Source: Actinopolymorpha cephalotaxi
GTDB lineage: Bacteria > Actinomycetota > Actinomycetes > Propionibacteriales > Actinopolymorphaceae
Direction of reading: 5' to 3'
DNA: 64,000 nucleotides
Assembly: GCF_013408535.1 (NCBI RefSeq)
Contig: NZ_JACBZA010000001.1
Coordinates: 1,426,001-1,490,000 of the forward strand
Part shown: positions 1 through 64,000 of the stretch, in pieces
Position numbering within the stretch: position 1 is the first letter of the stretch
How the letters are laid out: each line of letters begins with the position of its first letter
Position numbers and translations under genes: made by a program
The notes under the pieces: model-generated
The model's database searches: none
What the model saw: only the letters and a program-made list of their open reading frames with translations
Told to the model about the DNA's origin: nothing

Positions 1-1262
1 GAGTCACCGAACCCGACGACACGAGCGGCCCCACCGCCGAGCTTGCTGACGCCGGCGAGACCGGTGACCTCGGCGACGCCGGTGAGCCGGATATGACAAG
101 TGACCCCGTCCAGTCCGGCGACCCGGCCGATGCCGGTGACCTGGACGCGACGAGCGGCCCCGGCGAAACCGCCGAGCCTGCCGACCTCGACGACCCGGAC
201 GTGAACAGCGACCCCGTCCAGCCCAACAGCCAGGCCGGTACCGGCGACCCGGTGGCGGCTCCGGTCGGCGCGGAGACCACAGCGACCGCCTCGAAAGGTC
301 AACCAGGCAATGAGAAACCACCACCCGGTCAGCCGGACCCGCCGGCCGGGGTCGCGGAGCGAATACCCGCACCGCGAGAACCCGGCCAGCCCCCACAACC
401 GAACACCGCCACCGGTACCGGCCCCGAAACTGAGCCGGGACCCCGATGGGATCCGCAACCCGAACCAGCCACCGGGGATACGGAAACATATACCGGACCC
501 GAGGACGACAACCTCGGGACCGAAGACGAGGACGCCGAACCCGAAGAGGGCGCGGCGGAGCCCGAGGCTGCCCTCGGCCCCGACGACACGAGCGCCCCAC
601 ACGACCGCGACAACCCCTACGACCGCGACAACCCCTACGACCGCGACAACCCCTACGACCGCGACAACCCCTACGACCGCGACAACCCCTACGACCGCGA
701 CAACCCCTACGACCGCGACAACCCCTACGACCGCGACAACCCCTACGACCGCGACAACCCCTACGACCGCGACAACCCCTACGACCGCGACGACCCCGAC
801 GGCTACATCGACTCCCGCGACGGGTGTCAGAAGTGTGGTGGTGGCGGGTCGGCCCGCATCGCCGGCCTACGTGGGGAGCCGCTCTCCGTCGCCACGATCC
901 GGAGGCTGGCGTGCGACGCGAACATCATCCCCGTCGTACTCGGCGGCAACGGAGAGGTCCTCGACGTCGGCATGGCTGACAGGTTCTTCACCGAAGCCCA
1001 ACGCCGAGCCATCGCCGTCCGCGACGGATCCCACTGCCACTTCCCCGAATGCCAGGTCCCCGAACGCCGCTGCATCGCTCATCACATGACCGCCTGGGAC
1101 GACCTCGGACCCACCGATCTCGCGAACGGGGTGCTGTTGTGCCGGACGCACCACACCTTCGTTCACCACAAAGGCTGGACCGTGCGGATGGGTGCCCACG
1201 GCCACCCTGAGTACATCCCGCCCGAGTGGGTGGACCTGCACCAGAACGTACTCCGGCCATGA
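1..1262 (+). CDS. HNH endonuclease, DUF222 (13E12) family, 5'-truncated by window edge
   Basis: The frame is open to the left edge, so the start and probably the N-terminal DUF222 domain lie outside the window. The visible part begins with a long acidic, proline-rich, presumably disordered linker. It contains ten exact DRDNPY repeats (nt 603-782). The conserved end of the family follows (VATIRRL, VVLGGNGEVLDVG, QRRAIAVRDG). Last comes a zinc-type HNH nuclease module with CHFPEC, AHHMTAWDDLGPTDLANG and CRTHH, which supplies paired Cys ligands, the HH pair, the central Asn and the final His. These proteins are multicopy in actinobacteria. Their role is not well established; many sit near mobile or recombined DNA. 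The family call is secure, but the biological role is unknown. Confidence 0.88.
   Translation, partial: VTEPDDTSGPTAELADAGETGDLGDAGEPDMTSDPVQSGDPADAGDLDATSGPGETAEPADLDDPDVNSDPVQPNSQAGTGDPVAAPVGAETTATASKGQPGNEKPPPGQPDPPAGVAERIPAPREPGQPPQPNTATGTGPETEPGPRWDPQPEPATGDTETYTGPEDDNLGTEDEDAEPEEGAAEPEAALGPDDTSAPHDRDNPYDRDNPYDRDNPYDRDNPYDRDNPYDRDNPYDRDNPYDRDNPYDRDNPYDRDNPYDRDDPDGYIDSRDGCQKCGGGGSARIAGLRGEPLSVATIRRLACDANIIPVVLGGNGEVLDVGMADRFFTEAQRRAIAVRDGSHCHFPECQVPERRCIAHHMTAWDDLGPTDLANGVLLCRTHHTFVHHKGWTVRMGAHGHPEYIPPEWVDLHQNVLRP
603..800 (+). repeat. 18-bp in-frame tandem repeat (DRDNPY)
   Basis: The unit gaccgcgacaacccctac occurs ten times without a mismatch from 603 to 782. A degenerate eleventh copy reads DRDDPD (783-800). 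The unit is six codons, so gain or loss of copies keeps the nuclease frame open. The lack of any mismatch suggests recent expansion or active homogenisation. Confidence 0.97.
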
Positions 1263-1359
1263 CAGGAGAGTCAGCGGTGACCCGAACCCCTGCGGTGTAA
1301 GCGGATCTGTGGGTCGGCTGTCGTGGACGGCCAGTACAACCACGGGTCCCGTCGCTGGC

Positions 1360-2088
1360 TCAGCCGGTCAGGTCGTACCGCGGCGTGGTGGACAACAGGT
1401 GGGACGCATCCTCGCCGGGGACGAGTTCGGCCGGCTCGGAGCCGCGGCCGAACAACCGCGCGCCGTTGACGCCGCCGAGGCGGGCCACCGCCCCGTCGAC
1501 CCGCAGCCAGGCGCCTTCCCGGAGTCCCAGCACCGGCACGTCGTTCTCCTCCAGGAACTCCAGGATCCGCTCCTCCCGCGTCTCGCCCATGTGGGTGCTC
1601 GCCGGAGCTGGGTCGAGGTAGTGGGGGTTGATCTGGAACGGAACGAACCCGAACGTCTCGAAGGACGGCGGCGAGACGATCGGCATGTCGTTGGTCGTAC
1701 GAAGCGTCGGAGCGGCCATGTTGCTGCCCGCACTCGCACCCAGGTACCGCAGTTCGCCGGCACGCACCCGGTCACCGATCGTCTCCAGCAGCCCGGTCGC
1801 GTACAACGCCTTCAACAGCCGGAAGGAGTTGCCGCCGCCGACGAAGACGGCCTCGGCTCGGGCCGCCTCCTGTCTCGGGTCGGCCACGGTGTGCACCCCG
1901 ACGACGGTGATCCCGCGGGCCGCGAGGGCCGCGGCCATGACCGCCGTGTAACCGTCATGGTCCGACGACGCGTACGGCACGAACGTCAACCGGCGGTTGG
2001 CGCCGAGGAAGTCGTCGATCTCGTCCAGCGCGTGGGCGAGAAACTCCTGGCCGGGGGCGCGGGAGTTGGAGAGCAGCAGCAGGTCCAT
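1360..2088 (-). CDS. pepE: Peptidase E (alpha-aspartyl dipeptidase), S51 family
   Basis: Cytoplasmic serine peptidase that cleaves dipeptides with N-terminal aspartate. The 242-residue product matches the family length. The nucleophile elbow GASAGSNM places Ser119; Asp134 (TTND) and His156 (NPHYLDP) complete the triad in the spacing known for PepE (Ser120, Asp135, His157 in the enterobacterial enzyme). The loop VFVGGGNSFRLL is also typical. The ATG at 2088 is chosen because the fold starts there (MDLLLLSNSR). An in-frame upstream extension to 2232 is Pro/Arg-rich and unlike the family. Cyanophycinase relatives share the fold, but size and triad favour PepE. Confidence 0.87.
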   Translation of the reverse strand: MDLLLLSNSRAPGQEFLAHALDEIDDFLGANRRLTFVPYASSDHDGYTAVMAAALAARGITVVGVHTVADPRQEAARAEAVFVGGGNSFRLLKALYATGLLETIGDRVRAGELRYLGASAGSNMAAPTLRTTNDMPIVSPPSFETFGFVPFQINPHYLDPAPASTHMGETREERILEFLEENDVPVLGLREGAWLRVDGAVARLGGVNGARLFGRGSEPAELVPGEDASHLLSTTPRYDLTG

Positions 2089-2212
2089 GGGCACAGAGTC
2101 CCAGGCCGGCCCGAGGGGCATGAGTGCGGAGCCCCGTGGCAGGCGCGAGCAGGCGTACAGAGGCTGTCCGGAGGGGGACACTGCGCGATGAGGCGGGGTG
2201 ACCGGCCCTGTC

Positions 2213-3079
2213 CTAGTAGGCGGACCCGCCACGGCGAAGGAGTGCGGAGAACTCGGTCGCGGGATGCCCGGTCAGCTGGGGGATGTCGCCGGTCACGCCG
2301 GCGACCTCGCCGTTGGCGATGGCGGTGTACGTCGACACCCAGGCGTCGACCTGCCACCGCGGTGCTCCGTAGCCCGCGCGGGACGCGTACGCCTCCTCGA
2401 TCGTCTCGTTCCGGTAGCGCACCGGGCGTCCCAGCTCGGCGGTCATCGTGCGCGCGACATCGTCCATGGACAGGGCCCGCGGCCCGGTCAGGGAGTAGGT
2501 CGCTCCGACGTGTGCTCCCGGGTCGAGCAGGACGGCGGAGGCGGCGTCGGCGATGTCGTCCTGGGCCACCGCCGCGACGCGTCCCTCACCGGCCGGGCCC
2601 CGGATCACGTCGTCGTCACCGACCATGGCCGGCAGGAAGTCGGCGTAGAGGTTGTCGCGCAGGAAGGTGAACCGGAGACCGGAGGCGCGGATGTGCTGCT
2701 CGGTCGCCCAGTGGTCGCGGCCGAGGGTGAACGTGCAGTCCGGTGCGGCTCCGTGGAAGGAGATGTACACCAGGTGTTCGACGCCCGCGGCCGCGGACGC
2801 GTCGACGAACGCCTGGTGCTGTGTCACCCGGTCCGGGGTTTCCGACGCCGACACCATGAGGACGGCTGGCACTCCCTCCAGAGCGGTGTGGACAGCCGAA
2901 CGGTCACCGAACGCCGCACTCACGACCGACGCACCCGGCAGGTGCGGTGCCCGCGCCGGGTCCCGGACGACGAGTCGCTGACCGGCGCCCGCGGCGGCCA
3001 GCCGCCGCGCGACCCGTCCACCGAGCCGGCCGGTGGCGCCGGTGACGCCGATCGGGTGTGCGGTACGGGGGTTCGGCAT
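2213..3079 (-). CDS. NmrA-like / atypical SDR NAD(P)-binding protein
   Basis: A 288-residue Rossmann protein with the N-terminal dinucleotide motif GVTGATGRLGGRVA at about residues 11-24. It resembles the NmrA/azoreductase-like branch (YtfG or QOR2 type): SASETPDRVTQHQAFVDAS, then HLVYISFHGA, FLRDNLYADFLPAM and AAVAQDDIADAASAVLLDPG. Such proteins act as NAD(P)H-dependent reductases or redox sensors; the substrate cannot be read from sequence. The stop at 2213 leaves over 120 bp to the pepE start, and the start lies 16 bp past the end of the Nudix-type gene, so it may be co-transcribed with that repressor. GAGGACT precedes the ATG at 3079. Confidence 0.8.
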   Translation of the reverse strand: MPNPRTAHPIGVTGATGRLGGRVARRLAAAGAGQRLVVRDPARAPHLPGASVVSAAFGDRSAVHTALEGVPAVLMVSASETPDRVTQHQAFVDASAAAGVEHLVYISFHGAAPDCTFTLGRDHWATEQHIRASGLRFTFLRDNLYADFLPAMVGDDDVIRGPAGEGRVAAVAQDDIADAASAVLLDPGAHVGATYSLTGPRALSMDDVARTMTAELGRPVRYRNETIEEAYASRAGYGAPRWQVDAWVSTYTAIANGEVAGVTGDIPQLTGHPATEFSALLRRGGSAY

Positions 3080-3095
3080 CAGGAGTCCTCGCGCT

Positions 3096-3776
3096 TCAGC
3101 TGCGCACGGTCGGCGGACGGAGCACCGCGAACGGGTCGGTGATGAACATGTCCCGGCAGGTGAACCGGAACAACGCGGCGGGGCGGCCGCCGGTCGGCCC
3201 GGAGCCCGCGGTCTGGCCGGTCGCCTCCAGCTGCCCGCGCCGGGTGAGCACCCGCTGCAGGTTGGTCGCCGACACCCGGTGCCCGAGTGCCGCGGAGTAG
3301 ACCCCGCGGAGCTCGGAGACGGTGAAGGTCGGGGGAGCGAGGGCGAACCCGAGATTGGTGTACGACAGCTTGGACCGCAGCCGGTCGCGGGCACGCAGCA
3401 CGATGGCCTCGTGGTCGAACGCGGTCTTCGGCAGGTCGTCGATCGGGAACCACCGGGTGTCCTCGGGGAGCTCCGGGTCGTTGTCGCTCGGCACCAGGCC
3501 GAGGAACGCGGTGGCGAGCACCCGCGGCCCGGGCATCCGGTCGGGTGCGCTGAACACCGCGAGCTGCTCGACGTGGGACAGCTGGCGTACGTCGACCTTC
3601 TCGGCGAGCTGTCGTCGTACGGAACTCTCGACGTCCTCGACGGCACCGAGCCGGCCACCGGGGAGTGCCCACCTGCCTACCTGGGGTTCGCGGGCGCGCT
3701 GCCAGAGCAGGACCTGCAGTGACCGGGACCGGACCTGGAGAACTGCTGCCAGCACCTCATGCCCCAGTCGACTCAC
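3096..3776 (-). CDS. nrtR: Nudix-related transcriptional repressor of NAD metabolism (NrtR family)
   Basis: 226 residues in two parts. The N-terminal Nudix-like domain (about 1-140) has a degenerate Nudix box: after LPGGRLGAVEDVESSV the usual RELxEE reads RRQLAEK, so it probably binds rather than hydrolyses its ligand. The C-terminal winged-helix part (about 150-215) contains FTVSELRGVYSAALG and SATNLQRVLTRRGQLEATG, as in NrtR. Family members repress NAD synthesis genes and respond to ADP-ribose-type ligands. The divergent neighbour is nadABC, and an inverted repeat lies between them. The GTG at 3776 follows a perfect TAGTAT by 6 nt, so the mRNA is probably leaderless. A catalytic Nudix hydrolase is the alternative. 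Confidence 0.82.
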   Translation of the reverse strand: MSRLGHEVLAAVLQVRSRSLQVLLWQRAREPQVGRWALPGGRLGAVEDVESSVRRQLAEKVDVRQLSHVEQLAVFSAPDRMPGPRVLATAFLGLVPSDNDPELPEDTRWFPIDDLPKTAFDHEAIVLRARDRLRSKLSYTNLGFALAPPTFTVSELRGVYSAALGHRVSATNLQRVLTRRGQLEATGQTAGSGPTGGRPAALFRFTCRDMFITDPFAVLRPPTVRS

Positions 3777-3782
3777 GCGGTG

Positions 3783-3789
3783 ATACTAT
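3783..3789. promoter_or_regulatory. Overlapping divergent -10 elements for nrtR and nadABC
   Basis: On the minus strand TAGTAT (3788-3783) lies 6 nt before the nrtR GTG at 3776, the typical spacing of a leaderless actinobacterial promoter. On the plus strand TACTAT (3784-3789) fits TANNNT for nadA, giving a start near 3796 and a leader of about 97 nt. Neither side has a strong -35 box. Sharing these bases means the two promoters should compete. Confidence 0.6.
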
Positions 3790-3797
3790 CTCGGGGA

Positions 3798-3820
3798 GTT
3801 TTCGCTCGTAAGTCGAAAAC
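3798..3820. promoter_or_regulatory. Candidate NrtR operator (inverted repeat)
   Basis: Perfect 7-bp arms GTTTTCG (3798-3804) and CGAAAAC (3814-3820) flank a 9-bp spacer. The 23-bp dyad overlaps the expected nadA transcription start and the -35 side of the nrtR promoter, so one bound dimer could block both. Assignment to NrtR rests on position and the adjacent repressor gene, not on a known consensus. Confidence 0.6.
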
Positions 3821-3821
3821 C

Positions 3822-3889
3822 CCAGGCGCCGGAAGCCTGGACGAAGACCCGGGGAATCCACTCCGGGTGAGGAACCCTGCCGGGAGGGT
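3822..3889 (+). other. nadA 5' leader with three consecutive stem-loops
   Basis: Three stems follow one another. CCAGGC/GCCTGG spans 3822-3840 with a 7-nt loop. acccgggg/ctccgggt spans 3847-3868 (8 pairs including one G-U, 6-nt loop). ACCCT/AGGGT spans 3874-3889 with loop GCCGGG. The third contains the nadA Shine-Dalgarno (GGGAGGG) just before the ATG at 3893. This could be an RNA regulatory element or simply a structured leader. No known NAD riboswitch consensus was recognised. Confidence 0.45.
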
Positions 3890-3892
3890 CAC

Positions 3893-4909
3893 ATGACCCC
3901 TGTCACTGAAGCTGTCCGCGCGAACACGGCCTACGACGAGGTGGTGCCGGACGACGCGTGGCGAGAAGAGGTACGCCGGCTCGCCGCCGAGCGCGGTGCG
4001 GTGCTGCTCGCACACAACTACCAGATCCCCGAGATCCAGGACATCGCCGACCACACCGGCGACTCCCTCGCGCTCAGCCGCATCGCCGCGGCCAGCGAGG
4101 CTTCCACCATCGTCTTCTGCGGCGTGCACTTCATGGCGGAGTCGGCGAAGATCCTCAGCCCGGACAAGACCGTCCTCATCCCCGACGCCCGGGCCGGCTG
4201 CTCCCTGGCCGACTCGATCACCGCCGACCAGCTGCGGGCCTGGAAGGCCGAGCACCCGGGAGCGGTGGTCGTGTCGTACGTCAACACCACCGCCGAGGTG
4301 AAGGCCGAGACCGACATCTGCTGCACCTCCGCGAACGCGGTCGAGGTGGTGGCCTCGGTCCCGGCCGACCGGGAGGTGCTGTTCCTGCCGGACATGTTCC
4401 TCGGCGCCCACGTCAAGCGGGAGACCGGCCGGGAGAACCTGCACATCTGGGCGGGGGAGTGCCACGTCCACGCCGGCATCAACGGTGCCGAGCTGGCCGA
4501 CCGCGCCGCCGCCCAGCCCGACGCGGAGCTGTTCATCCACCCCGAGTGCGGCTGCGCGACGTCCGCGCTCTACCTCGCCGGTGAGGGCGCGGTGGCCGCG
4601 GACCGGGTGAAGATCCTGTCCACCGGCGGGATGCTCGACCAGGCGAAGGAGACCAAGGCGAAGTCGGTGCTCGTCGCCACCGAGATCGGCATGCTGCACC
4701 AGCTCCGCAAGGCCGCGCCGGGCGTGGACTTCCGTGCGGTGAACGACCGTGCGTCCTGCCGCTACATGAAGATGATCACGCCGGGCGCGTTGCTGCGCAG
4801 TCTCCGCGAGGGCACCGACGAGGTGCACGTGGCGCCGGAGATCGCCGCACGGGCGCGCGGAGCGGTGCAGCGGATGATCGAGGTCGGCAACCCCGGAGGC
4901 GGCGAATGA
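3893..4909 (+). CDS. nadA: Quinolinate synthase A
   Basis: Condenses iminoaspartate with dihydroxyacetone phosphate to quinolinate, the second step of de novo NAD synthesis. 338 residues. The three [4Fe-4S] ligands are visible: Cys103 (AGCSLAD), Cys190 (AGECHVH) and Cys289 (NDRASCRYM). The substrate-binding segments [22 protein letters not shown] and [13 protein letters not shown] are intact. The ATG at 3893 has GGGAGGG 5 nt upstream. It is first in an operon with nadB, whose ATG overlaps this stop by 4 nt (ATGA). Expression is probably controlled by the divergent NrtR-type repressor. The cluster will need the Suf system encoded about 30 kb away. Confidence 0.97.
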
Positions 4910-6564
4910 GCAGCCGCTGGGAGGCGACCGCCGATCTGGTCGTGGTGGGTACGGGCGTGGCCGGGCTCAGTGCCGCGCTGGAGGCGACGCGCGCCGGGCT
5001 GCGGGTCGTCGTCGTGACCAAGGCCGAGGCCGACGCCGGCAACACCCGCTGGGCGCAAGGCGGGGTTGCGGTCGTGCTCCCCGGCCAGCACGAGCCCGGC
5101 GACAGTGTGCGCAGGCATGTCGACGACACCCTGGTGGCCGGCGCCGGTCTGTGTGACCCGGCCGCGGTGGCGACGATTCTGGCCGACGGTCCGGAGGCGG
5201 TGGCGGGGCTGCGCACCGACGGGGCCGTGTTCGACCCCGCAGGTGACGACCAGCCCGGTCGCCACGGCCTGCTGGCGCTGGCCAGGGAAGGCGGGCACAC
5301 CGCGTTCCGGGTGGTGCACGCCGGCGGTGACGCCACCGGCGCCGAGGTCGAACGCGCCCTGCTGGCCGGCGTACGCAACCAGCGGTTGACACTGCTCGAA
5401 CGCCACGTCGCCGCCCGGGTGCTGCGGACCGAGGCCGGCACGGTGGCCGGGTTGCTGGTGCTCGCCGACGACGGCGTGGCGGGGGTCCTCCGGGCACCCG
5501 CCGTGCTGCTCGCCACCGGCGGGCTCGGCCAGCTCTACGAGACCACCACCAACCCCGACGTCGCCACCGCCGACGGGATCGCGCTGGCCCTGCGTGCGGG
5601 CGCGTCCGTGGCAGACCTGGAGTTCGTGCAGTTCCACCCGACCGTGCTCTACCCCGGGCGCGGTGCCACCGGTTCGCGGCCGTTGGTCACCGAGGCTGTG
5701 CGTGGCGAGGGTGCGGTGCTGGTCGACGCGGCGGGCGAACGCGTCATGGCCGGCGTCCACCCGCTGGAGGACCTCGCGCCCCGGGACGTGGTCTCGGCGG
5801 CGATCATCCGCCGGCTGGCCGACGTGCCCGGCGGAGTGGACGACCACGTGTTCCTGGACGCCACCCACCTGAAGGCGGAGGCCTTCCGGGCGCGCTTCCC
5901 CACGGTGTACGCCGCGTGCCGGGCGATCGGAGTGGACCCTTCGTCCGAACCGATCCCGGTGGCACCCTCGGCGCACTTCAGCTGCGGCGGCGTGGTGACC
6001 ACCGTCGACGGCCGGACCGGGGTGCCCGGCCTGTACGCGGCGGGGGAGGTCGCCCGCACCGGCCTGCACGGCGCCAACCGGCTGGCCTCCAACAGCCTGC
6101 TCGAAGGACTGGTGGTCGGTCGCCGGGCCGCGAAGGCCGTGGTGGCGGACCTGTCCACCGGCCTGGCCGCGCGCCGGTCGGCGAGCCGGGCCGACGACGC
6201 GGCCGGCGCGCTGGAGGCCGAGCCGGTCGCGGACCGGCCCGGACTGCAGCAGCTGATGAGCCGGCACGCGGCGATCGGCCGGGACCAGGCCGGGCTCGCG
6301 ATCGTGACCAAGTCGCTGGACGCGATGGCTGCTTCGCGCGTACGACCCGCCGGGCGGGCCGACGTCGAGGACGCCGCACTCCACCTGGCGGCCCGGGCGC
6401 TGGTGCTCGCGGCCTCCACGCGTACGGAGTCACGTGGCTGCCACGTCCGGCACGACCATCTCGTACGAGACGACCAACGGTGGCGGCGCAGTCTGGTGGT
6501 GGGCCTGGACACGTCCGGCGAGCCCACCCTGCTGCCCGCGCTCGACCTGGGAGGTGTGGCATGA
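4906..6564 (+). CDS. nadB: L-aspartate oxidase
   Basis: FAD enzyme that oxidises L-aspartate to iminoaspartate and passes it to NadA. 552 residues. The N-terminal FAD fold carries [16 protein letters not shown], then [12 protein letters not shown]. Later blocks typical of the fumarate reductase/aspartate oxidase family are [46 protein letters not shown] and [20 protein letters not shown]. The C-terminal helical domain ends with [10 protein letters not shown]. The ATG at 4906 overlaps the nadA stop, and the stop overlaps the nadC ATG by 4 nt, so the three proteins are translationally coupled. Succinate dehydrogenase flavoprotein is excluded by context and by the C-terminal SRG(C/A)H.. block. 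Confidence 0.96.
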
Positions 6565-7505
6565 CGGTGCCCACTCGTTCGCGTTACGACTCCGACGACA
6601 TCGCCGAGTCCGCACAGGGGTTCTCGCCCGGTGTGGCCGAGGCGCTGAGCCGCGCCGGCCTGGATGTCAACGACACCTTGCGGGTGCTCAGCACGGCGCT
6701 GGCCGAGGATCTGCGGTACGGCCCGGACGAGACGACGGCCGCGACCGTTCCCGTGGACGCGGTGGCCGAGGCGGAGGTCACGCCGCGGGTGCCGGGCGTC
6801 CTCGCCGGAGGCGTTCTCGTACCCGCCGTCTTCGACCTGCTGGCACCCGGAGAGGTGGAGGTGCTCCACCAGGTGGAGGACGGGACCCGGCTGGTGGCCG
6901 GCGAGCCCGCGCTGGTCCTGCGGGGACCGGTCCGGACGCTGCTCACCGGGGAGCGGCCGGCCCTCAACCTGGTGTGCCACCTGTCCGGCATCGCGACGCT
7001 CACCGCTGCCTGGGTGGACGCCGTCGCCGGGACCGGCTGCGCTGTCCGCGACAGCCGCAAGACGCTGCCCGGCCTGCGCCTGCTGCAGAAGTACGCCGTC
7101 CGGTGCGGCGGCGGAGTCAACCACCGGCTCGGACTCGGTGACGCCGTGCTGGTGAAGGACAACCACGTGCTCGCCGCCGGGTCCGCTGCCGCCGCGCTGG
7201 AGGCGGTTCGCCGGCACGCCCCGCAGCTGCCGGCCGAGGTCGAGGTGACCACGCTGGACGAGCTCGACTCGGTACTGGACGCCAAGGCGGAGCTGGTTCT
7301 GGTGGACAACTTCACCCCGGAGGAGTGCGCGGAGGCGGTCCGGCGTACCCGCGCGGTGGGAGGCGGAACCCTGCTGGAGGCCTCCGGTGGGCTCACCCTC
7401 GACGTCGCCCGGGCATACGCGGAGACCGGCGTGGACTACCTCGCGGTGGGTGCGCTGACGCACTCGGCGCCGGCGCTGGACCTCGGCCTGGACCTGCGGT
7501 CCTGA
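6561..7505 (+). CDS. nadC: Nicotinate-nucleotide pyrophosphorylase (carboxylating)
   Basis: Quinolinate phosphoribosyltransferase; makes nicotinate mononucleotide from quinolinate and PRPP. 314 residues. Motifs include [33 protein letters not shown], the PRPP/quinolinate site [59 protein letters not shown] and the C-terminal [27 protein letters not shown]. The start at 6561 overlaps the nadB stop (ATGA). It ends the operon; a short minisatellite and a large hairpin follow. The family and pathway step are certain. Confidence 0.97.
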
Positions 7506-7509
7506 TCCG

Positions 7510-7586
7510 ACCGGCACCAGACCGGCACCAGACCGGCACCAGACCGGCACCAGAACAGCACCAGAACAGCACCAGAACGGCAACAG
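7510..7586 (+). repeat. Seven-copy 11-bp minisatellite after nadC
   Basis: Four exact copies of accggcaccag, two of aacagcaccag and one aacggcaacag run head to tail, starting 4 nt after the nadC stop. No gene crosses it. Later copies diverge in a stepped way, which fits expansion by slippage followed by mutation. Confidence 0.93.
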
Positions 7587-7593
7587 GCACAGG

Positions 7594-7636
7594 CGGCGGG
7601 CCGGTCCTGGCGCGAACGCGCCGGGCCGGCCCGCCG
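7594..7636. terminator. Large hairpin downstream of nadC
   Basis: An 11-bp outer stem CGGCGGGCCGG (7594-7604) / CCGGCCCGCCG (7626-7636) encloses a 6-bp inner stem GGCGCG/CGCGCC (7609-7622). There is no T-tract, as is usual for GC-rich actinobacterial terminators. It probably ends the nadABC transcript. Confidence 0.6.
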
Positions 7637-7798
7637 GCGTCACCTACCCCGCCGTGCCGGACCGAACGACTCGTCCACCACCGGCCGGTTGCACCTCGCG
7701 TCCTCGATCCGCCGTGCCACCGCACGTAGCCTGGCAGGACGGCCCGACAGCGACGGCCTGCCAACGACGGCAGGGCCGAAGACGAGGGGATGACGCGT

Positions 7799-9187
7799 AT
7801 GACCGCGACCGCCAGCACCGACTACCGGGTCGTCGACCCGGCCACCGGCGAAACCGTTCAGGAGTACCCACAGGCGACGAACGCGCAGATCGCGGAAGCG
7901 CTGAGCAGGGCGGACGAGGCGTTCGAGGGGTGGCGGCGTACCCCCGCGAAGGAACGGGCCGCGGTGCTGACCCGCGTGGCCGAGCTGTACGAGCAGCGCA
8001 AGGACGAGCTCGCCGCCGTGATCACCCAGGAGATGGGCAAACCGGTCGCGCAGGCCGCCGGCGAGATCGACATCGTGGTGTCGATCTACCGCTTCTACGC
8101 CGACAAGGGGCCGTCGTTCCTCGGCGACGAGGAGCTGGACGTGGCCTCCGGCGGCCGGGCGGTCGTCCGCAAGGAACCCGTGGGGACGCTGCTCGGCATC
8201 ATGCCGTGGAACTACCCCTACTACCAGGTGGCGAGGTTCGCCGCCCCGAACCTCATGCTGGGCAACACGATGCTGCTCAAGCACGCACCACAGTGCCCGC
8301 GGTCCGCACTCGCCATGGAGCGGATCTTCGCCGACGCCGGGCTGCCGAGTGGTGCGTACGTCAACATCTTCGCGAGCAACGAGCAGGTCGCCGAGCTGAT
8401 CGCCGACCCGAGGATCCAGGGTGTCTCGCTCACCGGATCCGAACGCGCGGGTGCCGCGGTGGCCGAGATCGCCGGTCGCAACCTGAAGAAGGTCGTCCTC
8501 GAACTCGGCGGCTCCGACCCGTTCCTCGTCCTCGGGACCAACGACCTCGACCGGGCCGTACGCCAGGCGTTCGTCGGAAGGATGGGCAACGCCGGGCAGG
8601 CCTGCAACGCCGCCAAGCGCATCATCGTGCTGGACGAGCACTACGAGCCGTTCGTGGAACGCTTCACCGCCGCCACCCGGGACGTCCGTCCCGGCGACCC
8701 GACCAGCGCCGACACGTTCATGGGGCCGCTGTCGTCGGAGAACGCGGTGCGGATGCTGGCCGAGCAGGTGGACGACGCGGTCGACAAGGGCGCCACCGTG
8801 CTGGCCGGCGGCCGGCGGATGGACCGGCCGGGCGCGTGGTACGAACCCACCCTGCTCACCGGTATCCGGCCGGGGATGCGCGCCTACACCGAGGAACTCT
8901 TCGGCCCGGTAGCGATGGTCTACCAGGTCGGCTCGGAGGAGGAGGCGGTCGAACTCGCCAACACCACGCCGTACGGCCTCGGTGCATGCGTCTTCAGCGA
9001 CGACGAACAGCAGGCGCGGCGGGTCGCCGACCGGCTCGAGGCGGGCATGGTGTTCGTGAACGCCTTCGTCGGCAGCGCGGCCGAACTCCCGTTCGGCGGG
9101 GTCAAGCGATCAGGCTTCGGGCGGGAGCTCGGGCGCTACGGCATGGAGGAGTTCGTCAACCACAAGCTGATCCACTTCAGCCGCTGA
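7799..9187 (+). CDS. NAD(P)-dependent aldehyde dehydrogenase (succinate-semialdehyde dehydrogenase type)
   Basis: 462 residues with the full ALDH fold. The blocks are FEGWRRTPAKERAAVL, the nucleotide-binding segment GIMPWNYPYYQVARFAAPNLMLGNTMLLKHAP, GSERAGAAVAEIAGR, the general-base Glu in KKVVLELGGSDP, the catalytic Cys in GNAGQACNAAKR, and EELFGPVAMVY. The C-terminal ends PFGGVKRSGFGRELGRYGMEEFVNHK. This is closest to the GabD/YneI group that oxidises succinate semialdehyde, but the substrate is inferred. ATG 7799 is preferred over ATG 7790: GAGGGG at 7784-7789 is ideally spaced for the former and abuts the latter. A TAGCCT box at 7727-7732 may be its promoter. It converges with, and overlaps by 11 nt, the ceramidase-like gene. 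Confidence 0.9.
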   Translation: MTATASTDYRVVDPATGETVQEYPQATNAQIAEALSRADEAFEGWRRTPAKERAAVLTRVAELYEQRKDELAAVITQEMGKPVAQAAGEIDIVVSIYRFYADKGPSFLGDEELDVASGGRAVVRKEPVGTLLGIMPWNYPYYQVARFAAPNLMLGNTMLLKHAPQCPRSALAMERIFADAGLPSGAYVNIFASNEQVAELIADPRIQGVSLTGSERAGAAVAEIAGRNLKKVVLELGGSDPFLVLGTNDLDRAVRQAFVGRMGNAGQACNAAKRIIVLDEHYEPFVERFTAATRDVRPGDPTSADTFMGPLSSENAVRMLAEQVDDAVDKGATVLAGGRRMDRPGAWYEPTLLTGIRPGMRAYTEELFGPVAMVYQVGSEEEAVELANTTPYGLGACVFSDDEQQARRVADRLEAGMVFVNAFVGSAAELPFGGVKRSGFGRELGRYGMEEFVNHKLIHFSR

Positions 9188-10298
9188 GGCCGAGCAGGCG
9201 GAGCGCCTCGGCGCCGAGGCGCTCCGCACTGCCGGGTGCGAACGCCGCCCGCGCGCCGTAGTAGACGTGTGCCTCCTCCACCTCGTACCCGCCGAAGGCG
9301 TACTCCTCGCGGGTGGGGAAGTAGCCCGGGCATCCGTCGGCATACCCGAACACCAGCAGGGGTTCCGGCGCCGCCGCGCGCAGTGCCAGTGCGGTCGCCG
9401 CGAACGGCTCGCCGGGCAGGGCGACCAACCGGACGCCGGACCAGTCGAGCACGCTGACCCGGGCCGTCCAGGTGCTGCCGTCCAGGCGTTCGACGCCGAC
9501 CTCGGCCGACCGCGCGCCGACCGGTCCTTCGACGGCGCGGGTCCGGGTGTCAAGGACCGCTTGCGCGATCGCCGTGCCGGCGCGTTCGCAGGCGGCGTAG
9601 GTACGGCTGTCGGCCGCCTGCAGCGTGGAGGCGTAGGCGGAGTGGCCGGTGTTGGTGTCGCCGCAGCAGCCGGTGAGGAAGACCGCGACGGCGCCGGGAT
9701 GGGCAAGCTCGAGTTGACGGCGGACGACCCCGGGATAGTCGGCCGTCCACAACGTGTTGTCCGCGCCGAGTACGACGGGATGGCAGGCGTAGGCGGTGAC
9801 GACCGCGACGGTAGCGCCGGCCTCGTCGGTCCACACCAGCACCGGCAGAGCGGGGTCGGTCGGGCCTTCGGGCCGTCGCCGGTTGCTGGCCACACCCGGG
9901 TCCGCGCCGGTGCCGAACCGCAACCGCGACGGGCGGGCACCGCGGACCGCGGTCCGTACGGCGTCGACGCAGGCGTCCTCCAGCAGGCGGAGGTGGCCGG
10001 GGTCGACCGGCCCGCCCAGCCGGCCCGGCACCACGGCGGGACCACCGTGGGTGTGGGTCGCGGCCACGACCACCTCGGTCAGGTCGCCGACGCGCAGGCG
10101 TTCGCGGACCCGCTGGCAGGTGTCCTCGTGCAGCCCGCAGGCGTCCACGGTGACGACCGCAGTGCCGTCGACGGTGACCGCGCGGACGGTCAGCGGATCG
10201 TGGGTGCCGGTCGCCGCCGAGGTGCGGGCGAGGAAACCGGACATCGCCAGCCCGGCCGGAGGGGTGACGTCCACCGTCGCCGCACCGACCAGGCTCAC
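9177..10298 (-). CDS. Neutral/alkaline ceramidase-like hydrolase of an amino-sugar operon
   Basis: 373 residues related to the N-terminal domain of neutral/alkaline non-lysosomal ceramidases, a zinc amidase superfamily. It has an N-terminal VGAATVDVTPPAGLAMSGF, the family-typical HTHGGP block (VVVAATHTHGGP), then TAYACHPVVLGADNTLWTADYPG and FLTGCCGDTNTGHSAYAS, and a C-terminal ALPGEPFAATALAL..FGYADGCPGYFPTREEYAFGGYE. True ceramidases are about twice as long and secreted; this one has no signal peptide. The GTG at 10298 overlaps the nagA stop (GTGA), so it is the last gene of the amino-sugar operon. An N-acyl hydrolase acting on an amino-sugar derivative is a reasonable inference, not shown. 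Confidence 0.75.
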   Translation of the reverse strand: MSLVGAATVDVTPPAGLAMSGFLARTSAATGTHDPLTVRAVTVDGTAVVTVDACGLHEDTCQRVRERLRVGDLTEVVVAATHTHGGPAVVPGRLGGPVDPGHLRLLEDACVDAVRTAVRGARPSRLRFGTGADPGVASNRRRPEGPTDPALPVLVWTDEAGATVAVVTAYACHPVVLGADNTLWTADYPGVVRRQLELAHPGAVAVFLTGCCGDTNTGHSAYASTLQAADSRTYAACERAGTAIAQAVLDTRTRAVEGPVGARSAEVGVERLDGSTWTARVSVLDWSGVRLVALPGEPFAATALALRAAAPEPLLVFGYADGCPGYFPTREEYAFGGYEVEEAHVYYGARAAFAPGSAERLGAEALRLLGLSG

Positions 10299-11509
10299 CC
10301 CACCACCGGCGTTCCGGCGGCCACGACCTGCTCCACTGTCAACGTCGGGTTGCCCGGGCTCCAGTGGAACGTCACCAGGTCCGCGGACGCGCCCACCTCC
10401 AACCGGCCGCGGCCGCCCACGAACCGTCCCGGCGACGTCGTCGCCAGCGCCAGCGCCTCGGCGAGGGAGAACCTGCCCAGGTTCGCCACGTGGGCCACGC
10501 CGTCGGTGACCGGACGCGCCGCGCCCGCGAGGTAGGGCGTACCGACGTGGGAGAGCCTGCCCTGCGCGGTCAACTCGACCGCGCCCCCGACCGGCGTCTG
10601 GTAGACCCCGGGCGGGGAACCGGCGAGGGTGGTGGCGTCCGACACCAGGATCGACCGTTCCGGCCCCTTGGCGGCGAGCATGGCGATCAACGTGTCGGCC
10701 GGCAGGTGGTGCCCGTCGGCGATGAAGCCCGCGGTGAGCCGGTCGTCGGCGAGCTGTGCCCACACGTAGTTGGGATGGCGGGCGAGCACCGCGTGCGCGC
10801 CGTTGCCGAGGTGCGTCGACAGCCTCGCGCCGGCGTCGGCGGCCGCGTGGATCTGCTCGGGGGTGGCGCCGGTGTGGCCGACCGACACCCACACCCCGCG
10901 CTCGGCGAGCGCGCTGATGTAGTGCGTACTGCCGGCGAAGTGCGGCGACAGGGTGACCATGCCCACCAGGCCCGCACCGGCCCGCTGCCAGCGGTCGAAC
11001 TCCGCGACGTCCGGCGGTCGGATCTGGTCGGCGTCGTGCACGCCGCGCGGCCCGTCCTCCGCGGACAGGTGCGGACCCTCCACGTGGACGTACGGAACGG
11101 CATGCCGCACCATCGGGTCGTCCGCACGAGCCGCCGCCACCCTGCGTAGGCAGGTGACGATGTGCTCCTCGGACGCGGTGACGATGGTCGGCACCACCGT
11201 GGTCACCCCGACCTTCCACAGCGCCCGGACCATCGCGCCGATCGTGTCGGGCTCGGCGTCGGCGGCGTTCACGTCGAACCCCGCGAACCCGTTGACCTGC
11301 AGGTCGACCAGGCCAGGGGCCAACCAGGGTTCGGTTTCCGTGGCATCCGGGGTGCTGTCGGTGTGGTTGGTGGCGTCGGTGCCGCCGGCGGAGGTATCCG
11401 GACTGTCAACGTGGACTTGCGTGATCAGCCCGCCGGCCAACTCGACCGTGCACCGCCGGCCGGTCGCGGGGTCGCGGCCGGCGATCTCGAACGCGGGTCC
11501 TGGGTTCAT
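10295..11509 (-). CDS. nagA: N-acetylglucosamine-6-phosphate deacetylase
   Basis: Amidohydrolase that removes acetate from GlcNAc-6-phosphate to feed NagB. 404 residues. Landmarks are LVDLQVNGFAGFDVN (the QxN form as in E. coli, suggesting one metal), the metal ligand Glu in YVHVEGPHLSAEDGPRGVHD, His in LSTHLGNGAHAVLARHPNYVW, His in GFIADGHHLP and the catalytic Asp in ILVSDATTLAGSPPG. A GT/Asp-rich stretch near residues 40-60 is longer than usual. The ATG at 11509 has only a weak ribosome site. It lies 30 nt after nagB and overlaps the downstream ceramidase-like gene, inside one operon. Confidence 0.93.
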   Translation of the reverse strand: MNPGPAFEIAGRDPATGRRCTVELAGGLITQVHVDSPDTSAGGTDATNHTDSTPDATETEPWLAPGLVDLQVNGFAGFDVNAADAEPDTIGAMVRALWKVGVTTVVPTIVTASEEHIVTCLRRVAAARADDPMVRHAVPYVHVEGPHLSAEDGPRGVHDADQIRPPDVAEFDRWQRAGAGLVGMVTLSPHFAGSTHYISALAERGVWVSVGHTGATPEQIHAAADAGARLSTHLGNGAHAVLARHPNYVWAQLADDRLTAGFIADGHHLPADTLIAMLAAKGPERSILVSDATTLAGSPPGVYQTPVGGAVELTAQGRLSHVGTPYLAGAARPVTDGVAHVANLGRFSLAEALALATTSPGRFVGGRGRLEVGASADLVTFHWSPGNPTLTVEQVVAAGTPVVG

Positions 11510-11539
11510 CGTCGGCTCGTTTCCGGGCTGGCGCCGAGG

Positions 11540-12283
11540 TCAGTCGAGCGCACCGGCGGAGTCCTGGTCGAGGTAGAGAACACACGAACGGTGTGTACGC
11601 AACGCGGTCGCGGGGCAGGCCTCGCCGATCGGGTCGTTCAGCGTACGCCGGACCGCGTCCGCCTTCGCCTGCCCTGGCACGACGCAGAACAGCTGGTCCG
11701 CGTCGAGCAGCCGGGGCACCGTCAGCGTGAGCGCGGTCGGCGGAACGTCGTCGAAGGTGGGGAAGCAGCCGTCGTCAACCTGTTGTTGGCGGCAGGTGTC
11801 GTCCAGCTCGACCACCTTCACCGCTGCCGGATCGGCGAAGTCCGCGACCGGTGGGTCGTTGAACGCGATGTGCCCGTTGACACCGATCCCCAGGCAGACC
11901 AGGTCGATCGGCTCGGCCGCCAGCAGGTCGGCGTACTCCTGCGCGCGCTGCTCGGGGTCGCCGTCGGTGCGCATCAGGTGCACCTCCTTGAACGGCACCC
12001 GGTCGAAGACCGCCCGGCGCAGCCACTGCCCGAACCGCTGCGGCGCGTCCTGCGGCAGCCCGATGTAGTCGTCCATCTGGAACGCGGTCACCCGGGTCCA
12101 GTCGATGCCCACCTCGGCCACCAGCGCGTCCAGGGTTTCCTGCTGGCTCGGTGCCGCGGCGAACACCATCCGCACGGAGTTCTGGTAGTTCAGGCGCTCG
12201 CGCAGCTGGGCGGCGATGTCGGCCGCCGCCGCGTAGCCGAGACTCGCGCGGTCGGGAAAGACACGGACGATCGGTTCGGTCAC
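11540..12283 (-). CDS. nagB: Glucosamine-6-phosphate deaminase-like isomerase
   Basis: 247 residues of the NagB/RpiA/SugP fold. Family members turn glucosamine-6-phosphate into fructose-6-phosphate and ammonia. The base Asp is present in FQMDDYIGLP, and the His in GVNGHIAFNDP. In that last motif the E. coli Asp141 position is Asn and the Glu148 position is Asp. Asn at the first site is also seen in other NagB groups, but Asp at the second is less usual. The GTG at 12283 overlaps the epimerase stop (GTGA) and has GAGGAA upstream. The position next to nagA supports the deaminase role; a related amino-sugar phosphate substrate is possible. Confidence 0.85.
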   Translation of the reverse strand: MTEPIVRVFPDRASLGYAAAADIAAQLRERLNYQNSVRMVFAAAPSQQETLDALVAEVGIDWTRVTAFQMDDYIGLPQDAPQRFGQWLRRAVFDRVPFKEVHLMRTDGDPEQRAQEYADLLAAEPIDLVCLGIGVNGHIAFNDPPVADFADPAAVKVVELDDTCRQQQVDDGCFPTFDDVPPTALTLTVPRLLDADQLFCVVPGQAKADAVRRTLNDPIGEACPATALRTHRSCVLYLDQDSAGALD

Positions 12284-13728
12284 TGGTGGTTCCTCTCGAC
12301 GTAGTTGGGTGTTCGGGGTCCGGCGGCGCCGGGCGCGGCGAGGAGCTCGGCCTGCAGCAGCAGCGCACGGGCGATGTGGAACGGATCCTTCACCGGCAGG
12401 GCAACCGTGCGGTCCAGCGGGGTGCCGTCGCGCGAGCGGATCTGCACCCACTCCTTCCCGCGCCCCGCCGGGAACGTGCCGTAGGTGTAGCTTCGCAGCC
12501 GCTCGTGCCACCGGGAGAGTTCGGGTGCGTACGCCGGAAACCTCACCGCCAGCAACCGCGTGGCGTACAACGCCTCGGCGTGCGGCCACCACAGCTTGGT
12601 GTCCCAGGTCTCGCGGACCAGCACCTCGTAGGGATCCTCGAGCGTCCGGCCTTGTGGGCGGCCGCCGTCACGGTCGACGTAACGGAACAGCCCGCCGTGC
12701 TCGTCGTCCCAGCCGATCCGCAACGCGTGCAGGGCCGCCTCGGGAATCCACGCCCGGTCGCCGTTCACGCCATCGGCCCCGAGCGCGTCGGCACCGAGCG
12801 CGTCGGCCACCCCTGGCACCGTGTCCGCCGCGTGCAGCAGGAACCACAGGCACTCCAGCGCGTGGCCGGGTGTGCGGTGCCGGGCCAGCAGGGTGTCCTC
12901 GCGGCCCGGGACGCGGGGGATCAGCTCCCGCAGGTCGTCGCCCTCGCGCAGCTGATGGGCGATCGCGCCGCCCGCCTCGGCGGCGATCGCGGCAGCGGCG
13001 CCGGCGCCCGTGGCCGCGTACACCTCCGTCGCCGTGCCCACGCAGATCATCGGCAACGACAGCGCGGTGAAGTCCGGGTGGATCGGGTACGGGTCGGTGC
13101 GCGCCTGCCCGCTCCGGACCCGAGCGGCAGCGGACTCGAGCAGTGTCAACGCCAGCTTGCCCGCCTCTGCGACCTCGGCGGGCCCAACAGCATCGGCGGC
13201 ATCGGAGCCTTCTGCGCCGCGGAATTCCCGGCCGACCCGCGCCCACGCGGCCAGGCCCAGCGCGGCGAAGCAGTCGGCGAAGACGCTGGTGTGCAGACCC
13301 GCACCCGGCGCCGGCTCGTGCGGGGTGCCGACGGCGTCGGTGACGTACGCCGTGGTCGCGTCGGGGAGGACCGCGTGCGTACGGACGAACGCCGCGCTCT
13401 GCCGGGCGAGCACTCGCAGGTCGGCGGCGTCAAGCACGCCTTGCCCGGGAAGAACGCCGCGCTCGACGGCATCGGCAACGCCTGCCAGCAACCAGGTCCA
13501 GCGCCCCTGGGACCAGGTGTACTTGTCGGTGGACAACAGCCGCTCACCGGCGTTGTCCCAGCAGGTGAAGACGCCGCCGTGGTTGCGGTCCGGTGCCTCG
13601 CGCAGCCACCAGGCCAGCACGTCGTGCACGAGGTGGTCGGCCACCGCGGCGTACTCACCGGGGTCCCCGGCTCCCGCACCCGCGCGGCCGGGGCCGGGGC
13701 CGACAGTCGACGGAGGCAGCTCAGGCAT
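12280..13728 (-). CDS. AGE-family N-acylglucosamine 2-epimerase / sugar isomerase
   Basis: 482 residues forming an (alpha/alpha)6 barrel of the AGE family, whose members interconvert N-acetylglucosamine with N-acetylmannosamine or isomerise free hexoses. Typical segments are HGGVFTCWDNAGERL, YTWSQGRWTWLLAGV, DPYPIHPDFTALSLPMI, TPGHALECLWFLLHAAD, GGLFRYVDRDGG and the C-terminal DTKLWWPHAEALYAT with WVQIRSRDGTP. The His in the H.E block fits the catalytic pair of the family. The ATG at 13728 overlaps the transporter stop by 8 nt. Its place between an SSS transporter and nagB-nagA suggests it delivers ManNAc-type sugars to GlcNAc catabolism; substrate not proven. Confidence 0.85.
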   Translation of the reverse strand: MPELPPSTVGPGPGRAGAGAGDPGEYAAVADHLVHDVLAWWLREAPDRNHGGVFTCWDNAGERLLSTDKYTWSQGRWTWLLAGVADAVERGVLPGQGVLDAADLRVLARQSAAFVRTHAVLPDATTAYVTDAVGTPHEPAPGAGLHTSVFADCFAALGLAAWARVGREFRGAEGSDAADAVGPAEVAEAGKLALTLLESAAARVRSGQARTDPYPIHPDFTALSLPMICVGTATEVYAATGAGAAAAIAAEAGGAIAHQLREGDDLRELIPRVPGREDTLLARHRTPGHALECLWFLLHAADTVPGVADALGADALGADGVNGDRAWIPEAALHALRIGWDDEHGGLFRYVDRDGGRPQGRTLEDPYEVLVRETWDTKLWWPHAEALYATRLLAVRFPAYAPELSRWHERLRSYTYGTFPAGRGKEWVQIRSRDGTPLDRTVALPVKDPFHIARALLLQAELLAAPGAAGPRTPNYVERNHQ

Positions 13729-15256
13729 GCGCGGTCACCCCACCCGTCTCGTCGGCCGGAGTGGGGTCCTCCTCCGACAGCGCCGCCACCAGCGCCGCAC
13801 TCTCGGGGTCACGCCACGGGCGCACCAGCCCGACCAGGACGAAGACCACGAACGAGCACAGCACCGGTCCGGCCACCGTGAACGTCGTACCCAGCGAACC
13901 GCCCAGCGCGGCGATCGCGTCGGCGAGGACGTACTTCACCAGTGCGAACACCGCGAGCCCCACCGCCCAGGAGGTGATCGCCGCGCTCGGCCCGCACCGG
14001 CGGAAAGCCGGCAACAGGCCCAGCAGCATGGGAATCGCGATCGGCCCCACCAGCGCGCCGAACCACAACACGATCAGGCCGAGCACCCCGCCGAAGGAGT
14101 CCGCCGCGAGCGCGATGGCCATCGACAACGCGATGAACGCGAACACCGCGAACCTGCCCACCGCGAGTTCGGCCCGGCTGCCCAGCGTCCGAGCGCCCCG
14201 CCACACCGCCGGCAGGATGTCCCGGAGCACCACCGCGGAGATCGCGTTGGCGTCGGAGGAGGTCATCGCCATCGTGTGCGCGAACATCCCGGCCAGCACC
14301 AGCCCGACCAGTCCCTGCGGCAGCAGGCTGGTGGCCAGCAGGGCGTACGACTGCGACGGGTCGGCCAGGTCCGGCAGCAGCACCGGCGCCGCCCACATCG
14401 GGAAGAACAACACCAGCGGCCACAGGAGGTAGAGGACGGCGGAGGTGAGCGCGGCCTTGCGGGCCTGGCCGCCGGTCGGCGCGGCGATGAACCGCTGCGC
14501 GAGGTTCCAGGTGCCGCCGTTGTAGGACAGCGTGGAGATGACGAGGTACGCCAGCACGAACCCGACGGTGTAGTCGCCGTGGAACGCGCTGCCGTGCCCG
14601 GCGGGCAGCCGGTCCCACAGCTGCCAGATCGCCGGAACGCCGCCCAGCTTGGCGAGGACGACCACGAACATCGTCACCCCCGCCACCAGCTGGATGAGGA
14701 ACTGCCCGAAGTCGGTGAGCGCGTCCGCCCACAGCCCGCCGATCGTGGAGTAGACGAGGGTGACGCCACCGGTGAGCAGAATGCCCCAGCCCAGCGGCAC
14801 GCCGGCGAACACCTGCAACAGGATCGCGGTCGCCGCCCACTTCGCACCCACGTCGAACACCTTCAGCGCGGTGCCGCTCCAGGCGAGCAGCTGCTGGGCC
14901 GGCACGTTGTAGCGGGTGGAGAGGTACTCCAGTGGCGAGATGATGCCGAAGCGCCTGCGCAGCCGGGGCCAGCGCGGCGCGAACGTCACCGACCCGACGA
15001 ACATCGCGACGGTGATGGTCAGCGCCCACCAGACGTACAACGTGAAGCCGTCCTGGTAGGCCACCGCCGCGTACCCCACGAACACCGCGGCGCTGTAGCC
15101 GGACATGTGGTGGGAGATGCCGGCGAGCCACCAGGGCATCCGGCCCCCGGCCACGAAGAAGTCGCGGGCGTCGTGGATGCGGCGCCTGGCCCACACCCCG
15201 ATCCCGACCATCACCACGAAGTAGGCGCCCAGCACCAGCCAGCCGAGTGTCCCCAC
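13721..15256 (-). CDS. Sodium:solute symporter (SSS family), probable amino-sugar or sialic-acid transporter
   Basis: 511 residues with about 13 hydrophobic helices, starting LGWLVLGAYFVVMVGIGVWARRR. Family marks include DFFVAGGRMPWWLAGISHHMSGYSAAVFVG near the first core helices, GFIISPLEYLSTRYN-like packing (FGIISPLEYLSTRYN), STIGGLWADALTDFGQF and MFAHTMAMTSSDANAIS. SSS porters use the sodium gradient to import sugars, sialic acid, amino acids and other solutes. It is the first gene of the operon with the AGE epimerase, nagB and nagA, so an amino sugar is the most likely cargo (inference). The GTG at 15256 has GGGAGGAG 5-6 nt upstream. LacI-type operators lie just upstream. Confidence 0.87.
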   Translation of the reverse strand: MGTLGWLVLGAYFVVMVGIGVWARRRIHDARDFFVAGGRMPWWLAGISHHMSGYSAAVFVGYAAVAYQDGFTLYVWWALTITVAMFVGSVTFAPRWPRLRRRFGIISPLEYLSTRYNVPAQQLLAWSGTALKVFDVGAKWAATAILLQVFAGVPLGWGILLTGGVTLVYSTIGGLWADALTDFGQFLIQLVAGVTMFVVVLAKLGGVPAIWQLWDRLPAGHGSAFHGDYTVGFVLAYLVISTLSYNGGTWNLAQRFIAAPTGGQARKAALTSAVLYLLWPLVLFFPMWAAPVLLPDLADPSQSYALLATSLLPQGLVGLVLAGMFAHTMAMTSSDANAISAVVLRDILPAVWRGARTLGSRAELAVGRFAVFAFIALSMAIALAADSFGGVLGLIVLWFGALVGPIAIPMLLGLLPAFRRCGPSAAITSWAVGLAVFALVKYVLADAIAALGGSLGTTFTVAGPVLCSFVVFVLVGLVRPWRDPESAALVAALSEEDPTPADETGGVTAHA

Positions 15257-15298
15257 GTCACTCCTCCCGCACGGGGTCCTGGAATCGACGAGTCTTCC

Positions 15299-15314
15299 GT
15301 GCAAGCGGTTGCAC
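15299..15314. promoter_or_regulatory. LacI-type operator O1
   Basis: GTGCAAGCGGTTGCAC is a 16-bp palindrome with one mismatch and the central CG typical of LacI/GalR sites. It lies 43 bp upstream of the transporter GTG on the minus strand. It shares the form TGCAAnCGnTTGCA with a second site 87 bp away. The LacI gene follows the divergent oxidoreductase. Confidence 0.75.
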
Positions 15315-15327
15315 GTCAATCGAGGAC

Positions 15328-15364
15328 CGGCCAGGGACCCATGCCGAAATCGGCAACCTGGCCG
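15328..15364. other. Nested inverted repeat between the two operators
   Basis: CGGCCAGG (15328-15335... read with its partner CCTGGCCG ending 15364) encloses GCCGAAATCGGC (15343-15354). It could form a stem-loop or mark another protein site in the region that O1 and O2 would loop out. No function is assigned. Confidence 0.4.
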
Positions 15365-15386
15365 AGTTGTTCGTTGGTCCGTGGTG

Positions 15387-15400
15387 TGCAACCGTTTGCA
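15387..15400. promoter_or_regulatory. LacI-type operator O2
   Basis: TGCAACCGTTTGCA, a palindrome with one mismatch around a central CG, ends 3 nt before the ATG of the divergent oxidoreductase gene. Binding here would cover its translation start region and probably its transcription start. With O1 it would let one LacI-family protein control both directions, possibly by DNA looping. Confidence 0.75.
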
Positions 15401-15403
15401 GAC

Positions 15404-16480
15404 ATGACGGAAGGTCGGCGAGCTGACGCGGGTGACCCGGTTGGTGCCAGTGCCGGTGCTGGTGTCGGTGTCGCAGTCGTCGGGGCCGGGGTGATGGGCG
15501 CGGCGCACGCCGCGGTGGTGGCCGCCGATCCGCGGGCGAGGCTGGTCGGGGTGGCGAGCGTTCCCGACACGGCCGCGCGCGAGGTCGCCCGCCGCCACGG
15601 CGCGGAGGTGGCCACCGACGACTACCGCACCCTGCTCGGGCGTACCGACGTCGACCTGGTGATCGTGGCCACCCCGGACCACCTGCACACCCCGATCGCG
15701 GTCGAGGCCGCGCGGGCCGGCAAGGCGATCCTGGTGGAGAAGCCGCTCGCCACCAGCCTGGCCGACGCCGACGAGGTGATCGCCGCCGTGGAGCAGACCG
15801 GCGTCGCGGCGATGACGTCGTTCAACCACCGCTGGATCCCGAGCTACGCGCAGGCGAAGGCCGCGATCGAGGCGGGCCGGATCGGCCGGCCGCGGATGGC
15901 GTACGCACGCAAGAACGACCGGATCCACGTGCCCACGACGATGCTGTCCTGGGCGGCCGGCACCACGCCCGCATGGTTCCTTTCCAGCCACGACATCGAC
16001 CTGGTGTGCTGGTTCTTCGGCGAGGACCGCGCGGTCGAGGTGTACGCCACGGCGGTGCGAGGAGTGCTCGAAAGGCGGGGCGTGCACACCCCGGACGCGA
16101 TGCAGGCGCAGGTGCGGTTCGCCTCCGGCGCGGTGGCGACGTTCGAGTCCTGCTGGATCTATCCCGACACCTACCCGACGATGACCGACTCCTTCGTCGA
16201 GGTGGTCGGCGAGCACGGCGTGGTGCACCTGGACCGCAAGGACGACCAGGTGGAGGTGGCCACGCCGACGGAGTTCGAGTATCCGCGGATCTCGATCATG
16301 CCGGTGCTGCACGGCGTGCCGGCGGGCGCGCTCGCGTACGCGGTCGGGCACATGATCGGCTGCGTCGCCGACGGGACACCGCCGCTGGTCGGCCTCGCGG
16401 AGAGCCGGCGGGTGACGGCGATCCTGGCCGCCGTGCACGAGTCCGTCGCCGACGGCGGCCCGGTCGCGGTCGCGAGCTGA
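15404..16480 (+). CDS. Gfo/Idh/MocA-family sugar oxidoreductase
   Basis: 358 residues. The N-terminal Rossmann domain holds VAVVGAGVMGAAHAAVV, DVDLVIVATPDHLHTPIAVEAARAGKAILVEKPLATSLADADEVIAA (the EKP lysine motif), then SFNHRWIPSYAQAKAAI. The C-terminal alpha/beta domain includes WFLSSHDIDLVCWFFG, with the His-Asp pair common in the family, and ATFESCWIYPDTYP. Members oxidise or reduce sugars and inositols with NAD(P). ATG 15404 is the only in-frame start before the Rossmann motif; a Gly/Ala-rich stretch follows it. It is divergent from the amino-sugar operon and 7 nt upstream of lacI. An amino-sugar or sialic-acid-related dehydrogenase is likely, but the substrate is unknown. Confidence 0.85.
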   Translation: MTEGRRADAGDPVGASAGAGVGVAVVGAGVMGAAHAAVVAADPRARLVGVASVPDTAAREVARRHGAEVATDDYRTLLGRTDVDLVIVATPDHLHTPIAVEAARAGKAILVEKPLATSLADADEVIAAVEQTGVAAMTSFNHRWIPSYAQAKAAIEAGRIGRPRMAYARKNDRIHVPTTMLSWAAGTTPAWFLSSHDIDLVCWFFGEDRAVEVYATAVRGVLERRGVHTPDAMQAQVRFASGAVATFESCWIYPDTYPTMTDSFVEVVGEHGVVHLDRKDDQVEVATPTEFEYPRISIMPVLHGVPAGALAYAVGHMIGCVADGTPPLVGLAESRRVTAILAAVHESVADGGPVAVAS

Positions 16481-16487
16481 GCGAGGC

Positions 16488-17498
16488 ATGCGCGAGGTCT
16501 CCCGGCGGCGGGGTGCGGCGCCGACGATCCGCGAGGTCGCGGAAGCGGCCCGGGTGTCGCGGGCCACCGTCTCCCGCGCGTTTGGCCGGCCCGAACTCCT
16601 GCGCCCGGCGACGGTGGCGCACGTCCGTGCGGTGGCCGCGGAGCTGGGCTACCTCCCGAACGCGGTGGCACGGGGGTTGTCCACCGGCCGGTACGCCACC
16701 ATCGCGCTGGTCGTCCCGGACATCGCCAACCCGTTCTTCCCGCCGCTGGTACGCGGTGCGCAACAGGCTGCCGACCTGGCGGGGTACGGAGTCTTCCTCG
16801 GCGACTCCGACGAGGACCCCGCGCGCGAGGACGCGCTGCTGGCGAGGTTCACCGGGCAGGTCGAGGGAGTGGTGCTGGTGTCGTCGCGGCTGCGGGCCGC
16901 GCGGGTACGCGAACACGCCGAACGCCGGCCGGTCGTCCTGGTCAACCGGGACCTCGCCGGCCTGCCCCGGGTGCTCGTCGATCCGACCCGGGGGATGAGC
17001 GAGGCGGTGGAACACCTCGCCGCCCTCGGCCACCGGCGGATCGCCTACGTCAACGGCCCGAGGACGTCCTGGGCGCACCAGCAACGCCGCCGCACCCTGC
17101 GACGCGCCACGGACGCCCGCGGGCTGGATCTGGTGACCGTCGACGCGCGGCGGCCGACGTACGACGCCGGCATCGCATGCGTTCCCGGCCTGCTCGCCAC
17201 CGGCGCCACCGCGGCGGTGGCCTTCGACGACGTACTCGCGCAGGGAATCCTCGCCGGGCTCGCCGGCGCCGGCGTCGACGTGCCGGGGGACCTCAGCGTC
17301 GTCGGCTGCGACGACGTGGTGGCCGCGACCACCACACCGCAGCTCACCACCGTCTCCGCCCCGGCCGGGCAGGCCGGCCGCGCCGCGGTGGACCTGCTGC
17401 TCGGCCTGCTCGGCAACGACGACCTCAGGGACGCGAGGTACGTCGTGGACACCCGGCTGGTGGTCCGGTCCAGCACCGGCCCGGCCACCACGCGGTAG
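16488..17498 (+). CDS. LacI-family transcriptional regulator of the amino-sugar locus
   Basis: 336 residues. The N-terminal helix-turn-helix with hinge reads TIREVAEAARVSRATVSRAFGRPELLRPATVAHVRAVAAELGYLPNAVARGLSTGR. The periplasmic-binding-protein-like effector domain follows (IALVVPDIANPFFPPLVRGAQ, HLAALGHRRIAYVNGP, TAAVAFDDVLAQGIL, DLSVVGCDD). It is 7 nt downstream of the oxidoreductase. Two matching palindromes upstream of that gene (15299-15314 and 15387-15400) are its likely targets, so it should control both divergent operons and itself. The ligand is probably an amino sugar or its phosphate (inference). Confidence 0.92.
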   Translation: MREVSRRRGAAPTIREVAEAARVSRATVSRAFGRPELLRPATVAHVRAVAAELGYLPNAVARGLSTGRYATIALVVPDIANPFFPPLVRGAQQAADLAGYGVFLGDSDEDPAREDALLARFTGQVEGVVLVSSRLRAARVREHAERRPVVLVNRDLAGLPRVLVDPTRGMSEAVEHLAALGHRRIAYVNGPRTSWAHQQRRRTLRRATDARGLDLVTVDARRPTYDAGIACVPGLLATGATAAVAFDDVLAQGILAGLAGAGVDVPGDLSVVGCDDVVAATTTPQLTTVSAPAGQAGRAAVDLLLGLLGNDDLRDARYVVDTRLVVRSSTGPATTR

Positions 17499-17540
17499 GC
17501 CGGACCAGTGCTCGACGGGCTGTGTGCTCGGAGGACCGGG

Positions 17541-18323
17541 TCAGTGCTCGGTGGGCCGGGTCAGCTCGACCGGGAGCTCCTTCGCGGCGGAACGGTCCAG
17601 CAGCCACAGGGTGCGCTGCCGGCCGCGTACGCCCGCCGCGGGGATCTGCACCGGTCCGGCCCCGCCCAGAGCGAGGCGTACGGCACCGGCCTTCTCCTCC
17701 CCGGAGACCAGGAACCACACCTCGCGGGCGGCGTTGAGCGCGGGGAACGTCAGCGACAGCCTGGTCGGCGGCGGCTTCGGCGCACCGTGCACCGCCACCA
17801 CCGAGCGCTCCTCCTCGTGCACCGCGGGGTGCTCGGGGAAGAGCGACGCGACGTGGCCGTCGGGGCCCACGCCGAGCATCAGCACGTCGAACCGCGGGAC
17901 CGGCCCGTGGTCCTCCGGCCGGGCCGCCTTGCGGAGCTCCTCGGCGTACCTGTGGGCCGCGTCCTCGGGGCGGTCACCGCCGGCACCGTTCGCGGCCGGC
18001 ATCGGGTGTACCCGGTCCGCGGTGATCGGCACGTGGTCGAGCAGCGCCGCCCGCGCACCGGTCTCGTTGCGTTCGGGGTCGCCGTCCGGCACGAAGCGTT
18101 CGTCACCCCACCAGATGTCCAGGCGGGACCAGTCGATCGCGTCCCGGGCCGGTGCGTCGGCGAGCGCGGCGAGGACGGCGGTGCCGATGCCGCCGCCGGT
18201 GAGGACCACGTGTGCGGTGCCACCACCGGCCTGGCCGTCGACCACCCGAGTCACCAGGCGGGCCGCGACCGCGCGGGCCAGGAGGTCCTTGTCGGCGTGG
18301 ACGACGACCTCGGGCGCACCCAT
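17541..18323 (-). CDS. pgl: 6-phosphogluconolactonase
   Basis: Hydrolyses 6-phosphogluconolactone in the oxidative pentose phosphate pathway. 260 residues of the SugP/DevB type: [82 protein letters not shown] (catalytic DGH), [25 protein letters not shown]. Its ATG overlaps the opcA stop by one base (TGATG), so it is translated with zwf and opcA. It ends the operon and converges with lacI across a 42-bp gap. The DGH motif and neighbours separate it from the related NagB fold. Confidence 0.95.
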
Positions 18324-19594
18324 CAGCCGCCCGCCTTCCTGGCTGCCGTCTTCTTGGCGGGTGCCTTCTTGGCCGGTGCCTTCTTCGCCGCTGCTTCCTT
18401 GGCCGGCGCCTTCCTGGCTGCCGTCTTCTTCGCGGGAGCCTTCTTGGCGGGAGCCTTCTTCGCGGCCGCTTCCTTCGCCGGCGCCTTCTTGGCTGTCGTC
18501 TTCTTGGCCGGCGCCTCGTCGGCCGGCGCTCGCCCAGCGGACGCCTTCCGGGCCGGGCGAGCCGCTTCGTCGGCTCCGGCCGATTCGTCGCCGCCGGATC
18601 CGCGCGCGGGGCGTTCGCCGGCAGGCGTACCGGCGGACTTGTCGGACGTACGCGCGGAGTGGCCGGACCTGGTGCCCCGGCCGTTGCCGTGCGCCCGGTC
18701 GAGGAGTTCGGTGACCGTCTCGGCGTACACGTCGTCGGGGTCGAGGCGGCGCAGCTCCTCGGCCAGCAACTCGAAGGTGTCCCGGCGCTTCAGCGCCACG
18801 TGGCGTTCGGGCTGGCCGGGCACGGTGTAGCGCGCCAGCCGCCCGTCGGGCCGGGTGATGGCGATGTCGCCCGCGTCGGAGTGCAGCAGGGCCGCGGTGA
18901 TGCCCGGTCCCTTGCTGGCCTTCACCTTGGTGGGCACCCGCAGCCGGCTGCACAGCCACGCCGCCAGCAGGTCGGCGCTGGCGTTGCCGCGCTCGGCCTC
19001 GATGGTCGCACCGGTCACCCGGCTGTGCGGCTGGTCCAGGGCGGCGGCCAGCAGCGCCCGCCACGGCGTGATCCGGGTCCACGACAGGTCGGTGTCGCCG
19101 GGCTGGTAGCTGCCACAGTGCGAGATCAGCGTGTCCAGCGACCGGCGCGAGGACGCCGCGTCGGTCACCCGCCGCTGGGCGAGCCTGCCCACCGGGTCCT
19201 GCGCGGGGACCTCCGGCGCCTTGTTCGGCCACCACACCACCACCGGCGACTCCGGCAGCAGCAGGGGCATCACGACCGACTCGGCGTGCCGCGCGAGGTC
19301 GCCGTACAGGCGGAGCAGGACGTTCTCGCCGGGGCCGGCCTCGCCGCCGACCCGGATCTCCGCGTCCAGCCGGGCCGAGCCGCGACCGCCGCGGGGGATG
19401 ACGCCGAGGATGCGGGACGGGTGTTCCTTCGCCGCCTCCAGCGCCGCCCGGATCGCGTCGTAGTGACTGCTCTCGTCGGCGATGACCACCAGGGTGAGCA
19501 CCATGCCCATCGCCGGGCTGCCCGAACTGGCACGCGCCCTGACCAGCGCGGAAGCGATCTTGCTCGCGGTGGTGTCGGACAGGTCGATGATCAC
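18323..19594 (-). CDS. opcA: Glucose-6-phosphate dehydrogenase assembly protein with a histone-like tail
   Basis: OpcA is an actinobacterial and cyanobacterial protein needed for assembly or activity of glucose-6-phosphate dehydrogenase. Residues 1 to about 300 are ordinary Opc[97 protein letters not shown]. The product is 423 residues, over 100 longer than usual. After a Ser/Gly/Ala-rich linker, residues 350-423 are Ala/Lys/Pro-rich, with two adjacent 25-residue repeats ([10 protein letters not shown]...KKTAARK) like the tails of histone H1 or mycobacterial HupB. GTG 19594 overlaps the zwf stop (GTGA). The tail's function is unknown. Confidence 0.93.
18335..18484 (-). repeat. Two 75-bp tandem repeats encoding the OpcA Ala/Lys tail
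   Basis: Copies at 18410-18484 and 18335-18409 encode identical 25-residue blocks, with third-position differences between them. Each contains shorter (P)AKKA periods. The synonymous differences suggest the protein sequence is maintained rather than being a fresh slippage product. Confidence 0.85.
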
Positions 19595-21228
19595 GGACGC
19601 CTCCAGGCCCGGCCGTCGCGGGCCAACATCTCGTCGGCGGACGCCGGACCCCATGTGCCGGCGGGGTACTGCTCGGGCTTGGCGTGGTCGGCCCAGTAGT
19701 TGACGATCGGGTCGAGGATCCGCCAGGACAGCTCCACTTCCTCGTGCTGCGGGAAGAGGGGGGAGTCACCGAGCAGCACGTCGAGGATCAGTCGTTCGTA
19801 CGCCTCCGGCGAGGACTCGGTGAACGCGCCGCCGTAGGCGAAGTCCATCGTCACGTCGCGGATCTCCATCTGACTGCCCGGCACCTTCGAGCCGAACCGC
19901 AGGGTGATCCCCTCGTCGGGCTGGATCCGCATCACCAGCGTGTTGTTGCCCAGTTCCTCGGTCGCGGTGGACGCGAACGGCAGGTGCGGGGCCTTCTTGA
20001 ACACCACGGCCACCTCGGTGACCCGGCGGGCGAGCCGCTTGCCGGTCCGGAGGTAGATCGGGACGCCCGCCCACCGCCGGTTGTCGATGTCCAGCTTGAT
20101 CGCGGCGAAGGTCTCGGTCCGGGAGTCCGGCGGGATGCCCTCCTCCTGGAGGTATCCGCGTACCTTCGTCCCGCCGGCCCAGCCCTCGGAGTACTGCCCG
20201 TGCGCGGTGTGCAGGTCGAGCCGCCGGGGCAGCTGGATCGCGGCGAGGACCTTCTGCTTCTCCAGCCGCAGGCTCGCCGCGTCGAAGCTCACCGGCTCCT
20301 CCATCGCGGTCAGCGCCACGAGCTGGAGCAGGTGGTTCTGGATGACGTCGCGGGCCGCGCCGATGCCGTCGTAGTAGCCGGCCCGGCCGCCGATGCCGAC
20401 GTCCTCGGCCATGGTGATCTGCAGGTGGTCGACGTAGTTGGAGTTCCAGACCGGCTCGAACAGCTGGTTGGCGAAGCGGAGCGCCAGGATGTTCTGGACG
20501 GTCTCCTTGCCGAGGTAGTGGTCGATCCGGAAGACCTGCTCGGGGGAGAAGACCTCCGAGACGATGGCGTTCAGCTCGCGGGCGCTGGCCAGGTCGTGCC
20601 CGAACGGCTTCTCCACCACGACCCGGCGCCAGTGGTCCTCGCCCTGGTCGGCCAGGCCGTGCTTCTTCAGCTGGCGCACGGTCACCGGGAACAGCTTCGG
20701 CGGCACCGAGAGGTAGAAGACGTGGTTGCCGTTGGTGCCGCGTTCGCGGTCGAGGTCGTCGATGGTGGCGCGCAGCCGCTCGAACGACGCGTCGTCGTCG
20801 AGCTCGCCGGGCACGAACCGGAAGCCCTCCGACAGCTGCTTCCAGACCTCCTCCCGGAACGGCGTACGGGCGTACTCCTTGACCGCGTCGTGCACGACGC
20901 GCTCGAAGTCCTCGTGCTCCCAGTCCCGCCGGGCGAAGCCGACCAGGGCGAACCCCGGCGGCAGCAACCCGCGGTTGGCGAGGTCGTAGACGGCAGGCAT
21001 CAGCTTCTTGCGGGCCAGGTCGCCGGTGACGCCGAATATCACCAGGCCGCACGGGCCGGCGATGCGCGGCAGCCGGCGGTCCTGCGGGTCGCGCAGCGGG
21101 TTGGTCTCGGCTGTCGACACCGCCGCGGCCGGCCAGTGCAGGGGTTCGGTGTCGGCCGGTACCCCCACGATGTTGGAGCCGGCGCCCCGCTGGGCCCCGG
21201 CTTCGGTCGTTCCTCCTGCGTCGGTCAT
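19591..21228 (-). CDS. zwf: Glucose-6-phosphate 1-dehydrogenase
   Basis: Oxidises glucose-6-phosphate to 6-phosphogluconolactone with NADP. 545 residues; the first ~55 form a variable extension. The coenzyme site is [21 protein letters not shown], the active site is [21 protein letters not shown] (catalytic His), with [13 protein letters not shown] and the substrate loop [23 protein letters not shown]. The ATG at 21228 overlaps the pgi stop (ATGA). The operon tkt-tal-pgi-zwf-opcA-pgl places it with its assembly partner and the next pathway enzyme. The identification is certain. Confidence 0.97.
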
Positions 21229-22844
21229 GTGCGCACCTTTCCGGCCGCGTCCAGCAGCTGGGTGAGACCGGCCGACCGGTCGGTCAGGTGGAGTCGCAGG
21301 GTGGGGAATCCCTTGTCCCGCAGGACGCCGAGGTCACCGGCGGCCTGGGCGGTGATCAGATGCCCGAAGGTGTACGGCCGGTCCGGGACCGCGAGGTCGT
21401 CGGTGACGGCCCCGGTGATCTCCACGAACGCGCCGTTGGGGTGCCCACCCTTGTGGTACTGCCCGGTCGAGTGCAGGAACCTCGGCCCGAAGCCGAAGGT
21501 CACCTGGAACGGCGCCGAGGCGGCCAGGGCGGGACGCAGCCGGGCTACCGCGGCGTCGGCGTCCCGGTCGAGGTAGGCCAGCAGCGCGAGGTAGCCGTGC
21601 TCGGGCACCGCCCCGACGATGGCGGCGAGGGCCTGCTCGACGGTGCTCGCACCGGCCAGCAGCTTCTCGTCGCCGTAGACCTCGACCGCACCGTCGACGA
21701 AGACGGGGGAGGAGGCGGACTCCTGCGCGGGCGGCTGGTCCAGCAGCGAGCGGGCGGCCTTCTTGGCCTCCTCGACGTTGGGCTGGTCGAACGGGTTGAT
21801 CTCGATCAGCCGGCCGGCGACCGCGACGGCCGTCTCCCACACCTGGAGCAGCGCGCCGAGCGAGCCGTCGGTGACGACCAGGCCGGGCACGGCGAGCTCG
21901 GGGGTGCCGATCGCCACCGGGGTGACGTCGGGTCCGGCGTTCGCCCACCCGGGGGTGGTGTCGGAGGTGCCTCCGACGTCGACCGGCAGCAGGCCGCGGC
22001 CGAGCTTCCCGGTCGACTCGGCGATGAGCTGCTCGGCCCACGCGCCGAACCCGGTGACGGAGGCGGTCCCCTCGCCGAGCACGACCTTGTCCCGTCCGGC
22101 CTGGTGCCCGGCGCCCAGCGCGGCGCCCAGCGCCAGGGCGGGGTTGTCGGCGCTGTCCTGCGCCAGCGTCGGGAGCACCGCCTCGGCCTGGTCGAGCAAC
22201 TCGGCGACGTCGGCTCCGGCCAGGCCGGCCGGGACCAGCCCGAACGCGGTCAGCGCGCTGTAGCGGCCGCCGACGTTCGGGTCGGCGAGGAACACCTTGC
22301 GGTAGCCCTCGGACTCGGCGAGCTCGGCAAACGGCGAGCCGGGGTCGGTGACGACGACGATCCGGCTGGGGCCGTCGATCCCCGCGTCGGCGAACGCCTT
22401 GAGGTAGGCCCGCCGGTGGCTGTCGGTCTCCACCGTCGAGCCGGACTTGCTGGAGACCACGAGCACGGTGCGGTCGAGGTCCTGCCCGATCGCCCGGCTG
22501 ATCACCGACGGGTCGGTGGAGTCGAGCACCGTCAGCGGGACGTTCGCGGTGGCGGTGATCACCTCCGGGGCCAGCGAGGAGCCGCCCATGCCGGACAGGA
22601 CGATGTGGTCCAGTCCCTCCTGGCGCAGCTGCGCCTGCAACGCCTCGATCTCGGCGAGCAGCGGCCGCGACGTGTGCGGCAGGTCGACCCAGCCCAGCCG
22701 GATCGACGCCTCCGGCTCCGCGTCCGGACCCCACAGCGTGGCGTCCTTGGCGGCGAGCCTGGAAGCGACCTTGTCCTCGACCAGCCGGCTTACCGCGTCC
22801 TCCTCGGGCCGGGTGACCTCGACGGTGAGCCCTTCGGCGCTCAC
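21225..22844 (-). CDS. pgi: Glucose-6-phosphate isomerase
   Basis: Interconverts glucose-6-phosphate and fructose-6-phosphate. 539 residues of the actinobacterial type found in tal-pgi-zwf operons. The sugar-isomerase (SIS) domains show [55 protein letters not shown] and [17 protein letters not shown]. The C-terminal part carries [21 protein letters not shown], with the family His/Lys. The GTG at 22844 overlaps the tal stop and has GGGAGG 9-10 nt upstream. It overlaps zwf by 4 nt. In this operon it recycles fructose-6-phosphate from transaldolase and transketolase back into the oxidative branch. Confidence 0.95.
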
Positions 22845-23953
22845 TTCTTGTTTCCTCCCTCGAGTGCGGCGCGGACGGTGTCCAGCAGTTCCTTCCAGCT
22901 GGCCTCGAACTTCTCCACGCCCTCGACCTCGAGCTGCTCGACCACCTCGTCGTAGCCGATGCCGAGCTTCTCCAGGTCGGCGATCAGCTTGCGGGCCTCG
23001 TCGTAGCGGCCGCGCACGCTGTCACCCTGCACCTCGCCGTGGTCGCCGAACGCCTCGAGCGTGGCCTCCGGCATGGTGTTGACCACGCCGTCGGTGACCA
23101 GTTCGGTGACGTAGATCGTGTCCGGCATCTTGGGGTCCTTGGTGGAGGTGGACGCCCACAGCGGCCGTTGCGGCTTGGCCCCGGCGGCCGCCAGCGCCTT
23201 CCACCGGTCGGAGGAGAAGACCTCCTCGTAGGCCTCGAACGCCAGCCGCGCGTTGGCGATGGCCGCCTTGCCCTTGAGGGACTTGGCCTCCTCGGTGCCG
23301 ATCTTGTCCAGCCGCTTGTCGTACTCGGTGTCGACCCGGCTGACGAAGAAGGACGCGACACTGCCGATCCGGCTCAGATCCAGGCCGTTCTCCTTGGCCT
23401 TCTCCAGCCCGGCCATGTAGGCGTCCATCACCTCGCGGTAGCGCTGGAGGGCGAAGATCAGCGTGACGTTGACGCTGATGCCCTCGGCGAGCGCGGAGGT
23501 GATCGCGGAGATGCCCTCGCGGGTGGCCGGGATCTTGATGAACAGGTTGGGCCGGTCCACCAGCCACCACAGGGCGCGTGCCTCGGCGACGGTCTTCAGG
23601 GTGTCCTTGGCCAGCCGCGGGTCGACCTCCAGCGACACCCGGCCGTCGACGCCGTCGGTGCGGTCGTAGACCGGGCGCAGGACGTCGCAGGCCCAGCGGA
23701 TGTCGTACGTCGTGATCGCGCGTACGGCCTCCTCGAGGTCGACGCCCCGGGCGGCCAGGTCGCGGTTCTGCTCGGCGTAGTCGTCGGCGTTGCCCACCGC
23801 CTTGGCGAAGATCGTCGGGTTGCTGGTCACCCCGACGACCTGCTTGTCGGCGACGAGTTCGGCGAGGTTGCCGGTGGACAGGCGGCCACGCGAGACGTCG
23901 TCGATCCAGACGGCCACGCCCGCGTCGGACAGTGCGGCAAGTCGGTCGTTCAT
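22841..23953 (-). CDS. tal: Transaldolase
   Basis: Moves a dihydroxyacetone unit between sugar phosphates in the non-oxidative pentose phosphate pathway. 370 residues, the long actinobacterial form. It begins [21 protein letters not shown] and shows [31 protein letters not shown], the Schiff-base lysine in [52 protein letters not shown] and [24 protein letters not shown] lies 6-7 nt before ATG 23953. It is 35 nt downstream of tkt and overlaps pgi by 4 nt. Confidence 0.97.
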
Positions 23954-23988
23954 CGAGTCTCCTTTTCAGCTGTGTGGGTGTCGGGCCT

Positions 23989-26094
23989 TCAGGCGCGCAC
24001 CGCCGCCAGGCTCTCCCTGGCGGCCTGCGCCACCGTGCCCGCGGTGAAGCCGAACTCCTCGAACAGGGTCTGGTAGTCCGCCGAGGCCCCGAAGTGCTCG
24101 AGCGAGACGATCCGGCCGGCGTCACCGGCGAAGCGGTACCACGGCTGGGCGATGCCGGCCTCGACGCACACCCGGGCGCGCACGGTCGGCGGCAGCACGG
24201 TGTCGCGGTAGGACTTCTCCTGCGCGTCGAACCACTCCACGCACGGCATCGAGACGACCCGCGCCCCGACACCTTCCTCGGCGAGCTGCTCGCGGGCGGC
24301 CACCGCCATCTGCAGCTCCGACCCTGTGGCGATCAGGATCACGTCGGGCACCGCGTCGCCGGGCGCGTCGACCAGGACGTAGCCGCCGCGGCCGACCTCG
24401 CTCGCCGGCGCGAACCCGCTGCCCTCCGAACGGTCGAAGGTCGGGAGGTTCTGCCGGGAGAGCGCGAAGCCCTTGGGGCTGGTGGGCCGGTCGAGCGCGA
24501 ACTGCCACGCCGCCGCGGTCTCGTTGGCGTCGCCGGGCCGGATCACGTCCAGCCCGGGAATCGCCCGCAGCGCGGCGAGGTGCTCGACCGGCTGGTGGGT
24601 GGGCCCGTCCTCGCCCAGGCCGATCGAGTCGTGCGTCCAGACGTAGAGAACGGGCAGCTGCATCAGCGCGGCCAGCCGGACCGACGGGCGCATGTAGTCG
24701 CTGAACACGAGGAACGTCGCGCCGTAGGGGCGGGTGCCGCCGTGCAGGGCGATGCCGTTGAGGATCGCGCCCATGCCGTGCTCGCGGATGCCGAAGTGCA
24801 GCACCCGGCCGTACCAGTCGCCGGCGAACTCCTTGGTGGCGTACTCCGGCGGGATGAACGACGGCTCGCCGTCGGGCGTGGTGTTGTTGGACTCGGCCAG
24901 GTCGGCCGAGCCGCCCCACAGCTCCGGCAGCGCCGGCGCGAGTGCGGAGATGACCGCGCCGGACGCCTTGCGGGTGGCGACGGCCTTGCCCGCCTCGAAC
25001 GTCGGGATCCGGTCGGTCCAGCCCTCGGGCAGCCGGCGCTCGCGCATCCGGTCCAGCAGCTGGGCGCGCTCGGGGTTCTTGGTCCGCCAGGCGGAGAAGG
25101 AGCCGGTCCACTCCCGGTGCGCCTCGCCGCCGCGCTCGCGCAGCTTGCGTACGTGCTCCAGGACGTTGTCGTCCACCACGAACGACTTCTCCGGGTCGAA
25201 GCCGAGGATCCGCTTGGTGGCGGCCACCTCGTCGGAGCCGAGCGCGGCGCCGTGCGCCTTGCCGGTGTTCTGGGCGTGCGGCGCGGGCCAGGCGATGATG
25301 GTGCGCAGGACGATCAGCGACGGCCGGTCGGTCTCGGCGATCGCCTTCTGGTAGGCGTCGTACAGCGCCTGGACGTCCTCGACGTAGTCGTCGGAACGCT
25401 TCCACTCCACCGTCTGCACGTGCCAGCCGTAGGCGTCGTAGCGCTCGGCGACGTTCTCCGACAGGGCGATCGTGGTGTCGTCCTCGATGGAGATCTTGTT
25501 CTCGTCGTACAGCGCGATCAGGTGGCCGAGCTTCTGGTGCGCGGCCAGCGAGCTGACCTCGTGGCTGATGCCCTCCTCGATGTCACCGTCACTGACGATC
25601 GTGAAGATCCGGTGGTCGAACGGGCTGGTGCCGGCGGGGGCGTCCGGGTCGAGCAGACCGCGCTCGCGGCGGGCGGCCATGGCCATGCCGACGGCGTTGC
25701 CGAGACCCTGTCCCAGCGGACCCGTCGTCGTCTCCACCCCGGCGGTGTGCCCGTGCTCGGGGTGACCCGGGGTGCGGCTGCCCCACTTGCGGAAGTGCTT
25801 GAGGTCTTCCAGGTCGAGCAGGCCGGCGAAGAAGAGCTGGATGTAGAGCGTGAGGCTGGTGTGGCCGGCGGACAGCACGAACCGGTCGCGCGCGATCCAG
25901 TCGGGGTCGGCGGGGTCGTAGCGCATCAGCCGTTGGAAGAGGAGGTACGCCGCGGGCGCCAGGCTCATCGCGGTGCCGGGGTGGCCGTTGCCGGATTTCT
26001 CGACCGCGTCCATGGCGAGCGCGCGGATCGTGTCCACGGCCCGCTTGTCCACGTCGGTCCAGTCGAGGGGGGCGAGTGCGTCGCTGGAAGTCAT
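23989..26094 (-). CDS. tkt: Transketolase
   Basis: Thiamine-diphosphate enzyme that transfers two-carbon units in the pentose phosphate pathway. 701 residues in three domains: the pyrophosphate-binding domain with GNGHPGTAMSLAPAAYLLFQ, TTTGPLGQGLGNAVGMAMA and the metal motif IVSDGDIEEGISHE..N.; the pyrimidine domain with HFGIREHGMGAILNGIALHGG and THDSIGLGEDGPTHQPVEHL; and a C-terminal domain (FALSRQNLP, VVSMPCVEWFDAQ). It is the first gene of the operon on this strand. A TAGGCT box at 26146-26141 could be its promoter, giving a leader of about 40 nt. Identification is certain. Confidence 0.97.
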   Translation of the reverse strand: MTSSDALAPLDWTDVDKRAVDTIRALAMDAVEKSGNGHPGTAMSLAPAAYLLFQRLMRYDPADPDWIARDRFVLSAGHTSLTLYIQLFFAGLLDLEDLKHFRKWGSRTPGHPEHGHTAGVETTTGPLGQGLGNAVGMAMAARRERGLLDPDAPAGTSPFDHRIFTIVSDGDIEEGISHEVSSLAAHQKLGHLIALYDENKISIEDDTTIALSENVAERYDAYGWHVQTVEWKRSDDYVEDVQALYDAYQKAIAETDRPSLIVLRTIIAWPAPHAQNTGKAHGAALGSDEVAATKRILGFDPEKSFVVDDNVLEHVRKLRERGGEAHREWTGSFSAWRTKNPERAQLLDRMRERRLPEGWTDRIPTFEAGKAVATRKASGAVISALAPALPELWGGSADLAESNNTTPDGEPSFIPPEYATKEFAGDWYGRVLHFGIREHGMGAILNGIALHGGTRPYGATFLVFSDYMRPSVRLAALMQLPVLYVWTHDSIGLGEDGPTHQPVEHLAALRAIPGLDVIRPGDANETAAAWQFALDRPTSPKGFALSRQNLPTFDRSEGSGFAPASEVGRGGYVLVDAPGDAVPDVILIATGSELQMAVAAREQLAEEGVGARVVSMPCVEWFDAQEKSYRDTVLPPTVRARVCVEAGIAQPWYRFAGDAGRIVSLEHFGASADYQTLFEEFGFTAGTVAQAARESLAAVRA

Positions 26095-26433
26095 ACGGCT
26101 GATCGACTCCTGTCAGGAGATGCGGAAGCCATCGTTTGCGAGCCTACCCACGTGCGGATCTGCTCGCGCGGCGGTGCCGTCCACCGCGCAGCCCGGGATC
26201 GGTCCGGATTCACCCGCGCGGTGCGGCGCAGTTCTCCGGCCTACCCGGCACGAGGCGCCGGAACCCTCCCCGCGAGGCGGCCGATGTGTCCGGACTGTGG
26301 GGGTATGGGCAGCGTATGAGCCCCTGCCCGCGGGGCACCGCAAGCCCGGGGACGGCCTGCCGGGGTACGGCTCCTAGACTTGCGCCGATCGTGCGGCCGG
26401 ACCGTCCGGCCGATCCGCACTCCCGGTGACGAG
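26095..26433. other. Divergent intergenic region tkt / ctaB
   Basis: 339 bp without a gene I can support. It contains a minus-strand TANNNT (26146-26141) suited to tkt and a plus-strand TAGACT (26375-26380) suited to ctaB. Several short GC-rich dyads occur, but none stands out. No RNA gene was recognised. Confidence 0.5.
26375..26380 (+). promoter_or_regulatory. Candidate -10 box for ctaB
   Basis: TAGACT fits TANNNT and predicts transcription from about 26387, with a leader of roughly 47-53 nt. The -35 side is not recognisable. Confidence 0.4.
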
Positions 26434-27465
26434 GTGTTCGTGGCGGCAGTCGACTCCGGCCCCATCGCTTCTGGCCCCACCACCTCGGGGTCGCGCACCT
26501 CGGGCCACCGCACCTCCGACGACCGCACCTCCGGGCCGCGCGCGGGGGACGGGCACACCTCCCCGCCGCGCCGGGCGCACTGGCGGGACGTCGTGGCGGC
26601 GTACGTCGCGCTCACCAAGCCCCGCATCATCGAGCTCCTCCTCGTCACCACCGTGCCGGTGATGTTCCTCGCCCAGCGAGGCGTCCCGTCGCTCGGCCTG
26701 GTGTTCGCCACGATGGTCGGCGGCATCGCCGCCGCGGGCAGCGCCAACACCCTCAACTGCGTACTCGACCGCGACATCGACGAGCGGATGCGCCGCACCC
26801 GCCGGCGGCCCCTGCCCCGGCACGCGGTGGGCCCGCGCAACGCCGCGGTCTTCGGCCTCGTGCTCGGCCTGGTCGCGACGCTGTGGCTGGGCTTCCTCGT
26901 CAACTGGCTGTCGGCCGGGCTCGCGCTGGCCGCGAACGCGTTCTACATCCTCGTCTACACGCTGGTGCTGAAGCGGCGTACGTCACAGAACATCGTGTGG
27001 GGCGGCATCGCCGGCTGTTTCCCGGTGGTGATCGGGTGGACGGCGGTACGCGGTTCGCTCGACTGGGCGCCCCTCGCGCTGGTGCTGGTGGTGTTCTTCT
27101 GGACGCCGCCGCACACCTGGACGCTGGCGATGCGCTACCGCGAGGACTACGCCGAGGCCGGCGTGCCGATGCTGCCGGTGGTCGCCACCGAGCGCGCCGT
27201 GGCCCGGCAGGTGGTGGCCTACTCCGCCGCGACGGTGCTGGCCTCCCTGGCGCTGTGGCCGATCGCACCGACCGGCTGGCTGTACCCCGTCGCCGCCGCC
27301 GTGCTGGGCGCCGTCGTCATGGTGGAGGCGTTCGCGCTGGTACGCCGGGTGGCGCGCGGGCAGACCGGTCCCGCGCTGCGGCCGATGCGCTTCTTCCACT
27401 GGTCCAACCTCTACCTCGCGCTGTTGTTCGTGGCGGTCGCGCTCGACCCGCTGCTGACCCGCTGA
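26434..27465 (+). CDS. ctaB: Protoheme IX farnesyltransferase (heme O synthase)
   Basis: Membrane prenyltransferase that farnesylates heme b to heme O for cytochrome oxidase. About 343 residues with a low-complexity Thr/Ser/Gly/Arg N-terminus, then about nine hydrophobic helices. UbiA-family marks are [49 protein letters not shown] (the Asp-rich Mg-diphosphate motif), [23 protein letters not shown] and [30 protein letters not shown]. The start is uncertain: GTG 26434 and GTG 26440 are both possible, and the frame is open upstream. It pairs functionally with ctaA (33021-32011) and SURF1 (63760-62813). Confidence 0.93.
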
Positions 27466-27582
27466 CCGTTCCCGAACACATCCGCCGCGCGGACCCCTCG
27501 CCTGCGTAGGCTGAAGATCGGTCGTCGCGCGCCCGGGCGCGACGTGGCGATGGGACATGCTGTGAAGGGGTGCACCGCACAG

Positions 27583-28386
27583 ATGGCTGGTTCGCACGGT
27601 CGACAGAACTCCTCCTCCGACGACTTGCGGGACGACGTACGCGACGACGTCGAGGCCGCGCTCGACCTGGACGGCCTGCCGTCCCGGCACCTCGACTGGC
27701 CCGACTGCCGCAACGCGCGGGACCTCGGCGGCCTGCCGACCGGCGACGGCCGGGCGATCCGGCACCGCGCGCTGATCCGCACCGACAGCCCGCACCGCCT
27801 CACCGAGCAGGGTGTGGCCGCCGTCCACGCGTACGGCGTGAGCCGGGTCCTCGACCTGCGCCGGGACATCGAGTGCGAGCGCGCCCCGAGCCCGTTCGCC
27901 GGTACGCCGCTGCACTGCCACGTGCCGGTCCAGAACCCCGCCGACCCCGACCACGAGTGGCTCACCCTCGCCGAGATCTACACCGCGATGCTCGACCTGC
28001 GGCCGCAGTTGTTCGCCACCGCCGTGGCCGCGATCGCCGACGCCCCGCCCGGCGGGGTCGTGGTGCACTGTGCCGGCGGCAAGGACCGCACCGGGATGGT
28101 CGTCGCGATGGCGCTGCACCTCGCGGGGGTGGAGACGGCCACCATCGCCGCCGACTACGCCCTGACCGAGGGCCGGCTCGCGGAGGAGAACGCCGCCACC
28201 CTCGAGGCCGTCACCGACCCGCGGATCCGGGAGATCATGCGCGGGCTCCAGCCGACGCCGCCGGAGGTGATGCTGACCACGCTCGAACACCTGGACAGCA
28301 CGTACGGCGGAGTGGCGAGCTACCTCGAACGCGGCGGGTTCGGCGCCGACCGGGCGCGGGTGCTGCGGGACCGCCTCGTCGGCTGA
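27583..28386 (+). CDS. Protein-tyrosine phosphatase, Y_phosphatase3 type
   Basis: 267 residues. The catalytic loop VVHCAGGKDRTGMVVAMAL gives the HCxxGKDRTG signature of actinobacterial tyrosine/lipid phosphatases (MptpB/PtpB-like). The N-terminal substrate block is WPDCRNARDLGGLPTGDGRAIRHRALIRTDSPHRLTEQG, with VLDLRRDIECER following. PtpB relatives dephosphorylate phosphotyrosine and phosphoinositides; the target here is unknown. ATG 27583 follows AAGGGG by 12 nt. GTG 27544 and ATG 27550 in the same frame are alternatives without clear ribosome sites. A TAGGCT box sits at 27507-27512. It converges with the MFS gene. Confidence 0.87.
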   Translation: MAGSHGRQNSSSDDLRDDVRDDVEAALDLDGLPSRHLDWPDCRNARDLGGLPTGDGRAIRHRALIRTDSPHRLTEQGVAAVHAYGVSRVLDLRRDIECERAPSPFAGTPLHCHVPVQNPADPDHEWLTLAEIYTAMLDLRPQLFATAVAAIADAPPGGVVVHCAGGKDRTGMVVAMALHLAGVETATIAADYALTEGRLAEENAATLEAVTDPRIREIMRGLQPTPPEVMLTTLEHLDSTYGGVASYLERGGFGADRARVLRDRLVG

Positions 28387-28466
28387 GGCCCGACGGCCGG
28401 GTGGTCGAGGACCGACCTGGCCCGGAGTCGTCCGGGACGCGGCTCGCATCGGCAGGAACCCGGCGG

Positions 28467-29969
28467 TCAGGGGGCGGGCTGCTCCTCGTGCGCGCACCGG
28501 GTGGCGGGATCGCCGCAGCACTGCTGCAGCCCGGCCAGCGGGTGGGGGTCGACCGGCGTTCCCCGGCGTACGGTCGCCCACGCGATCAGCCCGCCGGCCG
28601 CGCACACCACCGCCGCGATCACCATCGCCCGGACGTAGCCGGGCCCGAGCGGACCGCCGCCCATGGCCACGCCGGCGACCGGCGGCAGGATCGCCACCGC
28701 CAGCAGTCCGGCGGTGCGCGCCACCGCGTTGTTGACGCCGGACGCCGTGCCCACCCGTGCCTCCGGCACCGACGCGAGCACGGTCGAGGTCAGCGGCGCC
28801 ACGGTGGTCGCCAGGCCCAGCCCGAACACCACCACCGAGGGCAGCACCACCGTCCAGTACGACGTGCCCGGCACGATCCGGGCCATCATCGCCAGGCCGG
28901 CCGCGGCGACCAGCGGCCCGATCGTCATCGGCAGCCGGGGTCCGATGCGCTGGGCGAGGGCGCCGATCCTGGGGGAGAGCAGCATCATCAGCACCGTCAA
29001 CGGCAGGTTGGCGACGCCCGCGGCCAGCGCGGAGTAGCCGAGGGACTGCTGCAGTTGCAACGCCAGCAGGAACAACGCGCCGCCCAGCGCGGCGTACACC
29101 GCGAACGTCGTGAGGTTGGCGCCGCTGAACTGCCGGGATCCGAAGATGTCCAGCGGGAGCAGCGGATCGGGTGAACGCCGCTCCACCAGCGGGAAGCCGA
29201 CCAGACCGGCGACGCCGACGATCACCGCGACCACGGTCGCGGGTATCCAGCCCCGGGCGGGCACCTCGATCAGCGTGTACGTCAGGCCTGCGAGTCCCGC
29301 GACGACGCAGACGGTGCCGAGCACGTCCAGCCGGTGGGGCGTGACCGGGGCGCGGCTCTCCGGCACGTGCCGGACGGTCAGCGCCAGCGCGACCACGGCG
29401 ATCGGGAGGTTGATCAGGAAGACCCAGCGCCAGGACGCGGCGACCACCAGCCAGCCGCCGACGAACGGGCCGACCGCGGCGGCCACGCCGGTGAGCCCGG
29501 CCCAGGTGCCCACCGCCCGGCCCCGGTCCTCGGGGCGGATCGAAGCGTCGATCAGGGAGAGGCTGCCGGGGACGAGCAGGGCACCACCGACGCCCTGGGC
29601 GAGCCGGGCCACCACGAGCACCGGCCCGGTGGGCGCCAGCCCGCAGGCCAGCGAGGCCAGCGTGAACACGACCAGACCGAGAGTGAACACCCGCCGCCGG
29701 CCGTACCGGTCGCCGAGCACCCCGCCGAGGAGCAGCAGTGCACTGAGCGTGAGCAGGTAGCCGTCCAGCACCCATTGCTGGACCAGCAGCCCGCCACCGA
29801 GGGACCGCCCGATGGCGGGCAGTGCGATGGTGACCACCGTGCCGTCCAGCAGGGCCATGCCGGAGCCGAGGATCGCGGCGGTCAGCACCCACCGGCCGGT
29901 GGGTGAGGCAAGGGACATCCGGTGACCGTCGGTGATGCCACCGGAGCCGGCGCTCGCGGCGTTGCTCAT
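28467..29969 (-). CDS. MFS multidrug exporter, DHA2 (EmrB/QacA) family
   Basis: 500 residues with about 14 membrane helices, matching the 14-helix proton antiporters that export drugs and cations. Motif C and helix-1 signatures are GSGMALLDGTVVTIALPAIGRSL and VQQWVLDGYLLTLSALLLLGG. Motif A is LGDRYGRRRVF, followed by QGVGGALLVPGSLSLI and VGPFVGGWLV. The cytoplasmic C-terminus is short and Cys-rich (LQQCCGDPATRCAHEE), which is unusual for the family. ATG 29969 lies 8 nt from a minus-strand TAGGCT (29983-29978), so the leader is probably only about two nucleotides. Substrate unknown. It is divergent from the DEAD-box helicase. Confidence 0.88.
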   Translation of the reverse strand: MSNAASAGSGGITDGHRMSLASPTGRWVLTAAILGSGMALLDGTVVTIALPAIGRSLGGGLLVQQWVLDGYLLTLSALLLLGGVLGDRYGRRRVFTLGLVVFTLASLACGLAPTGPVLVVARLAQGVGGALLVPGSLSLIDASIRPEDRGRAVGTWAGLTGVAAAVGPFVGGWLVVAASWRWVFLINLPIAVVALALTVRHVPESRAPVTPHRLDVLGTVCVVAGLAGLTYTLIEVPARGWIPATVVAVIVGVAGLVGFPLVERRSPDPLLPLDIFGSRQFSGANLTTFAVYAALGGALFLLALQLQQSLGYSALAAGVANLPLTVLMMLLSPRIGALAQRIGPRLPMTIGPLVAAAGLAMMARIVPGTSYWTVVLPSVVVFGLGLATTVAPLTSTVLASVPEARVGTASGVNNAVARTAGLLAVAILPPVAGVAMGGGPLGPGYVRAMVIAAVVCAAGGLIAWATVRRGTPVDPHPLAGLQQCCGDPATRCAHEEQPAP

Positions 29970-29993
29970 GGTGGCAGAGCCTACGGAACCCGA

Positions 29994-30024
29994 TTGTGGC
30001 CGCGAAGGGTCACATGGGTATGAT
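29994..30024 (+). promoter_or_regulatory. Candidate promoter of the DEAD-box helicase gene
   Basis: TTGTGG (29994-29999) and TATGAT (30019-30024) are separated by 19 bp. The predicted start near 30031 leaves a leader of about 167 nt before ATG 30198. Long leaders are common for cold-shock RNA helicases, which often regulate themselves. Confidence 0.5.
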
Positions 30025-30197
30025 TCCTCTGCGACGGCGTCCGCCGTCCCTCCTGTGGGCGAGCCGCCCGCATGGTCGCCCTCCGAGCGTTGTCCCGTTT
30101 CCGCCTGCCAGGCCCTTTCTCGCGTGCCGGCCGGGCGTCGCGCGCACCGCGGACCGGAAGTCGCGGCCGCAGCCTTTTCACGGAGCTGTCCTTCTTC

Positions 30198-31853
30198 ATG
30201 CCCCAGTACTCCGAGGCGGAACATTCCCGCCGCGTTCGTCGTACCACCTCTGACTTCAGCAGTGCCTCGCGTTCCTCCGGTTCCTCCTTTGGTTCCAGCC
30301 GTTCGTCCGGCTCCTCGCGTTCCTCCGGGTCCTCGGGTTCCTACGCTCCACGCGGCCGCGGTGACGCGGCACCGTCGGGTCGTTCCCGGGGCCGCAGCAC
30401 CCGCCCGCCGCGCAACGGTGGCCGGCCCTCGTCCGCGCCGGCACAGGACGGGCTGGCCGCGTACGAGCGCGAGCTCGACGCCGCCCTGGACGCGGCCTCG
30501 GTCGCCGAGTCCGCCGACCTGCCCGCGAGCTTCGCCGAGGTCGGCCTGCCCGAGCGGCTGGTCGAGGCGCTCTCCCGGCGCGGGATCGACCGGCCGTTCG
30601 CCATCCAGGCCCGCACCCTGCCCGACACCCTCGCCGGTCGCGACGTGCTCGGCCGGGCGCAGACCGGCTCCGGCAAGACGCTGGCGTTCGGTCTGCCGAT
30701 GCTCGCCCGGCTGAGCGCGGGCGTCGACTCCCGTCGTCCGGGCACGCCCCGCGGGCTGGTCCTGGTGCCGACCCGGGAGCTCGCCCAGCAGGTCGCCGAC
30801 GTGCTGACCCCGCTGGCCCGGCGGATCAACGCCTCGCTCACCACCGTCTACGGCGGCGCGTCCATGCGGCGCCAGGTGCTGGCGCTGCGCGGCGGCGTCG
30901 ACGTCGTGGTCGCCACCCCCGGCCGGCTGATCGACCTGATCGAGCAGGGCGAGTGCTCGCTCGGCGAGGTCGAGGTCACCGTGCTGGACGAGGCCGACTA
31001 CATGGCCGACCTCGGCTTCCTGCCCGCGGTCACCAAGCTGCTGGACATGACGCCGGCCGGCGGGCAGCGGATGCTGTTCTCGGCCACCCTGGACCGCGGC
31101 GTGAGCCGGTTGGTCCGTACGTACCTCACCGACCCGGCCGTGCACGCGGTCGCGCCGGCCGCGGCGCCGGTGGAGTCGGTCGACCACCGGGTCTTCACGC
31201 TGCGCGCGGACGACAAGGTGGCGGTGGCCGCGGAGATCGCGGCCCGCCCGGGCCGGACGCTGTTCTTCGTCCGTACCAAGCACGGCGCCGACCGGCTGGT
31301 CCGCCAGCTCGGCCACGCGGGCGTCCCCGCGGCGGCCATCCACGGCAACCTCAAGCAGGGTGCCCGGCAGCGGGCCCTCGCCGGGTTCGCCTCCGGTGCG
31401 CCCCGGGTGCTCATCGCCACCGACGTGGCCGCCCGTGGGATCCACGTCGACGACGTGGACCTCGTGGTGCACTACGACCCGTCCGCGGACCACAAGGACT
31501 ACCTCCACCGGTCCGGCCGTACGGCCCGCGCCGGGGCGACCGGCACGGTCATCTCGCTGGTCCAGCCGGACCAGCGGCGCGACGTGGCCAAGCTGCACAA
31601 GCTGGCGAAGGTCACCCCGGCCGCTGTTGACGTCGAGCCCGGGCACGAGGCCGTCCGGGACGTCGCCGCCTCGGGTACGCCGATCGTGGTGACCCGGCCG
31701 GCGGTCGAGCCCTCCGGTCCGCGTGGTGGTGGGCACGGCCGCGGCGGGCGGGGCGGTTCCGGCGGACGCCGGCCGCGCCGTACCGGTGGCGGTGGCGGCC
31801 GCGTCGACCACGGTGGTCGCCGGGGCGAGGGGCGCAACAGCCGCGCCTCCTGA
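30198..31853 (+). CDS. DEAD-box ATP-dependent RNA helicase (RhlE/CsdA-like)
   Basis: 551 residues. A Ser/Arg-rich N-terminus precedes two RecA domains: Q-motif SFAEVGLPERLVEALSRRGIDRPFAIQARTLP, Walker A AQTGSGKT, PTRELAQQV, TPGRL, DEAD in VLDEADYMADLGF, SAT in LFSATLDRGV, then RVLIATDVAARGIHVDDVDLVVHYD and HRSGRTARAG. The C-terminal tail is Gly/Arg-rich (RGG type), suited to RNA binding. Such helicases unwind structured RNA in ribosome assembly and cold response. ATG 30198 (MPQYSEAEH) is chosen as the family-like start; the frame remains open upstream to 30072. A strong hairpin follows the stop. Confidence 0.93.
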   Translation: MPQYSEAEHSRRVRRTTSDFSSASRSSGSSFGSSRSSGSSRSSGSSGSYAPRGRGDAAPSGRSRGRSTRPPRNGGRPSSAPAQDGLAAYERELDAALDAASVAESADLPASFAEVGLPERLVEALSRRGIDRPFAIQARTLPDTLAGRDVLGRAQTGSGKTLAFGLPMLARLSAGVDSRRPGTPRGLVLVPTRELAQQVADVLTPLARRINASLTTVYGGASMRRQVLALRGGVDVVVATPGRLIDLIEQGECSLGEVEVTVLDEADYMADLGFLPAVTKLLDMTPAGGQRMLFSATLDRGVSRLVRTYLTDPAVHAVAPAAAPVESVDHRVFTLRADDKVAVAAEIAARPGRTLFFVRTKHGADRLVRQLGHAGVPAAAIHGNLKQGARQRALAGFASGAPRVLIATDVAARGIHVDDVDLVVHYDPSADHKDYLHRSGRTARAGATGTVISLVQPDQRRDVAKLHKLAKVTPAAVDVEPGHEAVRDVAASGTPIVVTRPAVEPSGPRGGGHGRGGRGGSGGRRPRRTGGGGGRVDHGGRRGEGRNSRAS

Positions 31854-31883
31854 CATCCGCGCCCTCCGGGGCAGCTGAGAGTA

Positions 31884-31922
31884 CGAGGACCCGCGGTGGC
31901 CAGGTGCCACCGCGGGTCCTCG
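31884..31922. terminator. Bidirectional terminator between helicase and ctaA
   Basis: A perfect 17-bp stem, CGAGGACCCGCGGTGGC (31884-31900) with its complement at 31906-31922, has a 5-nt loop CAGGT. It lies between the convergent helicase and ctaA genes and can serve both. No T-tract follows. Confidence 0.85.
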
Positions 31923-32010
31923 CGTTTGCGCCCGGGTTCCGCGTGGCGCCTGGGTTTCGTGGGTCGTACGTGGGTTCCGCGGGATTGCGCGGAGGGATGC
32001 GCGGCGCCGG

Positions 32011-33021
32011 TCAGGCCCGCCGGCCGGCCGGGGTGATGCCGCGGACGGTCAGCGCCCTGGACCGCACCGTGGGCCCCACCCTGGACCTCCTCGCGGACGT
32101 CTCCGCCGCGTCCCGGGTGCCGGCCGGCTCGTCCGCGGTCGCCGCGGGTTCGCGCGTACCGACGAGCACCCAGGTCGCGACCGCGAGCGTGAGCGCCGCG
32201 CCGCCGACGTGCACCCCGACGAGGGCGGCGGGCAGGCCGGTGAAGTACTGCACGAACCCGACTGCCCCCTGGCCCACCTCGACCAGCAGCAGGGCGAGCG
32301 CGGCCCGCCGGGCACGCGCCGGTGCGCCGGTGGCCCAGACCGCGGCCAGCATCCCGACGGTGAGGCCGATCAGGAGGAACACCACGTCGGCGTGCACCTG
32401 GCTCACCGCGGCCGGGTCCAGGCCGTTGCGCCGGGCCTTCAGGTCGCCGGCGTGCGGGCCGCTTCCGGTGACCACCGTCCCGAGGTAGAGCACCGCGACC
32501 GCGGTCGCGAACAGGCCGTACGCCAGCCCCCGGACCGGTCGGGGAACGGTCGCCACCATCGGCCCGCCGGGTTCGCGGGTGCGCCGGGCGAGCACCACGG
32601 CCACCGCCACCAGCGCGGGGGACACCATGAAGTGCGCTCCCACCACCCACGGGTTCAGGTGGGTGAGCACGGTGATGCCGCCCATGACGGCCTGCGCGGG
32701 AATGCCGAGCAGCAGGATCCCGGACAGCCACCGCAGGTCACGGCGGCGCGGGAGGTAGCGCATCGCCGCCAGCCAGGTCAGCCCCACCACGATCGCGAGG
32801 GCGAACGTCAGCAGTCGGTTGCCGAACTCGATCGCGCCGTGCAGGCCGAGCTCGGGGTGGGAGACGAACGAGGTCTCGGTGCACCTTGGCCAGGTGGGGC
32901 AGCCGAGCCCCGAACCGGTCAGCCGGACGGCGCCGCCGGTGACCACGATGGCGAGGTTGGCGACCACGGAGGCGACGGCCAGGCCGCGGATCTGGCCGAG
33001 AGAAGGACGGGGGACCTGCAC
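32011..33021 (-). CDS. ctaA: Heme A synthase
   Basis: Membrane hydroxylase that converts heme O to heme A for aa3-type oxidase. 336 residues with about eight helices. The family blocks are VVTGGAVRLTGSGLGCPTWPRCTETSFV (the conserved Cys pair lies close by), HGAIEFGNRLLTF (heme His), GGITVLTHLNPWVVGAHFMVSP, VVTGSGPHAGD and VSQVHADVVFLLIGLT. The C-terminus carries an Arg/Ala-rich tail. GTG 33021 follows TACCCT by exactly 6 nt, so the transcript is probably leaderless. CtaB, its upstream partner in heme A synthesis, is encoded 6 kb away. Confidence 0.93.
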   Translation of the reverse strand: MQVPRPSLGQIRGLAVASVVANLAIVVTGGAVRLTGSGLGCPTWPRCTETSFVSHPELGLHGAIEFGNRLLTFALAIVVGLTWLAAMRYLPRRRDLRWLSGILLLGIPAQAVMGGITVLTHLNPWVVGAHFMVSPALVAVAVVLARRTREPGGPMVATVPRPVRGLAYGLFATAVAVLYLGTVVTGSGPHAGDLKARRNGLDPAAVSQVHADVVFLLIGLTVGMLAAVWATGAPARARRAALALLLVEVGQGAVGFVQYFTGLPAALVGVHVGGAALTLAVATWVLVGTREPAATADEPAGTRDAAETSARRSRVGPTVRSRALTVRGITPAGRRA

Positions 33022-33027
33022 GCGCCA

Positions 33028-33033
33028 AGGGTA
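33028..33033 (-). promoter_or_regulatory. Leaderless -10 box of ctaA
   Basis: TACCCT on the minus strand is followed by TGGCGC and then the GTG start, which is the spacing expected when transcription begins at the start codon. Confidence 0.6.
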
Positions 33034-33140
33034 TGCGGCCACACCCGGACGCCGGTCGGCTCCCCTCGGGCCCCGGCTCCCCTCGGGCTCCCCTCGGGTC
33101 CGGCCGGGGCGGGATGTCCGGCTCGGGCGGTTCGCCCGGC

Positions 33141-33938
33141 TCACTCCCAGCGGAACGTACGCGAGGTGGCCAGCGCCGCCGCGAGCAGCCAGGCGACCAG
33201 GATGCCCACGCTGCCCGCCACGGCACCCCACGAAGGGACTGCCGTCGCACCGGCCGCGCCGAGAACCTGCCGCAGGCCCTCGGCCAGCGCCGCCGACGGC
33301 AGCCAGCCGATCAGAGGCTGGATCGCGGCGGGGTAGGACGTCACCGGCACCAGCGTCGCGCCGCACACCACCAGCAGCAGGTAGACGAGGTTGGCGCCGG
33401 CCAGGGTCGCCTCCGCGCGCAGGGTCCCGGCCATCAGCAACCCGAGCGCGGCGAAGGCGCTCGTCCCCGCGACCACCAGCACCACGACCGCCCCGACGGT
33501 GCCGGCGCCGAGGCTGGGCCGCCAGCCCAGGGCGTACGCCACGGCGCCGATCAGCACGACCTGCACGACTTCCACCATCAGGACCGCGAGCACCTTGCCG
33601 GCCAGCAGCCCGGTGCGGGGCAGGGGGGAGACGCCGAGCCGTTTGAGCACGCCGTACCTGCGTTCGAACGCGGTGGCGATGGCCAGGCTGGTGAACGCCG
33701 TGGACATCACCGCGAGGCCGATGACCCCGGGCGCGAGCACGTCGATGCGCCGCTGCGGGCCGAGGGACAGTCCGGGGGCGAGCGTGCCGGCGGCCAGCAG
33801 CAGCAGCGGGATGACCAGGGCGAGGACGACCTGTTCGCCGTTGCGGAACAGCAGCCGCGCCTCCATCAGCCCCTGGGCGACCACCATCCGGGGCAGCGAC
33901 GCCGCGCCGGGGCGGGGGGTGAAGGTGGCGGCACTCAC
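33141..33938 (-). CDS. ABC-2 type exporter, membrane subunit
   Basis: 265 residues with about six hydrophobic helices: QVVLALVIPLLLLAAGTLAPG, VLAPGVIGLAVMSTAFTSLAIATAFERRYGVLKRLGVSPLPRTGLLAGK, then AGTSAFAALGLLMAGTLRAEATLAGANLVYLLL. The segment FERRYGVLKRLGVSPLPR is typical of ABC-2 permeases (DrrB/NodJ type). GTG 33938 overlaps the ATPase stop (GTGA). With the ATPase it forms a two-gene exporter for a drug, lipid or natural product. Many actinobacteria carry such a pair beside ctaA and sufR. Confidence 0.88.
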   Translation of the reverse strand: MSAATFTPRPGAASLPRMVVAQGLMEARLLFRNGEQVVLALVIPLLLLAAGTLAPGLSLGPQRRIDVLAPGVIGLAVMSTAFTSLAIATAFERRYGVLKRLGVSPLPRTGLLAGKVLAVLMVEVVQVVLIGAVAYALGWRPSLGAGTVGAVVVLVVAGTSAFAALGLLMAGTLRAEATLAGANLVYLLLVVCGATLVPVTSYPAAIQPLIGWLPSAALAEGLRQVLGAAGATAVPSWGAVAGSVGILVAWLLAAALATSRTFRWE

Positions 33939-34870
33939 GCGCGCAGCTCCCGTCCGGTGAGCTCGAGGAAGACGTCCTCGAGGGTGTGGCGTTCGACCGC
34001 GAGGTCGTCGGCGAGCACGCCGTTGGCGGCGCACCAGGCGGTGACCGTGGCGAGCAGGTGCGGGTCGATCTCGCCGAGGACGAGATAGCTGCCCGGCGCG
34101 GGTTCGCGTACCTCGCTCCCGGCCGGCAGCGCGGCCCGCAGCGACCGGACGTCCAGTCCCATCGGCCCGCGGAAGCGCAGCGAGTTCGCGGCGCCCCGCG
34201 AGGTCAGCTCGGCGGGGGAGCCGGAGGCGATCACCCGGCCGTGGTCGATGACGTACACCTGGTCGGCGAGGCGTTCGGCCTCCTCCATGTAGTGCGTGGT
34301 GAGGACCAGCGACACGCCGTCGCGGCGCAGCTCCTCGACCAGCTCCCAGGTGGATCGCCGGGCGTGCGGGTCCAGTCCGGCGGTGGGCTCGTCCAGAACG
34401 ACGAGCTCGGGCCGGCCGACCAGGGCGGTGGCCAGGGCCAGGCGCTGCTTCTGCCCGCCGGACAGCCGGCGGTACGGCGTACGCCCGCAGCTGCCGAGGT
34501 CGAGCCGGTCCACCAGCAGGCCTACGTCCAGGGGATGTGCGTGCAGCCTGGCGACGTGCCGGATCATCTCCTCGGCCCGTACGCCCGACCACGCGCCGCC
34601 CTCCTGCAGCATCACGCCGAGGCGCGGCATCAGCGCCTGCCGGTCGGCCACCGGGTCCAGGCCGAGGACGCTCACCCGGCCGCTGTCGGGCCGGCGGTAG
34701 CCCTCGGCCGTCTCGATCGTGGAGGTCTTGCCGGCGCCGTTGGGGCCGAGGAAGGCGGTGACACTGCCCTGCCGGACGGTGAGACTCAGTCCGTCCACCG
34801 CGGTGACGGCGGAGCCGCCCCGCCCGTAGCGCACCACGAGATCCTCGATCTCGATCACCAGATCGCCCAC
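33935..34870 (-). CDS. ABC-2 type exporter, ATPase subunit
   Basis: 311 residues. Walker A FLGPNGAGKTST, Q-loop VMLQEGGAW, signature LSGGQKQRLALA, Walker B ELVVLDEPTAGLDP and H-loop LTTHYMEEAERL are all intact; the C-terminal ~90 residues are the DrrA-type extension. It couples ATP hydrolysis to export through the permease whose GTG overlaps its stop. GTG 34870 is preceded by TAGACT with a 6-nt gap, so it is probably leaderless. It is divergent from sufR across 182 bp. Cargo unknown. Confidence 0.92.
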   Translation of the reverse strand: MGDLVIEIEDLVVRYGRGGSAVTAVDGLSLTVRQGSVTAFLGPNGAGKTSTIETAEGYRRPDSGRVSVLGLDPVADRQALMPRLGVMLQEGGAWSGVRAEEMIRHVARLHAHPLDVGLLVDRLDLGSCGRTPYRRLSGGQKQRLALATALVGRPELVVLDEPTAGLDPHARRSTWELVEELRRDGVSLVLTTHYMEEAERLADQVYVIDHGRVIASGSPAELTSRGAANSLRFRGPMGLDVRSLRAALPAGSEVREPAPGSYLVLGEIDPHLLATVTAWCAANGVLADDLAVERHTLEDVFLELTGRELRA

Positions 34871-34876
34871 TCTGGG

Positions 34877-34882
34877 AGTCTA
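34877..34882 (-). promoter_or_regulatory. Leaderless -10 box of the exporter operon
   Basis: TAGACT on the minus strand, then CCCAGA, then the GTG start of the ATPase gene at 34870. Confidence 0.6.
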
Positions 34883-35017
34883 GGTCCGGCCCCTGGGAGG
34901 TCCGGCGGCCGGGATTCGGTGCGGCACGGCGTCCGGTTCGTCCCGGAACGCGGCTCGATGTGACCAAGGTCGCAGCCGGATCGGACCCTCACACCGGGGG
35001 ACTTAGGGCGGCCTCAC

Positions 35018-35023
35018 TAGCCT
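35018..35023 (+). promoter_or_regulatory. Candidate -10 box of the suf operon
   Basis: TAGCCT predicts transcription near 35030, 23 nt before the sufR GTG. The preceding bases contain TTAGG-GCGG-CCTCA, a weak dyad that resembles half of an iron-box but does not match a DtxR/IdeR site well. A SufR site here is plausible but unproven. Confidence 0.4.
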
Positions 35024-35052
35024 GTCCGGACGAATAACAGCACAATGGCGTT

Positions 35053-35937
35053 GTGAAAAACACCCGGTCGTCCACGGTGGCTCCGGCCCCGTTGGCGTCG
35101 CACTCCACACCCCCGGGCCCCGCGCCCGCCGGGGTGAGCGGTGCTGCGCATGCGGACGCCGAGGCCGGGCATGAGTCCACCCGGGAACGCGTTGCCCGGG
35201 TGATCCTCGAGCGTGGGCCGCAGACGGCGGCCGCGCTCGCCGACCAGTTGGGTGTCACTCCCGCCGCGATCCGCCGCCACCTGGACGCGATGGTGGCCGA
35301 GGGCGTCGTCGCGGCCCGCGAGCAGCGGGTTCGCGGACCACGTGGGCGCGGGCGCCCGGCCAAGGTCTTCGCCATCACCGACGAGGGCCGCAGTGCGTTC
35401 CACCAGGCCTACGACGACCTGGCGGTGAGCGCCCTGCGCTACATCCGCGAGACCGGCGGGGAGGACGCGCTGGAAGCTTTCGCCCGGCTGCTCGTCGGCC
35501 GGCTCGAGGAGCGTTACCGCTCGGTCGCCACGGCGTTCCCGGCCGACGAGGGAACAACCGCGCTCGCCGAGGCGCTGTCGGAGGACGGGTACGCTGCCTC
35601 GGTCGAGCCGGCGGGTACGGGTGAGCAGTTGTGCCAGCACCACTGCCCGGTGGCCCACGTGGCCGAACAGTTTCCGCAGCTGTGCGAGGCGGAGACGGAG
35701 GTGTTCTCCCGGCTGCTCGGGCGGCACGTCCAGCGCCTGGCGACCATCGCGCACGGGGACGGCGTGTGCACGACCCACGTACCCCGCCCCGGCGGGGCCG
35801 GCCGGTCCGAGAGGCCGCAGGCCCCCGAAGGCACCACCACCCCGACGAACCCGACGAACCCGACGAACCAGACGAACCAAACGAACGACCGCACGACCCA
35901 CAGTGTTCGATCCCGGACTGGGAGGAATTCTTCATGA
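35053..35937 (+). CDS. sufR: Fe-S-sensing transcriptional regulator of the suf operon
   Basis: 294 residues. The DeoR/ArsR-like winged helix is at about 43-115 ([41 protein letters not shown], then [19 protein letters not shown]). The C-terminal half carries the Fe-S ligands Cys-x3-Cys ([19 protein letters not shown]) and a later Cys in DGVCTTH, as in SufR. Such proteins repress suf genes when they hold a cluster. The GTG at 35053 begins a 40-residue low-complexity N-terminus, and the C-terminus ends in a TNP/TNQ repeat. Both are longer than in typical SufR. Its stop overlaps the sufB ATG (ATGA), so it is in the operon it should control. Confidence 0.92.
35842..35886 (+). repeat. Five-copy 9-bp repeat at the sufR 3' end
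   Basis: Three exact ccgacgaac units are followed by cagacgaac and caaacgaac. They encode [12 protein letters not shown] in the SufR tail, 48 bp before the sufB start. The unit keeps the frame. Confidence 0.9.
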
Positions 35938-37346
35938 GCACGACCGCGCATCCCGAACTCGAGGGGATCGGCCGCTACGAGTACGGCTGGGCCGACTCCG
36001 ACGTCGCGGGCGCGACCGCCAAGCGTGGCCTGTCCGAGCAGGTCGTGCGGGAGATCTCCGCTCTCAAGAACGAACCCGAGTGGATGCTCGACATGCGGCT
36101 GCGGGGGCTGAAGTTCTTCTACCGCAAGCCGATGCCCACCTGGGGCGCCGACCTGTCGACGATCGACTTCGACAACATCAAGTACTTCGTGCGGTCCACG
36201 GAGAAGCAGGCGACCACCTGGGACGAGCTGCCCGACGACATCAAGAACACCTACGACAAGCTGGGCATCCCCGAGGCGGAGAAGCAGCGGCTGATCGCGG
36301 GTGTCGCGGCGCAGTACGAGTCCGAGGTCGTCTACCACAAGATCCGCGAGGACCTCGAGGAGCAGGGTGTCATCTTCGTCGACACCGACACCGGGTTGCG
36401 TGAGCACCCGGAGCTGTTCAAGGAGTACTTCGGCACGGTGATCCCGGCCGGCGACAACAAGTTCGCCGGGCTGAACACCGCCGTGTGGTCGGGTGGGTCG
36501 TTCATCTACGTGCCGAAGGGCGTGCACGTGGAGATCCCGCTGCAGGCGTACTTCCGGATCAACACCGAGAACATGGGCCAGTTCGAGCGGACGCTGATCA
36601 TCGTCGACGAGGGCGCCTACGTGCACTACGTCGAGGGCTGCACCGCACCGATCTACTCCACCGACTCGCTGCACTCCGCTGTGGTCGAGATCGTCGTGAA
36701 GAAGAACGCCCGCTGCCGCTACACCACGATCCAGAACTGGTCCAACAACGTCTACAACCTCGTCACCAAGCGGGCGACCGCGGCCGAGGGCGCGACGATG
36801 GAGTGGGTCGACGGCAACCTCGGCTCGAAGATCACGATGAAGTACCCCGCGATCTACCTCATGGGCGAGCACGCCAAGGGCGAGACGCTCTCCATCGCGT
36901 TCGCCGGCGAGGGCCAGCACCAGGACGCGGGCGCCAAGATGGTGCACTGCGCGCCGCACACGTCGTCCTCGATCATCTCCAAGTCGGTGGCCCGCGGCGG
37001 CGGCCGTACCTCCTACCGCGGTCTGGTCGAGGTACAGGACGGCGCCGACCACTCCAAGAGCACGGTGAAGTGCGACGCGCTGCTGGTCGACCAGGTGAGC
37101 CGGTCCGACACCTATCCCTACGTCGACGTCCGCGAGGACGACGTGGAGATGGCGCACGAGGCCACGGTCTCCAAGGTGACCGACGACCAGCTCTTCTACC
37201 TCATGAGCCGCGGGCTCAACGAGGACGAGGCGATGGCGATGATCGTGCGCGGCTTCGTGGAGCCCATCGCGCGTGAGCTGCCGATGGAGTACGCGCTGGA
37301 GATGAACCGGCTGATCGAGCTGCAGATGGAGGGGTCCGTCGGCTGA
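35934..37346 (+). CDS. sufB: Fe-S cluster assembly scaffold SufB
   Basis: 470 residues of the SufBCD complex on which clusters are built using sulfur from SufS/SufU. The N-terminal block is [39 protein letters not shown]. The beta-helix core has [83 protein letters not shown], and the C-terminal [29 protein letters not shown] 35934 overlaps the sufR stop and has GGGAGGA just upstream. It ends with the SufD-interaction helix region [35 protein letters not shown]. Identification is certain. Confidence 0.98.
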
Positions 37347-37457
37347 ACCCCGCGGTGGCGGTGCGGCCGCCGGCGACTCCGGTTCGCCCCGGCGGGCCGC
37401 ACCACACCGCGGCCGACGACCTGTTGGTACGACGAGAAGGTGAGAGCGACACCCGAC

Positions 37458-38807
37458 ATGCCCGATCACGACCAGACCCACACCGGCGCCGAGGCCGCGC
37501 AGGAACGCGCAGCCGTGGCGTCCCAGGTGCTCTCGCCCGACACCGGCGCGGCCGCCGGCCCGCCGCCGACCCCCGCGGGCTCGGCCGGCCAGGCGCACTC
37601 CCACGGCGCGGGCGCGGACGCCAAGCCCGCGTCCCACCTGCACCCGGAGGGCTCCTTCGACCTGGCCGACCACCCGGTCCCGACGGGCCGGGAAGAGGTG
37701 TGGCGGTTCACCCCGCTGAAGCGGCTGCGTGGACTTAACGACGGTTCGGCGGAGGCCACCGGCAAGGTGGTCGTCGACGTGTCCGCGGGCCCGGAGGTCC
37801 GGGTGGAGACCGTGGGTCGCGACGACCGGCGGCTCGGCTCGGTGCACAAGCCCGGCGACCGGGTGAGCGCCCAGGCGTGGACGTCGTTCGCGCAGGCCAC
37901 CGTGGTGACCGTCCCGGCCGAGGCGCGCCCGGCCGAGCCCGTGGTGGTGACCGTGCGCGGCGAGGCGGCGGATGGTGCGAGCTACGGCCACACCTTCGTC
38001 GACGTCCAGGCGTACGCCGAGGCGGTCGTGGTCCTCGACCACGTGGGCTCGGCGACCTACGCCGACAACGTCGAGCTGTCCGTCGGCGACGGCGCCAAGG
38101 TGACGCTGGTGTCGGTGCAGGACTGGGCCGACGACGCCGTGCACGCCGGGCACCAGGCGCTGCTGATCGGCCGGGACTCCCACGTCCGGCACGTCGTGGT
38201 GACCTTCGGCGGCGACCTCGTACGCCTGCACACCCACCTGTCCTACGCCGGTCCGGGCGGTGAGGTCGAGGCGCTCGGCCTGTACTTCGCCGACGCCGAC
38301 CAGCACCTCGAGCACCGGCTGTTCGTCGATCACAACCAGCCGCACACCCGCAGCAACGTCGAGTACAAGGGCGCGCTGCAGGGCAAGGGCGCGCACACCG
38401 TGTGGGTCGGCGACGTGCTGATCCGCAAGGTGGCCGAGGGAATCCAGACGTACGAGCACAACCGCAACCTGATGTTGACAGACGGCTGCCGCGCGGACTC
38501 CGTACCTAACCTGGAGATCGAGACCGGCGAGATCGAGGGCGCGGGCCACGCCAGCGCCACCGGCCGGTTCGACGACGAGCAGCTGTTCTACCTCCAGTCG
38601 CGCGGCGTGCCGGCCGACGAGGCCCGCCGGCTGGTCGTGCACGGCTTCTTCGCCGACCTCATCCGTCACATCGGCGTCCCCGAGCTGCGCGAGCGGCTGA
38701 TGGGCCACGTCGAGGAGGAGCTCGAGCGCAACGTCGGCTTGCCGCCGGCCTCCTCCACCGCGGTGCCGCTGGCACCGGCCGCGTCCTCGCCGGAGGTGGG
38801 AGCGTGA
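37458..38807 (+). CDS. sufD: Fe-S cluster assembly protein SufD
   Basis: About 449 residues. The first ~80 are a Gly/Ala/Pro/His-rich extension longer than in most SufD proteins. The conserved part begins FDLADHPVPTGREEVWRFTPLKRLRGL. The beta-helix shows LRLHTHLSYAGPGGEVEALGLYFADADQHLEHRLFVDHNQPHTRSNVEYKGAL, with the conserved His, then QTYEHNRNLMLTDGCRADSVPNLEIETGEIEGAGHASATGRFDDEQLFYLQSRG. It heterodimerises with SufB and binds SufC. The start is uncertain: ATG 37458 is used; GTG 37440 in the same frame is possible. Its stop overlaps the ferredoxin GTG. Confidence 0.95.
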   Translation: MPDHDQTHTGAEAAQERAAVASQVLSPDTGAAAGPPPTPAGSAGQAHSHGAGADAKPASHLHPEGSFDLADHPVPTGREEVWRFTPLKRLRGLNDGSAEATGKVVVDVSAGPEVRVETVGRDDRRLGSVHKPGDRVSAQAWTSFAQATVVTVPAEARPAEPVVVTVRGEAADGASYGHTFVDVQAYAEAVVVLDHVGSATYADNVELSVGDGAKVTLVSVQDWADDAVHAGHQALLIGRDSHVRHVVVTFGGDLVRLHTHLSYAGPGGEVEALGLYFADADQHLEHRLFVDHNQPHTRSNVEYKGALQGKGAHTVWVGDVLIRKVAEGIQTYEHNRNLMLTDGCRADSVPNLEIETGEIEGAGHASATGRFDDEQLFYLQSRGVPADEARRLVVHGFFADLIRHIGVPELRERLMGHVEEELERNVGLPPASSTAVPLAPAASSPEVGA

Positions 38808-39139
38808 CCGACTACCTGCGCGCCTGCCCGCTGGCCGACCTTCCCGACGTCGGGGCGCTCCCCGTCGTCGTCGACGGTGTGCCCGTCGCGGTCGTCCGCA
38901 GCAGCGAGGGCGACGTCCACGCGATCCACGACGTCTGCTCGCACGCGGAGGTGGCGCTGTCGGAGGGCGAGGTCGAGGACGGCGAGATCGAGTGCTGGCT
39001 GCACGGCTCGCGGTTCGACCTGAACTCCGGCGCCCCGACCGGACTCCCGGCCACCGAGCCGGTGCCGGTCTACCCCGTGAAGATCGACGGCGACGACGTG
39101 CTGGTCGACGTCCACCACCCGCTGAACTCCCAAGCCTGA
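38804..39139 (+). CDS. Rieske-type non-heme iron oxygenase ferredoxin
   Basis: 111 residues with the [2Fe-2S] Rieske ligands CSHAEV and CWLHGSRFDL (Cys-x-His ... Cys-x2-His), and the C-terminal VKIDGDDVLVDV of the NirD/HcaC-like fold. This small ferredoxin is regularly placed between sufD and sufC in actinobacterial suf operons. It may supply electrons during cluster assembly, but its role is not settled. GTG 38804 overlaps the sufD stop (GTGA); sufC starts 26 nt downstream. Confidence 0.92.
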   Translation: MTDYLRACPLADLPDVGALPVVVDGVPVAVVRSSEGDVHAIHDVCSHAEVALSEGEVEDGEIECWLHGSRFDLNSGAPTGLPATEPVPVYPVKIDGDDVLVDVHHPLNSQA

Positions 39140-39165
39140 CCCCGCAAGAACTGGAGCCTGAATCC

Positions 39166-41261
<2,096 letters not shown>

Positions 41262-41292
41262 CAGCAGCAGACGACAGGACGGTGCTGACCTG

Positions 41293-41820
41293 ATGCAGGT
41301 CGAGGCGTTGTACCAGGACATCATCCTGGACCACTACAAGAACCCGCACGGCAAGGGCCTGCGGGAGCCGTTCGAGGCCGAGGTCTACCACGTCAATCCC
41401 ACCTGCGGTGACGAGGTGACGCTGCGGGTGCACCTGGAGGGCGAGGGCACCGGCGCGACGGTCGCGGACGTGTCGTACGACAGCATGGGGTGCTCGATCA
41501 GCCAGGCGTCGGCGTCGGTGATGTACGACCTGATCAACGGCAAGACCGTCAAGGAAGCCTTGCGGCTGCACGACGAGTTCCTCACGCTGATGCAGTCCAA
41601 GGGGCAGCTCGAACCCGACGAGGACGTGCTGGAGGACGGCATCGCGTTCGCCGGCGTGTCCAAGTACCCCGCCCGGATCAAGTGCGCGTTGCTGTCCTGG
41701 ATGGCGTGGAAGGACGCGACCGCGAAGGCGCAGGCGGACCACGACGAGCCCGCCGAGCCCAACGAGCCCAATGACACAGACGAGCCCGACGAGACCGACG
41801 AGAAGGGAGCCGGCCGATGA
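41293..41820 (+). CDS. sufU: Sulfur-transfer protein SufU with an acidic tail
   Basis: 175 residues. It accepts persulfide sulfur from SufS. It begins LYQDIILDHYKNPHGKG, and the Zn/sulfur ligands are Cys in VNPTCGDEV, Cys in MGCSISQASASVMY and Cys in ARIKCALLSWMAWKDA. SufU proteins are usually about 150 residues; here the last 25 are Glu/Asp/Pro repeats (EPAEPNEPNDTDEPDETDE). ATG 41293 fits the family N-terminus. The sufT start overlaps its stop (ATGA). Confidence 0.96.
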   Translation: MQVEALYQDIILDHYKNPHGKGLREPFEAEVYHVNPTCGDEVTLRVHLEGEGTGATVADVSYDSMGCSISQASASVMYDLINGKTVKEALRLHDEFLTLMQSKGQLEPDEDVLEDGIAFAGVSKYPARIKCALLSWMAWKDATAKAQADHDEPAEPNEPNDTDEPDETDEKGAGR

Positions 41821-42140
41821 GCGAGGCCGTGAAGACGAGCGAGGACGACCTGCTCGAGGCGATGAAGGACGTCGTCGACCCGGAACTGGGCATCAACGTC
41901 GTCGACCTCGGCCTGGTGTACGGCGTGAGCCTGGACGACGAGGGCGTGGCGACCATCGACATGACCCTCACCTCGGCCGCGTGCCCGCTGACCGACGTGA
42001 TCGAGGACCAGACGCAGGTCGCCCTCGACGGCATCGTGCAGGCGTTCCGGATCAACTGGGTCTGGATGCCGCCGTGGGGCCCGGACAAGATCACCGACGA
42101 GGGTCGGGAACAGCTGCGTGCCCTCGGCTTCAACGTCTGA
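41817..42140 (+). CDS. sufT: SufT / MIP18-family (DUF59) iron-sulfur assembly protein
   Basis: 107 residues of the MIP18/DUF59 domain: EAMKDVVDPELGINVVDLGLVYGVSLDD, IDMTLTSAACPLTDVIEDQTQVAL (the conserved Cys) and INWVWMPPWGPDKITDEGREQLRALGFNV. Bacterial SufT helps mature Fe-S proteins, possibly in cluster transfer. ATG 41817 overlaps the sufU stop, making it the last gene of the suf operon. PaaD of phenylacetate metabolism shares the domain, but context excludes it. Confidence 0.93.
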   Translation: MSEAVKTSEDDLLEAMKDVVDPELGINVVDLGLVYGVSLDDEGVATIDMTLTSAACPLTDVIEDQTQVALDGIVQAFRINWVWMPPWGPDKITDEGREQLRALGFNV

Positions 42141-42903
42141 TCCGGCCTCCGGGCCGGCGTCCGGAAAGCCTTCCGGCGCAGGGGAAACCACCCGCGAGCT
42201 GACGGTCGGGCCGGAGCGGCTCGACCGCTGGCTGGCGGGTTTTCTCACCCGGCACGGCGGGCCGGTGGTGGCGTCCGGCGGGGCGGAGGCGCCGGAGGGT
42301 GAGGGTTCGGCCCGCGGGCCCGTCGAGGTGTCCGCCGACCGCACGTCGGTGACGGTGTACGCCGCCGACGGTGCCCGGGTGGAGGTCGACGTGCCCTTCC
42401 CGCCGCTCTCCGCCGACCAGCCGGGGTCGGATCAGGACCTGCCGTACGCCGGACTGGTCGCGCACGTTGCCCGGGACCGCACGGTCGCCGTGGTGCTGGT
42501 GCGGATGGGCGGGTACGCCGCGGGAGTGTTCGACGGCGCGGCGCTGCGGGTCTCCAAGGTCGGTTCGCGGTTGGTGCAGGGCCGCACGGCCGCCGGTGGC
42601 TGGTCGCAGCAGCGGTTCGCCCGGCGCCGGGAGAAGCAGGCCCGGGAGGCGTTCGCGGCGGCGGCCGACGTGACGGCCCGGGTGGTGCTGCCGCACCTGT
42701 CCGACCTGGCCGCCGTGGTGGTCGGCGGTGACCGCCGGGCGGTGGGTCAGGTGCTGCAGGACCCTCGGCTGGCGCCGCTGCGCGAACTCGTGACCGGCCC
42801 GCACCTGGACGTCCCCGACCCGAAGCTCGCCGTGCTGCGGGCGACGCCGGAGCGGTTCCGTGCCGTACGACTGCGCCTCACCGATCCGGCCGAACCCGCC
42901 TGA
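42118..42903 (+). CDS. acVLRF1-family peptidyl-tRNA hydrolase
   Basis: About 261 residues, resembling actinobacterial Vms1-like release factor 1. The catalytic GxxQ-type loop is in VQGRTAAGGWSQQRFARRREKQAREAF; the eRF1-domain-2-like fold surrounds it (VAVVLVRMGGYAAGVFDGAAL, then VVVGGDRRAVGQVLQDPRLAPLRELV). This family is related to Vms1/ANKZF1, which release nascent chains from split or stalled ribosomes. GTG 42118 overlaps sufT by 23 nt; no later ATG or GTG precedes the domain, but the first ~30 residues look non-conserved. It converges with the LLM gene. Confidence 0.82.
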   Translation: MPSASTSDPASGPASGKPSGAGETTRELTVGPERLDRWLAGFLTRHGGPVVASGGAEAPEGEGSARGPVEVSADRTSVTVYAADGARVEVDVPFPPLSADQPGSDQDLPYAGLVAHVARDRTVAVVLVRMGGYAAGVFDGAALRVSKVGSRLVQGRTAAGGWSQQRFARRREKQAREAFAAAADVTARVVLPHLSDLAAVVVGGDRRAVGQVLQDPRLAPLRELVTGPHLDVPDPKLAVLRATPERFRAVRLRLTDPAEPA

Positions 42904-42925
42904 ACCATCGCCGTACGAGCCCTGG

Positions 42926-43858
42926 CTACCGAGCGGGCGCGGAAGCGCCGGCCGAACGAGCGGCGTTCTCCCGGTAGCGCGCGCAGGCGTCGGCGATCAA
43001 CGTCACCGTGTCGGCGTCGGCCGGGTCCGGTGAGCAGATCAGCTCCGAGACCCCCTCGGCCTCCCAGGCGGCGAACGCCTCGGCCACGTCGTCCACGTCG
43101 CCCCGGATCAGCCGCTCCGGCAACTCCCCGGCATTGGCGGCGGTCGGCGCGGCCACCTGCACACCCGCGGTGCGGGCCAGCGTGGCCGGATCGCGGTCGA
43201 TGTCGCGGCAGGCCTGGTCGAGCGCGGCGTTGGCCTGGCGGAAACGCTCGCCGGGCAGCCCGAACCACGCGAGGTTCCACTGGTCGGCGTACTGCGCGGC
43301 GAGGCCGAGCATCCGCGGCCGGACACCCGCCACCAGCACCGGCGGCACCGGACGGTCGGGGCGGTCGCGCACGGGTGCGTCCTGCACCCGGTGGTACTCA
43401 CCGGAGAAGGTGGCCCGCCCGCTGCGCAGCATCGTGGTGATGATCTGCAGAGCCTCGTCGAACCGGCCCACCCGGTGGTCGAAGGGCAGGTCGAACGCCT
43501 GGAACTCCGGCTCGTGCCAGCCCGCGCCGAGGCCGAGGACCAGCCGGCCGCCGCTGACCTCCTGCAGGGTGTCGGCCATCCGGGCCAGTACGCCGGGCGG
43601 GCGGAACGCCGTGCACAGCACCAGGGCGCCCAGGCGGACGGTCGAGGTGGCCTCGGCCAGTGCGGTGAGCATGGTCCAGGCCTCCCACGGGGAGCCCGCA
43701 CCGTCGTCGGTGGAGTCACCGACGAGGTGGTCGTAGACCCAGATCGAGTCCAGGCCCTGCGCCTCGGCCCGGACCGCGAGGTCGCGGATGCCGGCGTAGC
43801 CGCGGGGAACTCCGGGCTCCTGCTCGTCACCCATCGGGAGAATCAGACCTACGTGCAC
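42926..43858 (-). CDS. LLM-class F420-dependent oxidoreductase
   Basis: 310 residues of the luciferase-like TIM barrel: VHVGLILPMGDE, GLDSIWVYDHLVGD, RLGALVLCTAFRPPGVLARMADTLQEVSGGRLVLGLGAGWHEPEFQAFDLPFDHRVGRFDEALQII and VPPVLVAGVRPRMLGLAAQYADQWN. In actinobacteria such proteins use coenzyme F420 (or FMN) to oxidise or reduce varied substrates; none can be named here. GTG 43858 is preferred over GTG 43873 because AGAGGAG lies at correct spacing. It is divergent from the IclR regulator. Confidence 0.87.
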   Translation of the reverse strand: MHVGLILPMGDEQEPGVPRGYAGIRDLAVRAEAQGLDSIWVYDHLVGDSTDDGAGSPWEAWTMLTALAEATSTVRLGALVLCTAFRPPGVLARMADTLQEVSGGRLVLGLGAGWHEPEFQAFDLPFDHRVGRFDEALQIITTMLRSGRATFSGEYHRVQDAPVRDRPDRPVPPVLVAGVRPRMLGLAAQYADQWNLAWFGLPGERFRQANAALDQACRDIDRDPATLARTAGVQVAAPTAANAGELPERLIRGDVDDVAEAFAAWEAEGVSELICSPDPADADTVTLIADACARYRENAARSAGASAPAR

Positions 43859-44226
43859 GCCGGCTCCTCTCACCGCCCGGGCTCCGCCCGGTTCGCGCTC
43901 GCAGGTTATCCGCTGGCGGGGTCCGGGGCGAGGTGCGCGAACCGGCCGGTTCGGCGCCGCGTGAGGATGCCGGCCGACCGCACGGGGTGGTCGTCCTCGC
44001 GTACGACCGGGCAGCAGGGGGTCGCTGCCGGTGATGTCCGTCGCCGGAAACGCTGCCGGTCAATGCCGCCAAGTGGGATAATCTCTCGCAATTCAGGACC
44101 CCCGTGACTGCGCACCACCGACGCACCGCCTACGCACCGCCGGAAGGGTGAGGTCAAACGAATCGCGAGGATTCGCCGAACGAACCGGCCGCGACGTCCC
44201 CGACTCCCACGACAGCCACGGCAGCC
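43859..44226. other. Divergent intergenic region LLM gene / iclR
   Basis: 368 bp. A plus-strand TAATCT at 44079-44084 is the best -10 candidate for the IclR gene. It would start near 44091 and cross a possible 15-codon reading frame (GTG 44104, TGA 44149-44151). The direct repeat acgcaccgcc occurs twice in it. No RNA gene was recognised. Confidence 0.4.
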
Positions 44227-45129
44227 GTGGCAGCGACCACATCGATGACATCGATGAAGGCCGCGACGTCCGGGCGGCGCCGCGGCGTACAGTCCATCGA
44301 TCGCGCCGTCGTCATCCTGCGCTGTTTCGACACCGCGCATCCCGAGCTCGGCATCAGCGACATCGCGCGCCGCACTGGCCTGTCGACGAGCACCACCCAC
44401 CGGCTGCTCAGCGCGCTGCAGGACAACGGCCTCGTCCGCCAGTCCCGCGACCGCCGCTACGCGCTCGGCCCCCTGCTGCTGCGGCTGGCAAGGGTCGGCG
44501 CCGCACCGGCCAGCGTCCTCGACGCCGCCCGCCCGGTGATGACCCGGCTGCGCGACGAGGTGGAGGAGACGGTCGGCCTGCACGTGCTCCTGCCCACCCG
44601 CGAACGCGCGGTCATCGACCAGGTGGAGAGCCGCCATCCGCTGCGGCGTACCTACACCGAGTTCGGCGCCCCGATCCCGCTGCCGCTCGGCGCGCCCGGC
44701 AAGGTGCTGCTCGCCGCCCTGCCGTACGACGTGCAGGAACTGGTGCTCGCCCGGCCGGTCACCGCCGGGACCCGGGACACCTCATTGGCCAACCCTGCTG
44801 ACCCTGCTGGCACTGCCGACCCCGCCGATCCCACTGAGCCGGACGTGCTGCGCAAGCAACTGGTCGGCATCCGCCGGCGCAACGTCGCGTTCTCCCGGGC
44901 CGAACGCACCTCGGGGATCCGTACGCTCGCCGCGGCCGTGTTCGACGGCGCAGACCTGCCCGTCGCCTCGCTCAGCGTCTCCGCGCCGGCCGGGCGGATG
45001 CCGGAGGAACGCATGGAGGAGTACGCCCCGCTGGTCGTCGCCGCCGCGTGGTCGATCTCCGAACAGCTCGGCGCCACCCGGGAGGGCGTCGCGGCCTACC
45101 TCACCCGGGCCGAACCTCCACCCGCCTGA
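44227..45129 (+). CDS. IclR-family transcriptional regulator
   Basis: 300 residues. The N-terminal winged helix is RGVQSIDRAVVILRCFDTAHPELGISDIARRTGLSTSTTHRLLSALQDNGLVRQSRDRRYALGP. The effector domain includes VGLHVLLPTRERAVIDQVESRHPLRR, GAPGKVLLAALP and VAFSRAERTSGIRTLAAAVFDGADLPVASLSVSAP. A Pro/Ala/Asp repeat (nt 44787-44850, PADPAGTADPADPTEPD) interrupts the effector domain in what should be a surface loop. The start may be GTG 44227 or ATG 44245. The 3' end overlaps ecfT on the other strand by 34 nt. The target may be the divergent LLM gene; the ligand is unknown. Confidence 0.88.
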   Translation: MAATTSMTSMKAATSGRRRGVQSIDRAVVILRCFDTAHPELGISDIARRTGLSTSTTHRLLSALQDNGLVRQSRDRRYALGPLLLRLARVGAAPASVLDAARPVMTRLRDEVEETVGLHVLLPTRERAVIDQVESRHPLRRTYTEFGAPIPLPLGAPGKVLLAALPYDVQELVLARPVTAGTRDTSLANPADPAGTADPADPTEPDVLRKQLVGIRRRNVAFSRAERTSGIRTLAAAVFDGADLPVASLSVSAPAGRMPEERMEEYAPLVVAAAWSISEQLGATREGVAAYLTRAEPPPA

Positions 45130-45776
45130 CCCGGCCCGGCATCGGGGTCATCGGGGTCGTCGTCGACGCCGCGGGCGGCCAGTGCCTCACCGATCGCGTC
45201 GGCCCGTTTGAGCAACCGGATGACGAGCGGGACGACCAGTGCGGCCGGGCTGCGTTCCAGGCCGCGGGCCCGCTGCGCCTCCCGGGTCTCGGCGAAGGTC
45301 TGGGCGACCAGGGGTACGCAGCGCACCGTCAGCGCCAGCACCAGCGCCACCCGGGCCGGGCTCACCCCCACCCGCCGCAGCGGGCGCAGGCACGCCTCGA
45401 ACGTGTCCAGCATCGCCGACACCCGGGTGGTGAGCGTGACCAGCGCCGCCAGCGTGACCATCAACAGCAGCTGCCCGACGACCAGCACCGCCCGGTGCGG
45501 CCCGGCGGTCACCCACTGGAACGCCAGCAGCGGCACCGCGAACCACAGCACCGGCCGCAGCTGGGCGAGGCCCACCCGCCAGGGAATCCGGGCGAGCCCG
45601 GCGGCCAGCAACGTCGCCGCGAACGCCAGGGCGAGGGTGGGCACGGTGGTGATCCGCAGTACGCCGACCGCGGCCACCGCCAGGCCCGCGAGCTTCGCGC
45701 CGGCGGGCGCGCGGTGCAACAGCGAGCCGCCCGGCTGGTACAGCCCGAGCGTGCCGGCGTAGGAGGACCCGCTCAC
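45096..45776 (-). CDS. bioN: Energy-coupling factor transporter transmembrane protein (EcfT/BioN)
   Basis: 226 residues with about five membrane helices. EcfT proteins link the ATPase to the substrate-binding S component. The second coupling motif appears as AETREAQRARGLERSPAALVVPLV near residue 180, and LTLTTRVSAMLDTFEACLRPLRRVGVSPARVALVLALTVRCVPLV is typical. GTG 45776 overlaps the ATPase stop (GTGA). The C-terminus is short and acidic/Gly-rich. The operon contains bioY, so the factor is probably a dedicated BioMN. Confidence 0.9.
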   Translation of the reverse strand: MSGSSYAGTLGLYQPGGSLLHRAPAGAKLAGLAVAAVGVLRITTVPTLALAFAATLLAAGLARIPWRVGLAQLRPVLWFAVPLLAFQWVTAGPHRAVLVVGQLLLMVTLAALVTLTTRVSAMLDTFEACLRPLRRVGVSPARVALVLALTVRCVPLVAQTFAETREAQRARGLERSPAALVVPLVIRLLKRADAIGEALAARGVDDDPDDPDAGPGQAGGGSARVR

Positions 45777-46447
45777 GCCAGCAGCTCCTCGTACGCCGCG
45801 ACCGCCGAGGCCGGGTCGGTGTCGGCGACCAGCCGGCCCTCGTGCAGCACCAGCACCCGGTCGAACCCGGCCAGCAGCGGCAGGTGGTGGGTGACCAGCA
45901 CGACCCGCTGGGGCAGCGAGGCCAGCAGCGCGGTGACCATCCGCGCGTTGCGCAGGTCGAGCAGCGTGGTCGGCTCGTCGCAGACCAGGGTGCCGGGTTC
46001 GGTGACCAGGACGCCGGCCAGTGCCAGCAGCTGGGTCTGCCCGCCGGAGAGCAGGTGGGCCGGGTGGTCGGCGTACTCCGCGAGGCCGTACGCCGACAGC
46101 GCGGCGTCCACCCGTTCGGCGATCTGGGCCCGGGACAGCCCGGACCGGCGCAGCCCGAACGCGACGTCCTCGGCCACCGTGGGCATCACCACCTGGGCTT
46201 CCGCGTCGCTGAACACGAACCCGACCCGGCGGCGCACCTCCCGGCCGGCCGTCCGCGTGTCGTAGCCGTCCACCAGCACCTGCCCGCGGGTCGGCAGCAC
46301 CAGGCCGTTGAGCAGCCGCGCGAAGGTGGACTTGCCCGAGCCGTTGGCGCCGACGACGCCGATGCGGCGTTCGGAGAGCTGGAGGTCGAGCCCGGACAGC
46401 ACGGTCCGCGGGCCGTACCGGTGGGAGACGCCGCGGAGCTCGATCAC
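45773..46447 (-). CDS. bioM: Energy-coupling factor ATPase (EcfA/BioM)
   Basis: 224 residues. Walker A is VVGANGSGKSTFARLLNGL, Q-loop VGFVFSDAEAQVVMPTVAEDVAFGLRR (the ECF-type FSDPxxQ variant), signature LSGGQTQLLALAGVL, Walker B GTLVCDEPTTLLDLRNAR and H-loop VLVTHHLPLL. The CbiO-like VAFGL helix identifies an ECF rather than a classical ABC ATPase. GTG 46447 overlaps the thiolase stop. It powers biotin uptake with BioN and BioY in this operon (context inference). Confidence 0.92.
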   Translation of the reverse strand: MIELRGVSHRYGPRTVLSGLDLQLSERRIGVVGANGSGKSTFARLLNGLVLPTRGQVLVDGYDTRTAGREVRRRVGFVFSDAEAQVVMPTVAEDVAFGLRRSGLSRAQIAERVDAALSAYGLAEYADHPAHLLSGGQTQLLALAGVLVTEPGTLVCDEPTTLLDLRNARMVTALLASLPQRVVLVTHHLPLLAGFDRVLVLHEGRLVADTDPASAVAAYEELLA

Positions 46448-47715
46448 GGCCGGGCCCCGTCGGACCTGCCGGCGGACGTGCCGGCGGGGCTGCCGGCGGG
46501 TACCCTGGCCACCAGCGCGGCCAGTCCCATCCCGCCGCCGACCGCGACCGCGGCGAGCCCGAGGCCGGGACCGTCGGCGCGCACCATCCGGGAGAACAGC
46601 CGGACCAGGACGACCGCGCCACTCGCGCCCCACGGGTGGCCGAGCGCCAGCGCGCCGCCGTCGGGGCAGATGCGTTCCGGGTCCAGGTCGAGCGCGTCGG
46701 CGCAGGCGAGCACCTGCCCGGCGAAGGCCTCCACGAACTCGATCGCCCCCACGTCGGCGAGCTTGAGTCCCTGTCGGTCCAGCAGGGTGCGTACGGCGGA
46801 CACCGGCCCCAGCCCGGGCCGGCCGGGGTCGGTGCCGGTGCACACCCAGTCGACCAGCCGCAGCCCGGCCCAGCCGCGGGCGGCGCGCAGTCGTTCGGAG
46901 ACGACGGCGACGGCGGCCGCACCGTCGTTGACGCCGCAGGAGTTGCCCGCGGTGACCGTCCCGCCCTCGTCGAAGGGGACGAACGCCGGCCGCAGCCGCG
47001 CCAGCCGGGTCACGTCCAGCCCGGCTCGGGGACGGTCGTCGCGGTCGCATCCGGCCAACGGGACGATCTCGGTGGCGAACCGCCCGGCCGCCGCGGCCGC
47101 CACCGCCCGGGCATGGCTGCGCGCGGCGTAGGCGTCCTGGCGTTCCCGGCCGATCCCGGCCTCGCGGGCGATCAGGTCGGCGGCCGCGCCCATCTCCGGG
47201 TCGGCGTACGGCGGGGGAGCGAACGGCGCGCGGTCGTACGGGCGTGGTTCCTCGCCCGGGGTGTCCGGCCGCCACGCCCGCACCGGAGCGGTGGACGCGC
47301 TCTCCACCCCGCCGGCGAGGTACAGGTTGCCCCGGCCCGCCCGGACCTGACCGGCCGCCAGCGTCACCGCCTCCAGGCCGCTGCCGCACTGGCGGTCGAC
47401 CGTCAGGCCGGGTACGGCCGGGCCGAGCCCGGCGCGCAGGGCCGCCACCCGGGCGACGTTCCCGCCGGGGCCCATCGTGTTGCCGAGGATCACGTCCGCG
47501 ACCAGGGCGCTCGGCCCGACGCCCCCCTCCGCGTCCGGCGCGGCGTCCGGATCGACGGGGATCCCGAGGTCGGTGAGCAGGGCGCGCAGCACCGGCGCGG
47601 CGAGTTCGTCGGCGGACAGCCGGGCGAGGCCGCGGCCCGCCGTGGCCAGCGGTGTGCGCCGGGCGGCCACCAGGACCGGAGCGGTGCCGGGGACGGAGCC
47701 GGAACCGAGGCTCAC
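46444..47715 (-). CDS. Thiolase (acetyl-CoA C-acyltransferase) of the biotin-uptake operon
   Basis: 423 residues. Thiolase marks are VPGLTVDRQCGSGLEAVTLAAGQVRAG (acyl-enzyme Cys), GGVESASTAPV, GNSCGVNDGAAAVAVVSE, IEFVEAFAGQVLACADAL, and GGALALGHPWGASGAVVLVRLFSRM (His). Thiolases form or cleave beta-ketoacyl-CoA. Position between an acyl-CoA ligase and bioM echoes B. subtilis yhfS, a thiolase gene beside a bioY paralog; the exact reaction in biotin physiology is not known. GTG 47715 overlaps the ligase stop (GTGA). Confidence 0.88.
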   Translation of the reverse strand: MSLGSGSVPGTAPVLVAARRTPLATAGRGLARLSADELAAPVLRALLTDLGIPVDPDAAPDAEGGVGPSALVADVILGNTMGPGGNVARVAALRAGLGPAVPGLTVDRQCGSGLEAVTLAAGQVRAGRGNLYLAGGVESASTAPVRAWRPDTPGEEPRPYDRAPFAPPPYADPEMGAAADLIAREAGIGRERQDAYAARSHARAVAAAAAGRFATEIVPLAGCDRDDRPRAGLDVTRLARLRPAFVPFDEGGTVTAGNSCGVNDGAAAVAVVSERLRAARGWAGLRLVDWVCTGTDPGRPGLGPVSAVRTLLDRQGLKLADVGAIEFVEAFAGQVLACADALDLDPERICPDGGALALGHPWGASGAVVLVRLFSRMVRADGPGLGLAAVAVGGGMGLAALVARVPAGSPAGTSAGRSDGARP

Positions 47716-49007
47716 GTCAGCACCCGGGCGCCGAGCGTGCCGTCACGCAGGCCGGCGCCGACCTCGGCCCGGGCCACCTTGCCGGCGGGGGTACGGGGGA
47801 GCCGGTCGACGGCATACCAGAGCCGTGGCCGGTCCGTGGCCGGCAGGCCCGACGCCGCGGCCGCCCGCAGCTCGGCCAGGGCGGGTGCGCGGTCCGGCCG
47901 GGGTTCGACGACGGCGGCGACGACCTGCCCCAGCCGTTCGTGCGGCGTACCGACGCAGGCCACCTCGGCCACGCCGGGCACCTGCCGCAGCACGTGTTCG
48001 ACCGCCTCGGCGACGACGGTCGCCCCGCCGGTGGTGATCGCCGCGTCGCCGCGGCCGTGCACCGACAGCGTTCCGTCGTCGTGGCGTACGCCGTGGTCGC
48101 CGACCGTGGCGAACCCGTCGGGGTCGCGGTCCAGCCCGAGCGCGAGGTAGGGGCCGCGGGCCCAGATCACGCCGTCGCGGACGTCGACGGCCACCTCGGG
48201 GAACGGCCGCAGCCGGTCCGGTGGCAGACCGGGCCTGCGGATCGCCACGAAGGAGAGCTCGGCCGCGCCGTAGTAGTCGACCACCTCCACTCCCGCCTCG
48301 ACGGCCGCCGCGCGGACGCCGGGGTCGAGGTGGGCCCCGCCGCACACGACGGTCCGCAGCCGGCTGGTCGCCGGGTCGAGCCGGTCCAGCAGTTCGGCGA
48401 GCATGCTCGGCACCAGGTGCACGGCGGTGCAGGACGCGCAGGCCCGGGCGGCCTCGATGGGCGACCAGGAAGGCAGCGCGTGCACGGCCGCGCCCACGGT
48501 CAGCGCGTGCAGGGCGCCGTACAGGAACAGGCTTCCGGACAACCGGCCGGGGACCAGCACCGTGTCCTGCGCGCCGACGCCGGTGAGCGCGGAGAACGTC
48601 GGGAAGCTGAACGTCCACGACCGGCGGGAACGCGCCACCGGCCGGGGCGTGCCGGTGCTGCCGGAGGTGAACACCACCAGGCTCACGGCGGTGCCGTGCC
48701 GGTCCACCAGTGCGCGGGCGGCGTCCACCGCGGACTCGCGTACGGCATCCGGCCAGTCGGCGTCGGCGACCACGGCGGCCGCCTCCAGCAGGTCGGCGGC
48801 GAGGACGGCGGCCAGCAGGTCGGCCGGCTCGGACTCCGCGCAGACGACGGCGTGCCCGGCGGCGACACCGGACGCGGCGAGCGCCTCGGACCGGGTTTCG
48901 GCGCGGGCCGCCAACTCGCCGTAGCTGACCGTCCCGGACGCACCGACCAGCGCCGGCCGGTCCGGCTCGGCGGCCGCCCGGCGGCGTACGTCGCGGGAGA
49001 TGGGCAT
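47712..49007 (-). CDS. Acyl-CoA ligase (ANL superfamily) of the biotin-uptake operon
   Basis: 431 residues, short for the family. The AMP-binding P-loop is VVFTSGSTGTPRPVARS, followed by DYYGAAELSFVA (A5), GVIWARGPYLALG, TVGDHGVRHDDGTLSVHGRGDAAITTGG (A7/A8) and the terminal lysine in RTPAGKVARAEV. It should activate a carboxylic acid as acyl-AMP and then acyl-CoA; candidates are pimelate-like or fatty acids, but the substrate cannot be read. The setting resembles B. subtilis yhfT in the BirA-controlled yhfUTS cluster. ATG 49007 lies 11 nt after the bioY stop. Confidence 0.87.
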   Translation of the reverse strand: MPISRDVRRRAAAEPDRPALVGASGTVSYGELAARAETRSEALAASGVAAGHAVVCAESEPADLLAAVLAADLLEAAAVVADADWPDAVRESAVDAARALVDRHGTAVSLVVFTSGSTGTPRPVARSRRSWTFSFPTFSALTGVGAQDTVLVPGRLSGSLFLYGALHALTVGAAVHALPSWSPIEAARACASCTAVHLVPSMLAELLDRLDPATSRLRTVVCGGAHLDPGVRAAAVEAGVEVVDYYGAAELSFVAIRRPGLPPDRLRPFPEVAVDVRDGVIWARGPYLALGLDRDPDGFATVGDHGVRHDDGTLSVHGRGDAAITTGGATVVAEAVEHVLRQVPGVAEVACVGTPHERLGQVVAAVVEPRPDRAPALAELRAAAASGLPATDRPRLWYAVDRLPRTPAGKVARAEVGAGLRDGTLGARVLT

Positions 49008-49018
49008 CGAGGCGAACG

Positions 49019-49699
49019 TTATCGCCGGGTGCGGCGGGTGGAGCCGGTCGGCTTCTCGCCCCCGGGATCGGTGGCGTCGTCCGAGGCCCCGGCCGGCTCG
49101 TCATCGTCGGCGGGGCCCTCGGGCTCGGCCGTACCCAGCGTCGGGTAGCCCGCGTGCACACCGCGGGCGACCAGCGTCGCGAGCACCGCCTTGATCAGAT
49201 CGCCGGGCAGGAACACCGCCGCCGCGACCAGCGTGGCCACCAGCCCGGTCGTGCCCGACCGCCACGCCTGCACCGGAACGCCGATCGCGTACACCACGAC
49301 GATGCCGCCGACGACGTTGGCGACCAGCCCGGCCGGGATGCTGTACGCCCGGTAGCGGGGGAGCAGGCGTTCGGTCAGCCAGCCGGTCACCCAGGCGCCC
49401 AGGGGGAAGCCCACGAAGTAGCCCGCCGACGCACCGGCCAGTACCCCGAGCCCGCCCCGCCCTCCGGCCAGCAGCGGCAGCCCGGCCAGGACGAGCGCGC
49501 AGAACGTCAGCGTCGCCAGCAGCCCGCGGCGCGCACCCAGGATCGACCCGGCCAGCATCGGCCCGAGCGACTGCGCGGTGATCGGCACGGCACTGCCGAA
49601 CAGCGCGATCGATCCCGGCAGCCCGAGCACCGCGATCAGGGCCGCGAACAGCGCGATCAGCGCCAGGTCGCGGGTGGGTAGCCGGCGGTGGGGTGTCAT
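49019..49699 (-). CDS. bioY: Biotin transporter substrate-binding component BioY
   Basis: 226 residues, about six membrane helices. The family pattern is visible: LALIALFAALIAVLG near the N-terminus, ITAQSLGPMLAGSILGARRGLLATLTFCALVLAGLPLLAGGRGGLGVLAGASAGYFVGFPLGAWVTGWL and the later FLPGDLIKAVLATLVARGV. The hydrophilic C-terminus is Asp/Glu/Gly-rich. It binds biotin in the membrane and works with BioMN. ATG 49699 has GAGGAG about 10 nt upstream; a minus-strand TACCCT at 49767-49762 may be the promoter. It is the first gene of the operon and has a TAA stop, rare here. Confidence 0.93.
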   Translation of the reverse strand: MTPHRRLPTRDLALIALFAALIAVLGLPGSIALFGSAVPITAQSLGPMLAGSILGARRGLLATLTFCALVLAGLPLLAGGRGGLGVLAGASAGYFVGFPLGAWVTGWLTERLLPRYRAYSIPAGLVANVVGGIVVVYAIGVPVQAWRSGTTGLVATLVAAAVFLPGDLIKAVLATLVARGVHAGYPTLGTAEPEGPADDDEPAGASDDATDPGGEKPTGSTRRTRR

Positions 49700-49919
49700 C
49701 AGTGGAACTCCTCGTGGTTCGGTCCGGCCCAGAAAGCAGTCCGGACAGCGGGGCCGCATCGAGGGTATGCGGCCGGCCCGCCGGTCCGACCTGCCCTCCG
49801 CGCCAACGTCCGGTCCTGCCGCTTGGCGTGACCCCACAACCAGGGCCTCCACCGCCGGGCCACCGCCGGGTCGCGGCTCACCCGGAACAACCGGGTCGCG
49901 GCTCACCGAGATCGGCCTC

Positions 49920-49925
49920 TACACT
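49920..49925 (+). promoter_or_regulatory. -10 box before the ABC-F leader peptide
   Basis: TACACT is followed by 7 nt and then ATG 49933 of a six-codon reading frame. Transcription would start at or one base before that ATG. Confidence 0.5.
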
Positions 49926-49932
49926 GGCGGAC

Positions 49933-49953
49933 ATGCTCATCCGGATTGCGTGA
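49933..49953 (+). CDS. Candidate leader peptide of the ABC-F gene (MLIRIA)
   Basis: ATG CTC ATC CGG ATT GCG TGA begins at the predicted transcription start, so it could be read as a leaderless open reading frame. It lies 58 nt before the ABC-F start. Between them CGGACAC (49955-49961) can pair with GTGTCCG (49983-49989) or with GTGTCC (49974-49979). CTCCG (49961-49965) can pair with the CGGAG ribosome site of the ABC-F gene. Antibiotic-resistance ABC-F genes are often controlled by ribosome stalling in such leaders. Expression is not shown. Confidence 0.42.
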   Translation: MLIRIA

Positions 49954-50011
49954 CCGGACACTCCGTTGCCCACGTGTCCCCTGTGTCCGTTCGACTCCGG
50001 AGCGTTCCCCC

Positions 50012-51613
50012 TTGATTACCGTTAGCAGTCTCGAACTTCGTGCCGGCGCCCGTCTTCTCCTCTCCGACCTCTCCTTCCGCGTCGCCGCCGGCGACCGGGT
50101 GGGCCTGGTCGGCCGCAACGGCGCCGGCAAGACGACCCTCACCCGAGTCCTCGCCGGCGAGGGCCAGCCGGCCGCCGGCACCGTCACCAGGTCCGGCTCG
50201 GTCGGCTATCTCCCGCAGGACCCTCGTACCGGCGATCTCGACATCACCGCCCGCGACCGCGTGCTGTCTGCACGCGGTCTGGACCAGGTGGTCGACCAGC
50301 TCCGCTCCGCCGAGCTGGAGATGGCCGGCGTCGGCGCCCGCAACGGCACCGACCGCGCGATGCGGAAGTACGCCCGGGCCGAGGAGGAGTTCCTCGCCCG
50401 CGGCGGGTACGCCGCCGAGTCCGAGGCCGCCCAGGTCACCGCGAGCCTGGGCCTTCCCGAACGCGTCCTGGCCCAGCCGCTGCGCACCCTCTCCGGCGGT
50501 CAGCGGCGCCGGATCGAGCTGGCCCGGATCCTGTTCTCCGGCTCCGACACCCTGCTCCTCGACGAGCCGACCAACCACCTCGACGCCGACTCGGTCACCT
50601 GGCTGCGGGAGTACCTCCGCTCCTACAAGGGCGGCCTGGTGGTGATCAGCCACGACGTCGGCCTGCTCGAGGCGACTGTCAACCGCGTCTTTCACCTGGA
50701 CGCCAACCGCGCGGAGCTGGACGTCTACAACGTCGGGTGGCGCACCTACCTCGACCAGCGCGAGACCGACGAGCGGCGGCGCAGGCGCGAGCGCACCAAC
50801 ACCGAGCGCAAGGCGAACGCGCTGATGGCCCAGGCGGACAAGATGCGGGCCAAGGCGACGAAGGCGACCGCGGCCAAGAACATGGCCCGCCGGGCCGAGC
50901 GGATGGTCTCCGGGCTGGAGGCCGAGCGCAAGGCCGACCGGGTGGCCAGGATCAGGCTGCCGGAGCCCGCGCCCTGTGGCAAGACGCCGTTGACAGCGCA
51001 GGAGCTGTCGAAGTCGTACGGCTCGCTGGAGGTGTTCAGCGACGTCGACCTGGCCGTGGACAAGGGCAGCCGGGTGGTCGTCCTCGGGCTGAACGGCGCG
51101 GGGAAGACGACTCTGCTCCGGGTGCTGTCCGGGGTCGAGCGGCCCGACACCGGCGAGGTGGTGCCGGGTCACGGCCTCCGGCTCGGCTACTACGCCCAGG
51201 AGCACGAGACGCTCGACACCACGCGTACGGTCCGGGAGAACATGCTGGCCGAGGCGCCGCACCTCACCGACACCGAGGCGCGCAAGGTGCTCGGCTCGTT
51301 CCTGTTCTCCGGCGACGACGTGGACAAGCCGGCCGGGGTGCTCTCCGGCGGGGAGAAGACCCGGCTGGCACTGGCCCGGCTGGTGTGCTCGAGCGCCAAC
51401 GTCCTGCTGCTGGACGAGCCGACGAACAACCTCGACCCGGTGTCGCGGCAGGAGATCCTGGGCGCGATCAGGTCCTACAAGGGTGCGATCGTGCTCGTCA
51501 CCCACGACGAGGGCGCGGTCGAGGCGCTCGAACCCGAGCGTGTCCTGCTGCTCCCCGACGGCGTCGAGGACCTGTGGAACGCCGACTACGCCGACCTGGT
51601 GTCGCTCGCCTGA
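50012..51613 (+). CDS. ABC-F family ATPase (ribosome-associated)
   Basis: 533 residues with two ABC domains and no membrane helices. NBD1: LVGRNGAGKTTL, TLSGGQRRRIELARILFSGSDTLLLDEPTNHLDADS. The linker (about 240-310) is highly charged (TDERRRRRERTNTERKANALMAQADKMRAKATKA). NBD2: VLGLNGAGKTTLLRVLSG, GVLSGGEKTRLALARLVCSSANVLLLDEPTNNLDPVS. ABC-F proteins act on the ribosome as translation factors or protect it from antibiotics; which applies here is unknown. TTG 50012 (ITVSSLELRAGARLLL) is preferred because the family N-terminus starts there and CGGAG lies 10 nt upstream. A leader peptide and alternative stems precede it. Confidence 0.92.
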   Translation: MITVSSLELRAGARLLLSDLSFRVAAGDRVGLVGRNGAGKTTLTRVLAGEGQPAAGTVTRSGSVGYLPQDPRTGDLDITARDRVLSARGLDQVVDQLRSAELEMAGVGARNGTDRAMRKYARAEEEFLARGGYAAESEAAQVTASLGLPERVLAQPLRTLSGGQRRRIELARILFSGSDTLLLDEPTNHLDADSVTWLREYLRSYKGGLVVISHDVGLLEATVNRVFHLDANRAELDVYNVGWRTYLDQRETDERRRRRERTNTERKANALMAQADKMRAKATKATAAKNMARRAERMVSGLEAERKADRVARIRLPEPAPCGKTPLTAQELSKSYGSLEVFSDVDLAVDKGSRVVVLGLNGAGKTTLLRVLSGVERPDTGEVVPGHGLRLGYYAQEHETLDTTRTVRENMLAEAPHLTDTEARKVLGSFLFSGDDVDKPAGVLSGGEKTRLALARLVCSSANVLLLDEPTNNLDPVSRQEILGAIRSYKGAIVLVTHDEGAVEALEPERVLLLPDGVEDLWNADYADLVSLA

Positions 51614-51803
51614 GCCGGCCCGGACGCCCGATTTCGGCGGTTCGGACGACATCCGCCGGATTGCGAATCGGTAATCGTGGCGATCAGGTGTTGCCGACGC
51701 GCATGGTCCGACCGATCATCGGGCATTGGTGGGTTGATCGAATGCCGTGCGGCTCTGCCATGTGAGCCCCAGGGCAACCGCCAACTCGCCAGCGGAGGCA
51801 AGC

Positions 51804-52022
51804 GTGGTCGAGACATTGAAGAAGGGCGTTCGGGTCACCGGACCACAGCGGGACAAGCTCGCCGCGGATCTGAGACGAAGGTACGACGGAGGAAAGAGCA
51901 TCCGCACGATCGCTCAGGAGACCGGCCGTTCCTACGGGTTCGTGCACCGGTTGCTGAGCGAGTCCGGGGTGCGGCTTCGCAGCAGGGGCGGGGCGACCCG
52001 GGCCAAGAAGGTGCGGGCCTGA
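51804..52022 (+). CDS. Small helix-turn-helix DNA-binding protein
   Basis: 72 residues. VVETLKKGVRVTGPQRDKLAADLRRRYDGGKSIRTIAQETGRSYGFVHRLLSESGVRLRSRGGATRAKK forms one helix-turn-helix (GKSIRTIAQETGRSYGFVHRLL) with a basic tail. It belongs to a small, strongly conserved actinobacterial family, often near an ABC-F gene; its target is unknown. GTG 51804 has GGAGG 5 nt upstream, which decides against the in-frame upstream ATG at 51747. The 190-bp gap after the ABC-F stop holds no other gene. A strong hairpin follows. Confidence 0.88.
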   Translation: MVETLKKGVRVTGPQRDKLAADLRRRYDGGKSIRTIAQETGRSYGFVHRLLSESGVRLRSRGGATRAKKVRA

Positions 52023-52152
52023 CGCCGCGCCGCCGTACGCCCCCCGTCAGACGCGAGGAGCACACGTACGGAAGGCAGGCCACGGCCTTGGGACCGCGGG
52101 GGTCACCAGGGGGCTGGGCCGGTCTCTGCGAGACCATGATGCCCTGACGAAA

Positions 52153-52194
52153 GAACCCCCTGGCCGGGGAAGACCTTCACCGGCCAGGGGGTTC
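52153..52194. terminator. Terminator hairpin after the small HTH gene
   Basis: A perfect 15-bp stem, GAACCCCCTGGCCGG (52153-52167) and its complement (52180-52194), has a 12-nt loop. It separates the HTH gene from the ABC exporter. Confidence 0.85.
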
Positions 52195-52244
52195 ACTGTG
52201 CGGACGGTCCGTGCGGACGGTCGCCGACGAAGGGAAACCGCGCC

Positions 52245-54134
52245 TTGAGCATGCACGGTGGTGGCTGGGGCACGATGCGTTCCTTCACCCGGGACCGCTC
52301 GGCTGCCCGCCGGCGGCTGGCGCCCGGCACGATCCGGCGGATCGCGGCGTTCGCCCGGCCCTACAAGGGGTTCGTCGTCGGCCTGACGGTGCTGCTGGCG
52401 GTCGACGCCGCCGCCGGCGCGGTCACGCCGCTGATCTTCCGGGAGATCATCAACGAGGGCGTGCTCGGCAAGGACTCGAGCCTGGTGGTCCGGCTGGCCC
52501 TGGTGGTCGCGGGCATCGCCGTGCTGACCGGCGCCCTCGGCCTGGTCGAGCGCTACTGCGGCTCTCGGATCGGCGAGGGCCTGATCTACGACATGCGCTC
52601 GCGGGTGTTCGCGCACATCCAGCGGATGCCGCTGGCGTTCTTCACCCGTACCCAGACCGGCGCCCTGGTGTCCCGGCTCAACAACGACGTTCTCGGCGCA
52701 CAGCAGGCGTTCACCTCCACGCTGTCGAACGTCGTCAGCAACCTCCTCACCGCCGTGTTCACGCTGAGTGCGATGTTCGTGCTGTCCTGGCAGATCACCC
52801 TGGTCTCGCTGGTCATGCTGCCGCTGTTCCTGCTGCCGGCGCGCTGGCTGGGACGCAAGCTGCAGGCGATCACCCGGGAGTCCTACGACCTCAACGCGCA
52901 GATGAACTCGATGCTGACCGAGCGGCTCGGCGTGTCCGGCGCCCTGCTGGTGAAGCTGTTCGGCCGGCACGAGGCGGAGGACGAGGCGTTCGGGCAGCGG
53001 GCGGCCCGGGTCCGCGACATCGGCGTCACCCAGGCGATGTACAGCCGGGTGTTCTTCACCGCGCTGATGCTGGTCGCCTCACTGTCGGTGGCGCTGGTCT
53101 ACGGCTGGGGCGGTGTCCAGGCGGTGGCCGGAGCACTGAGCGTCGGAACACTGGTGGCGCTGACGGCGTACCTCACCAGGCTGTACGGCCCGCTGACCGC
53201 GCTGTCCAACGTGCACGTCGACATCATGACCGCACTGGTGAGCTTCGAGCGGGTGTTCGAGGTGCTCGACCTGGAGCCGCTGGTGAAGAACCTCCCCGGC
53301 GCCCGCGACCTGCCGGCCGGCGTGCCCGCGAGCATCGAGTTCGACCGGGTGAGCTTCGAGTACCCCCGCGCCGCCGACGTCTCGCTGGCGTCGCTGGAGA
53401 CCGTCGCCGTCCTCGACCAGACCGCGTCCGCCCAGGTGCTGCACGAGGTGTCGGTGCGCGCCGAAGCCGGGCAGCTGGTGGCGCTGGTCGGGCAGTCCGG
53501 TGCGGGCAAGACGACGATGACGCACCTGGTCACCCGGATGTACGACGTCACCTCGGGTGCCCTGCGGGTGGGCGGCATCGACGTCCGCGACCTCACGCTT
53601 GAGTCGCTGCGGTCGGCGATCGGGGTGGTCACCCAGGACCCGCACATGTTCCACGACACCATCCGGGCCAACCTGCTGTACGCCAGGCAGGACGCCACCG
53701 ACGACGAGCTCGTCGAGGCGCTGCGGGCCGCGCAGATCTGGACGCTCGTCAGCGGACTGGCCGACGGGCTGGACACCGTGGTGGGCGAACGCGGCTACCG
53801 GCTGTCCGGCGGGGAGAAGCAGCGCCTCGCGATCGCCCGGCTGCTGCTCAAGGCGCCCCGGATCGTCGTCCTGGACGAGGCGACCGCGCACCTGGACTCG
53901 GAGTCGGAGGCCGCGGTGCAGAAGGCCCTCGCCACCGCGCTGACCGGCCGGACGTCGCTGGTGATCGCCCACCGGCTGTCGACCGTACGCGACGCCGACC
54001 TCATCGTCGTGCTGGACGAGGGGCGGATCGCCGAGCGCGGGACGCACGAGCAGCTGCTGGCCGCCGGCGGGCTGTACGCCGAGCTCTACCGGACGCAGTT
54101 CCGACCCCAGGCCGAGGCGCAGGGCACGCTGTAG
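52245..54134 (+). CDS. ABC exporter with fused membrane and ATPase domains
   Basis: 629 residues. Six helices form an ABC type 1 membrane domain (about 35-330), including IGEGLIYDMRSRVFAHIQRMPLAFFTRTQTGALVSRLNNDVLGAQQAFTSTLSN, followed by an ATPase domain: Walker A ALVGQSGAGKTTM, VTQDPHMFHDTIRANLLYARQDATD, signature YRLSGGEKQRLAIARLLLKAPRIVVLDEATAHLDSESE and VIAHRLSTVRDADLIVVLDEGRI. It acts as a homodimer or heterodimer exporter of unknown cargo. TTG 52245 has GAAGGG 10 nt upstream; ATG 52251 is the alternative. A hairpin overlaps the stop codon. Confidence 0.93.
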   Translation: MSMHGGGWGTMRSFTRDRSAARRRLAPGTIRRIAAFARPYKGFVVGLTVLLAVDAAAGAVTPLIFREIINEGVLGKDSSLVVRLALVVAGIAVLTGALGLVERYCGSRIGEGLIYDMRSRVFAHIQRMPLAFFTRTQTGALVSRLNNDVLGAQQAFTSTLSNVVSNLLTAVFTLSAMFVLSWQITLVSLVMLPLFLLPARWLGRKLQAITRESYDLNAQMNSMLTERLGVSGALLVKLFGRHEAEDEAFGQRAARVRDIGVTQAMYSRVFFTALMLVASLSVALVYGWGGVQAVAGALSVGTLVALTAYLTRLYGPLTALSNVHVDIMTALVSFERVFEVLDLEPLVKNLPGARDLPAGVPASIEFDRVSFEYPRAADVSLASLETVAVLDQTASAQVLHEVSVRAEAGQLVALVGQSGAGKTTMTHLVTRMYDVTSGALRVGGIDVRDLTLESLRSAIGVVTQDPHMFHDTIRANLLYARQDATDDELVEALRAAQIWTLVSGLADGLDTVVGERGYRLSGGEKQRLAIARLLLKAPRIVVLDEATAHLDSESEAAVQKALATALTGRTSLVIAHRLSTVRDADLIVVLDEGRIAERGTHEQLLAAGGLYAELYRTQFRPQAEAQGTL

Positions 54135-54153
54135 CGCGGGGGCGCCCGCGCTA
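54132..54153. terminator. Bidirectional hairpin overlapping the exporter stop codon
   Basis: TAGCGCGGG (54132-54140) pairs with CCCGCGCTA (54145-54153) around a 4-nt loop. The left arm contains the TAG stop of the exporter. The convergent SDR gene ends 15 bp further on. Confidence 0.75.
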
Positions 54154-54167
54154 CTTGGGGTACGACC

Positions 54168-54926
54168 TCAGATCGCGCGGGTGGCGCCACCGTCGACGGA
54201 GACCGTCGTACCGGTCATGTACGACGCCACCGGGGCGAGCACGAACGCCGCCACCCGGCCGAACTCCAGCGGTGAGCCGTACCTCCGCAGCGGGATCTCC
54301 GCCTCGCGCCGGCGGCGGTAGGCCTCCGGATCGGGGCTCTGGTCGGCGATCTCGCGGGTGCGTTCGGTGTCGAAGCTGCCGGGCAGCAGGGCGTTGACGC
54401 GTACGCCGGCCGGCCCCAGCTCGTCGGCCAGCGTCTTGGCCAGCCCGGCCAGGCCGGGGCGCAGGCCGTTGGAGATCGCCAGCCCCGGAATCGGCGCGCG
54501 CACCGAACTCGACAGGACGAACGCGATCGAGCCGCCGTCGCGGCAGGCCGTGGCGACCGAGCGGGCCAGCCGCAGGCCACCGAGGAACACCGACTCGAAC
54601 GCCGACCGCCACTGCTCGTCCTCGGCGTCCATCGCGGTGCCGGGCGCGGGCCCGCCGACGCTGATCAGCGCGCCGTCCAGCCGTCCCCACTTCGCCATCG
54701 CGGTGGCGACGAGGCGTTCGGACGAGGCGGGCTCGGCGTTGTCGGCCGCGACACCGACGGCCCGCGCGGTGCCCAGGCTCGCGGCGGCGCGTTGCACGCC
54801 CTCCTCGCTGCGCGCGGAGATCACCACGTAGGCACCCTCCGCGACCAGCACCTCCGCCACCGCGCGGCCCAGCCCGCGACTCGCACCACTGAGTAGGAAC
54901 ACCCGGTCCCGCACGCCAAGATCCAC
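54168..54926 (-). CDS. Atypical SDR protein lacking the catalytic Tyr-Lys pair
   Basis: 252 residues with an SDR fold: cofactor motif LLSGASRGLGRAVAEVL, GALISVGGPAPG in place of NNAG, LSSSVRAPIPGLAISNGLRPGLAGLAKTLADELGPAGVRVNALLPG and YMTGTTVSVDGG. By alignment with FabG, the active-site Tyr152 is Ser and Lys156 is Arg, while the Ser cluster (139-141) remains. Similar 'FabG-like' proteins with SNxxRxG instead of YxxxK exist, so this is a subfamily rather than a damaged gene. It may have another chemistry or a binding role. GTG 54926 has AGGATGAGG upstream. It is divergent from the sirtuin gene. Confidence 0.88.
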   Translation of the reverse strand: MDLGVRDRVFLLSGASRGLGRAVAEVLVAEGAYVVISARSEEGVQRAAASLGTARAVGVAADNAEPASSERLVATAMAKWGRLDGALISVGGPAPGTAMDAEDEQWRSAFESVFLGGLRLARSVATACRDGGSIAFVLSSSVRAPIPGLAISNGLRPGLAGLAKTLADELGPAGVRVNALLPGSFDTERTREIADQSPDPEAYRRRREAEIPLRRYGSPLEFGRVAAFVLAPVASYMTGTTVSVDGGATRAI

Positions 54927-55099
54927 GGTGCCTCATCCTTCCTCATGACGGTCACGCCATGCGCACTGACACGCTGGGTGGTCCGACCAGTCTGGGCATC
55001 CCGGAGCGCCGGGCCGGCCTCCGTCACGCCGGGTGCGCTCGGGTGCGGCGCCGCGGGACGGTCCGCTGCGGCCGGTCGCGGTCCGCCCGCGTCCTCGCG

Positions 55100-55105
55100 T
55101 ACGGT
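55100..55105 (+). promoter_or_regulatory. -10 box of the sirtuin gene
   Basis: TACGGT followed by 7 nt and ATG 55113 suggests a leaderless transcript. This box also supports 55113 over upstream in-frame starts. Confidence 0.5.
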
Positions 55106-55112
55106 CGGTGGC

Positions 55113-55910
55113 ATGGCGGCTGGCGGCGGGTCCGGTGGTGTCTTCGAGGACGACCGCTCCGTGGGCGCCTGGCTGCGTACGGCCGGCACAGTCACCGTCC
55201 TCACCGGCGCCGGGATCTCCACCGACTCCGGCATCCCGGACTTCCGCGGCCCGAACGGCGTGTGGACCCGGGACCCGAAGGCCGAGCGCCTGTCCACTCT
55301 GCAGGACTACCTCGCCGACCCCGGCCTGCGCGCCGAGGCGTGGCGCCGCCGACTCGACCACCCGGCCTGGTCGGCCCGGCCCAACCCCGCCCACACCGCA
55401 CTTGCCCGGCTGGAGGAAGCCGACCTGGTGGCCGCGGTCGTCACGCAGAACATCGACGGGCTGCACCAGCGCGCGGGGTCGCGGCGGGTGATCGAGATCC
55501 ACGGCACGATCTGGTGGGTGACCTGCGTGGACTGCGGGCTTCGTACGCCCATGCGCGACGTGCTGGCCCGGGTGGAGACCGGCGAGGCGGACCCGCGCTG
55601 CCTGCGCTGAGGCGGCATCCAGAAGTCGGCGACGATCTCGTTCGGGGAGTCGCTGGACCGCGCGGTGCTGCTGGCCGCGCAGGAGGCGGCCCGCGCGTGT
55701 GACCTGCTGCTCGCGATCGGTACGTCGCTGCAGGTCCACCCGGCGGCCGGCCTGTGCGACGTCGCGCTGCGGGCGGGTGCCCGGCTGGTCGTGGTCAACG
55801 CCCAGCCGACGCCGTACGACGACGTGGCGTCGGCGGTCCTGCGTACTCCCATCGGCGAGGTGCTGCCCCGGCTGGCCGACGAGGCGACCGGCCACCCGGA
55901 GCTCTCGTAG
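55113..55910 (+). CDS. Sir2-family NAD-dependent deacylase with an in-frame TGA at a zinc-ligand position
   Basis: The NAD-binding and catalytic parts are intact: VLTGAGISTDSGIPDFRGPNGVWT, VVTQNIDGLHQRAG and catalytic His130 in IEIHGTIWW. The zinc module has Cys138, Cys141 and Cys163, but codon 166 (55608-55610) is TGA where the fourth Cys belongs (R-C-L-R-[TGA]-G-G-I-Q-K-S). The frame continues without damage through ISFGESLD, LLLAIGTSLQVHPAAGL and VVVNAQPTPYDD to TAG at 55908. Read through, the product is 265 residues, normal for the family. Either TGA encodes selenocysteine or a C-to-A change has truncated the protein at 165 residues. The two cannot be separated from this window. Confidence 0.85.
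55629..55653 (+). other. Possible SECIS-like stem-loop after the sirtuin TGA
   Basis: GCGA (55629-55632) pairs with TCGC (55650-55653), and CTC (55637-55639) with GAG (55647-55649). The left side has a CGAT bulge and the apical loop is GTTCGGG. The loop begins 29 nt after the TGA with a G in first position, within the geometry described for bacterial SECIS elements. The stem is short, and such structures arise easily by chance in GC-rich DNA. Confidence 0.25.
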
Positions 55911-56032
55911 AAAGTCCTGGGACGGCCTGTCGGAGGGATGGCCTAGGGTTCGACCCGCCTCGGAAGATCGCGACAGAAGATCGCAACAGAAGAGGCGGCT
56001 GAAGTGACCCGGACGGACCCCAGGGAGCGCCC

Positions 56033-57382
56033 ATGACGCACGCCGTGCCCTCGAGCCGACGCCCGACGCCCGCACAGCTGGCCTGGCAGCGCGCCGGGAT
56101 GGGGATGTTCTGCCACTTCGGCATCAACACGTTCTTCGACAAGGAGTGGAGCGACGGCACGCTGCCGCCCTCGGGGTTCGCGCCCACCGACCTGGACGCG
56201 CGGCAGTGGGTGGACACCGCTGTCGACGCCGGCATGCGCTATGTCGTGCTCACCGCCAAGCACCACGACGGCTTCTGCCTGTGGCCGACCGACACCACCG
56301 ACTACTCCGTCCGGTCCTCGCCGTGGCGGGGCGGGCGCGGCGACGTCGTCGAGGAGCTCGCCCAGGCCTGCCGGGACGCGGGGCTCGGCCTCGGGCTCTA
56401 CCTGTCGCCCTGGGACCGCAACGCCGCCTGTTACGCCGACCCGGCCGCCTACGACGACTTCTACGTCCGCCAGCTGACCGAGCTCTGCACGCGGTACGGC
56501 CCGTTGTTCGAGGTGTGGTTCGACGGCGCCGGCTCCGAGGGCCGGGTCTACGACTGGGACCGGATCATGGACGTGCTCGACCGGCACCAGCCGGACGCGA
56601 TGGTGTTCAACATGGGCCGCCCCACCATCCGCTGGGTGGGCAACGAGGACGGGCTGGCCGCCGACCCGTGTGAGTACGTCGTCTCCGCGGTCGACGGCGA
56701 CACCGGCAGCGAGGGCGGTGACCGGGCATGGCTCGGCGAGGGTCGCTACCTGCCGCCGGAGTGTGACGTACCGATCCGGCGGCACTGGTTCTGGCAGTCC
56801 GACGACCTGGCGACGCTGAAGAGCCTGGAGCACCTGCTGGCGATCCACCAACGCTCGGTGGGGCTCGGCGCCGGCCTGCTGCTGAACGTCCCGCCGGACC
56901 GGCGTGGGCTGCTGGACGACCACGACCGTGCTCGGCTGGGCGAGTTCGGTGCGGAGCTGCGACGCCGCTTCGGGTCCGGGCGGCCGGGTGTGCTGACCGC
57001 CGAGCCGGACCCGACGACACGTTCGGGGGCGCCGACGGACGCGGGCACGACGGACGCGGTCACGACGGTGGTCCGGGTCGACCTCGGTGCGCGGATGTCG
57101 TTCGACCACGTGGTTCTCGGTGAGGATCTCGCGGCCGGGCAGCACGTCACCGCGCACGAGGTGCTCGTCGACGGGACGGTGGTGGCGGCCGGCGGCACCA
57201 TCGGGGTACGCCGGATTCATCCCTTCGGCGAGGTGACTGCCGATCGGCTGGAGATCCGGCTCACGGGAGCCGGCGCCGCGCTGGCGGAGGTCACCGCGCA
57301 CCGGACCGGAGTGACCCGGGCGCCGGACCTGGAGGAGCAACCGGACTTCTCCGCGGAGAAGGTGGACGCGCCGGCGACCTGA
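56033..57382 (+). CDS. Alpha-L-fucosidase, GH29 family
   Basis: 449 residues, no signal peptide, so probably cytoplasmic. The TIM-barrel shows WQRAGMGMFCHFGINTFFDKEWSDG, YVVLTAKHHDGFCLWPTDTTDYSV, GLGLGLYLSPWDRN and LTELCTRYGPLFEVWFDGAG, whose Asp is the GH29 nucleophile position. A C-terminal beta-sandwich domain (about 330-445) ends the protein. It releases L-fucose from glycans or oligosaccharides. ATG 56033 has AGGGAG 4-9 nt upstream, and TAGGGT at 55944-55949 may be its promoter. It starts 122 nt after the sirtuin reading frame. Confidence 0.9.
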   Translation: MTHAVPSSRRPTPAQLAWQRAGMGMFCHFGINTFFDKEWSDGTLPPSGFAPTDLDARQWVDTAVDAGMRYVVLTAKHHDGFCLWPTDTTDYSVRSSPWRGGRGDVVEELAQACRDAGLGLGLYLSPWDRNAACYADPAAYDDFYVRQLTELCTRYGPLFEVWFDGAGSEGRVYDWDRIMDVLDRHQPDAMVFNMGRPTIRWVGNEDGLAADPCEYVVSAVDGDTGSEGGDRAWLGEGRYLPPECDVPIRRHWFWQSDDLATLKSLEHLLAIHQRSVGLGAGLLLNVPPDRRGLLDDHDRARLGEFGAELRRRFGSGRPGVLTAEPDPTTRSGAPTDAGTTDAVTTVVRVDLGARMSFDHVVLGEDLAAGQHVTAHEVLVDGTVVAAGGTIGVRRIHPFGEVTADRLEIRLTGAGAALAEVTAHRTGVTRAPDLEEQPDFSAEKVDAPAT

Positions 57383-57714
57383 CCGGTGGTCCGGCTCCGG
57401 AAAACCCGCTGGAGCCGGCAGGCCGGGCTCGGCATACTGGGCTCGGCACACGTGGCTGGGCACACGTGGCACGGACGAGAGCCGTCCGGGTGACCGGTGC
57501 ACGACACCGGCCGGGCGGCGTGAGCCGTCGGCAGCAGTCGACAACAACGACGTGAGCGAGAAGGGTCGAGCGATGCGGGTCGGACAGCGAGCTAGGTGCG
57601 CCGAGCTGGGCGCCGAGGTCCGTCTTCGCTGACTCCTCGACCGGCCCTCGGTCCGGCTCGGCGTGAACGCGATTCCCGTTCGCTCCGCCGATCTTCGAAG
57701 AACCGAGGCCTCTC
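57383..57714. other. Intergenic leader upstream of the alanyl-tRNA synthetase gene
   Basis: 332 bp. It has direct repeats of gggctcggca and ggcacacgtgg around 57427-57466, a possible 19-codon reading frame (57573-57632), and stems GACCG/CGGTC (about 57640-57654) and GAACG/CGTTC (about 57664-57680) before the start codon. No T-box sequence (AGGGTGGNACCGCG) is present. Confidence 0.5.
57573..57632 (+). CDS. Small upstream reading frame before alaS-like gene
   Basis: ATG 57573 follows AAGGG at 7-nt spacing and encodes 19 residues (MRVGQRARCAELGAEVRLR) ending 82 nt before the synthetase GTG. Three Ala and five Arg codons are included. A leader peptide that senses charged tRNA is conceivable, but the frame may also be accidental. 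Confidence 0.3.
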   Translation: MRVGQRARCAELGAEVRLR

Positions 57715-60528
57715 GTGCGCACCGTCGACATCCGCCGTACCTTCCTGAACTTCTTCACCGACCGCGACCATCAGGTCGTACCGTCCTCCTCCCTCGTCAC
57801 CGACGACCCCACCATGCTTTTCACCACCGCCGGCATGGTGCAGTTCAAGCCGTACTTCCTGAGGCTCTCCACCCCGCCCGCGACCCGGCTCACCTCGGCG
57901 CAGAAGTGCGTGCGGACCGTCGACATCGAAGGAATCGGGCACACCGACCGGCACACGACGTTCTTCGAGATGCTCGGCAACTTCTCCTTCGGCTCCTATG
58001 GACCGGACGAGGTGGTGCCGTGGGCGTACGAGTTCCTCACCGAACGCCTGGGCCTTGACCCCGGCCGGCTGTGGGCGACCGTCTACCGCGACGACGACGA
58101 GACCCCGGCCCGCTGGCAGCGGATCGGCATCCCGCCCGAACGCATCCAGCGGCTCGGCATGGCCGACAACTACTGGTCCACCGGCGGGCCCGGGCCGTGC
58201 GGGCCGTGCACGGAGATCTTCTACGACCGGGGCCCGGAGTTCGGCCGCGACGGCGGACCGGCCGCGGACCCCGACCGGTTCCTCGAGGTCTGGAACCTCG
58301 TGTTCATGCGGCACGTACGCGGCGAGGGCGGCACCGACGACGACTTCCCGATCGTCGGTGACCTGCCGCAGGCGTGCGTGGAGTCCGGGCTCGGCGTCGA
58401 ACGCGCGGCCGTGGTGCTGCAGGACGTACCCCACATCCACCGCACCGACGCGCTCCTGCCGGTGCTGTCGAGCGTGCTCGGCCAGGCGTCGGGATCACGC
58501 ACCCGGTCGCCGGAGCTGTCCGCGCGGATCGTCGTCGACCACGTGCGGGCGGCATCGTTCCTGCTGGCCGACGGCGTACTGCCCGGCCCGGACGGGCGTG
58601 GTTACGTGCTGCGCCGGCTGGTCCGCCGGGCGGTCCGGCACGCGCGTCTGCTCGGGGTCGAGTCGCCTGTGCTCGCCGACCTCGCCGACCAGGTGGTCGA
58701 CACACACATGGAGTCCTGGCCGGAGCTTTCCGGGCACCGCGCGCTGGTCCGGCAGGCGATCGCGCACGAGGAGGAGGCGTTCGGCCGGACACTGACGCAC
58801 GGCACCCGGCTGCTGGACACCGCGATCCGGCGGGCGAGGGCGGAGTCCGGAACACCGGAACCCTCGGGACCCTCGGGGTCCTTGGAGCCGGCGCGGACCG
58901 CGGGATCCTCGGGGCGGCGGCCCGCGCTGTCCGGCCGTACGGCGTTCGAACTCCACGACACCTACGGCTTCCCGGTCGACCTCACCGTCGAGGTGGCGGC
59001 GGAGGCGGGACTCACGGTCGACACCGACCGGTTCGCGGCGCTGATGGAGCACCAGCGTGAGCGGGCGCGGCAGGCGCGAACCTCGGCGTCCGGCGACGTC
59101 GACGTGCCCTACCGCGCGCTCGCCGAGCGACACGGGCCGACCCGGTTCGTCGGCTACGACCGCCACCAGGCGGACGGCACCGTGCTGGCGCTGGTGCGCG
59201 ACGGCCGCGAGCTCGCGGTGGCGACCGAGGGGGAGCGGTGCACGCTCGTCCTGGACCGCACGCCGATGTACGCGGAGTCCGGTGGCCAGGTCGGTGACAC
59301 CGGAACGATCCGGGTGGCGTCCGGTTCCGGGTCGCCGGGGCCGGACGGCGACACCAGCCTGCGGGTGCTGGACACCCGGCGTGGGCCCGGCGGCCTGCAC
59401 GTGCACGAGGTCGAGGTGGTCCACGGCGAACTCCGGCCGGGTGAGCCGGCTCAGTCGACCGTCGACGTGCGGCGCCGGCAGGCGACCGCGCGTTCGCACA
59501 GCGCGACGCACGTGCTGCACGCGGTTCTCCGGGAGCACCTCGGCGGCCACGCGCGCCAGCAGGGCTCTCTGGTGGCGCCGGGACGGCTGCGGTTCGACGT
59601 GTCGCACTTCGCGCCGCTGGACCCCGACCAGGTGCGCGCGGTCGAGGACGGGGTCAACCAGCGGCTGCTGGCCGATCCCGAGGTGCGCGTGTGGGAGACC
59701 AGCCAGGCCGAGGCGCGGGCCGCGGGTGCGATCGCGTTGTTCGGCGAGACGTACGGCGAGGTGGTCCGGGTCGTCGACATCGGCGACTTCTCCCGAGAGC
59801 TGTGCGGCGGCACGCACGTCGGGCACGCGAGCGCGGCGGGGCCGGTACGGATCGTGGGAGAGTCCTCCGTCGGTGCCGGGGTACGCCGGCTGGAGGCGCT
59901 GACCGGCGTGGACGCGCTGCGGTACGCCGACCACGAACACCGGCTGCTGGAACAGATCCAGGACCTGCTCGGCGGGTCCGGCGGGTCCGGTCGGTCAGGC
60001 TCCGGCGCGTCGGGGGACCGGATCCTCGACCAGCTCCGGCGGCGGCTCACAGATCTCGCCGACGCCGAACGGGAGCTCGGCAAGCGCCGCCGGGCGGACC
60101 TGCTGGCGGGTGCGGACCGGCTGGTGAGCAGGCGCCGGGACACCGCGTCCGGCGGCTGGCTGGTGGCGAGCCGGGTGGACGAGCCCGGCGGTGTCGATGC
60201 GGGCGGTGTGGACTCGCGTGACGTCGACCTCCGGGAGCTTGCGCAGGCGGTGCTGGAACGCGGTCCGCGGGACCGGCCCGGCGGCGTCGTCCTCGCTCGC
60301 GCGTACGACGGCAGGGCGCAGCTGGTGCTGGCGGTCGACCCGTCGTCGGCGGGTCGCGGCACCGCCAAGGAGCTGTTGACACCGGCCGGTCGCGCGATCG
60401 GCGGGGGCGCGGGCGGCAACGGTTCGTTCGCGCACGCGGGTGGCCGCGACGTCGAGCGGCTGGACACCGCGCTCGCGCTGGCGGCCGACCGGCTGACCGA
60501 GCACCTCGACGCGACCGCCGGAGCCTGA
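57715..60528 (+). CDS. alaS: Alanyl-tRNA synthetase (probable second or atypical copy)
   Basis: 937 residues with all domains. Catalytic domain: FLNFFTDRDHQVVPSSSLVTDDPTMLFTTAGMVQFKPYFL, QKCVRTVDIEGIGHTDRHTTFFEMLGNFSFGSYG, GGPGPCGPCTEIFYD. Editing domain: HSATH near 593-597 and CGGTH near 696-700, the Zn ligands. A C-Ala/DHHA1 domain ends GGGAGGNGSFAHAGGRDVERLDTAL. Low-complexity insertions occur at nt 58852-58930 (Pro/Ser/Gly) and 59968-60015 (Gly/Ser). The usual alaS-ruvX-mltG neighbours are absent, and the N-terminal residues look unlike common actinobacterial AlaRS. A horizontally acquired or resistance-type paralog is suspected. GTG 57715 has GAGG 6-7 nt upstream. Confidence 0.88.
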   Translation: MRTVDIRRTFLNFFTDRDHQVVPSSSLVTDDPTMLFTTAGMVQFKPYFLRLSTPPATRLTSAQKCVRTVDIEGIGHTDRHTTFFEMLGNFSFGSYGPDEVVPWAYEFLTERLGLDPGRLWATVYRDDDETPARWQRIGIPPERIQRLGMADNYWSTGGPGPCGPCTEIFYDRGPEFGRDGGPAADPDRFLEVWNLVFMRHVRGEGGTDDDFPIVGDLPQACVESGLGVERAAVVLQDVPHIHRTDALLPVLSSVLGQASGSRTRSPELSARIVVDHVRAASFLLADGVLPGPDGRGYVLRRLVRRAVRHARLLGVESPVLADLADQVVDTHMESWPELSGHRALVRQAIAHEEEAFGRTLTHGTRLLDTAIRRARAESGTPEPSGPSGSLEPARTAGSSGRRPALSGRTAFELHDTYGFPVDLTVEVAAEAGLTVDTDRFAALMEHQRERARQARTSASGDVDVPYRALAERHGPTRFVGYDRHQADGTVLALVRDGRELAVATEGERCTLVLDRTPMYAESGGQVGDTGTIRVASGSGSPGPDGDTSLRVLDTRRGPGGLHVHEVEVVHGELRPGEPAQSTVDVRRRQATARSHSATHVLHAVLREHLGGHARQQGSLVAPGRLRFDVSHFAPLDPDQVRAVEDGVNQRLLADPEVRVWETSQAEARAAGAIALFGETYGEVVRVVDIGDFSRELCGGTHVGHASAAGPVRIVGESSVGAGVRRLEALTGVDALRYADHEHRLLEQIQDLLGGSGGSGRSGSGASGDRILDQLRRRLTDLADAERELGKRRRADLLAGADRLVSRRRDTASGGWLVASRVDEPGGVDAGGVDSRDVDLRELAQAVLERGPRDRPGGVVLARAYDGRAQLVLAVDPSSAGRGTAKELLTPAGRAIGGGAGGNGSFAHAGGRDVERLDTALALAADRLTEHLDATAGA

Positions 60529-60556
60529 CCGCCGCGGGGTTCGCGGAGTTTTCCCA

Positions 60557-60604
60557 AGCTGGGAAGACTTGTGGGTGCCATAGGCCCCATAAGTCTTCCC
60601 AGCT
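60557..60604. terminator. Strong stem-loop IR1 after the alaS-like gene
   Basis: AGCTGGGAAGACTT (60557-60570) and AAGTCTTCCCAGCT (60591-60604) are perfect 14-bp arms. In RNA the stem extends by about five more pairs (one G-U) around loop tgccataggc. It lies 28 bp after the gene and probably ends its transcript, although no T-tract follows. Confidence 0.7.
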
Positions 60605-60621
60605 CGTCCCGATCCCAGGTC

Positions 60622-60639
60622 GTTCCTCCGCGGAAGAAC
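60622..60639. repeat. Palindrome copy A (GTTCCTCCGCGGAAGAAC)
   Basis: An 18-bp palindrome with one mismatch. Its core TCCGCGGA and arms match copies B and C downstream (consensus TTCTTCCGCGGAAGAA). It could be a protein-binding site or a short repeated element. Confidence 0.7.
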
Positions 60640-60713
60640 GCCGAGGACAAGGCGACAGGCGCCAGGGTCGTGCGGGGGGCGACGCGAAGCGAACGGGCCG
60701 ATGCCTGGCGAAC

Positions 60714-60753
60714 GTGAAGAGTCCGGGTGGTCAGAGCCACCCTCACTCTTCAC
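60714..60753. repeat. Stem-loop IR2
   Basis: GTGAAGAGT (60714-60722) pairs with ACTCTTCAC (60745-60753), and inside it GGGTGG (60725-60730) pairs with CCACCC (60737-60742). The interior 2x2 mismatch and 6-nt loop give a 40-nt hairpin on either strand. Confidence 0.8.
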
Positions 60754-60784
60754 ACTCTCGCCTCGACCTGGCCCGCCGCGGCGA

Positions 60785-60830
60785 AGCGTGAAGACGACCG
60801 GTGCCCAGGACCACCGCCGGTCTTCACGCT
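60785..60830. repeat. Stem-loop IR3
   Basis: AGCGTGAA (60785-60792) pairs with TTCACGCT (60823-60830) and GACCGG (60796-60801) with CCGGTC (60817-60822), with a 3-nt bulge. The outer arm shares CGTGAAGA with IR2, suggesting a common origin. Confidence 0.8.
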
Positions 60831-60889
60831 TGCCCGGGCTACCGGACGTCCTCGGAAAAGCCGGCACTCACAAGGGATCGGAGTGGCGG

Positions 60890-60907
60890 ATTCTTCCGCG
60901 GAAAAAG
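60890..60907. repeat. Palindrome copy B (ATTCTTCCGCGGAAAAAG)
   Basis: The left half is identical to copy C; the right half is degraded at two or three positions. It lies 27 bp before copy C. Confidence 0.65.
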
Positions 60908-60933
60908 GGCGGAGGCCGTTCGGCGGCACGAGC

Positions 60934-60951
60934 ATTCTTCCGCGGAAGAAT
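60934..60951. repeat. Palindrome copy C (ATTCTTCCGCGGAAGAAT)
   Basis: A perfect 18-bp palindrome 24 bp after the stop of the GH15 gene (minus strand). As RNA it could form a 7-bp stem with loop CGCG, so it may also act as a weak terminator for that gene. Confidence 0.75.
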
Positions 60952-60974
60952 CCTGGACGTCCCGAGCCCGGAGC

Positions 60975-62792
60975 TCATTCCTGCGAGGCGGCGTGGTTCG
61001 GGTCGCTGCGCACCGGGGTGCCGCCGTCCAGGTGCAGGGCCGAGTTGATCAGCGCGATGTGGCTGTACGCCTGCGGGAAGTTGCCCACCATCCGGCGGTG
61101 GCGCGGGTCGTACTCCTCCGAGAGCAGTCCGACGTCGTTGCGCAGGTCCAGCAGCCGGCAGAACAGGTCGCATGCCTCGCGCGTACGCCCGATCATCGCC
61201 AGGTCGTCGGCCAGCCAGAACGTGCACGCGAGGAAGGTCCCCTCGGTCCCGGGCATCCCGTCGGTGCCGCGCCGGCCGCCCTCGTCACTGGGGTAGCGCA
61301 TCACCAGCCCGTCGCGGGTGAGCTCGCGCTGCACGGCCTCGATGGTGCCCACCACGCGCGGGTCGTCCGGCGGCAGGAAGCCGACCTGTGGGATCAGCAG
61401 CAGCGCGGCGTCCACGTCGCGGGAACCGAACGACTGGGTGAAGGTGTTGCGGTCGGCGTCGTACCCCTTGGCGCACACCTCGCGGTGGATCTCGTCCCGG
61501 ACGGCGCGCCACTTCCCGACCGGGCCGCGCACCCCGTACTCCTCGACCGCCCTCACCGCGCGGTCCATCGCCACCCAGGCCATCACCTTGGAATGGGTGA
61601 ACGGCCGGCGCGGACCGCGTACCTCCCAGATCCCCTCGTCGTGGTCGTGCCAGTGCTCACTGAGGTGGGAGATCAGCACCGCCTGCAGCGACCACGACTC
61701 CTCGTGCGGGTCGAGCCCGGCCTGGCGGGCCAGCGCGAGGGCGTCGATCACCTCGCCGTACACGTCCAGCTGGAGTTGGTCGACCGCCAGGTTGCCGACC
61801 CGGACGGGGCGGGAGTCCTCGTAGCCGGAAAGCCACGGCAGGTCGTACTCCAGCAGCCGGCGCTCACCGGCCACGCCGTACATGATCTGCAGGTCGGCCG
61901 GAGATCCGGCCACCGCGCGCAGCAGCCACTGGCGCCACGCGGCCGCCTCCTCGTCGTACCCGCTGCGGATCAGCGCGGACAACGTCATGGTGGCGTCGCG
62001 CAGCCAGCAGTAGCGGTAGTCCCAGTTGCGGCTGCCGCCGATGTCCTCGGGTAGCGAGGTGGTGGCCGCGGCCACGATCCCGCCGGTCGGCTCGTACGTC
62101 AGCGCCTTCAATGTCAGCAGCGAACGCTGCACCGCCTCCCGCCACGGGCCGGCGTAGATGGACTGCCCCGACCACGCCTTCCACAGCGCCTCGGTGTGGG
62201 CGAGTTCCTCGTCGGCGTCGACCGGGGTCGGCGGCGGCAGGTGGGAGGGATGCCAGGTGAGTACGAACCGCACCCGGTCGTTCGCGCACACCTCGAAGTC
62301 GGAGTACGTCGCGAAGTCCCGCCCGTACGTGGGTACGTCGGAGCGCAGCCAGACCGCGTCCGGACCGGCGACCGCGGCGATCTGCTGGTCGATCTTGCGG
62401 ACCCACGGGACGACGGTGCCGTAGTCGAAGCGCAGCCGCAGGCAGCTGCGCATCGGCACCCGCCCGGAGATGCCCTCGACGATGCGCACGATGTCGGGCG
62501 CCTGGTGCCGGGGCGGCATGAAGTCGATCACCCGGACCGCACCCTCGGGGACCTCCCACTCGGTCTCCAGGACCAGCGTGTCGCCTCGGTAGCGCCGCCG
62601 GGCCGCACGCGCCGAGCCGCCGCGGGGAGCGACCGTCCAGTGGCCGTTGTCCGCCTCGCCGAGCAGGGCGGCGAAGCACGCGCCGGAGTCGAAGCGGGGG
62701 AAGCACAGCCAGTCGATGGAGCCGGACCTGCTGACCAGGGCGGCGGTCTGCATGTCGCCGACGATGGCGTAGTCCTCGATGGGTGCCGCCAT
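60975..62792 (-). CDS. Glycoside hydrolase family 15 protein (trehalase/glucoamylase type)
   Basis: 605 residues. The N-terminal domain begins APIEDYAIVGDMQTAALVSRSGSIDWLCFPRFDSGACFAALLG. The catalytic (alpha/alpha)6 barrel has GSRNWDYRYCWLRDATMTLSALIRSGY, WLSGYEDSRPVRVGNLAVDQLQLDVYGEVIDAL, GIWEVRGPRRPFTHSKVMAWVAMDRAV (catalytic Glu position) and GLLSEEYDPRHRRMVGNFPQAYSHIALINSAL (second Glu). This is the actinobacterial group that includes mycobacterial GH15 trehalase; trehalose is the likely substrate. ATG 62792 is preferred over GTG 62798 because GAGGAG is correctly spaced. No signal peptide. Confidence 0.92.
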   Translation of the reverse strand: MAAPIEDYAIVGDMQTAALVSRSGSIDWLCFPRFDSGACFAALLGEADNGHWTVAPRGGSARAARRRYRGDTLVLETEWEVPEGAVRVIDFMPPRHQAPDIVRIVEGISGRVPMRSCLRLRFDYGTVVPWVRKIDQQIAAVAGPDAVWLRSDVPTYGRDFATYSDFEVCANDRVRFVLTWHPSHLPPPTPVDADEELAHTEALWKAWSGQSIYAGPWREAVQRSLLTLKALTYEPTGGIVAAATTSLPEDIGGSRNWDYRYCWLRDATMTLSALIRSGYDEEAAAWRQWLLRAVAGSPADLQIMYGVAGERRLLEYDLPWLSGYEDSRPVRVGNLAVDQLQLDVYGEVIDALALARQAGLDPHEESWSLQAVLISHLSEHWHDHDEGIWEVRGPRRPFTHSKVMAWVAMDRAVRAVEEYGVRGPVGKWRAVRDEIHREVCAKGYDADRNTFTQSFGSRDVDAALLLIPQVGFLPPDDPRVVGTIEAVQRELTRDGLVMRYPSDEGGRRGTDGMPGTEGTFLACTFWLADDLAMIGRTREACDLFCRLLDLRNDVGLLSEEYDPRHRRMVGNFPQAYSHIALINSALHLDGGTPVRSDPNHAASQE

Positions 62793-62812
62793 GCCCACGC
62801 TCCTCACCGCCG

Positions 62813-63760
62813 TCAGGTGGAACGCCGTGCGCTGTCCTCGTCCTCCAGTGTCGCGCTCCCACCCGAGTGCCCGCGAGTGCCTGTCGGACCGGGCGGGCCG
62901 GGGCGGTCGGGCGGTCCGGGGGTTCGCCCCGGGGGTGTGCGTCCGGGTGCGGTGCGCCCGGGCGCTTGGCGGGGTTGGCCGGGTTGGCGGGGTTCGTTGG
63001 GTTCGACCCGCATGTTCCGGAGCCGTTCGCGCAGCCGGCCCTCGTGTGCCTCGTCGTACGCCAGGAAGATCGCGCCGCCGACCGCGATCAGCGCGAACAT
63101 GTACCACTGGAACGCGTACGCCAGGTGCGGCCCCTCCGACAGCTCCGGCGGCGGCAGCATGTGGGGGAGGTCGGCGCGCTGGGCGGGGATCTGGCGGGCG
63201 AGTTCGATGTAGTCGCCGAGCAGGGGGTACGGCACGGCCGCCGAGATCGCCCGGACCTGGATGAACCGGACCTGCCCGTCGTTCACCGGCACCTGCCGGT
63301 CCGCGGCCTCGCTGGCCCGGACCCGCGCGATCACGGTGACCTCGCCGGCGGGCGGGGTGGGCGCCTTCGGTGCGCCGGTGGACCGAAGGCTGGGAATCCA
63401 GCCCCGGTTGACCAGCACGGCGTACTTCGACCCGGCCAGCCGGAGCGGGGTGACGACGTCGAAGCCGGGCTCGCCCTGCAGCGGGCGGTAGCGGACCAGG
63501 ATCTGGTGTGCGGCGTCGTAGGTGCCGCGGGCCTTCACCGTCGCGTACTCCCTGCCCGAGCCCACCGAACGGCCCGGCACCAGCACGTCGCCGACGGGGC
63601 GGGCGGACACGCCGGAGTTGCTGGTGATCAGGGCGTTCTGCGCGCGGCGCGCCTCCAGGCGGTGCAGCTGCCAGCCGGCGAGTTCGACGCACACGGCGGC
63701 CGCGATCACGACCGCGACCATCATGGCGAGCCAGCGTGGCCGCAACAGGAAGCGGTACAC
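62813..63760 (-). CDS. SURF1-family cytochrome oxidase assembly protein
   Basis: 315 residues. An N-terminal membrane helix (WLAMMVAVVIAAAVCVELAGWQLHRLEARRAQN) carries the SURF1 WQLxR motif. The periplasmic domain has YDAAHQILVRYRPLQGEPGFDVVTPLRLAGSKYAVLVNRGWIP, and the second helix region is GPHLAYAFQWYMFALIAVGGAIFLAYDE. SURF1 helps insert heme A into oxidase, fitting ctaA and ctaB in this window. The last ~70 residues are a Pro/Gly/Arg repeat tail (PGRTPPGRTPGPP) not found in most members. GTG 63760 follows TAGCGT by 6 nt, so it is probably leaderless. Confidence 0.92.
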   Translation of the reverse strand: MYRFLLRPRWLAMMVAVVIAAAVCVELAGWQLHRLEARRAQNALITSNSGVSARPVGDVLVPGRSVGSGREYATVKARGTYDAAHQILVRYRPLQGEPGFDVVTPLRLAGSKYAVLVNRGWIPSLRSTGAPKAPTPPAGEVTVIARVRASEAADRQVPVNDGQVRFIQVRAISAAVPYPLLGDYIELARQIPAQRADLPHMLPPPELSEGPHLAYAFQWYMFALIAVGGAIFLAYDEAHEGRLRERLRNMRVEPNEPRQPGQPRQAPGRTAPGRTPPGRTPGPPDRPGPPGPTGTRGHSGGSATLEDEDSARRST

Positions 63761-63766
63761 GATGTG

Positions 63767-63772
63767 ACGCTA
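63767..63772 (-). promoter_or_regulatory. Leaderless -10 box of the SURF1 gene
   Basis: TAGCGT on the minus strand, then CACATC, then the GTG start at 63760. Confidence 0.6.
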
Positions 63773-63886
63773 ACCGAACCAGCCCGGCGGGCCACCCATC
63801 GGGGTGGCGGTGGGCCGACCTCGGTGTTGGGTGGAGTCCGCTGGCGGGTACGGCCTCGAGCTGGGGCGTCTGTCGGAGGCGTGACC

Positions 63887-63892
63887 TAGGCT
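63887..63892 (+). promoter_or_regulatory. Leaderless -10 box of moaA
   Basis: TAGGCT is followed by GGGCGA and then ATG 63899, ideal spacing for transcription starting on the A of the start codon. Confidence 0.65.
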
Positions 63893-63898
63893 GGGCGA

Positions 63899-64000
63899 AT
63901 GGTCGCGCAACTACTGGACTCCTTCGGCCGGGTGGCAACCGATCTGCGGGTCTCCCTGACCGACCGGTGCAACCTGCGCTGCACCTACTGCATGCCCGCC
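63899..64000 (+). CDS. moaA: GTP 3',8-cyclase (molybdopterin synthesis), N-terminal fragment cut by window edge
   Basis: The 34 visible codons end at the window edge. [33 protein letters not shown] contains the radical-SAM CxxxCxxC motif in the form specific to MoaA ([13 protein letters not shown]). The enzyme converts GTP to the first cyclic intermediate of molybdenum cofactor synthesis. ATG 63899 is 6 nt after TAGGCT and has no ribosome site, which fits a leaderless message. Confidence 0.95.

Follow-up and report, generated by a model that had tools for sequence, protein, structure and literature searches.

A TGA codon at the fourth zinc-ligand cysteine of the only PF02146 sirtuin of Actinopolymorpha cephalotaxi, probably a recent nonsense mutation

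The interrupted sirtuin frame

When a sirtuin gene carries TGA exactly where its relatives encode a zinc-binding cysteine, is this codon read as selenocysteine, is it a new stop, or is it an error in the record? The question is raised by a reading frame at positions 55113-55910 (+ strand) of the window, by which we mean the whole 64,000-nucleotide stretch of the Actinopolymorpha cephalotaxi genome that was analyzed. The frame specifies a CobB-type NAD-dependent protein deacylase (PF02146, NF040867, NF001753) of 265 residues with one interruption, a single in-frame TGA at codon 166 (55608-55610, + strand), and it ends in TAG (55908-55910), 99 codons further on. Cys138, Cys141 and Cys163 are each encoded by TGC, and in the alignment the TGA replaces the codon for the fourth zinc-ligand cysteine of the relatives. 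The initial annotation had described a sirtuin with TGA at the fourth zinc cysteine and an otherwise undamaged frame, and this description was confirmed by frame reading, by alignment and by PF02146. The read-through product scored 153 bits against PF02146 (cut-off 24), and a genome-wide search with the same model gave 148.5 bits for the locus, with one TGA inside the match. At E ≤ 0.001, no other PF02146 match was found in the genome, a single contig of 6,858,585 bases. Scores against the two NCBIfam models were 254 bits for NF040867, below its cut-off of 320, and 242.7 bits for NF001753 (cut-off 243). The gene is flanked by an SDR oxidoreductase gene on the − strand, and an alpha-L-fucosidase-like gene lies downstream.

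If the ribosome stops at the TGA, the product would comprise the N-terminal 165 codons (55113-55607, + strand), in which the alignment places GAGIS, QNIDGLHQ, a catalytic histidine and three zinc cysteines, with the roles that we take these elements to have. The 99 downstream codons (55611-55907, + strand) are intact and, based on alignment and codon comparison, still conserved (GTSLQV, VNAQPTPYD). We defined a functional sirtuin as a four-Cys zinc module and a complete Rossmann fold in one chain; read by the standard code, translation stops after residue 165, short of this definition.

We consider it likely that a nonsense mutation recently changed codon 166 of the sole PF02146 sirtuin in the genome from TGC to TGA, by a C-to-A substitution in the codon of the fourth zinc cysteine. 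Ribosomes would stop there and release a 165-residue fragment short of one zinc ligand and of the last 99 residues, among them conserved motifs of the NAD-binding fold. With this ligand gone and the fold lacking its C-terminal part, the truncated sirtuin would very probably be inactive. In other sirtuins, changes of the zinc cysteines abolish or lower activity, and the zinc is structural, according to the accessible part of PMC4691645. Both that the TGA acts as a stop and that its base call is correct are points that we infer.

Relatives, selection and the quality of the record

What would be expected of a recent nonsense allele was found, namely intact relatives, one disabling change and no long-term decay. 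Codon 166 was TGC or TGT in all seven genomes compared, five of the same genus and two of the same family, and the sirtuin of the closest sister, the congener G004, was 95% identical to that of A. cephalotaxi over the aligned residues. In each of 121 sirtuin loci from other genomes, the five congeners included, the four zinc positions were all cysteine (29 + 80 + 12 loci, with L003 and L080 coming from the same genome). Across the class, 98 of 394 genomes had a match at E ≤ 1e-60. A stop fell inside the match in four of these 98, namely A. cephalotaxi and three genomes with a terminal stop; the other 97 thus divided into 94 without an internal stop and three with a stop at the gene end. A second TGA sirtuin in other species was found neither among the 121 loci nor among the class matches at E ≤ 1e-60. 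Stop-containing matches examined as candidates for a recurring TGA sirtuin (e.g. L024, L031, L209, L212) were rejected: they keep the four zinc cysteines, and among the matches listed their stops were terminal, located before the start, or not seen within the aligned residues. The comparison of TGA versus TGC in close relatives, which had been proposed as a check, returned cysteine in all of them. Alone, this is still compatible with a new Cys-to-Sec change, since such changes are known to occur and TGC in relatives is no exclusion by itself (PMC1794560, in its available part).

Codons at which A. cephalotaxi differs from three agreeing congeners were counted as private changes. Besides the TGA, the sirtuin has 4 nonsynonymous and 13 synonymous private changes, of which 1 and 4, respectively, lie past the TGA. 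On the sister branches, the nonsynonymous share of private changes was 1/6, 5/18 and 7/14. As far as codon comparison can tell, selection acted on the gene along most of its branch, until recently; an old pseudogene was rejected, the 4 nonsynonymous versus 13 synonymous changes being within the sister-branch range. The pattern fits a recent nonsense mutation, an error or a decoded TGA equally.

The position of the TGA is somewhat unusual for a nonsense mutation. In the compared part of the G004 gene, 55 one-step nonsense changes are possible, of which 4 fall on a zinc cysteine and 6 on any cysteine, so that, were every change equally probable, about 7% of them would land on a zinc cysteine, which is mildly notable. 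A TGA on a cysteine codon one step away, in a CxxC setting and in a genome that makes selenocysteine, counts against a nonsense mutation, as does the lack of decay after the TGA, which would be expected of a read-through protein too.

A sequencing or assembly error, in which the true base would be C, codon 166 would be TGC and the sirtuin would be normal, is possible and is less likely than a nonsense mutation. The locus does resemble what an error would leave behind, a lone substitution in a gene that is intact elsewhere, has been under selection and has cysteine in all relatives checked. Set against this are the assembly of the genome as one contig of 6,858,585 bases and a comparison of 584 kb of A. 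cephalotaxi with 600 kb of G004, in which coding-like frames were used and a match was counted at 75% or more. In this comparison 374 of the 413 coding-like G004 frames were matched, and 14 internal stops were listed in A. cephalotaxi, 7 of them tagged clean by script. When the clean-tagged stops were judged by eye, which is no formal test, 6 of the 7 lay in spurious or doubtful frames and the sirtuin alone was convincing. Across the 584 kb, no other convincing case came up in 374 gene comparisons, so nonsense events are rare here, and the assembly gives no impression of being full of errors. In the reverse direction, 363 frames were compared, with 14 stops, 6 tagged clean, and 5 frameshift-like cases, the same number of frameshift-like cases as on the A. 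cephalotaxi side (5). The filter on coding-like composition had been added after 184 kb and 200 kb were first compared without it, when 19/114 and 18/115 frames came out as interrupted, mostly spurious ones; with the filter, the figures were 5/115 and 6/110.

Frameshift-like differences from G004 were located on the A. cephalotaxi contig (G000:C1) at about 1384266-1385760 (L190) and about 1501398-1502784 (L193), with more in the 584-kb comparison. Genuine pseudogenes, differing start sites or indel errors could account for them.

Selenocysteine machinery and the hairpin of the lineage

A selenocysteine-containing sirtuin, with UGA 166 decoded via SelB and tRNA-Sec and a zinc site made of three cysteines and one selenocysteine, is in our estimate very unlikely. 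The initial annotation had named a genome without selenocysteine machinery as grounds for giving up this reading, and here the machinery proved to be present: tRNA-Sec(UCA), selA, selB, selD and an fdhA gene with one in-frame TGA are clustered at about 6.642-6.650 Mb of the A. cephalotaxi genome. The tRNA-Sec, with anticodon TCA (UCA), scored 75.2 bits (cut-off 47); the remaining 22 of 23 matches did not pass the cut-off. The scores of selA and selD were 423 and 388 bits, while that of selB, which adjoins selA, was marginal, at 243.1 bits with its neighbors in frame and a cut-off of 242.25. In a survey of eight genomes of the family, selA was over the cut-off in 7, selD in 7, and a TGA-fdhA was present in 6; the searches for tRNA-Sec and selB covered the A. 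cephalotaxi genome only. The sirtuin TGA is exactly at a cysteine position, with a partner cysteine beside it, and no decay follows it. Two features of a selenoprotein gene are seen, the encoded tRNA-Sec, SelA, SelB and SelD and a TGA aligned with the cysteine of homologues, and two are missing, the SECIS type of the lineage and, among the loci checked, TGA-containing homologues in other organisms.

Two further matches were noted elsewhere in the window. ARAGORN called a tRNA-Ser with the odd anticodon ACT at 27191-27282, which is probably a chance match; Rfam at gathering threshold gave no RNA family in the window. At 40374-40709, within a 500-codon frame, there was a weak match to the SelA model (20.6 bits), probably another PLP enzyme, and similar weak SelA matches occurred on the sirtuin-bearing contig of G001, G002, G003, G005 and G006.

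The SECIS-type hairpin of the lineage was determined from fdhA and selD. The fdhA stretch around the selenocysteine codon was searched in 148 genomes of the class, of which 42 matched, with 45 matches, 35 of them with TGA. The loci read numbered 35 (30 of the 45 matches, with their DNA, and five family members), 32 with TGA and 3 with TGC; the matches outside this set comprised 8 with TGA and 7 without. In all 32 TGA-fdhA loci a hairpin of the form CCC-[GA]GU[CU]U-GGG places its loop 18 nt beyond the TGA; in A. cephalotaxi fdhA the hairpin is CCC-GGUCU-GGG, at the same distance. None of the three Cys-fdhA loci had the hairpin. FdhA occurs in selenocysteine and cysteine forms across the class, and the cysteine forms L175, L184 and L187, compared with the other loci of L160-L189, were without the hairpin loop and with the protein conserved.

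A selD gene with TGA near its start was present in three of the five congeners searched (G001, G002, G004). In G001 this Sec-type selD (G001:C13:48074-48994) coexists with a Cys-type selD, in G002 (L077) and G004 (L078) it is the only high-scoring selD, and in A. cephalotaxi (G000), G003, G006 and G007 only Cys-type selD was found. Within one genus, SelD switches between selenocysteine and cysteine forms. The Sec-type selD genes of G002 and G004, the two that were read, carry a GGUCC loop on a tight stem 32 nt after the TGA. That two unrelated genes, fdhA and selD, have an RGUYY loop in common suggests that the SelB of the lineage needs this loop type. The motif was defined after the fdhA and selD sequences had been seen, and its last position was widened for selD, so that its score there is in part built in; when at least 5 Watson-Crick pairs were required, only 15 of the 32 TGA-fdhA loci passed. 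Against an independent background, an RGUYY loop with at least 3 Watson-Crick pairs at the right distance followed 0 of 473 cysteine codons, taken from coding-like frames in 184 kb of the A. cephalotaxi genome.

After the sirtuin TGA this hairpin is absent, though it is common to the unrelated fdhA and, in two congeners, Sec-type selD. No RGUYY loop was found 14-37 nt after the TGA, even without any pairing requirement. A covariance model (R1), run with filters off over 55608-55690, gave the coding strand no more than 1.3 bits, compared with 31.4 bits for fdhA and 27.9 bits for the sister selD, both of which are in the model. A genome-wide R1 scan returned at least 14 matches; weaker sites were perhaps missed, because 150 of 16,101 first-look candidates were scored. 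Among the matches listed, only that of fdhA follows, on the same strand, an in-frame TGA in a long frame, with 496 codons preceding the TGA and 510 following it; one further match adjoins a TGA with 103 codons before and 27 after.

The stem-loop that the initial annotation had offered as a sign of selenocysteine (55636-55647, + strand; loop GUUC at 55640-55643, 29 nt after the TGA) formed in a 63-nt fold and not in a 48-nt fold. It is at most a generic bSECIS match without the RGUYY loop of the lineage. Compared with shuffled sequences, the sirtuin fold had z-scores of −0.28 at 63 nt (71/200 shuffles at least as stable) and −0.85 at 48 nt (38/200), the latter next to −0.97 for fdhA and −1.57 for selD, and overall fold energy, unremarkable against shuffles, was set aside as a discriminator; a control stretch from G004, shifted a few bases out of register, was left out of this comparison. 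In a 45-nt fold the sirtuin, at −17.6 kcal/mol, was the strongest of eight sirtuins (others −8.5 to −14.5).

A generic bSECIS, as given in the accessible part of PMC13188914, has a loop of 3-9 nt with G in the first two positions, a stem of 4-16 bp, a distance of 16-37 nt from the TGA and an MFE ≤ −7.5; the same part describes bacterial SECIS elements as variable, some lying outside the consensus. The sequence downstream of the sirtuin TGA fits a simplified form of this rule, as the selenocysteine reading would have it, but among codons from mechanically chosen long frames of the window, so do 124 of 229 cysteine codons and 1649 of 3000 picked at random. Generic bSECIS scoring was dropped for this lack of discrimination in a GC-rich genome. 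The best sirtuin hairpin by the simplified rule (loop GGAGUCG, spacing 35, −4.7 kcal/mol) differs from the annotated one, and 63 of the 229 cysteine codons had a hairpin at least as strong. By contiguous-hairpin energy, one of the 32 TGA-fdhA loci (L183, −3.3) scored weaker than the sirtuin, so hairpin strength alone is no discriminator. Part of the annotated hairpin is also present in the cysteine-encoding sister G004, as an apical hairpin with a GUUCG loop and 4 pairs.

At 55629-55634, A. cephalotaxi has GCG ACG where three congeners have GCC ACC. These adjacent, synonymous private changes, 7 and 8 codons past the TGA, give better pairing beneath the apical loop, and one of them completes a stem. 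Since GCG ACG also stands in G003, G005 and G007, it may be ancestral and not the outcome of changes on this branch. An explanation by SECIS-building substitutions was rejected, as a hand-made binomial gives about an 18% chance for 2 of the 5 private changes past the TGA to fall within the first 14 codons. It would be highly improbable for the locus to be a newborn selenoprotein, with a Cys-to-Sec change within one species, a Cys3-Sec zinc site and a SECIS unlike that of FdhA; the two synonymous changes would then be the first steps in building a SECIS, a proposal that shares the slim chances of the whole reading.

The nature of the site adds to these doubts. The zinc site of sirtuins is structural, not catalytic (available part of PMC4691645), Cys-to-Sec changes are described mainly for redox-active cysteines (available part of PMC1794560), and no further TGA sirtuin was present among the loci checked. 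The latter source, as far as accessible, infers 33 bacterial Cys-to-Sec events in 17 families. Selenocysteine in a sirtuin is not an absurd idea, because such changes are real in bacteria; the signal is absent, though. In a limited literature, the words 'sirtuin' and 'Sir2' did not occur in the accessible text of PMC13188914, PMC12013277 and PMC9312934. Of the two readings that had been put forward for the locus, a new nonsense mutation or sequence error is supported, while selenocysteine is disfavored by the missing hairpin, by the cysteine of all relatives checked and by the generic nature of the annotated stem-loop.

Comparison with known systems

Either one actinobacterium has probably been left without its sole PF02146 sirtuin or a base in the record is wrong, and neither outcome matters much. 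A caution follows for selenoprotein hunting in GC-rich genomes: selenocysteine machinery, TGA at a cysteine position and a generic bSECIS match are together insufficient, because over half of the cysteine codons tested meet the generic rule. The lineage's own hairpin did separate the TGA-fdhA loci read from 473 background cysteine codons. Were the selenocysteine reading true, the locus would present a selenoprotein that has only just arisen, and a structural zinc site that contains selenium.

The locus can be set beside four known systems. With CobB/Sir2-type sirtuins (PF02146, NF040867, NF001753) it shares a frame that is alignable over its whole length, three of the four zinc cysteines and the conserved motifs; it differs in that the fourth zinc cysteine codon is TGA and ordinary translation ends at 165. 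The selenocysteine-containing FdhA of A. cephalotaxi likewise has an in-frame TGA where some relatives have cysteine, in a cell with the same SelB and tRNA-Sec, whereas a CCC-GGUCU-GGG hairpin (or its AGU[CU]U variant) follows the FdhA TGA and nothing similar follows that of the sirtuin. Sec-type selD of G001, G002 and G004 also has an in-frame TGA, there near the gene start, and, in contrast to the sirtuin, an RGUYY-loop hairpin (GGUCC, 32 nt; read in G002 and G004 only). With recent nonsense pseudogenes the sirtuin has in common a single stop in an otherwise intact gene, intact relatives and selection until recently; what sets it apart is that its stop, a TGA, coincides with a zinc cysteine, as in 4 of 55 one-step changes.
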